DNA from: a virus
Direction: 5' to 3' (one strand)
IMG/VR virus record: IMGVR_UViG_3300030430_003277
Coordinates: 19,675-42,738 of that record
Length of the DNA stretch: 23,064 bases
Shown: piece after piece, positions 1 to 23,064 of the stretch
How positions within the stretch are numbered: position 1 is the first letter of the stretch
Layout of the letters: each line of letters starts with the position of its first letter
Program-made: the position numbers and the translations under genes
The notes under the pieces: model-generated
The model's database searches: none
What the model saw: only the letters and a program-made list of their open reading frames with translations
What the model was told of the DNA's origin: nothing

Positions 1-545
1 ACCACTCCTTCCTTTTGACCGTGTTTCCACAAGTCATAAACTAATTGTGAATCCTTCAAACAATAATCTACTACTATATCGTATTCACCTGCTTTCCAAA
101 GTCTAGGAGCATCCATACTATCTAGGGTCTTTTGTTTTCCTAAAGTATGGTCTACTAGATTGTTTAGCGAATATCTTTCACCATGATTCGTTACAAAGTA
201 TTGACTTGTATCAATATATTGTTTGTTACTCATGTATTTACGAATACAGTAAATGTCGAGTGCATCCCTTAAGACTGGTAAATCAAAGGCTACAATGTTA
301 TGTCCTAATAGAACACCGCCTTTCTTAAAATGTTCATCTAAGTCGAATTTTAATTCTCTAATCGGTTTAGTCTGTATTCCAGATTTAGAAAAGTTATCCG
401 AAACTGGTTCATCTACATAGACAGTCCCAGTATCTCCATTCCAAGTAGTTACTGTGGATACAAGAAACATATGGGTATTACCCCACCCTCCTATGTCTGT
501 GGAGAGATTTTTGGTTTCTAGGTCAATTGCTAGGACATTATTCAT
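1..545 (-). CDS. DEDDy 3'-5' exonuclease, RNase H fold (3' end cut off by window edge)
   Basis: The gene starts with ATG at 545 and is open to base 1, giving 181 codons without a stop; its C-terminus lies outside the window. All three exonuclease motifs of the DnaQ/RNase H-like DEDD superfamily are visible: Exo I AIDLETK with D8 and E10, Exo II GHNIVAFDLP with D88, and Exo III DYCLKDSQL with Y161 and D165. The tyrosine puts it in the DEDDy class, which removes nucleotides from DNA 3' ends using two metal ions. It is separate from the polymerase B gene, which carries its own proofreading domain, so it may act in repair, end trimming or host DNA degradation (inference). Its ATG overlaps the stop of the upstream small gene (ATGA), suggesting translational coupling. 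The family call is firm; the exact role is not known. Confidence 0.85.
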   Translation of the reverse strand, partial: MNNVLAIDLETKNLSTDIGGWGNTHMFLVSTVTTWNGDTGTVYVDEPVSDNFSKSGIQTKPIRELKFDLDEHFKKGGVLLGHNIVAFDLPVLRDALDIYCIRKYMSNKQYIDTSQYFVTNHGERYSLNNLVDHTLGKQKTLDSMDAPRLWKAGEYDIVVDYCLKDSQLVYDLWKHGQKEGV

Positions 546-775
546 TCTTTTCCGCCCCACAATTTCAGCACTTCATCTCTCTTTTCCTGTTCGGGGGAAG
601 GCTCTACAATGTAGTCACCTCTCTTTAGGAAAGCACACAATTTGTTACCTGCTACGCTAACAATTGATGCTACTTCCCATCCTTCTGCTCCCTCTAGGTT
701 CAGTGCGTCAATCATAGTTTTAGGCCCATCATTAACATCAAAAACCACATACTTATTTTCCCATGTTGCTTTCAT
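542..775 (-). CDS. Small DUF4177-like protein (77 aa)
   Basis: This 77-aa protein has the pattern LNLEGAEGWEVASIV at about residues 26-40 followed by a strand ending in a basic residue (CAFLKR). That resembles the small DUF4177 family, in which an LN.xGxxGWE segment is typical. No catalytic residues are seen, and family members have no settled function. The C-terminus reads KLWGGKE, with a Gly-Gly two residues from the end. The gene sits between the helicase candidate and the exonuclease and overlaps the latter by ATGA, so it is probably cotranscribed with them. The DUF4177 assignment rests on motif resemblance only. Confidence 0.7.
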   Translation of the reverse strand: MKATWENKYVVFDVNDGPKTMIDALNLEGAEGWEVASIVSVAGNKLCAFLKRGDYIVEPSPEQEKRDEVLKLWGGKE

Positions 776-779
776 TTCT

Positions 780-2357
780 CTATTCCTCCTGTTGTTTTTT
801 CGGTCTGATATAAGGTTTAACTCCTACTTTCTTTTCCTCAAACATTTCACTTAACTTGTTGAATTTATCATTGATTGTCTTTGGTGATTGTCCGATAATT
901 TTAGCCGCTTCATTCAAGACTAACTTTTTCCAAACAAAACCCCCTTCTAATACTTCCTGTGGTTTAGCCCTATCAGTTGCCACTTGATAAGCATGTTGGA
1001 ACTCTTTCCAGTTGCTTTTTGTAATAATAGTTCTTCTATCTGCCTTGATAGCATTTTCTAACCACTCAACCAAAGTAACATAACACTTTCTAACAATATA
1101 TGCTCCTTGTCTAACATTTTGTGGATAGACTACGAACCTCTTGTTCACATCTGTAATATTTTTAGCCATAGCCAAAGTATTCAAAACTGCTAACTTACCT
1201 ATGTATTCTAATAGATTCATTTCAAACAAACGAACCACATTACGAATTTTAGGATGAACATCATTAATGTATTTCAAGATAGAATCGTGAGCCATATCTA
1301 ACGCATCTTTAGCCGATGGATGATAGGTAATAGTATTGAAAGGGTCTTTTCCATTGGCTTCAAATTGAGCCTTAGTTGCCTTGTAGATTTCTAATAATCC
1401 CTTTGCTAAATGTAGCGGAGGTCCTCTCCTTTCTACTCTAGTCCCAAAACCTCCAATGACTTCTTTTCTCATAGCAGTTAGAATATCATCGGGAACATCC
1501 CAAATAAATGGTAAGAATCTTTGGAGAATACCCTTGTCTGCTACTGTCTTCAATAGATGTTCGGGAGGAAATGTAAGAGCAATCATAGTATGCTTTGAAT
1601 CTAAATGAATAGTGGGTTTACCTTTCAATGCTTTAGGATATTGATTTGCTCCACTGTGGAAATTGTTCATCAGTGTTTGGAATAAAATATTCATATTCTC
1701 TTTGTGAGCCTTATCTTTGAAAACTCCACTTCCTTCAAACTCATCAGCAAACCAAATGCCTTCTCCGTGTAGAGGTCCATAATCAATAATCCATCTTTCT
1801 TTCGACATTTCATAGGTTTCGTATGCCTCGTTTACTGCCTGTATTCTTTCATCATCATTGTTGAAATTTCTAGTTGGAGCAATGCCGTTCATTGGGTCGC
1901 CTTCAATCGCTCTCAGTTCTTTTTCAAGAATATCTCCTGCATCTTCCTTGAAATTTTCATTAAAGATATGGTCGCCAACTAAAGACGCAGTAGTATAATC
2001 TGCAAGGTTCAAAACTGCTGATTCAACATAGGGGTCATTCTCTAACTCCTCAAAGATTTTCTTAGCAACGGGAGTAAGGACATACATAACCAATGTAGTC
2101 TTACCCGACCTAGCAGTTTGAATCCAAACATAATGAATGCGAGTATCAGTAGTAGTTTGACCATAAGGTATCTCAATGAACCTCTTTACCAAATCTCCTA
2201 AAATCGAATAGAATCCTATGATTGAAGGAATATTATTGTGCCTTGAATAACTAATGGCAGTCTTTTCCCAATTCCTAACTACCGCAGGTAAATCTATTTC
2301 TCTAACTTGTTGTTGTTCAGCATCTAAAGTTTCATCATCATATCCATATTCATTCAT
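780..2357 (-). CDS. AAA+ ATPase with C-terminal winged helix, candidate replicative helicase (MCM- or DUF3987-like)
   Basis: A 525-aa P-loop ATPase. The Walker A region is QTARSGKTT (residues 80-88), with Gln where the first glycine is usual. Walker B is IWFADEFEG (201-209; D205, E206). A sensor-1-like ALTFPP lies at 260-265, and an arginine-finger-like LQRFLPFIWDVPDD at 278-291 recalls the SRFD segment of MCM helicases and the corresponding segment of DUF3987 ATPases. The last 100 residues hold a helix-turn-helix (LNEAAKIIGQSPKTINDKF), as the winged helix of MCM does. A replicative helicase is the main component otherwise missing beside primase, polymerase, clamp and ligase, so helicase is the best guess (inference). 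It overlaps the ERCC4 nuclease upstream by 4 bp. The AAA+ call is strong; the helicase role is moderate. Confidence 0.65.
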   Translation of the reverse strand: MNEYGYDDETLDAEQQQVREIDLPAVVRNWEKTAISYSRHNNIPSIIGFYSILGDLVKRFIEIPYGQTTTDTRIHYVWIQTARSGKTTLVMYVLTPVAKKIFEELENDPYVESAVLNLADYTTASLVGDHIFNENFKEDAGDILEKELRAIEGDPMNGIAPTRNFNNDDERIQAVNEAYETYEMSKERWIIDYGPLHGEGIWFADEFEGSGVFKDKAHKENMNILFQTLMNNFHSGANQYPKALKGKPTIHLDSKHTMIALTFPPEHLLKTVADKGILQRFLPFIWDVPDDILTAMRKEVIGGFGTRVERRGPPLHLAKGLLEIYKATKAQFEANGKDPFNTITYHPSAKDALDMAHDSILKYINDVHPKIRNVVRLFEMNLLEYIGKLAVLNTLAMAKNITDVNKRFVVYPQNVRQGAYIVRKCYVTLVEWLENAIKADRRTIITKSNWKEFQHAYQVATDRAKPQEVLEGGFVWKKLVLNEAAKIIGQSPKTINDKFNKLSEMFEEKKVGVKPYIRPKKQQEE

Positions 2358-3049
2358 TGTCTAACCTCCTTATTTGAGTTAAAAGCCGATAATATCCTAT
2401 CAGCAGTGGTATCTCCAATACCATCTAGAGAGCATAACTCTCTTTTATCGCAATCTCCTATCTCCATAAGAGAGCCATATTTCTTGAGCAACATTTTTGC
2501 TTTCTTTTCGCTAACACCTTTTATTGATGCTAACATGTTTATTCTAATATCATCTGATGTAAATCTCTTAAACAGATGAGGTTTAATTGGCGACCTTTCT
2601 ACTGGTTGCATTTTAGCAACGCTACAAATAATAGACGAGGCCGCATATTCATCTATTACCCATATTGGTTTAATATCAGAATCAAGAATAATTCTTCCTA
2701 TTGCCCCATAGAATTTGTTTGTAAGTAATTGCATCTTTCTTTGTCTTGGCATGTTGTTATACTTAGCAGAATAACTAGTATAACTTAATGCATCTCTCAA
2801 TGTCCCGTAAATAATTACTACATTAGTCTTGTAACATCTATCCATGTTGTCTAATTGAGTCCAAAGTCTCTTACTGATAACAGATGATAAGAAATCATGT
2901 GTGGATTTTGCTTCAAAGCATACATCTCCAAACACATAATCTCCTACTTCTAGCCACTTCTTTTCAGTAATCAAATTAAATTTAGCGGCTTTGGTTTCCA
3001 CTTCTTTGGTAAGACCCGAAGTTTCTCTACTATCAATAATTAACTTCAT
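2354..3049 (-). CDS. ERCC4/XPF-family structure-specific nuclease with tandem HhH domain
   Basis: A 231-aa protein with the architecture of a short archaeal XPF: an N-terminal ERCC4 nuclease domain and a C-terminal helix-hairpin-helix pair. Visible nuclease motifs are IIDSRET (D6, E9), VGDYVFGDVCFEAK (G36-D-Y38, E46 and K48) and D52. The classic ERK core is EAK here. HhH elements are IKGVSEKKAKMLLKKYG (about 174-190) and LDGIGDTTADRILSAF (about 208-223). Such enzymes cut flaps, forks and branched DNA, and crenarchaeal short XPF needs PCNA, which it binds through its own PIP box. No PIP box is visible at either end of this protein, but the gene directly upstream encodes a peptide with two. A GAGGA ribosome site precedes the ATG. 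Confidence 0.88.
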   Translation of the reverse strand: MKLIIDSRETSGLTKEVETKAAKFNLITEKKWLEVGDYVFGDVCFEAKSTHDFLSSVISKRLWTQLDNMDRCYKTNVVIIYGTLRDALSYTSYSAKYNNMPRQRKMQLLTNKFYGAIGRIILDSDIKPIWVIDEYAASSIICSVAKMQPVERSPIKPHLFKRFTSDDIRINMLASIKGVSEKKAKMLLKKYGSLMEIGDCDKRELCSLDGIGDTTADRILSAFNSNKEVRQ

Positions 3050-3051
3050 GT

Positions 3052-3138
3052 CTATTCCTCAAATACTAATCCAAAATCTTCTAATGTAGTTTGTCCTTCT
3101 ATTCTTAATCCAAATTCAAACAGTGTAGTTTGTTTCAT
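3052..3138 (-). CDS. 28-aa microprotein with two PIP-box-like motifs
   Basis: A very short ORF, ATG at 3138 and TAG at 3052. The peptide holds two copies of one motif: QTTLFEFG (residues 3-10) and QTTLEDFG (16-23), each followed by L. Both match the archaeal PCNA-interacting consensus Q-x-x-L-x-x-F, and the first closely resembles the QATLFDFL box of Pyrococcus RFC large subunit. Evidence for translation: AAAGGAG lies 9 nt before the ATG, inside the end of the primase gene; ATG and the primase stop overlap as ATGA; and the ERCC4 ATG follows 2 nt after the TAG. It could be a bivalent PCNA adaptor for the adjacent nuclease or a clamp inhibitor (inference). No other domain is present. The ORF call is good, the PIP function untested. 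Confidence 0.7.
   Translation of the reverse strand: MKQTTLFEFGLRIEGQTTLEDFGLVFEE
3067..3132 (-). repeat. 39-nt-period tandem duplication inside the PIP microprotein gene
   Basis: Two 27-nt units begin with CAAACTACA and end with TTTGGATTA (minus strand, starting at 3132 and 3093). The period of 39 nt is 13 codons, so the duplication keeps frame and produces the two QTTLxxFG motifs. The units differ mainly in the middle (CTGTTTGAA against TTAGAAGAT). Confidence 0.75.
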
Positions 3139-4244
3139 CTTTTCATCTCCTTTGTGTAATCTTTTAGTCTCCAACATGTCCCAACGCAATAACCATTAGC
3201 AATTAGTTTATCACAGTTGGGGAAGTTATAATTTCCATTCACTACAAAACCAACTCTATATTTTGTTATTGCTTCATCAAAATCTAACCATATGTTATGA
3301 GTTTCATGTAAATGTTTTATCTCAGCAGTAATTTGATTAATCATATTCAATCTTGTAGACATGTTTGGAGTAACTTGTGTATCGGTAAAGCCGACATTAA
3401 AATCTGACCATAGTAATAGGTCCTTATACCAACTAACAAGATATGCTCTTGCTTCATCTGTTGGATTTTCAACCATGATAGAACTATACATACATGGGGG
3501 AAGTGGTAAGTTACCTGCATTGATAACTTCTGCTTCAATTTCTGATTCTTCTACTTGTGGCACTTCGGGCCAATCAACAAGAACCGAACCATGCATAATA
3601 CTCCCCATCGGGTTAGGGTATTTAGAATAAGTGAGTATTTCACTCACTGATTTACTAGTAATATCTTCTCTAGTAAGAGGCACTGAATAATAACATCCAT
3701 CTCCATAAGACGCTTTCATATTCATAGTATTACGAATACGCCTTAGTCTTCTAGGAGAAATCGCTGAACTATCTAGAGTCCCATTAGAAGTAAGGGCTTT
3801 CATCTGATTAAAGAAAGCAGTCAATCTACGAATGTCTCTAACAGGTATGGTTGTTCCATATACATAGACATGAAAACCTCTCCCCGAAAATGAAATATCA
3901 TACAGATAGTCGTGTCTCTCTAAATAATCTGAAACTTGTAGCAAATCATCCAAGCATAATTGAATCTGAGATTCACTAATTATTTGCGCTCCTGTCCTAT
4001 TATCCACTTCACCATGATGTGCATCAAAGTCAAGAAATACTCTATCTAGAATAACCGTATCTGTTACGGCTTGTTTGTTAGTGTATTGAGCATAATCATA
4101 AACTGAGGTATAACAATTCATCTTTCCATTATGAGTCTTAACCCATTTGTTAAACTCATCTTGACTATGAACCAACTTTCTCTTACTAGCAAAAGTATTA
4201 GTTTGTTTGTTAGCACTTGGCCATACTTCTCTAGGAAACTTCAT
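3135..4244 (-). CDS. Archaeo-eukaryotic primase, apparent PriS catalytic domain fused to PriL-type Fe-S domain
   Basis: A 369-aa primase. The AEP catalytic domain occupies about residues 1-215: motif I VFLDFDAHHG (D72, D74), motif II SFSGRGFHVYVYG (S120, H125) and a third acidic residue in GTLDSSAIS (D158) followed by the Arg-rich RRLRRIRNT. The C-terminal third has four widely spaced cysteines: C251 in LPLPPCMYSS, then C344, C353 and C357 in NCDKLIANGYCVGTCW. This spacing is like the 4Fe-4S domain of the primase large subunit, so one polypeptide seems to combine both, as in plasmid and virus primase-polymerases such as the pTN2 protein of Thermococcus. It would make primers for the viral replisome. 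The PriS call is firm; the PriL-like domain is inferred from cysteine pattern and position. The stop overlaps the PIP microprotein ATG. Confidence 0.85.
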   Translation of the reverse strand: MKFPREVWPSANKQTNTFASKRKLVHSQDEFNKWVKTHNGKMNCYTSVYDYAQYTNKQAVTDTVILDRVFLDFDAHHGEVDNRTGAQIISESQIQLCLDDLLQVSDYLERHDYLYDISFSGRGFHVYVYGTTIPVRDIRRLTAFFNQMKALTSNGTLDSSAISPRRLRRIRNTMNMKASYGDGCYYSVPLTREDITSKSVSEILTYSKYPNPMGSIMHGSVLVDWPEVPQVEESEIEAEVINAGNLPLPPCMYSSIMVENPTDEARAYLVSWYKDLLLWSDFNVGFTDTQVTPNMSTRLNMINQITAEIKHLHETHNIWLDFDEAITKYRVGFVVNGNYNFPNCDKLIANGYCVGTCWRLKDYTKEMKR

Positions 4245-4396
4245 TGGAATAACACCAAACCGACTACGATAATGGTAAGAATATTAACGACATTAACCAT
4301 CATAATTATTCTATTACTAAACTTTAGAGTAGCATGAATCTCCTCCATTGTTTCTGTTAATTTCTTTTGTCCTTCTAACATTTCATCAAAGACCAT
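4241..4396 (-). CDS. Small single-pass membrane protein (51 aa)
   Basis: ATG at 4396 overlaps the end of the upstream gene by 11 nt, and TGA at 4241-4243 overlaps the primase ATG as ATGA. Residues 1-25 form a charged, probably helical segment (EMLEGQKKLTETMEEIHATL). Residues 30-50 are hydrophobic (MMVNVVNILTIIVVGLVLF) and long enough for one transmembrane helix. A later ATG at 4381 is possible. No family is recognised. The tight coupling to primase and to another membrane gene nearby suggests it is genuine. Confidence 0.6.
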   Translation of the reverse strand: MVFDEMLEGQKKLTETMEEIHATLKFSNRIIMMVNVVNILTIIVVGLVLFQ

Positions 4397-4901
4397 TCCC
4401 ACCAACTCTCTTTACTTTCACATTACCTAGTCTTGTTTGCACCTGACCATCTTTTTCTTTTAATGATGGTGATTTGTTTTTGATTTGCATATCTACATCT
4501 TTTCCTTTTACTAAATCTTCCATTAAATCTTTACCTAATGCCGCCTCTTTCACATCTGTTTGTAGAGAACCATACTTATCCGCTAATGATGCGGGTTTCT
4601 CCACTGGAACTAAAGGGGTATCAGATATTTCATCACTAAAGTTTACTGTTGCTGATTCAAATTTATCTTGAAAGGCAATCATTACTTGTTCTTCTAGTTT
4701 CTCGGTTACTAATGATTTAAACAAAGAACCGAATGTAGTTGTCTTATCTAATTGGACTTCCCATACAAGTTCAAGTTGGTCTTTCAAGTTTAACTCATGA
4801 TAAAGTTCGTCTGCTACGCTTTTTGCAACATCTTTCAATTTCAATAACTCATGAAACTTCCAATTCTTCTTGTTTATCTTCGCTTGTATCTTGTCCTTCA
4901 A
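4386..4901 (-). CDS. Hypothetical charged protein (171 aa)
   Basis: Not recognised. The first 85 residues are rich in Lys, Glu and Leu and look helical (KFHELLKLKDVAKSVADELYH). The second half is rich in Ser, Lys, Asp and Pro and looks disordered, ending RVGGNGL. There are no cysteines, membrane segments or catalytic motifs. The ATG at 4901 lies inside the end of the two-helix membrane protein gene (53-nt overlap). A structural or scaffolding role cannot be excluded, but nothing in the sequence shows it. Confidence 0.65.
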   Translation of the reverse strand: MKDKIQAKINKKNWKFHELLKLKDVAKSVADELYHELNLKDQLELVWEVQLDKTTTFGSLFKSLVTEKLEEQVMIAFQDKFESATVNFSDEISDTPLVPVEKPASLADKYGSLQTDVKEAALGKDLMEDLVKGKDVDMQIKNKSPSLKEKDGQVQTRLGNVKVKRVGGNGL

Positions 4902-5085
4902 TTTTCAATCCCTCCTTTGTGTATCTAGTAATCTCTCTCTTGGTTCCAAATAGGAATCTCCATATTAGTGCGGGAATCAAAGCCACTCCCAACACTACTA
5001 TAATACTGACATTCCAAACTAACAATACAATAATCGTTAGAGCATCCACTGTTAATAACCAAATTTTTTGCGCTCTATCTTTCAT
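4849..5085 (-). CDS. Small two-helix membrane protein (78 aa)
   Basis: The chosen start is ATG at 5085 (MKDRAQKIW), 2 nt after the stop of the Cas4-like C-terminal reading frame. The open frame extends to 5154, but that part overlaps the Cys-rich nuclease tail, so the longer start is unlikely. Residues 8-23 (WLLTVDALTIIVLLVW) and 25-45 (VSIIVVLGVALIPALIWRFLF) are hydrophobic and could form two membrane helices. The tail is charged (KREITRYTKEGLKIEGQ, then an acidic stretch) and probably cytoplasmic. No family is recognised. The gene overlaps the next one by 53 nt. Confidence 0.6.
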   Translation of the reverse strand: MKDRAQKIWLLTVDALTIIVLLVWNVSIIVVLGVALIPALIWRFLFGTKREITRYTKEGLKIEGQDTSEDKQEELEVS

Positions 5086-5087
5086 AA

Positions 5088-5237
5088 TTACCAATCCCAT
5101 AACTCCGCTTGTTGAGCCGAATCGCACAGTCCTATAAATGAACAATGCTGACATTTATTAGGAAAATACGAAGCAGGGAATCTGTTGTCCTCATATGCTT
5201 TAATGAGTTTAGCAATCCTCTGGGATATTATTCTCAT
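5088..5237 (-). pseudogene. Fe-S cysteine tail of the Cas4-like nuclease, in the +1 frame relative to the main ORF
   Basis: This frame reads MRIISQRIAKLIKAYEDNRF and then NKCQHCSFIGLCDS, ending in TAA at 5088. FPxxYFPxKCxxCxFxxxC is the typical C-terminal 4Fe-4S ligand segment of Cas4/RecB-type nucleases, and the fourth ligand (C37) is in the main ORF. The main ORF instead ends at 5209 after NENNIPEDC. Joining the two needs a +1 shift between about 5209 and 5260. Alternatives: a one-base error in the sequence, a programmed +1 frameshift, or a separately translated fragment, since an ATG at 5237 has AGGG six nt upstream. It is scored as a gene fragment because the family normally has this tail in one chain. 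Confidence 0.75.
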
Positions 5238-5964
5238 TGGATGCCCTAACTGGTTCCAATTGGAAGTAATTAGAATCGGGGTAATACCACGCCCAATGAG
5301 TAATAGGATTCATAGTAACATCGGGGTCAGCATCCATCAATACTTTGTAGAAAGCCATTTCATTTCTCATATGCGATTCTTTCCTATCCTTCCAAACTCC
5401 CGTCTTCAATTCAACGGGTATGTAACCTTCTCCTTCTTGGAATACTCTATCTATAATACCTTGAATATGAACAGTATAATCTCTTTGAAGATGGAAGCCT
5501 CTCTTTGCAGGTTTGCCCGAAGCCGTTACTGCGGCTACATAACTGCTAATCTCTAGTTGAGCATTGCATCTAATTTCATTACCAACAGGTAGATATGTAG
5601 GTAAGGTGTTTGCTGATTTTGATTTGAGGAATCTCTCCGTTTCAAATGCTGACATTTTCTGATACACTTCACCATAATCATCTATTGGGAAAAGACCAAT
5701 ACAATATTCATACAAAAGATTCTCATCTAATCCCTCTGCTTTCTTTAACTCAAACTCATTATAGAAATCCTCGTAAGCATTGTGAACAATTGAACCTCTA
5801 GCCATTGCCGCATTTGGTTCTGACTTTCTACCTTCGATATACTGAAACTCATATTGCTTTTTACAAAACTCAAAAGTATTCAGTGAAGATTTTGTAACCT
5901 TCAATAAAGGCATAGTAGGGTCATCCATCCATTCAGCATTCCATTGATATGTATATTCTGTCAT
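5209..5964 (-). CDS. Cas4/RecB-like PD-(D/E)xK nuclease, main body (Fe-S tail in a different frame)
   Basis: The nuclease core is visible; numbers are from the upstream ATG at 5973. FEFCKKQYEF holds the first Fe-S cysteine (C37), RGSIVHNAYEDFY holds the motif I His (H64), GIIDRVF holds D175, YIPVELKTG holds E188 and K190, and HMRNEMAFYKVLM is a QxxxY-like motif. This is a metal-dependent exonuclease of the Cas4/AddB type, usually stabilised by a 4Fe-4S cluster. I place the start at ATG 5964, which overlaps the polymerase C-half stop as TAATG, though ATG at 5973 is in frame. The ORF ends with NENNIPEDC, before the remaining three cluster cysteines, which follow in the +1 frame at 5088-5237. 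Location beside polymerase B suggests a role in replication or recombination. There is no CRISPR array. Confidence 0.85.
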   Translation of the reverse strand: MTEYTYQWNAEWMDDPTMPLLKVTKSSLNTFEFCKKQYEFQYIEGRKSEPNAAMARGSIVHNAYEDFYNEFELKKAEGLDENLLYEYCIGLFPIDDYGEVYQKMSAFETERFLKSKSANTLPTYLPVGNEIRCNAQLEISSYVAAVTASGKPAKRGFHLQRDYTVHIQGIIDRVFQEGEGYIPVELKTGVWKDRKESHMRNEMAFYKVLMDADPDVTMNPITHWAWYYPDSNYFQLEPVRASNENNIPEDC

Positions 5965-6893
5965 TAAAACCACTCATCCAATTCTCTTTGTTTCCCATCT
6001 TTTCTTATATCGTTAATGTCCCAACCCATTGCATCATAGATGGGCTTGGCCTTTTTCAGAACTTCCGACTCGGCTAACGATGGCCAATCGGGTTCATAGT
6101 TTTCTAGTTCATTTAGATTTTTTACTGCGATATATCCCGCAGGTTTCATTTCACCTTTTATGTTGGTGAAGGTATTTGGCTGAACCAAACCATTGAATTT
6201 ACATTTCATATGATAAAATGAATCATCAATTTTATCTTGGGGTTTTACATGTTCATTGTAATATAATACCCCTGCGAAACCTCCACCAAAAGAAGGTCTT
6301 TTACCTTCTAAGGTTGTGAGGTCAGTTAGTTTAGCATTACAATTGTCATTTTCACACAAAGCATCGGGGACAATACGAAGTAACTTTCTGACATATTCTA
6401 CATCGTATTTTCTTTTACATCTACATTTTAGTTTTCTTCTTTCATCTTTGTATCTACTTCTTTTAACTAGGTCTAGTTTTTCAACTCTACCTTCTAAAAC
6501 ATCAGTGTAAATATCTCTAACTCTTTTGGTTATTTCTTCTTCTGTCTTCTGTTTAACCCACATTTCTATAACTTCTTTTTGAGTATCTTTCGCTATCTTA
6601 GATTCAGCGATTCTTTTCAATGAAAAGCCAGTAGCGAAAAATTCTGGTTGATGTAAATGCACACCATCTTTCCAAGAAATAAAACCTGCATTTCTATTCT
6701 TTGTTGCTCCTACTCCTAGAACCGAATAATATTTTTCAAACTCTAAATCCATAGGATGATTTTCTAAACCCATGATGTTAGGAAATACATTTTCTTGAAT
6801 GTGTTCATTCAATATCTCTCTAACCTCTAAAGCCTTCTCAATAGAGGGAACAGGAACATAAAGAGAATCAGTATGTGCATAAACTATTTTCAT
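5964..6893 (-). CDS. DNA polymerase B, C-terminal half (palm motif C and thumb)
   Basis: This 309-aa protein begins exactly at the strand carrying catalytic motif C of B-family polymerases: MKIVYAHTDSLYV. Family members read YxDTDS, so the first Asp is His here (H7) while the second, essential Asp is kept (D9). Further family features are GATKNRNAGFISW (about 62-74, equivalent to the KKRYA/KxY motif) and GFSLKRIAESKIAK (about 89-102). A cysteine-rich stretch in the thumb (CRCKR, then CENDNC, about residues 157-190) may bind zinc. The last residues, QRELDEWF, match a PIP box (Q-x-x-L-x-x-aromatic-aromatic). It must pair with the N-half at 7451-9118 to give an active enzyme. It overlaps the MazG-like gene by ATGA. 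Confidence 0.9.
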   Translation of the reverse strand: MKIVYAHTDSLYVPVPSIEKALEVREILNEHIQENVFPNIMGLENHPMDLEFEKYYSVLGVGATKNRNAGFISWKDGVHLHQPEFFATGFSLKRIAESKIAKDTQKEVIEMWVKQKTEEEITKRVRDIYTDVLEGRVEKLDLVKRSRYKDERRKLKCRCKRKYDVEYVRKLLRIVPDALCENDNCNAKLTDLTTLEGKRPSFGGGFAGVLYYNEHVKPQDKIDDSFYHMKCKFNGLVQPNTFTNIKGEMKPAGYIAVKNLNELENYEPDWPSLAESEVLKKAKPIYDAMGWDINDIRKDGKQRELDEWF

Positions 6894-7207
6894 CTTCTAT
6901 CACCATTACCTTTGATAGTATCACTTAGCATTCTTGCTCCCAGTTTATTCAGATTAACTTCTGCAACTTCTTGTAGAGTATAACCACATTCAAATGCTAG
7001 ATTAGAAAGATACCATAGAACATCTCCTAACTCATATAGTAAATCTTCTTTAAGAGAAATACTATTATCTCCTCTGATAAACTTCTTAATCTTTTCAGCG
7101 ACTTCTCCCGCTTCACCGCATAATCCTAATGCAGTATAGGTAAGCCCATCATCAATAGGATATATTGCAGTCTTTCTTGCTTCATTCTGATAATCGTTTA
7201 ATTTCAT
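6890..7207 (-). CDS. MazG-like nucleotide pyrophosphohydrolase
   Basis: A 105-aa all-alpha NTP pyrophosphatase. GEAGEVAEKIKK (E32, E35) and YELGDVLWYLSNLAFECG (E59, D62) give the ExxE...ExxD metal-binding pattern of the MazG/dUTPase-2 superfamily. These enzymes hydrolyse (d)NTPs to NMP and pyrophosphate, removing non-canonical nucleotides or, in phages, altering host nucleotide or alarmone pools; the substrate cannot be read from sequence. The size fits single-domain viral MazG proteins. It lies between the two halves of polymerase B, coupled by ATGA to the C-half and separated by 1 nt from the upstream zinc protein. Confidence 0.88.
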   Translation of the reverse strand: MKLNDYQNEARKTAIYPIDDGLTYTALGLCGEAGEVAEKIKKFIRGDNSISLKEDLLYELGDVLWYLSNLAFECGYTLQEVAEVNLNKLGARMLSDTIKGNGDRR

Positions 7208-7208
7208 T

Positions 7209-7454
7209 CTATTCCTCCTTTGGGACTAATGGAGTAAGTTGCCCGTCTATCATAGCCCAATGTTCAAATTCATCATTGGGATGAGGATTTATTACGGGTA
7301 TAAGATTAGAACATTCTCTTAGAGAACATTTGATACAATACCCTTTGATTGCTCCTTCGACCATCCATTGCGGTGAAAAGCCCATTAATACTGGTTCAGA
7401 TAGTATTCTTCTTTTACATTTTTTAAAACTGCATTTTCTCCCTTCTAATTTCAT
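7209..7454 (-). CDS. Small cysteine-rich, probable zinc-binding protein (81 aa)
   Basis: Five cysteines stand in a zinc-finger-like arrangement: C8 and C13 (CSFKKC), C40 and C43 (CIKC) and C48. The N-terminus is basic (KLEGRKCSFKKCKRR), suggesting nucleic acid contact. No named family is recognised. The ATG overlaps the stop of the polymerase N-half (ATGA), and the gene is one of two inserted between the polymerase halves. It could be an unrelated insert or a factor for the split enzyme; nothing in the sequence decides this. Confidence 0.7.
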   Translation of the reverse strand: MKLEGRKCSFKKCKRRILSEPVLMGFSPQWMVEGAIKGYCIKCSLRECSNLIPVINPHPNDEFEHWAMIDGQLTPLVPKEE

Positions 7455-9118
7455 TCCAATTCCCTCACTTTAAATGCGGCTTCTCTAATTGCTTCTCTAG
7501 CACTAGCAGTAATACTAGCGGCTAAATCTAAATCATACCAACCAAAACCAACTGCCGCAGTTGCTCCGTATAGAGATGCTAAAAGTCTCTTGGTTGCCAT
7601 TTGCATTGAATTCCACTTAACATATTCTTTCTTGTTACCACTCTGTAATGCATCTAACATATTACTCTTGTATTGTTTTCTAAGAGGCTTTAGAGTTAGA
7701 ATCATTCTTGGTAGTAATCCTAATTCATCCGTTTTGTAATATTTCCAATCCTCAGTAATAGTTTCTCCGAGACTTCTTGGAGTCCTAATATTGACTGCAA
7801 ACTCGGTTGGTTCAATGGATTTTGTTTCCCATGAAATATTCCTTGCTACGGCAACTGACGGATATAGCGAACTAAAATCAAAAGCGGCAACGCCTAGATG
7901 TAATCCATTCGTTTCTTCTTCTAGCGGATTGTAAATCATTGCACCATCGTATTTTTCCTTACTACCCTTTTTACCAGTAGGGGCTTTCCATGTTGCGTTT
8001 CTCATGAAATAAGGTGCGGCTATCATAGTAACGAAGAAACAATCTTCAAACGGTGCTTTCACAATCTTTTGAACTGCCAATACGCCTTCACTCAATCCCA
8101 TTTCTTCATCTATCTTATGTAGTAATTCTGCATCTTGAAGACAATACTCTAGGTAATTTTGAGTATCTTCTAGCCATGCTCGATTAAAGAATTCATTCCT
8201 ATCAGTAAACTTAGATTCTTTCTTCTTAGTTTCTCCAACAGATACACTTGCACAGTAATCTAATGAGTTACTTGGTAGTGTTCCTCTTTGAGCATCCATC
8301 CATTGTCTTTCAAATGCTAAGTCAAGATTAAGACATAATCTACCACGAATCGGTTGTTCGATGTTAGAATACTCAACACTACCTAAAGCATTAAATCCTA
8401 CATTCTTTACTTCCTTATGTGGAGATAATTTTCTTGGGTCAATCTTGTTAGCAAATAATCTTTTAATCAATTGGGGAATATCAGATTTCAATCCCCACCA
8501 AGCAATCAGCATATCGGGGTCTTCTTCTTGTAATACATTTACGAAATTTTCAAGCATATCTTTTTCACTATTAAATATCGCTATCTTATCTGATTGTTTC
8601 CAATGTAAATGAGAAGGAGCATCGGGCATCCACGCCCATTGTTGAGATTGATTACTGTAATTATCATACACCGCAATAGTAGTAATAGCATCTTCATGCT
8701 CACTACCTTTAGGCATCCATTCCATATCCCAATACCATTTTCTCATTTCATATTCGGGGACATTCTCTAATTCATCTACGCAATATCTACGACAGATAGG
8801 AACATCTCCTTCCCATGTAGCGACAAAAGGCTTTATTGCATTGTATTTATCTTTAGGGTGAGAATAGAAAACCTTAGTCAAAGATTGTCCTTGAAGGTTT
8901 TTGTAATCACCAGTTTTGTATTCATAGAATCCAGTTTGCTTTATTGACTTACCACCTATAATCTTATGAGATGTTTTGTAAGTCTCAGGTCTTTTATCTG
9001 TTGAACGAATAAAGAAATAAGGATTGAAACCTTCAATAGACTTCTCCTTTCTTTCTCTATTCTCATCCCTCCATCTAATCTTGATAGTCTTATCTGATTC
9101 TATATAACTGATAATCAT
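7451..9118 (-). CDS. DNA polymerase B, N-terminal half (exonuclease, palm motif A, fingers motif B)
   Basis: A 555-aa protein. The proofreading exonuclease has WYWDMEWM (Exo I, D131 and E133), AWWGLKSDIPQL (Exo II, D213, with Trp where Asn is usual) and YLEYCLQDAELL (Exo III, Y325 and D329). Polymerase motif A is AAFDFSSLYPSV (D414), and motif B is MATKRLLASLYGAT (K510, Y517; the usual KxxxNSxYG Asn is Ala). The protein stops after REAIREAAFKVRELE, the helix that normally leads straight into motif C. Motif C is the start of the gene at 5964-6893, two genes further on. A clean ATGA overlap with the next gene argues that the stop is real. Together the halves add to 864 aa, a normal length for the family. 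Confidence 0.93.
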   Translation of the reverse strand: MIISYIESDKTIKIRWRDENRERKEKSIEGFNPYFFIRSTDKRPETYKTSHKIIGGKSIKQTGFYEYKTGDYKNLQGQSLTKVFYSHPKDKYNAIKPFVATWEGDVPICRRYCVDELENVPEYEMRKWYWDMEWMPKGSEHEDAITTIAVYDNYSNQSQQWAWMPDAPSHLHWKQSDKIAIFNSEKDMLENFVNVLQEEDPDMLIAWWGLKSDIPQLIKRLFANKIDPRKLSPHKEVKNVGFNALGSVEYSNIEQPIRGRLCLNLDLAFERQWMDAQRGTLPSNSLDYCASVSVGETKKKESKFTDRNEFFNRAWLEDTQNYLEYCLQDAELLHKIDEEMGLSEGVLAVQKIVKAPFEDCFFVTMIAAPYFMRNATWKAPTGKKGSKEKYDGAMIYNPLEEETNGLHLGVAAFDFSSLYPSVAVARNISWETKSIEPTEFAVNIRTPRSLGETITEDWKYYKTDELGLLPRMILTLKPLRKQYKSNMLDALQSGNKKEYVKWNSMQMATKRLLASLYGATAAVGFGWYDLDLAASITASAREAIREAAFKVRELE

Positions 9119-9306
9119 TTTTTCATCTCCTTATCATATATTTGACCAAGCATTTTTCTACCTTTAATGAATTTCTGAAAGTGAACTGCGTTTTTTACCA
9201 AAGTTTCTAAACAACCAACACATACATTATGATAATGAATCCCTACAACATTTTCCTTCATCTTTAATCCGCAAATATCGCATTCTTCATCTATATAGAT
9301 TGTCAT
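9115..9306 (-). CDS. Small zinc-finger protein (63 aa)
   Basis: Two CxxC pairs, CDIC (C9, C12) and CVGC (C29, C32), with HYHNVC between, form a treble-clef or zinc-ribbon-like knuckle. The rest is basic and helical (FIKGRKMLGQIYDKEMKK). No specific family is recognised. It is coupled by ATGA to the polymerase N-half downstream and lies 1 nt from the PCNA stop. A DNA- or protein-binding accessory role in replication is plausible from position. Confidence 0.75.
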   Translation of the reverse strand: MTIYIDEECDICGLKMKENVVGIHYHNVCVGCLETLVKNAVHFQKFIKGRKMLGQIYDKEMKK

Positions 9307-9307
9307 A

Positions 9308-10090
9308 TTAAATCCCTAACCTTGGCGCACGAACCAATGCGCTATTTTCCGTTATCATTACTATGGGTTGGTCATCCCCAAGAAATATATTTACAACTTC
9401 CTTCTTTCCAAAGAATTTGTGCATAGGTCCACTAAACAATACTGTTGCTCCTTCTCCGATAATATTTGAAAAGGCAACTTCTTCTCTATAAGAAGAAATC
9501 GTTTGCTCAGAGGATATAATAAATTTAGGCCGACTAACTTCATCTCCTTCATTGAAATCTAATTTATAGATTCCATTGTTTACAATCTCACATGCATCAA
9601 TAGCACTATGAAGTTCTTCACCTGTTAATTGTATTCCACAACTAAAATCTATACTGCCAATTGTAGGTATTCTTGTTAAATCTTCTTCAAAGGCTATCGG
9701 CCATTGAGCAACAAATCTTTCAATTCTACCATGAAAAGGATGCTCAACAACAATTGGCATTGTTGCTCTTTTACCATCTGATTTCATTACGATAGTGTCT
9801 CCAATCTCAAAAAGAATATCATCATTCATTTTACTTAGATACTTTTTCATCATATCAATATCTAAAACAAATGAGCCGTTATCTTCTGTTTCTACTGGAA
9901 TAGATTTTATCGCAGTAGTAGATTCATCTGAATTGATTAACAATAACTGATTATCGTTTAATTGAAAATGAATATATTTACCCAAAGACTTTGAAGATAG
10001 TCCACTCGTTGTCGCCCATTTTCCTTTTAGTTCGACATTTTTCATTGCTTCTACTATGTCTTGTTTGTTTACTTGTATTTGCATTTTCAT
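9308..10090 (-). CDS. PCNA-type DNA sliding clamp
   Basis: A 260-aa protein from ATG 10090, chosen because AAGGTG lies 5 nt upstream; the frame extends to a GTG at 10126 without a ribosome site. The length matches archaeal PCNA (about 245-260 aa). The C-terminus, VVNIFLGDDQPIVMITENSA followed by RAPRLGI, matches the PCNA ending in which the PI dipeptide and laPRi tail are conserved, and the N-terminal helix IVEAMKNVELKGKWATTS and the FVLDIDMMKKYLSKM segment fit the two-domain clamp. It would encircle DNA as a trimer and tether polymerase, ligase and nucleases. Candidate partners with PIP-like motifs are the polymerase C-half, the large clamp-loader subunit and the 28-aa microprotein. It has its own leader. 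Confidence 0.88.
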   Translation of the reverse strand: MKMQIQVNKQDIVEAMKNVELKGKWATTSGLSSKSLGKYIHFQLNDNQLLLINSDESTTAIKSIPVETEDNGSFVLDIDMMKKYLSKMNDDILFEIGDTIVMKSDGKRATMPIVVEHPFHGRIERFVAQWPIAFEEDLTRIPTIGSIDFSCGIQLTGEELHSAIDACEIVNNGIYKLDFNEGDEVSRPKFIISSEQTISSYREEVAFSNIIGEGATVLFSGPMHKFFGKKEVVNIFLGDDQPIVMITENSALVRAPRLGI

Positions 10091-10208
10091 CACCTTGCTT
10101 TCGCTCATAGGGAAAAAGAAGGACACCCCTGCCCTTGTTGAAGGAGGTAAACCCCTACCAACACTTTCTCGTTTTATTACCCAACAAAACCCTACTCACG
10201 AATGAGTC
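10091..10208 (-). promoter_or_regulatory. Leader and probable promoter of the PCNA gene
   Basis: A 118-nt non-coding gap. On the minus strand it holds, in order, AGGGTTTT, a TATA-like TAATAAAA about 82 nt before the ATG (10172-10179), GAGAAAGTGTTGGTAG, TTTCCCTATGAGC (10103-10115) and AGCGAAAGCAAGGTG with the ribosome site. The first three blocks and TTTCCCTATGAG recur in the same order before the RecA-like gene. Promoter function is inferred from the AT-rich box and conservation. Confidence 0.55.
10194..10207 (-). terminator. Small hairpin after the RecA-like gene
   Basis: ACTCA-TTCG-TGAGT on the minus strand forms a perfect 5-bp stem with a UUCG loop, starting 1 nt after the RecA-like stop codon and followed by AGGGTTTTG. 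It could be a terminator or mRNA 3'-end stabiliser. The stem is short and the T-run weak. Confidence 0.35.
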
Positions 10209-11093
10209 TTAAATTTCCCTCTTTTGTAGTTCGGGAAGACCATTCCATTTCGCTTCTTTAGCATTGGACTCAAAGATAGTCCATGTTCTTCCAACCATAT
10301 TTGGGTTAGTTTTACTTGCTTGAAGCCTTGCTACATACTTAGTATTGTTACCAACAGATTCATCTTTGATAGCAATCATTTGTAGCATCTTATCGGGAAC
10401 ATCCTTATTCCAATTAGGAACAAATCCAGTTGGAGTAGGGTTCATGTGGTCACTAAATGTTGGCTTTAGATGGGTAATAAATACCTTATCACATTCCAAT
10501 CTTAGCACACTAATGAACAACTCATTGTGGTCAATGTTCCTTGCTCCATAAGCAGTAGGAGCAATAGGGTTTGTCATTTTCTTCCTATCGCCCTTGTTAA
10601 TTTCATAACGAAGTTTGTTAGTGGCACAGTCGTTCCACTTATCCATTCCATCAACTACAAACGCTCTGACATTTGTATCTTTATCTTCAATCATTTCTTC
10701 TGTTTCTCTAACGAAGTTAAGAGCATTTTGCATGGTCAATGCATAATTCTCTGTTCCATCAGAGTTGTAATGATTAGGACAGTAAACATAGATGTTAGGG
10801 TCTGAATCCCAACAGGTTTTCCATGTTACTTCTGCTCCATCGTCAAAGTCAAGAAAACGAATAACATGTCCGTTCTTTACTTCTTCGGGAGTTCTAATGT
10901 CTAGGGCTAAACCCGATTTACCATTCTTTGCTTTAGCGGCAATAGATACCACTAGATGAGAATGTTTCCTCTTTAGTTGTGCCTTCCTTTGTTCAGCAGT
11001 AGCCTTTTTCCATTGCTGATATTGCAATTCCTTTTGGACTTCAGACTTTACTGCTCCTTCTTTCTTTGTGCTTTTCATACTTGTTAAACTCAT
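10209..11093 (-). CDS. RecA/Sak4-like P-loop ATPase (AAA_24-type recombinase or annealing factor)
   Basis: A 294-aa RecA-superfamily ATPase. Walker A is AKAKNGKSG (G58-K59-S60, with Ala as the first residue), preceded by a beta strand HLVVSIA. An acidic strand RFLDFDDGAEVTWK (79-92) and Walker B AFVVDGMDKW (D148) follow. A later SVLRLECDKVFITHLKP resembles the sensor strand. Phage Sak4 and AAA_24 proteins share this plan (GK[ST], then fiDfE, then vvDs) and act in single-strand annealing and recombination with a partner SSB. The N-terminal 45 residues are lysine-rich and coiled. It lies between the RPA-like gene and PCNA with its own leader and AAAGGAG ribosome site, which fits a highly expressed recombination protein. 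RadA in the strict sense is less likely because the N-terminal HhH domain is absent. Confidence 0.78.
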   Translation of the reverse strand: MSLTSMKSTKKEGAVKSEVQKELQYQQWKKATAEQRKAQLKRKHSHLVVSIAAKAKNGKSGLALDIRTPEEVKNGHVIRFLDFDDGAEVTWKTCWDSDPNIYVYCPNHYNSDGTENYALTMQNALNFVRETEEMIEDKDTNVRAFVVDGMDKWNDCATNKLRYEINKGDRKKMTNPIAPTAYGARNIDHNELFISVLRLECDKVFITHLKPTFSDHMNPTPTGFVPNWNKDVPDKMLQMIAIKDESVGNNTKYVARLQASKTNPNMVGRTWTIFESNAKEAKWNGLPELQKREI

Positions 11094-11210
11094 ATTAATT
11101 TCTCCTTTAGTTATTACTCATAGGGAAAGAGATTCATGCTAACAACACTATCTCGATATGCTTTTCTTTTTTTCTCTTATTATTCGATAAACCCTGTGAG
11201 TAATTTAGTT
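11094..11210 (-). promoter_or_regulatory. Leader and probable promoter of the RecA-like gene
   Basis: A 117-nt non-coding gap with ACTCACAGGGTTT (11189-11201), a TATA-like AATAATAA about 83 nt before the ATG (11177-11184), GAGAAA, AGTGTTGTTAG, CTTTCCCTATGAGT (11116-11129) and AAAGGAG before the ATG. The block order and distances copy those before PCNA. Promoter function is inferred. Confidence 0.55.
11116..11201. repeat. Interrupted inverted repeat in the RecA-like leader
   Basis: ACTCATAGGG (11116-11125) and CCCTGTGAGT (11192-11201) are inverted copies, 9 of 10 bases matching, about 66 bp apart. They bracket the TATA-like box and the conserved AGTGTTG block and could be paired operator sites or a long-range stem. 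Confidence 0.5.
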
Positions 11211-12443
11211 TCAATCCCAACTGAACCAGTCATCATTAGAATCTTCAACAGGTTCACTGTAAACATCAGCCGAACCATGTCTATCTACTACATGTAGTCC
11301 TAGGACATTGATAGTAGCGGGTCTAATTTGACCTTCTTCATCTACTCCTTGTGAAGTCCTTCCACTTACGATTACATTACTACCGATACCAAAGTCAATA
11401 TCAATTGACGGGGGAATCCAAGCAGTTACAGATGAATAACCTTCACCTTCATAATCAAAATCAGCATTCAAATCACTTAGATGTAATACTCTTGTTCCGT
11501 TAGAGTTAGGCTCCAACTTCATGTTAGCGACATTACCATCAGTAATAACCAACTTATCAGCATAAGCCTTATGTGAATTCTCTGAATGATAATCGTCTAA
11601 TGATACTAGAGATGATACTTTATCACCTAGAACATTTTGAATCACTTCAAGTAGACTTTCATCACTATCTAGATATTGCAAAGATTCGGCAGTGCTTCCA
11701 TCCTTTCTAGCACTTAGAATCTTAGGATTATTAGAATTAGGAACAACATCTAATGAACACCAAACAAAGGTATTCGGTGAGAAGTTCTTCGCCATTTCTC
11801 CGTTCAATCTCAGTTGATACTCGGAATATTCTGCATTATCTTCAAACTTACCTACGAAGTATAGAGTCTTAGACCATCTTTCAGCAGGTAGAGGTCTACC
11901 GTAGTTAGGATTTGCTTGACCGCTTTGGAAAGCCTTTCTGTTATCAACAGGTATAATCCACCTATCATCATCAACTTGCATAGGTTCAGTATTAGGTAAT
12001 TTCTCCATAATCTTCGATGTGACTTCTCCATCACGAAGAATGCTAACCTCGTAGCGACCATCACTAAGTAGAACTGCAACTGCAATTTTACCACTGTTAA
12101 GTGCGGTATTTGCATCTCTTTGATATTCGGCTAAAAGAGTATTTCTATTCCTCTCCTCCCAATTGGTAGCATTGTCAGCCGCCCAAAAGAAACCATTAGC
12201 CCTTTGTGTGTAAGTAGGACCAGTGTATTCTTGTTGAGTTTCACCTGTCTTTTGTTCGTTCATCATTCTTGTTCTTGCTTGACTAAACTTAGACCTAAAT
12301 ACGCTTCTAGCCACCTTTAGGCCATTCTCCGTATTCACATCCAAGTTATTATCAGTGACAATACCATTGAAGATAGCGGTTGCCTCCTCAACAGTAACAC
12401 CGATAATTTCAGCATACTTTTCAATTTCATTATTCATTTCCAT
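11211..12443 (-). CDS. RPA-like single-stranded DNA-binding protein (candidate)
   Basis: A 410-aa acidic protein. The N-terminal 45 residues have a helical UBA-like look (YAEIIGVTVEEATAIFNGIV). The rest has beta-rich segments of OB-fold type: LYFVGKFEDNAEYSEYQLRL (about 193-213) and, near the end, SSVTAWIPPSIDIDFGIGSN followed by VIVSGRTSQ (about 340-370). The C-terminus is an acidic tail ending DDWFSWD, comparable to the acidic aromatic tips of SSB proteins that recruit partners. Its place beside the Sak4-like ATPase, PCNA and clamp loader supports an ssDNA-binding role. It has a strong ribosome site (GGAGG, 6 nt before ATG). Family membership is inferred from pattern and context. Confidence 0.6.
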   Translation of the reverse strand: MEMNNEIEKYAEIIGVTVEEATAIFNGIVTDNNLDVNTENGLKVARSVFRSKFSQARTRMMNEQKTGETQQEYTGPTYTQRANGFFWAADNATNWEERNRNTLLAEYQRDANTALNSGKIAVAVLLSDGRYEVSILRDGEVTSKIMEKLPNTEPMQVDDDRWIIPVDNRKAFQSGQANPNYGRPLPAERWSKTLYFVGKFEDNAEYSEYQLRLNGEMAKNFSPNTFVWCSLDVVPNSNNPKILSARKDGSTAESLQYLDSDESLLEVIQNVLGDKVSSLVSLDDYHSENSHKAYADKLVITDGNVANMKLEPNSNGTRVLHLSDLNADFDYEGEGYSSVTAWIPPSIDIDFGIGSNVIVSGRTSQGVDEEGQIRPATINVLGLHVVDRHGSADVYSEPVEDSNDDWFSWD

Positions 12444-12504
12444 GTTTTTTCCTCCATTTTGTTTTTGTTCTTTCGTCTTGCTCTCGCTAATTATCCATTA
12501 AGGA
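12444..12504 (-). promoter_or_regulatory. Leader of the RPA-like gene
   Basis: A 61-nt gap after the clamp-loader gene. The minus strand carries a TATAAT-like box at about 12504-12509 (overlapping the clamp-loader stop), AGCGAGAGCAAG (12477-12488), a purine-rich stretch and GGAGG before the ATG. AGCGARAGCAAG also occurs in the PCNA leader (10094-10105), 11 of 12 bases identical. Confidence 0.45.
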
Positions 12505-13443
12505 TTATACTCTCCTTTGAGAATCTTGAGTTCTCATTTGGGATACCAACCAAGATACTAGCACTCTTGGGGTCATTGAATTGCCTCTCCATTCTGATTC
12601 ACCAACTGCTCTAAGATATTTGAATTTCAAATTGTCTTCCATTTCGCCATTTACAATAACTTCATGTAATCCATTACAAATATCTTTTACAGTTTTTCCA
12701 GAATATAGGGCATTGTGTAATTCTTCTAATGCTTTGTTGTGGTTTCCTTCGATTAACAAATTTAAGATTTTATCATATTTCTCTAAACTCTTTTCAGATT
12801 GTTTTCTCAAACTTAATCCACTTGCAAGTGCGGCTTGCATTTCCGTTATTGTTCTACGAACATCACCGTTGTAGTAGGTTATAAAGCCGCCCAAATCATC
12901 CTCGGAAGGAGGATTTGAAATTTGTTCATTCGTCAGAATCGTCTGCAATAAACTCAAAATTGTAGCATTCTCAAGATTAGAAAAGAAGTAATTAGCACAT
13001 CTAGATTGAAGTGGATAGATAATCCTACTTCTATCATTAGCGGTAATAATGAATCTAACATTATTCTCGTATCTTTCCATAATTCTTTTCAATGCATTTT
13101 GAGCATCGGGTGTCATACCATCCATTTCATCTAGTAATACTATCTTAAAGGGAACTTCACCTATTGCTCTTTGTTGAGCAATATCTTTGATAGTAGTCCT
13201 TACTACTTCTAATCTCCTATCATCGCTAGCATTGATTTCAAAGTAGTTTGAATCAATCTCTGAGCCTAACATCTCATTTGCTAGAATACCTGCGGCAGTA
13301 GTCTTACCAACTCCTGCACCACCATACAATAGTAGATTCGGCATTTCTTTATTCTCTATCCAATTCTCAGCATCGAGTTTAAACATCTCTTGGCCAATCA
13401 ATTGGTGTATTCTCTTGGGTCTATATTTTTCAGTCCATAACAT
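12505..13443 (-). CDS. Replication factor C small subunit (clamp-loader AAA+ ATPase)
   Basis: From ATG 13443 this is a 312-aa AAA+ protein (the frame also offers an ATG at 13455 inside the upstream gene). It opens with LWTEKYRPKRIHQLIGQE, the RFC box typical of clamp loaders. Walker A is LLLYGGAGVGKTTAAG, Walker B is IVLLDEMDGM (DEMD rather than DEAD), sensor 1 is FIITANDRSRI, and the SRC arginine-finger motif is LQSRCANYFF. A helical C-terminal collar domain follows. In archaea RFC-S forms the bulk of the pentamer that opens PCNA with ATP. The upstream gene probably provides the large-subunit equivalent. This is one of the most certain calls in the window. Confidence 0.95.
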   Translation of the reverse strand: MLWTEKYRPKRIHQLIGQEMFKLDAENWIENKEMPNLLLYGGAGVGKTTAAGILANEMLGSEIDSNYFEINASDDRRLEVVRTTIKDIAQQRAIGEVPFKIVLLDEMDGMTPDAQNALKRIMERYENNVRFIITANDRSRIIYPLQSRCANYFFSNLENATILSLLQTILTNEQISNPPSEDDLGGFITYYNGDVRRTITEMQAALASGLSLRKQSEKSLEKYDKILNLLIEGNHNKALEELHNALYSGKTVKDICNGLHEVIVNGEMEDNLKFKYLRAVGESEWRGNSMTPRVLVSWLVSQMRTQDSQRRV

Positions 13444-13445
13444 TT

Positions 13446-14288
13446 CTAAAACCATCCTTCTAATCTTAATGTTCTATCAGGAGTAATTGGAGCATTCCTC
13501 GCTCTTTTCTTATCCTTGATACCAACAATTCTAGTTTCTTCACTTTTCAATCTCTTTGTCGCCCATTCTTCAAACTCCGAATCCTGTAACAATTGAGGCA
13601 GTAAATAGCCTTGATTCGGTTTTATCTTTAACTTTCTGAGGATATTCGGGACTTTTGAATAGTTGCCTCTTTTTGGAAAGGTAGTTTTAGAATACATCTT
13701 TCCATCATGTGAGTAAGTCAATAACTCGTAAAAATAATCACTTGACCATCTTCTCTTTACTCTACCATCTACAAACACTAATTTGTTAGGGTGAATATTT
13801 AGACCGAGCCAAGTCATGATTTGAGTATCAGCAGGTCTGTTATGTTTGAAGTTTTCAAGCACTTGAGAACGATTCGTATTCTTTAGGTAATCATTTACCA
13901 ATTCAAAAATACTCATTTCTATATTATGAGGTTTATTACTTCTAGGTGCTAATTGTTTTAGTGCATCAAGTGAATGACAAACACTACCTGCTCTTTTTAC
14001 TCTACAACAGTTTTTAATTTCAGTCGGAATACTCTTTTCATCATTTGATGTAAGAACAATCTGGTGTTTACAATTTCTAATGACATTCATTATTACATCC
14101 TTATTAGGCTTGTAATGAACTTCTTCAATGATAACATCGGTTGTAACACTTTTCCAATCTCTGTCTTCTATCTCATTTGCATAGAAGATAAGAGAATCTT
14201 CTCTAGACATTGATTTAGCAATTGTTGTTTTTCCTGTTCCGCTTTTTCCTGTAATTAATATTGGTCTTTCTTTTTTACTCATATCCAT
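13446..14288 (-). CDS. Second clamp-loader-like AAA+ ATPase (candidate RFC large subunit)
   Basis: About 280 aa. Walker A is ILITGKSGTGKTTIAK near the N-terminus, a Walker B-like strand VIIEEVH has Glu for the usual Asp, and sensor-1-like QIVLTSND follows, as in RFC large subunits (TGxxGxGKTT and TSND). The C-terminal 140 residues are basic. The last nine residues, RTLRLEGWF, resemble a PIP box (L-x-x-W-F; Thr at the Gln position). Archaeal RFC-L also has a basic C-terminal region ending in a PIP box. It lies directly upstream of RFC-S. It is shorter than cellular RFC-L (about 400-500 aa). The frame starts with TTG at 14297; ATG at 14288 or 14282 seems likelier, and I use 14288. Confidence 0.72.
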   Translation of the reverse strand: MDMSKKERPILITGKSGTGKTTIAKSMSREDSLIFYANEIEDRDWKSVTTDVIIEEVHYKPNKDVIMNVIRNCKHQIVLTSNDEKSIPTEIKNCCRVKRAGSVCHSLDALKQLAPRSNKPHNIEMSIFELVNDYLKNTNRSQVLENFKHNRPADTQIMTWLGLNIHPNKLVFVDGRVKRRWSSDYFYELLTYSHDGKMYSKTTFPKRGNYSKVPNILRKLKIKPNQGYLLPQLLQDSEFEEWATKRLKSEETRIVGIKDKKRARNAPITPDRTLRLEGWF

Positions 14289-14293
14289 TAAAC

Positions 14294-14698
14294 TCAAGTC
14301 AATAACCCCTTTATTTCTAATATGCGCTCAAAACCTTTTTGTTTCAAGTGATGCTTATTAGAAACAAGCGTCAAAACTTCTTCAAAGGAATTGAATCTAT
14401 CATTTGATGTAGGCTCATCTGAATCTATTAATCTGAAAAACTGAATCAGATTATCTACATTCGTCAATCTTAGCAAAGGATAGGGCCTACCTTCTTTCTC
14501 CTTTGCTTTGTAATAGGACTGTATTCCCTTGTCCTCTAGGGTTCTTTGTAATTTAAGAAGAAATAAATTATTCTTTGCTCTAAAATTGACTCTCAATCTT
14601 ATCCTATATCCTATTGATTGTCTATCATCTTTTGTGATTTCAATTTCGGGATATGCTAATGAATAAATTACTCCTTCAAGTTGTCCTTGCGTAAACAT
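14294..14698 (-). CDS. LAGLIDADG-fold protein with a degenerate catalytic motif
   Basis: A 134-aa protein that fits a single LAGLIDADG unit. LEGVIYSLA (residues 8-16) aligns position by position with the LAGLIDADG helix but has Tyr and Leu at the two Asp positions, including the metal-binding one. It is followed, as in the family, by a beta strand (GYRIRLRVNFRAKNN), a helix (LFLLKLQRTLEDKGI), a strand pair (PYPLLRLTNVDNL) and a final helix (IQFFRLI). Homing endonucleases of this fold cut long DNA sites; without the acidic residue this copy should only bind. It is a free-standing gene between clamp-loader and unknown genes, not in an intron or intein. Domestication as a DNA-binding regulator is possible (inference). 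Confidence 0.6.
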   Translation of the reverse strand: MFTQGQLEGVIYSLAYPEIEITKDDRQSIGYRIRLRVNFRAKNNLFLLKLQRTLEDKGIQSYYKAKEKEGRPYPLLRLTNVDNLIQFFRLIDSDEPTSNDRFNSFEEVLTLVSNKHHLKQKGFERILEIKGLLT

Positions 14699-15032
14699 CT
14701 ACTGTCGCTCCTATACATTCATGTTTGATTCTAAAATGGTCTAAGCCACTTTCAATCAATCCTAATATCTCATTTAATTCTTCTAATTTATCGGGAAATA
14801 CCCATTGGATACATGTCCCTTGGTAAAGACCATACAATTCTGCCATTTCATAATCTACTTCTTCTAATACTTGAGCAAACTTCTTGCTCGATATAGTCTC
14901 ACGAATAGCATAATTAATTGAAAGGTTGGTTCTTTTTCCTAAATCACCATAGACCATGTAAGTGATAGTTGTTATTCTACCATGTTTCTCTGACCATCTG
15001 CGCTTCATATCTTCATCAGTGTAGTATTCCAT
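14676..15032 (-). CDS. Hypothetical protein (118 aa)
   Basis: Not recognised. The start is placed at ATG 15032 (MEYYTDEDM), 14 nt after the upstream stop, with GGGA about 8 nt before. The open frame continues to a TTG at 15116, but that would overlap the upstream gene by 70 nt. The protein shows an alternating strand pattern (RITTITYMVYGDLG, NLSINYAIRETIS), a helix (KKFAQVLEEVDYEMAELYGLY) and a final strand (CIGATVDVYARTT), so it looks like a compact alpha/beta fold. It overlaps the LAGLIDADG-fold gene by 23 nt. Confidence 0.6.
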   Translation of the reverse strand: MEYYTDEDMKRRWSEKHGRITTITYMVYGDLGKRTNLSINYAIRETISSKKFAQVLEEVDYEMAELYGLYQGTCIQWVFPDKLEELNEILGLIESGLDHFRIKHECIGATVDVYARTT

Positions 15033-15046
15033 GTTAGATTCCCACA

Positions 15047-15304
15047 CTATCTTTTCTTTTGGTTCAATGCCAGTTGGCAACCAAGGCGTATTTTTGATGT
15101 TGAAGGCAAGTTCCAAAATTCATCTTCTCCTAAATCATACTTTAATTCTAATAGTGTGCAAAGTTGTTTTCTATCTAACTTTCTTATATCTTCATCTATT
15201 TCTATACCGCATATTTCATCAGTAGGGTATTTCACGAAATTATCTATTATCACATACATCCATCCCATAATATACAGGATAGATTTTAACAACCATTGTA
15301 TCAT
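15047..15304 (-). CDS. Small protein with N-terminal hydrophobic segment (85 aa)
   Basis: Not recognised. Residues 3-24 (QWLLKSILYIMGWMYVIIDN) are hydrophobic enough for a membrane anchor or signal anchor. The remainder is acidic then basic (EIDEDIRKLDRKQLCTLLEL, ending LALNQKKR). It stands in a 26-nt gap after the zinc-ribbon gene. A start further inside the frame is possible, which would remove the membrane segment. Confidence 0.5.
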   Translation of the reverse strand: MIQWLLKSILYIMGWMYVIIDNFVKYPTDEICGIEIDEDIRKLDRKQLCTLLELKYDLGEDEFWNLPSTSKIRLGCQLALNQKKR

Positions 15305-15330
15305 GTTTCGGTGGTATTAATATCACCAAT

Positions 15331-15852
15331 TTATACTTTGTCTCCATAGAGCATCTTATCTAACATGCTTGTCAATGTTGCTGACGAAGCGTTGTCTATT
15401 TTTGCTCTTATCTTTTTCATAGGTAAACCTATTTCTAACATTACACCAGTCAAAACAAACTTCTTGGTTTCCTTTTTACCCCACATGTTCAAACAGTGAG
15501 AACAAGATACTTCTTTAGGGTCATTTGTTATTCTATGTTCGGGAACAAAATAATTAGGACTCTCACTACGACACATGATAAACGAATCTTTGTAACCCGT
15601 TTTTGACCTTCCATCTTTTTCTTTTTTGTAATCTTGAAAATCAAGAAGGCCATTTTCACCTATATTAGCAAAGGAAAGAAAATCAGCATTAAGATGGGTC
15701 TGTTTAACTCCCGTTCTTTTACCCGATAACAATAAACACTCTTTACAAGTTATTACCGAATCATCAGTAGTAATACTCTCTACTTCATTAAGAGGTTTAT
15801 CGCAAAGGATTCTTCCATTTCTTTTTGTTCCTTTCCATCTACATACATTCAT
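15331..15852 (-). CDS. Duplicated zinc-ribbon-like protein (173 aa)
   Basis: Two similar cysteine modules are visible. The first has C4, C17 and CKEC at 36-39 (TDDSVITCKECLLLSGK); the second has C94 and CSHC at 116-119 (TNDPKEVSCSHCLNMWGK). In each, a Cys/Arg-containing strand is followed about 20 residues later by a TxDxxxVxCxxCL...GK element, so the protein looks like an internal duplication. The C-terminal 50 residues are a mixed helix. No known family is recognised; a DNA-binding role would fit. The gene ends with overlap-free spacing and begins with an ATGA overlap to the ligase stop. Confidence 0.65.
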   Translation of the reverse strand: MNVCRWKGTKRNGRILCDKPLNEVESITTDDSVITCKECLLLSGKRTGVKQTHLNADFLSFANIGENGLLDFQDYKKEKDGRSKTGYKDSFIMCRSESPNYFVPEHRITNDPKEVSCSHCLNMWGKKETKKFVLTGVMLEIGLPMKKIRAKIDNASSATLTSMLDKMLYGDKV

Positions 15853-17378
15853 ATCATTCCCTCAACATCTTTCAGTGTATTAATATCTGATACAGGCTTA
15901 TCTGTTCTTATCCTAAGCATTCTAGGAAATCTTAATCCAAGATTACCATCAGCATCTCTAGTTACTAAATCACAAGTTACTTCCAAAACTATCCTTGGTA
16001 GCCATTTGTGTGTTTTATCATCTATTCCTGAAACAATCTTTTTACCTTCGTTTGTCAAATACAAAAGGTCAATATCACTAAAGCCCGTTCCTATACTACC
16101 AACTGATATATATTCGTTATCGTCTTTTACGGCAATATCGTAGGAAGCAAATACGCTCGACCTTTTTCCATCACCATATCTTGCTCCTGTAATTACTACA
16201 TCCAATTCAAATCTAGGCGGTTTATACTTAGCCCAAGCAACTGACCTTTTACCACTTTGATAAGTAGCATTAAGGTCTTTAATCATAATACCTTCATAGC
16301 CATCATTAATAGATAGATTATAGAATATATCATTATCTTCTTTTATTGTGCTTCTAACTGCTTGCTTTGGAAATTTATAGATAATATTGATTCTATCTTT
16401 CAATGGCGAATCCATTAGGTTTTCATCATTGAACATCATACAATCGAATACTGCCAGTTCTACGGGGCATTTTTCAACGGCTTCCTTCACATTCTTTGAG
16501 TGAATACGAGTCCCCATCTTCTTGAAGGGAGCAGGTCTACCATCATTTTCAACAGGGTAGATTTCAGTATCAATAATAAATGGTTCTTCTATTTTCCAAC
16601 TAAGAATCTCCTCTACAATATCGGGAAACTTATCTGTAACTACCTTTCCTTTGCGATTGAAAATAATAACTGTGGTTTCTATTTTCCTCCTAAAATGAAT
16701 TTGATACCTAGCACCATCATACTTGTATTCAACAATGTGTTGCTTTGGCCATTTCTCTTTAGGCACTGCCTTGGCCAACATTGGTGCAATGTATCTACCT
16801 ATTTTCAAATCATTAGGAGGTTCTTCTCCCTTAGAATAGAAAATAGAAATATCCTGTAAACTATGTAATTGATTATGCTTCTTTACTTCCGCTTCTTTTT
16901 TATCGTAAATCTTAGCAAGTAACTTTCTTACCGTTCCATTATTGATACCATTCCTCGGTGTTCTAAGCCAATATCTCAAGAACCATTTCTTCTCTAATGC
17001 CGACATTGAATTGAAGGCTACATAGAATGCATTGTAAGATTGACCGTCACTCTTGCTACAATCCATAGATAATAGATGTAGAATGGTATTAAGATTCATT
17101 TCTGAGTCTTTACCATCTTGAACAAAATGATACACACCTTCTCCAATATCGCCATGTTGGTATATGGCCAACTCTACTTCATCATCAAATACTTCTAGTG
17201 CATTAACTACCCATCTGAATGCTTTCTTACTAGCAAGATTATTAGCGTCTAATTCTAGGGCTAGAATCTTAATGAATTGAGAATTGTGTTCATAATCCTT
17301 CGCTATCAAACTAATTGTCTTAGTAGGTGTTCTATTTTCTACTGCTTGCATTAATCTACAAAACTCTATCCATTTCAT
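15849..17378 (-). CDS. ATP-dependent DNA ligase
   Basis: A 509-aa ligase with an N-terminal DNA-binding domain (about 1-190), a nucleotidyltransferase domain and a C-terminal OB domain. Motif I is EYKYDGARYQIHF, whose K219 forms the lysyl-AMP. Motif III is FIIDTEIYPV, motif IV is YEGIMIKDL and motif V is VAWAKYKPP. The OB region runs through LDVVITGARYGDGKRSSVFA to FPRMLRIRTDKP. This is the archaeal/eukaryotic ligase I type, slightly shorter than cellular archaeal enzymes (about 550-600 aa). It seals nicks after primer removal using ATP. Its ATG and stop overlap neighbours by 4 nt on both sides, marking it as part of one polycistron. Confidence 0.95.
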   Translation of the reverse strand: MKWIEFCRLMQAVENRTPTKTISLIAKDYEHNSQFIKILALELDANNLASKKAFRWVVNALEVFDDEVELAIYQHGDIGEGVYHFVQDGKDSEMNLNTILHLLSMDCSKSDGQSYNAFYVAFNSMSALEKKWFLRYWLRTPRNGINNGTVRKLLAKIYDKKEAEVKKHNQLHSLQDISIFYSKGEEPPNDLKIGRYIAPMLAKAVPKEKWPKQHIVEYKYDGARYQIHFRRKIETTVIIFNRKGKVVTDKFPDIVEEILSWKIEEPFIIDTEIYPVENDGRPAPFKKMGTRIHSKNVKEAVEKCPVELAVFDCMMFNDENLMDSPLKDRINIIYKFPKQAVRSTIKEDNDIFYNLSINDGYEGIMIKDLNATYQSGKRSVAWAKYKPPRFELDVVITGARYGDGKRSSVFASYDIAVKDDNEYISVGSIGTGFSDIDLLYLTNEGKKIVSGIDDKTHKWLPRIVLEVTCDLVTRDADGNLGLRFPRMLRIRTDKPVSDINTLKDVEGMI

Positions 17379-17620
17379 TCTTCTCTCCCCAATACCTTTT
17401 TCTTACTAACTCTTAAATCTCCAAGGACCCATCTCAAGCCGTTAATTACGCCTTGGAGTCCCTTGTATTTTCTCATCCAATATATGCGGTCTTTCTTCTT
17501 GCATCTCTGCATTTGCATATAACAGGCATTCTGTTCACGCTCGGCTTCATGGAGCATGGCTTCTATATCATCCCAAGACCTAGTGTAAGAAAAGTTCTCA
17601 CTATCTTGGTGGTCATTCAT
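17375..17620 (-). CDS. Hypothetical helical protein (81 aa)
   Basis: Not recognised. It is rich in Arg, Lys, Glu and Met and probably helical (SWDDIEAMLHEAEREQNACY, RKYKGLQGVINGLRWVLGDL). There are two cysteines and no membrane segment. It is coupled by ATGA to both the ligase gene downstream and the acidic protein gene upstream. Confidence 0.65.
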   Translation of the reverse strand: MNDHQDSENFSYTRSWDDIEAMLHEAEREQNACYMQMQRCKKKDRIYWMRKYKGLQGVINGLRWVLGDLRVSKKKVLGREE

Positions 17621-18006
17621 TCTTCCTCATCCCTTGGAGGTTCTTGTGGTGTAGCAAACATTTGCAACATTAGCGCATTAGCCAATCCAATAGCATGAAG
17701 CGTCTTATCGTCATTTGCTCTTTGAGCAAGACCCATCATCATAGTGTTGAATGCTTGCATCATTGGCAATGCTAAATTCCAAACATCCTGTGCCTGTTTC
17801 CAATATTCATATCCATCATTATTTGTAAGAGTAGACATGTGTAGCAAATGAAAAATCATAAATCCATGCTTATCTTTGTCAGTCACTAGTGTTTGTAATT
17901 CTCCTTCAAACGCTTCTACCATTTGAATAGGTAAATTTTCTCTCATCCATTTAGCGTGTGTTACGCTCCAATCATCATATCCATCTTCATCATATATCCA
18001 TACCAT
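17617..18006 (-). CDS. Hypothetical protein (129 aa)
   Basis: Not recognised. The N-terminus is acidic and aromatic (MVWIYDEDGYDDWSVTHAKW) and the C-terminal half is methionine-rich and helical (LALPMMQAFNTMMMGLAQR, LANALMLQMFA), ending in a short acidic tail. No cysteine motif or catalytic signature is seen. Its ATG follows the upstream TAA directly. Confidence 0.6.
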   Translation of the reverse strand: MVWIYDEDGYDDWSVTHAKWMRENLPIQMVEAFEGELQTLVTDKDKHGFMIFHLLHMSTLTNNDGYEYWKQAQDVWNLALPMMQAFNTMMMGLAQRANDDKTLHAIGLANALMLQMFATPQEPPRDEEE

Positions 18007-18249
18007 TTATTCCATCTCCTTTTTTAATTCGTTTCTCAGCATTTTTTGTAGTTCAACAATTGTTGTAGTTAATCCTATTTCCCAATCTTCATGCCCTCTA
18101 AATTCATTTAGATACCATTCCCAATTAGAGGCTTCCATACTATCCACGATTTGCAAATAGCGAACTGCCTTGCTTAGTATCTCTTTCTTCGTTAATTTGT
18201 CCATCGGGTTTAATCTCTGTTCCCTGTTCAATTTTTCCATCTTCTTCAT
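18007..18249 (-). CDS. Hypothetical helical protein (up to 80 aa), start uncertain
   Basis: Not recognised. The core is helical (KEILSKAVRYLQIVDSMEAS, TTTIVELQKMLRNELKKEME). Three starts are possible: ATG at 18249, ATG at 18240 with GGAG 9 nt upstream, or ATG at 18204. The first two overlap the upstream gene by more than 100 nt in another frame. I list the longest frame; the 18240 start has the best ribosome site. Confidence 0.5.
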   Translation of the reverse strand: MKKMEKLNREQRLNPMDKLTKKEILSKAVRYLQIVDSMEASNWEWYLNEFRGHEDWEIGLTTTIVELQKMLRNELKKEME

Positions 18250-18448
18250 CTCCTAATTGTATTTTCTCTAATATCTGTTTTAGAACCAGTAGTTCATCTA
18301 AGTTAAGTCGAATGCCTTTCTTTGTGTGATTACCATTTGTATGTAATCTAATATCTACATAGTCGGTATTCCAATATCTACCTCTAGTTACTTTGAATTC
18401 ATTCTTGGCATCTCTAGGGATACGACCTAACAATTCCTCATCAGCCAC
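18140..18448 (-). CDS. Hypothetical protein (102 aa), GTG start, long overlap with next gene
   Basis: Not recognised. The folded part seems to be residues 1-70, with strands RGRYWNTDYVDIRLHTNGNH and a helix LNLDELLVLKQILEKIQ, reminiscent of small PC4-like ssDNA-binding proteins (strand-strand then KGIxLNLxEL helix). That resemblance is weak evidence. The last 35 residues are polar and low in complexity and lie over the start of the next gene. The GTG start shares its G with the upstream TAG and has GGAGG 5 nt before it. Confidence 0.55.
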   Translation of the reverse strand: MADEELLGRIPRDAKNEFKVTRGRYWNTDYVDIRLHTNGNHTKKGIRLNLDELLVLKQILEKIQLGDEEDGKIEQGTEIKPDGQINEERDTKQGSSLFANRG

Positions 18449-18726
18449 TATTCCTCCTCCTCTAATAGTTTCTGAGCATATCTCATTGCTAAAGTAAACA
18501 ATGGTAATGTCTTATCTATTTGTTGTTTCTTTTTAGGATTATGAGTATGAATGCGAACTTTCGGATTAAAAGCATTTACTCCCTTTTCATTTTCATCCCA
18601 AAAGAATTCTACTTTAAATTTGTAATTCAAAAGCCACCAAGGATTTTCTTCGGTCCACTTATACTTACTTAATTCTCTTTCTAATCTAAGGATTTCTTCC
18701 ATCATTGCTTCTTCTCTTTGATTCAT
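18448..18726 (-). CDS. Hypothetical protein (92 aa)
   Basis: Not recognised. The start is ATG 18726 with GGAGGAATAGAT before it; the frame extends to a TTG at 18750 that lies inside the upstream gene. An N-terminal coiled helix (AMMEEILRLERELSKYKW) is followed by a strand (LLNYKFKVEFFWDENEKG) and a second helix (LPLFTLAMRYAQKLLEEEE). No catalytic or metal-binding motif is seen. Confidence 0.6.
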   Translation of the reverse strand: MNQREEAMMEEILRLERELSKYKWTEENPWWLLNYKFKVEFFWDENEKGVNAFNPKVRIHTHNPKKKQQIDKTLPLFTLAMRYAQKLLEEEE

Positions 18727-18728
18727 AT

Positions 18729-19052
18729 CTATTCCTCCAACTTTAACCAAAAATCCTTAGTAATGAATGCTTCATCTACTTTAACTAGAACATCTCCTAC
18801 AACTCTAGGAGCATGTGTTTTAAGTTGCATATTAGCCAAGTAATTATCTCTTAATCCGTGTAAAAGTCCTTCTTCATTTACAATCATTTCTTTTACTTCG
18901 GGCATGAGATACACTTGAGGCATGTATTCAATAAGACCGCCTACACTATCTTGCATATCTTTTAGTGAAGGTTTCTTTTTGAATACTTTACCGTTTAAAT
19001 CCCACAAGCAGTTATCATCTACTTTAATTTGGACCCATATTTTCTTTCCCAT
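18729..19052 (-). CDS. DUF3846-like protein (107 aa)
   Basis: The sequence follows the DUF3846 pattern: DSVGGLIEYMPQVYLMPEV (about 35-53), then NEEGLLHGLRDNYLANMQL (about 59-77) and VVGDVLVKVDEAF (about 84-96). In that family VGG-IE, NEEG-L-GL--N--A and GD-V stretches are conserved. Members are common on phages, plasmids and archaeal genomes and have no known reaction. The assignment is by eye from the motif order. Confidence 0.6.
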   Translation of the reverse strand: MGKKIWVQIKVDDNCLWDLNGKVFKKKPSLKDMQDSVGGLIEYMPQVYLMPEVKEMIVNEEGLLHGLRDNYLANMQLKTHAPRVVGDVLVKVDEAFITKDFWLKLEE

Positions 19053-19061
19053 AATATTCCC

Positions 19062-19595
19062 TCAAAAGTTAAACTCATCTTCGCTGATTACTGAATCAGA
19101 AGACCATATACCGATTTCCTGTGGTTCTTTACTGCCACCTTCAATCAATACAGGGCTAAAGGTAACTTCTACGCTTGCTGAATAATAATTGTTAGAATCT
19201 ACTGAATGCATATTCTTTGCAACTTCAACTGCTACTATGCTATTATGAATCGTATCATCATATTCGGCAATGACCTCTCCATTCTTTTTAACATAATACT
19301 TAGTATCTTTATTGATAGAGTCAGCCACACGAAATGACTTTTCAATATCCAGATTTCTGAGAAGATATTTCATATCTTTCAATGACTTATCATATTCTCT
19401 CCACATCTCAGGTTCTCTGTTTTCCATTGACTGTATTGTATTCGTCAATGCTTGGCCTAGTGCTAGTTTACCCTTTTCACTCAGAATTAGTTCTACGCAC
19501 TTCTTCAACTTAGAAACATCTTCCTCGCCTTTGACGAGATTAACCTCTAGTTTTGGTTCTTCTTTCTTTTCTTCCTTCTTTTCTTCTTCACTCAT
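19062..19595 (-). CDS. Hypothetical protein with Lys/Glu-rich N-terminus (177 aa)
   Basis: Not recognised. The first 18 residues are almost all Lys and Glu (SEEEKKEEKKEEPKLEVN) and probably disordered. A helical middle (CVELILSEKGKLALGQALTN, MWREYDKSLKDMKYLLRNL) is followed by a strand-rich half (TKYYVKKNGEVIAEYDDTIH, YYSASVEVTFSPVLIEGG) and an acidic end (SEDEFNF). AAAGGAG lies 9 nt before the ATG. No enzyme signature is seen. Confidence 0.6.
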   Translation of the reverse strand: MSEEEKKEEKKEEPKLEVNLVKGEEDVSKLKKCVELILSEKGKLALGQALTNTIQSMENREPEMWREYDKSLKDMKYLLRNLDIEKSFRVADSINKDTKYYVKKNGEVIAEYDDTIHNSIVAVEVAKNMHSVDSNNYYSASVEVTFSPVLIEGGSKEPQEIGIWSSDSVISEDEFNF

Positions 19596-19800
19596 TTTTG
19601 TGACACTCCTTTTCTAAAATAATAAATCCTTCTCTTGATGCTGACCCATAAACAACATCAACACCAACTTGGTATTTTTGATAAATCATGTTGGCCACCA
19701 TCAAAGCGGTTTCCAACCAATCATCGGGCATATCATATGGGATACCCTTTTCGTTCTTCAACTGTATTGCTAATGTTGGGAACATTAATTCTTCACTCAT
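19588..19800 (-). CDS. Hypothetical protein (70 aa)
   Basis: Not recognised. The start is ATG 19800, with GGAGAG 6-7 nt upstream; the frame reaches an ATG at 19824, inside the upstream zinc-finger gene. The protein has a helix (DDWLETALMVANMIYQKYQV) followed by a strand (GVDVVYGSASREGFIILEK). Its first 14 nt with the preceding five A residues are the same as at the next gene start at 19595, so the two genes share an initiation region by duplication or convergence. Confidence 0.55.
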   Translation of the reverse strand: MSEELMFPTLAIQLKNEKGIPYDMPDDWLETALMVANMIYQKYQVGVDVVYGSASREGFIILEKECHKNE

Positions 19801-19930
19801 TTTTATCTCTCCATTCCTTTTCATTTACTTCTTCTATACCATCATAGTCATTACAAGTAGAACATGACCAATAGCCTATTTCTTCATCTGCTTCTTCATT
19901 ACAAAAAACACAAATCATAATTTTAGTCAT
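19793..19930 (-). CDS. Zinc-finger microprotein (45 aa)
   Basis: ATG at 19930, TGA at 19793. It has two CxxC pairs, C7/C10 (CVFC) and C23/C26 (CSTC), separated by 12 residues, the spacing of a small zinc ribbon. The rest is acidic (NEEADEEIG, DYDGIEEVNEKEW). AAAGGAG lies about 10 nt before the ATG, and the start overlaps the stop of the preceding microprotein as ATGA. A downstream in-frame ATG at 19918 is possible. Function unknown; protein-protein binding is more likely than DNA binding given its charge. Confidence 0.65.
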   Translation of the reverse strand: MTKIMICVFCNEEADEEIGYWSCSTCNDYDGIEEVNEKEWRDKNE

Positions 19931-20034
19931 TCTTCTTCGCTCCTTTTATCGGGTGTTAATCCTTTGAGACATGCTAGGCATTTTCTGAAACCTCTATGTG
20001 AGAGATTAAAGCATCCTTTGACTTGACATAGCAT
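19927..20034 (-). CDS. Zinc-finger microprotein (35 aa) overlapping the chaperonin end
   Basis: ATG at 20034 lies in another frame within the last 29 nt of the chaperonin gene; TGA at 19927 overlaps the next ATG. The peptide has C3 and C8 (CQVKGC), then C19 and C22 (CLAC) with a basic loop (FNLSHRGFRKCLAC), a plausible zinc finger. The C-terminus is KGLTPDKRSEEE. The support is the cysteine pattern, the coupled overlaps on both sides and the lack of any other use for the 70-nt gap. Confidence 0.55.
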   Translation of the reverse strand: MLCQVKGCFNLSHRGFRKCLACLKGLTPDKRSEEE

Positions 20035-21526
20035 CTTCTTCATCTCCCACTAATACTTCTGATGTAAGAACCAGCGCAGTTACAGAGGATGCACTATTCA
20101 ATGAAGATAGTGTTACCTTCACTGGGTCTATGATTCCTTCTTTATGGAAGTCACACTTCTTGTTTGTTCTAGCATTTATTGATGTAATCTTTCTTGGTTT
20201 TGCTATACCTGCATTCTCTAATATCTGATAGTATGGTCCCTTGAAACAATCTTTCCATTGGTCAGTATTCTTAGATAACTTAGCAAGAGTCAATCCTCCT
20301 CCTTCTATTATCCCTAATTCCATAGCGGCTCTTGTAGCATTCAAGGCATCATCTACTCTTTCCATAGTATCTCTCATCTCTACCTCTGATAACGCTCCAA
20401 TCTTTAATACGGCAACTCCACCTAGTAGTTTAGCAACTCTAGTTTTCATCTTATCTAACTGGAAATCATTGTCAGCCAATTCATAATGACTTTCAATCAT
20501 CTTAGCCCTTGCTTCGACCATCTCTTTTTCTCCACCACCATTAACGATGATAGTCTTATTTTCTTTGATTGTAATTTTATCAGCCGTTCCTAAGTCTTCG
20601 ATTTCCACTTCTTCCAATTTATGATTAGCATGATAATCAACAAACTTAGCACCTGTAACAATTGCAATATCCTCTAGAAGTGCATCAGATACATGTCCGT
20701 AATCTGGTGATTCAACAGGGCATACCTTGACAATACCATTCATTACATTAACAATTAGATTAGCCATAGCATGTTCTTCTAACAATCTTGAAATCAATAC
20801 AAGAGGTCTTTTAGTTTCAGCGACCTTTTCTAGTAATGGAACCATTTCTTGAAATCTAACTATCTGTAAATTGGATACTAAAATCAATGGGTTTTCCATA
20901 ACTGTTTGATTCTTTTCTTTATCAGTAGTAAAATGATGATGCCTATATCCTCTTTCAATCTCTAAACCATTAACAACTTCTAATGATGTATTCATATCTT
21001 GAGATTCTGAAACAGTAACAACTCCACTATTACCAACAGTCTCTATTGCTTTCGCAATTAACTCTCCAATGTCTTTATCGTTATTAGCGGCTATTGTTGC
21101 TACATTCACGATTTCATTAGATTCTGAGATTGGTTTTGCCAGTGACAGAAGTTCGGTAGATATTTCATCCACTTTCTTCTTCAAATCATTCGCTACATGA
21201 ACAGGGTTACTTCCATTCTTGATGAGTTCCATTCCTTTCTCACAAAAGGCTTGGGCCAAAACACAGGCAGTAGTTGTTCCATCACCTGCTAAACTTTGGG
21301 CTTGTGTTGCTACTTCTATTAGCAATTTAGCACCCATATCTACGAATTCATCTTCATGACTAACTGCCTTAGCAACGGTCACACCATCATTAACAATAAT
21401 CGGTTTACCATGTTCCTTCAAAACCACAGTCTTAGCCATAGGACCAAGTGTAGGTTTAACTGCATCGGCCACTAGGTTAATTCCTTTCAACATCTTATCT
21501 CTTGCTTCATCTCCTATTACTATCAT
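20006..21526 (-). CDS. groL: Group I chaperonin (GroEL/Hsp60 type)
   Basis: A 506-aa chaperonin of the bacterial GroEL type, not the archaeal thermosome. Features: VKPTLGPMAKTVVLKEHG (P-loop region, about 23-40), VNDGVTVAKAV (D47), AGDGTTTACVLAQA (D82), MERVDDALNATRAAMELG followed by IIEGGG (the GroEL D398 region), and GIIDPVKVTLSSLNSASSVT near the end. It is about 40 residues shorter than E. coli GroEL and lacks the GGM-rich tail, ending AMSSQRML. It folds proteins in an ATP-driven ring with the GroES-like partner encoded just upstream (ATGA overlap). Viral chaperonins usually assist capsid or replisome folding; which clients apply here is unknown. Its presence among archaeal-type genes points to horizontal acquisition. 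Confidence 0.93.
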   Translation of the reverse strand: MIVIGDEARDKMLKGINLVADAVKPTLGPMAKTVVLKEHGKPIIVNDGVTVAKAVSHEDEFVDMGAKLLIEVATQAQSLAGDGTTTACVLAQAFCEKGMELIKNGSNPVHVANDLKKKVDEISTELLSLAKPISESNEIVNVATIAANNDKDIGELIAKAIETVGNSGVVTVSESQDMNTSLEVVNGLEIERGYRHHHFTTDKEKNQTVMENPLILVSNLQIVRFQEMVPLLEKVAETKRPLVLISRLLEEHAMANLIVNVMNGIVKVCPVESPDYGHVSDALLEDIAIVTGAKFVDYHANHKLEEVEIEDLGTADKITIKENKTIIVNGGGEKEMVEARAKMIESHYELADNDFQLDKMKTRVAKLLGGVAVLKIGALSEVEMRDTMERVDDALNATRAAMELGIIEGGGLTLAKLSKNTDQWKDCFKGPYYQILENAGIAKPRKITSINARTNKKCDFHKEGIIDPVKVTLSSLNSASSVTALVLTSEVLVGDEEDAMSSQRML

Positions 21527-21753
21527 TCCTTCACCACCTTACTACAAATTACATGTTTGTGAACTGCGAAAAATTCACCGAGTTTAATCTTCTTATTCGG
21601 TTGATAATAAATCTCATCACCAACATCTATTCCTTCTACATCAGGACCAACGGAGACAACTTCTCCCTTGTGGGTTTCACTCATTACAAATGAACCAACC
21701 TTTGATTCTGATTCTTTCAATACTACAAATTCTCCTATTGCTTCTAACTTCAT
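21523..21753 (-). CDS. groS: GroES-like co-chaperonin (76 aa, shortened)
   Basis: The GroES order of elements is visible: VVLKESESK strand, a mobile-loop segment around VGSFVMSETHKG (about 19-30), GEVVSVGPDVEGIDVGDEIY (30-49) and a C-terminal strand ending CSKVVKE. The GroEL-contacting hydrophobic triad would be FVM (22-24). The protein is about 20 residues shorter than E. coli GroES (97 aa); the loop after the triad and the roof hairpin region are reduced. It is encoded directly before groL with ATGA overlap, the normal order for this pair. The call depends partly on that context. Confidence 0.85.
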   Translation of the reverse strand: MKLEAIGEFVVLKESESKVGSFVMSETHKGEVVSVGPDVEGIDVGDEIYYQPNKKIKLGEFFAVHKHVICSKVVKE

Positions 21754-22286
21754 TCTTCTTCTCCTCCATTTAATTCTACTAGCCTTTTCTTGGCATAAGT
21801 ATAATGTGTCGCTTTATTGGAAGAAGTGTTCATCCAAGTTTGATGTTCTCCATCTCCTAAAACGATAGCACTAATCATGATAGGTTTCCATGTGTTGATT
21901 GTTTTCATATCTGTTCCACTGAAATACGCTGAACCGAAAGGATGAGTATGTATCCAACATTTAATCGGCAACTTCATTCCAACAGGGTCTTCCATAAATT
22001 CAACAAATGAAAATGTCCCAAAAGAAATAAACAACTTATCGTTATTGTCTATCACCACTTGGACTTCTCTTGGTTTATCAAAAGCAGTCATACTCATCTG
22101 CCAAATAGTTTCAAGGAAAACACCTCTTTTCTCTTGGAAGATTGACAGTAATCCCGATGCTTTCTTTGGATGGTCAAAGGACCATTCTATTCTTTCTTTC
22201 CAATCAGTCAAGACAACAATATCTTCTGAATTTGTATAATGGGGAGTATTCTTTAGGTAATCCTCTACTAATTGATTAGTATCCAT
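21750..22286 (-). CDS. JAB1/MPN (JAMM) metalloprotease-like protein
   Basis: A 178-aa protein with an exact JAMM zinc motif, H-x-H-x7-S-x2-D: IHTHPFGSAYFSGTD (H113, H115, S123, D126). A glutamate upstream in RGVFLETIWQ (E59) may be the catalytic base. The strand before (LPIKCWIH) and after (KPIMISAIVLGDG) fits the MPN core. JAMM enzymes cleave isopeptide or peptide bonds after ubiquitin-like proteins. Its neighbour upstream is an E1/ThiF-like protein, coupled as TAATG, a pairing found in prokaryotic ubiquitin-like and cysteine or siderophore sulfur-transfer systems. The C-terminus reads VELNGGEEE. The substrate is unknown. Confidence 0.88.
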   Translation of the reverse strand: MDTNQLVEDYLKNTPHYTNSEDIVVLTDWKERIEWSFDHPKKASGLLSIFQEKRGVFLETIWQMSMTAFDKPREVQVVIDNNDKLFISFGTFSFVEFMEDPVGMKLPIKCWIHTHPFGSAYFSGTDMKTINTWKPIMISAIVLGDGEHQTWMNTSSNKATHYTYAKKRLVELNGGEEE

Positions 22287-22849
22287 TAAATATTCACCAC
22301 TTTGTAATCTGAAACATCATTCTCATCAACAAACCATCTTTGCATCCATTCAGCCGCCATACCTGCTATTGCTACATGAGTAAAGTGCAAACCTTCTTTC
22401 TTGCCTTTCCAACTATCTCCTTGACATGAAAAACTTCCATCGGGTCCTGCAAGCACAACATCATACATGTTCTTAGGCGTTAGATAACTAATGTAAGCAC
22501 CATTACGACCTTGCGCTCTCAAGTCTAACCATTTAACTGATGACCTATAAAGTAGCCTTCTTACATCTAAATTATCCGCACAACAGATAACTAAGTCATA
22601 ACCTTGAATTTGTTTTTCTGTTAGAACCAAAAAAGGTTCAGCCTTAGCCACTGACTTGTATCTATTCTTCATAGCAAATACTTTCTTATCATCAATCTCG
22701 TTTAATTCAAAATTCTGATAAGGTATATTCTTCTTTTCTACAATATCGGGGTCATGTGCCGTAATCTTATACAATCCCGTCTTATCTAAAAGAGGGATTA
22801 GAAAACTTCCAATTCCACCTGTTCCTATAATCATTACTTTTCTTTTCAT
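22286..22849 (-). CDS. E1/ThiF/MoeB-like adenylyltransferase
   Basis: A 187-aa Rossmann protein. The nucleotide-binding motif is IIGTGGIGSFL (G9-S15), followed by ITAHDPDIVEKKNIPYQNF (D33, N41, Q45), which is the E1-family D...vxxxNLxRQ segment with the Arg missing. ICCADNLDVRRLL (D92) matches the conserved xTDNxxxR stretch. A possible catalytic Cys is C142 in SFSCQGDSW. The CxxC zinc pairs of full ThiF/MoeB are absent, and the protein is shorter than ThiF (about 250 aa). Such proteins adenylate the C-terminal glycine of a ubiquitin-like or sulfur-carrier protein. It is cotranscribed with the JAMM protease. No ubiquitin-fold partner is recognised in the window. Confidence 0.85.
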   Translation of the reverse strand: MKRKVMIIGTGGIGSFLIPLLDKTGLYKITAHDPDIVEKKNIPYQNFELNEIDDKKVFAMKNRYKSVAKAEPFLVLTEKQIQGYDLVICCADNLDVRRLLYRSSVKWLDLRAQGRNGAYISYLTPKNMYDVVLAGPDGSFSCQGDSWKGKKEGLHFTHVAIAGMAAEWMQRWFVDENDVSDYKVVNI

Positions 22850-22851
22850 AT

Positions 22852-23064
22852 TTATTCCTCCTTTGCTTTATTGTGTGCAACACGCATATCTGTTACTAAA
22901 CTCCATAGTCCTGTGCCTTCTCGATTAGCCCATTGTGTTACTAATGATAACACGGCCTTACGATGAGAATCATCAAAGTTATCAAAGCATCCTAGTGCTT
23001 GATACAATAACGGCATACCCTCGTATGCTCCTTTTTCTGATGTTGCGGCATTTGAACCGAATCT
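22852..23064 (-). CDS. C-terminal fragment of an unidentified gene (start beyond the window)
   Basis: Seventy residues in frame from the window edge to TAA at 22852. The segment is helical (GMPLLYQALGCFDNFDDSHR, KAVLSLVTQWANREG, LWSLVTDMRVAHNKAKEE). The stop lies 2 nt before the E1-like ATG, and its last codons, AAGGAGGAA, provide the ribosome site for that gene. Too little is seen to identify a family. Being next to the E1-like gene it is a place to look for the missing partner. Confidence 0.7.
   Translation of the reverse strand, partial: RFGSNAATSEKGAYEGMPLLYQALGCFDNFDDSHRKAVLSLVTQWANREGTGLWSLVTDMRVAHNKAKEE

Follow-up and report, generated by a model that had tools for sequence, protein, structure and literature searches.

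The closest described counterparts of the peptide reported here are proteins that act on sliding clamps. TIP, the Thermococcales inhibitor of PCNA, is a small archaeal protein of 64 residues with an N-terminal PCNA-binding (PIP) motif, and it inhibits PCNA-PolB and PCNA-FEN1 in vitro (PMC4929162). The C-terminal peptide of p21 also competes for PCNA through a PIP motif (PMC6204406), and S. pombe Spd1, whose structure with PCNA (6qh1) appears in our fold matches, is a further parallel. Among viruses, Gp168 of phage Twort inhibits the sliding clamp of its host (PMC11139829). Here we describe a viral gene that the original prediction had read as a microprotein made of two PIP motifs and almost nothing else; the gene is real, and its product, with two PIP-like motifs, is under selection.

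The gene lies in a window of 23,064 nucleotides, the whole stretch of DNA that was analysed (positions 19,675 to 42,738 of IMG/VR record IMGVR_UViG_3300030430_003277), and all coordinates below refer to that window unless a locus is named. The source record, a 66.9-kb virus, carries the module that marks magroviruses (order Magrovirales), namely a split PolB, PCNA, RFC-S, ligase, ERCC4 and GroEL/GroES, together with JAB and ThiF genes, and this gene set fits magroviruses as described (PMC10768690, PMC10160649); INPHARED searches returned no close magrovirus record. By analogy with published magroviruses, the host is presumed to belong to the order Poseidoniales. Dependence on host replication factors is probably slight or absent in aoguangvirids, according to their ICTV profile (PMC10768690). 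PolB is encoded in the window by two ORFs with a MazG gene and an 81-aa ORF in between (5964-9118), a split already known for Aoguangviridae, and its C-terminal half (5964-6893, minus strand) ends in the canonical PIP QRELDEWF. The PCNA predicted at 9308-10090 (minus strand) was correctly identified as to fold: its AlphaFold model (pLDDT 86.5) has Haloferax PCNA as best PDB match (Foldseek E 5.9e-12), and its tail reads LVRAPRLGI. In the RFC-L position, a clamp-loader-like AAA protein (13446-14297, minus strand) ends in TLRLEGWF, without Gln. The protein encoded at 11211-12443 has an acidic, SSB-tail-like C-terminus, DDWFSWD, and its relatives end in DWF or similar. JAB-like and ThiF/E1-like genes adjoin each other at 21750-22849, and the tandem-PIP ORF is found near such genes in other clades.

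The microprotein ORF (MKQTTLFEFGLRIEGQTTLEDFGLVFEE, 28 aa) spans 3052-3138 on the minus strand, stop codon included. Its ATG (3138-3136) follows a ribosome-binding site, GGAG (3147-3150, minus strand), at a distance of 8 nt, which agrees with the good ribosome site claimed for it, and its orthologs within the same clade, clade A, likewise have GGAG or GGAGG upstream. Coupled overlaps had been proposed, and this stands for one neighbour: the TGA stop of a primase-like gene (3135-4244, minus strand; PHROG primase match) overlaps the microprotein ATG as ATGA, whereas the ERCC4 and HhH nuclease gene (2354-3049, minus strand) is closely spaced, with its ATG at 3049, 2 nt past the microprotein stop, and its ribosome site within the last codons of the microprotein ORF. 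The first motif, QTTLFEFG (3109-3132, minus strand), and the second, QTTLEDFG (3070-3093, minus strand), occupy residues 3-10 and 16-23 of the 28. The 39-nt duplication suggested as their origin is borne out, the copies being identical at 27 of 39 bases, a value that none of 20,000 codon shuffles reached; the repeat is old and diverged, since most close relatives show the same difference between the two motifs. Both motifs, and those of aligned relatives, have the Gln at position 1, the aliphatic residue at position 4 and the aromatic residue at position 7 that form the core of a PIP box. The second aromatic residue of the QxxhxxAA pattern is replaced by Gly at position 8 in both window motifs and in most copies of the microprotein, and the motifs stand away from the extreme C-terminus, where archaeal C-terminal PIP proteins carry theirs (PMC6881253). 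Such motifs make the client pocket of a sliding clamp the probable binding site. Chance would rarely produce such an ORF: first-order Markov shuffles put the expected number of short two-PIP ORFs in the window at 0.045, where two are observed, and shuffled relatives yield about one per 2.5 Mb. For the second of the two, at 22157-22279 on the plus strand, no support was found.

Three pattern scans of IMG/VR, taken together, recovered short ORFs with two PIP-like motifs on 45 contigs, representing about 33 distinct peptides. With a nucleotide pattern that demanded two Q..L.[ED][FY] motifs at a spacing of 13 residues, 30 loci were obtained, and at 28 of them a short ORF begins with Met directly ahead of the first motif; when the spacing was left free the count was 37, of which 36 were short tandem-PIP ORFs; and a scan that admitted any residue at position 6 gave eight, all found already. 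F or Y at position 7 was obligatory in the two main scans, and a separate scan for W-type tandem PIPs produced nine matches, none of them a tandem-PIP ORF. Magrovirus-like replication genes are visible on the stretch read at 43 of the 45 loci; as to the remaining two, L229 has a weak JAB match alone and the L235 stretch is too short to show replication genes. A profile search matched each of 22 virus records, which served as positive control, once and only once, and gave no match in 194 Poseidoniales genomes; when 2.0 Mb from one Poseidoniales genome was scanned directly for the motifs, no tandem-PIP ORF was found, and a PDB search with the family profile returned nothing meaningful. Motif spacing across the family is 10-15 aa, which leaves 3-8 residues between motifs, and these linker residues vary freely. 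One family has three motifs (L238/L240), and in another the motifs are joined to a CxxC segment (L231-L233, L242, L243, L245).

The gene occupies at least four positions: between primase and ERCC4, after PolB, near ligase and JAB/ThiF, and between RFC-S and the homolog of the 11211-12443 gene, often in translational coupling with genes of the replication module. Clade A comprises ten distinct peptides, that of the window included, encoded between primase and ERCC4, and in one of its genomes two Zn-ribbon-like ORFs are inserted behind the microprotein gene. Residues Q3, T5, L6, E8 and G10 of the first motif and Q16, L19 and D21 of the second are invariant in this clade, and position 7 of each motif is solely F or Y. 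Loss or frame disruption in close relatives would have spoken against the gene, and within the clade of the window the ORF is intact, with frame and position conserved. The sister clade (L090-L095) lacks it and has a 29-37-aa peptide with one transmembrane segment in the slot between primase and ERCC4; in more distant ERCC4 relatives the slot is empty or holds an unrelated ORF. No convincing tandem-PIP ORF was found in seven group C records of 92-97 kb (G010, G014, G015, G016, G017, G019, G020) or in the 73-kb sister record G025, the three matches in G010 and G014 being low-complexity chance ORFs without an ATG start, and in these eight records the microprotein is dispensable or replaced. Group C records without the tandem peptide encode a 73-78-aa protein with a host-type PIP end, QTSLQDF, QTSLDDF or QTSLSDF (L262:11084 in G015, L274:26 in G019, L283:2845 in G020), a possible functional replacement. 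On a PolB tree the microprotein-positive rows are the deepest clade, clade A, three other lineages and clade B, a supported branch within group C, which is negative otherwise; L098 is labelled as lacking the gene there only since its locus ends inside primase. Given this scatter, the gene was either gained several times or lost many times.

Selection acts on the motifs themselves. In four clades the core motif codons have a pN of 0-0.035 against a pS of 0.3-0.6, whereas pN/pS at the non-core codons is about 0.1-0.7, all of these values being simple pairwise counts and not estimates from a likelihood model. The purifying selection that the original prediction had asked for at the Q, L and F positions is thus present, and it is strong; these codon counts place the constraint on the motif residues, beyond the reading frame alone. 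This pattern weighs against the idea that the ORF is a leader whose translation merely aids that of the next gene. The start of the ORF does overlap or abut the primase stop in clade A, and the ERCC4 ribosome site lies in its last codons, but a leader would scarcely show amino-acid selection concentrated on the motif core, nor would it be expected to recur before unrelated genes, and we find this explanation hardly credible. Origin as a read-through or frameshift tail was also considered and is not general: the frame relative to primase varies within clade A, and the ORF that follows PolB is in frame after one stop in L202 and L206 and out of frame in L244.

The gene adjoins primase and ERCC4 in the window and in several clades besides, which suggests another role, that of an adaptor which supplies a PIP in trans to the primase or to the nuclease. 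The window's ERCC4 indeed lacks a C-terminal PIP, as had been noted, and recruitment of this nuclease was one of the actions first proposed. However, the gene is placed elsewhere in other clades, the peptide has no extra segment with which to hold a partner, and relatives without the peptide carry no compensating PIP on ERCC4: among 80 relatives no C-terminal PIP was found on this protein, and most of them also lack a peptide in the position between primase and ERCC4. Placement is therefore not tied to ERCC4, and we regard an adaptor as very improbable. The related possibility that the peptide is a PIP tail relocated from ERCC4 was ruled out, as the ERCC4 of relatives is PIP-less with or without the peptide.

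If the peptide binds a clamp, the clamp could be that of the host or that of the virus. The original prediction named both; the host side is favoured by motif type, and the viral side is the main rival. In six host genomes FEN1 ends in QTSLFSF, QRSLFSF, QPTLFDF or KPTLFDF, and in seven the DP2 subunit of PolD ends in QLSLSDFL, QMSLSDFL, VMTLSDFL, VMTLGDFL, VMTLEDFL or VMTLSDFI. The motifs of the microprotein are of this type, with F at position 7 and no second aromatic residue, and they are unlike the Q..L..W[FW] tail of the viral polymerase: canonical PIPs make up 27 of the 33 distinct viral PolB C-termini, and in every one of these 27 position 7 is W and the next residue F or W. The clamps differ as well. 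Of the five host PCNAs read, four place an aromatic residue ahead of LAPR (YYLAPR, YFLAPR) and the fifth has Leu (FLLAPR), whereas in the viral PCNAs read that position, which we take to be the equivalent of human PCNA Tyr250, is aliphatic.

The deepest clade, in which the gene follows PolB, is informative here. Its PolB is a single ORF that ends in MPKSYF, QPKAYW, KPKGYW or PKAYGWW, with no canonical PIP, and the ORF at the clamp position, which adjoins this unsplit PolB (L202:9390-10145, L238:3049-3825, L233:1709-2545), ends in LLVIIDQ or similar, without Ala-Pro. Homology of that ORF to viral PCNA is shown by hhalign (E 2.5e-6), and the Foldseek matches of its model, a poor one of low confidence (pLDDT 53.5), are clamps. 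The microprotein of this clade retains canonical PIPs of the form Q..L.[ED][FY]. A peptide with canonical PIPs, kept beside a clamp that appears to have no Ala-Pro tail and a PolB that has no canonical PIP, favours host PCNA as the target.

A microprotein that binds and regulates the viral clamp, whether by freeing PolB from it, limiting its loading or switching its clients, would accord with the gene always lying inside the viral replication module and being coupled to it, and with the Ala-Pro tail that viral PCNAs keep in most clades. Motif type and the deepest clade argue against it. The RFC-L tails, which we read through a targeted search (L411-L428; L252, L255, L259, L265, L273, L277, L281, L284), can be brought forward on its side. 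In the positive clades read they end in TLRLEGWF, TLKLEGWF, VSLNEW, VGLSRWLD, TTLSKWLD, KLSDYY or TTLNDYI, none with Gln at position 1, whereas in the seven negative group C records they are Gln-containing motifs of the F/Y type. Such tails imply that viral clamps, too, may accept F/Y-type motifs, and the absence of Gln alongside the microprotein could mean escape from self-inhibition. However, this pattern is confounded by phylogeny and has an exception in the negative sister record G025, whose RFC-L ends in TLRLEGWF. On balance this indirect evidence makes us lean towards the clamp of the host, and we regard regulation of the viral clamp as unlikely, while keeping it as the main rival.

We therefore consider it fairly probable that the microprotein is a decoy that occupies host PCNA in the manner of p21 or TIP while the virus relies on its own replisome, and such an action, foreseen in the original prediction, is the best-supported reading. 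The peptide would sit in the pocket of host archaeal PCNA to which FEN1 and DNA polymerase D of the host attach, both enzymes would be displaced, and host replication or repair would stop, while the viral genome would be copied with the clamp, clamp loader and WF-tailed polymerase of the virus. The presence of two motifs on so short a chain would raise the effective affinity by rebinding or would cross-link two rings. Adjacent PIP pockets of a PCNA trimer are about 50-60 Å apart, so that a linker of 3-8 residues could not reach two pockets of one ring; the proposal that the peptide clamps two protomers is accordingly unlikely for a single ring, and the peptide would more plausibly rebind at one pocket or cross-link two rings. 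Action as a ring opener, in which one PIP anchors the peptide and the remainder packs on PCNA and breaks the trimer, has a precedent in TIP, whose PIP is N-terminal and which disrupts the PCNA trimer (PMC6204406, PMC4929162). In the microprotein, however, no helix-length segment follows a single PIP, a second PIP standing there instead at a spacing of 10-15 aa, and the linker residues are free to vary; ring opening is thus distinctly improbable. We also propose, more tentatively and as something short of an even chance, that a tandem-PIP decoy has been repeatedly gained or kept, at one copy per genome, and that the changed pocket of the viral clamp and the WF-type tails of the viral polymerase spare the viral replisome, which would amount to a self/non-self code written at the level of motifs.

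The viruses concerned resemble viruses of archaea that rank among the most abundant in the sea, and a decoy of this kind offers a concrete hypothesis of the way in which lytic viruses of archaea halt host replication. If true, the microprotein would be a natural minimal PCNA inhibitor, and it offers a simple test of how viral and host clamps are discriminated. It also illustrates that virus genes of 25-30 codons can be detected by combining a motif pattern with selection. No viral peptide of tandem-PIP form was found in the open-licence literature searched. To our knowledge, no virus microprotein family made of little but PIP motifs has been known before, and this would be the first.

Compared with the known systems, the microprotein has the PIP-type motif in common with several and the architecture of none. 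TIP is cellular and found in Thermococcales only, and it combines a single N-terminal PIP with a partial PH-like region in some 64 residues; in contrast, the microprotein has 28 residues, with a second PIP where TIP has that region. p21 and Spd1 are eukaryotic, carry their PIPs inside larger proteins and have cell-cycle functions. Gp168, although a viral inhibitor of a host clamp, works by filling the DNA channel of the bacterial beta-clamp and makes no use of a clamp-binding motif (PMC11139829). In motif type the microprotein matches the PIPs of Poseidoniales FEN1 and PolD DP2, which follow the same form, Qx[ST]Lx[SDE]F, and likewise lack the second aromatic residue; those motifs are single and stand at the very C-terminus of enzymes, whereas the viral peptide carries two and little besides.
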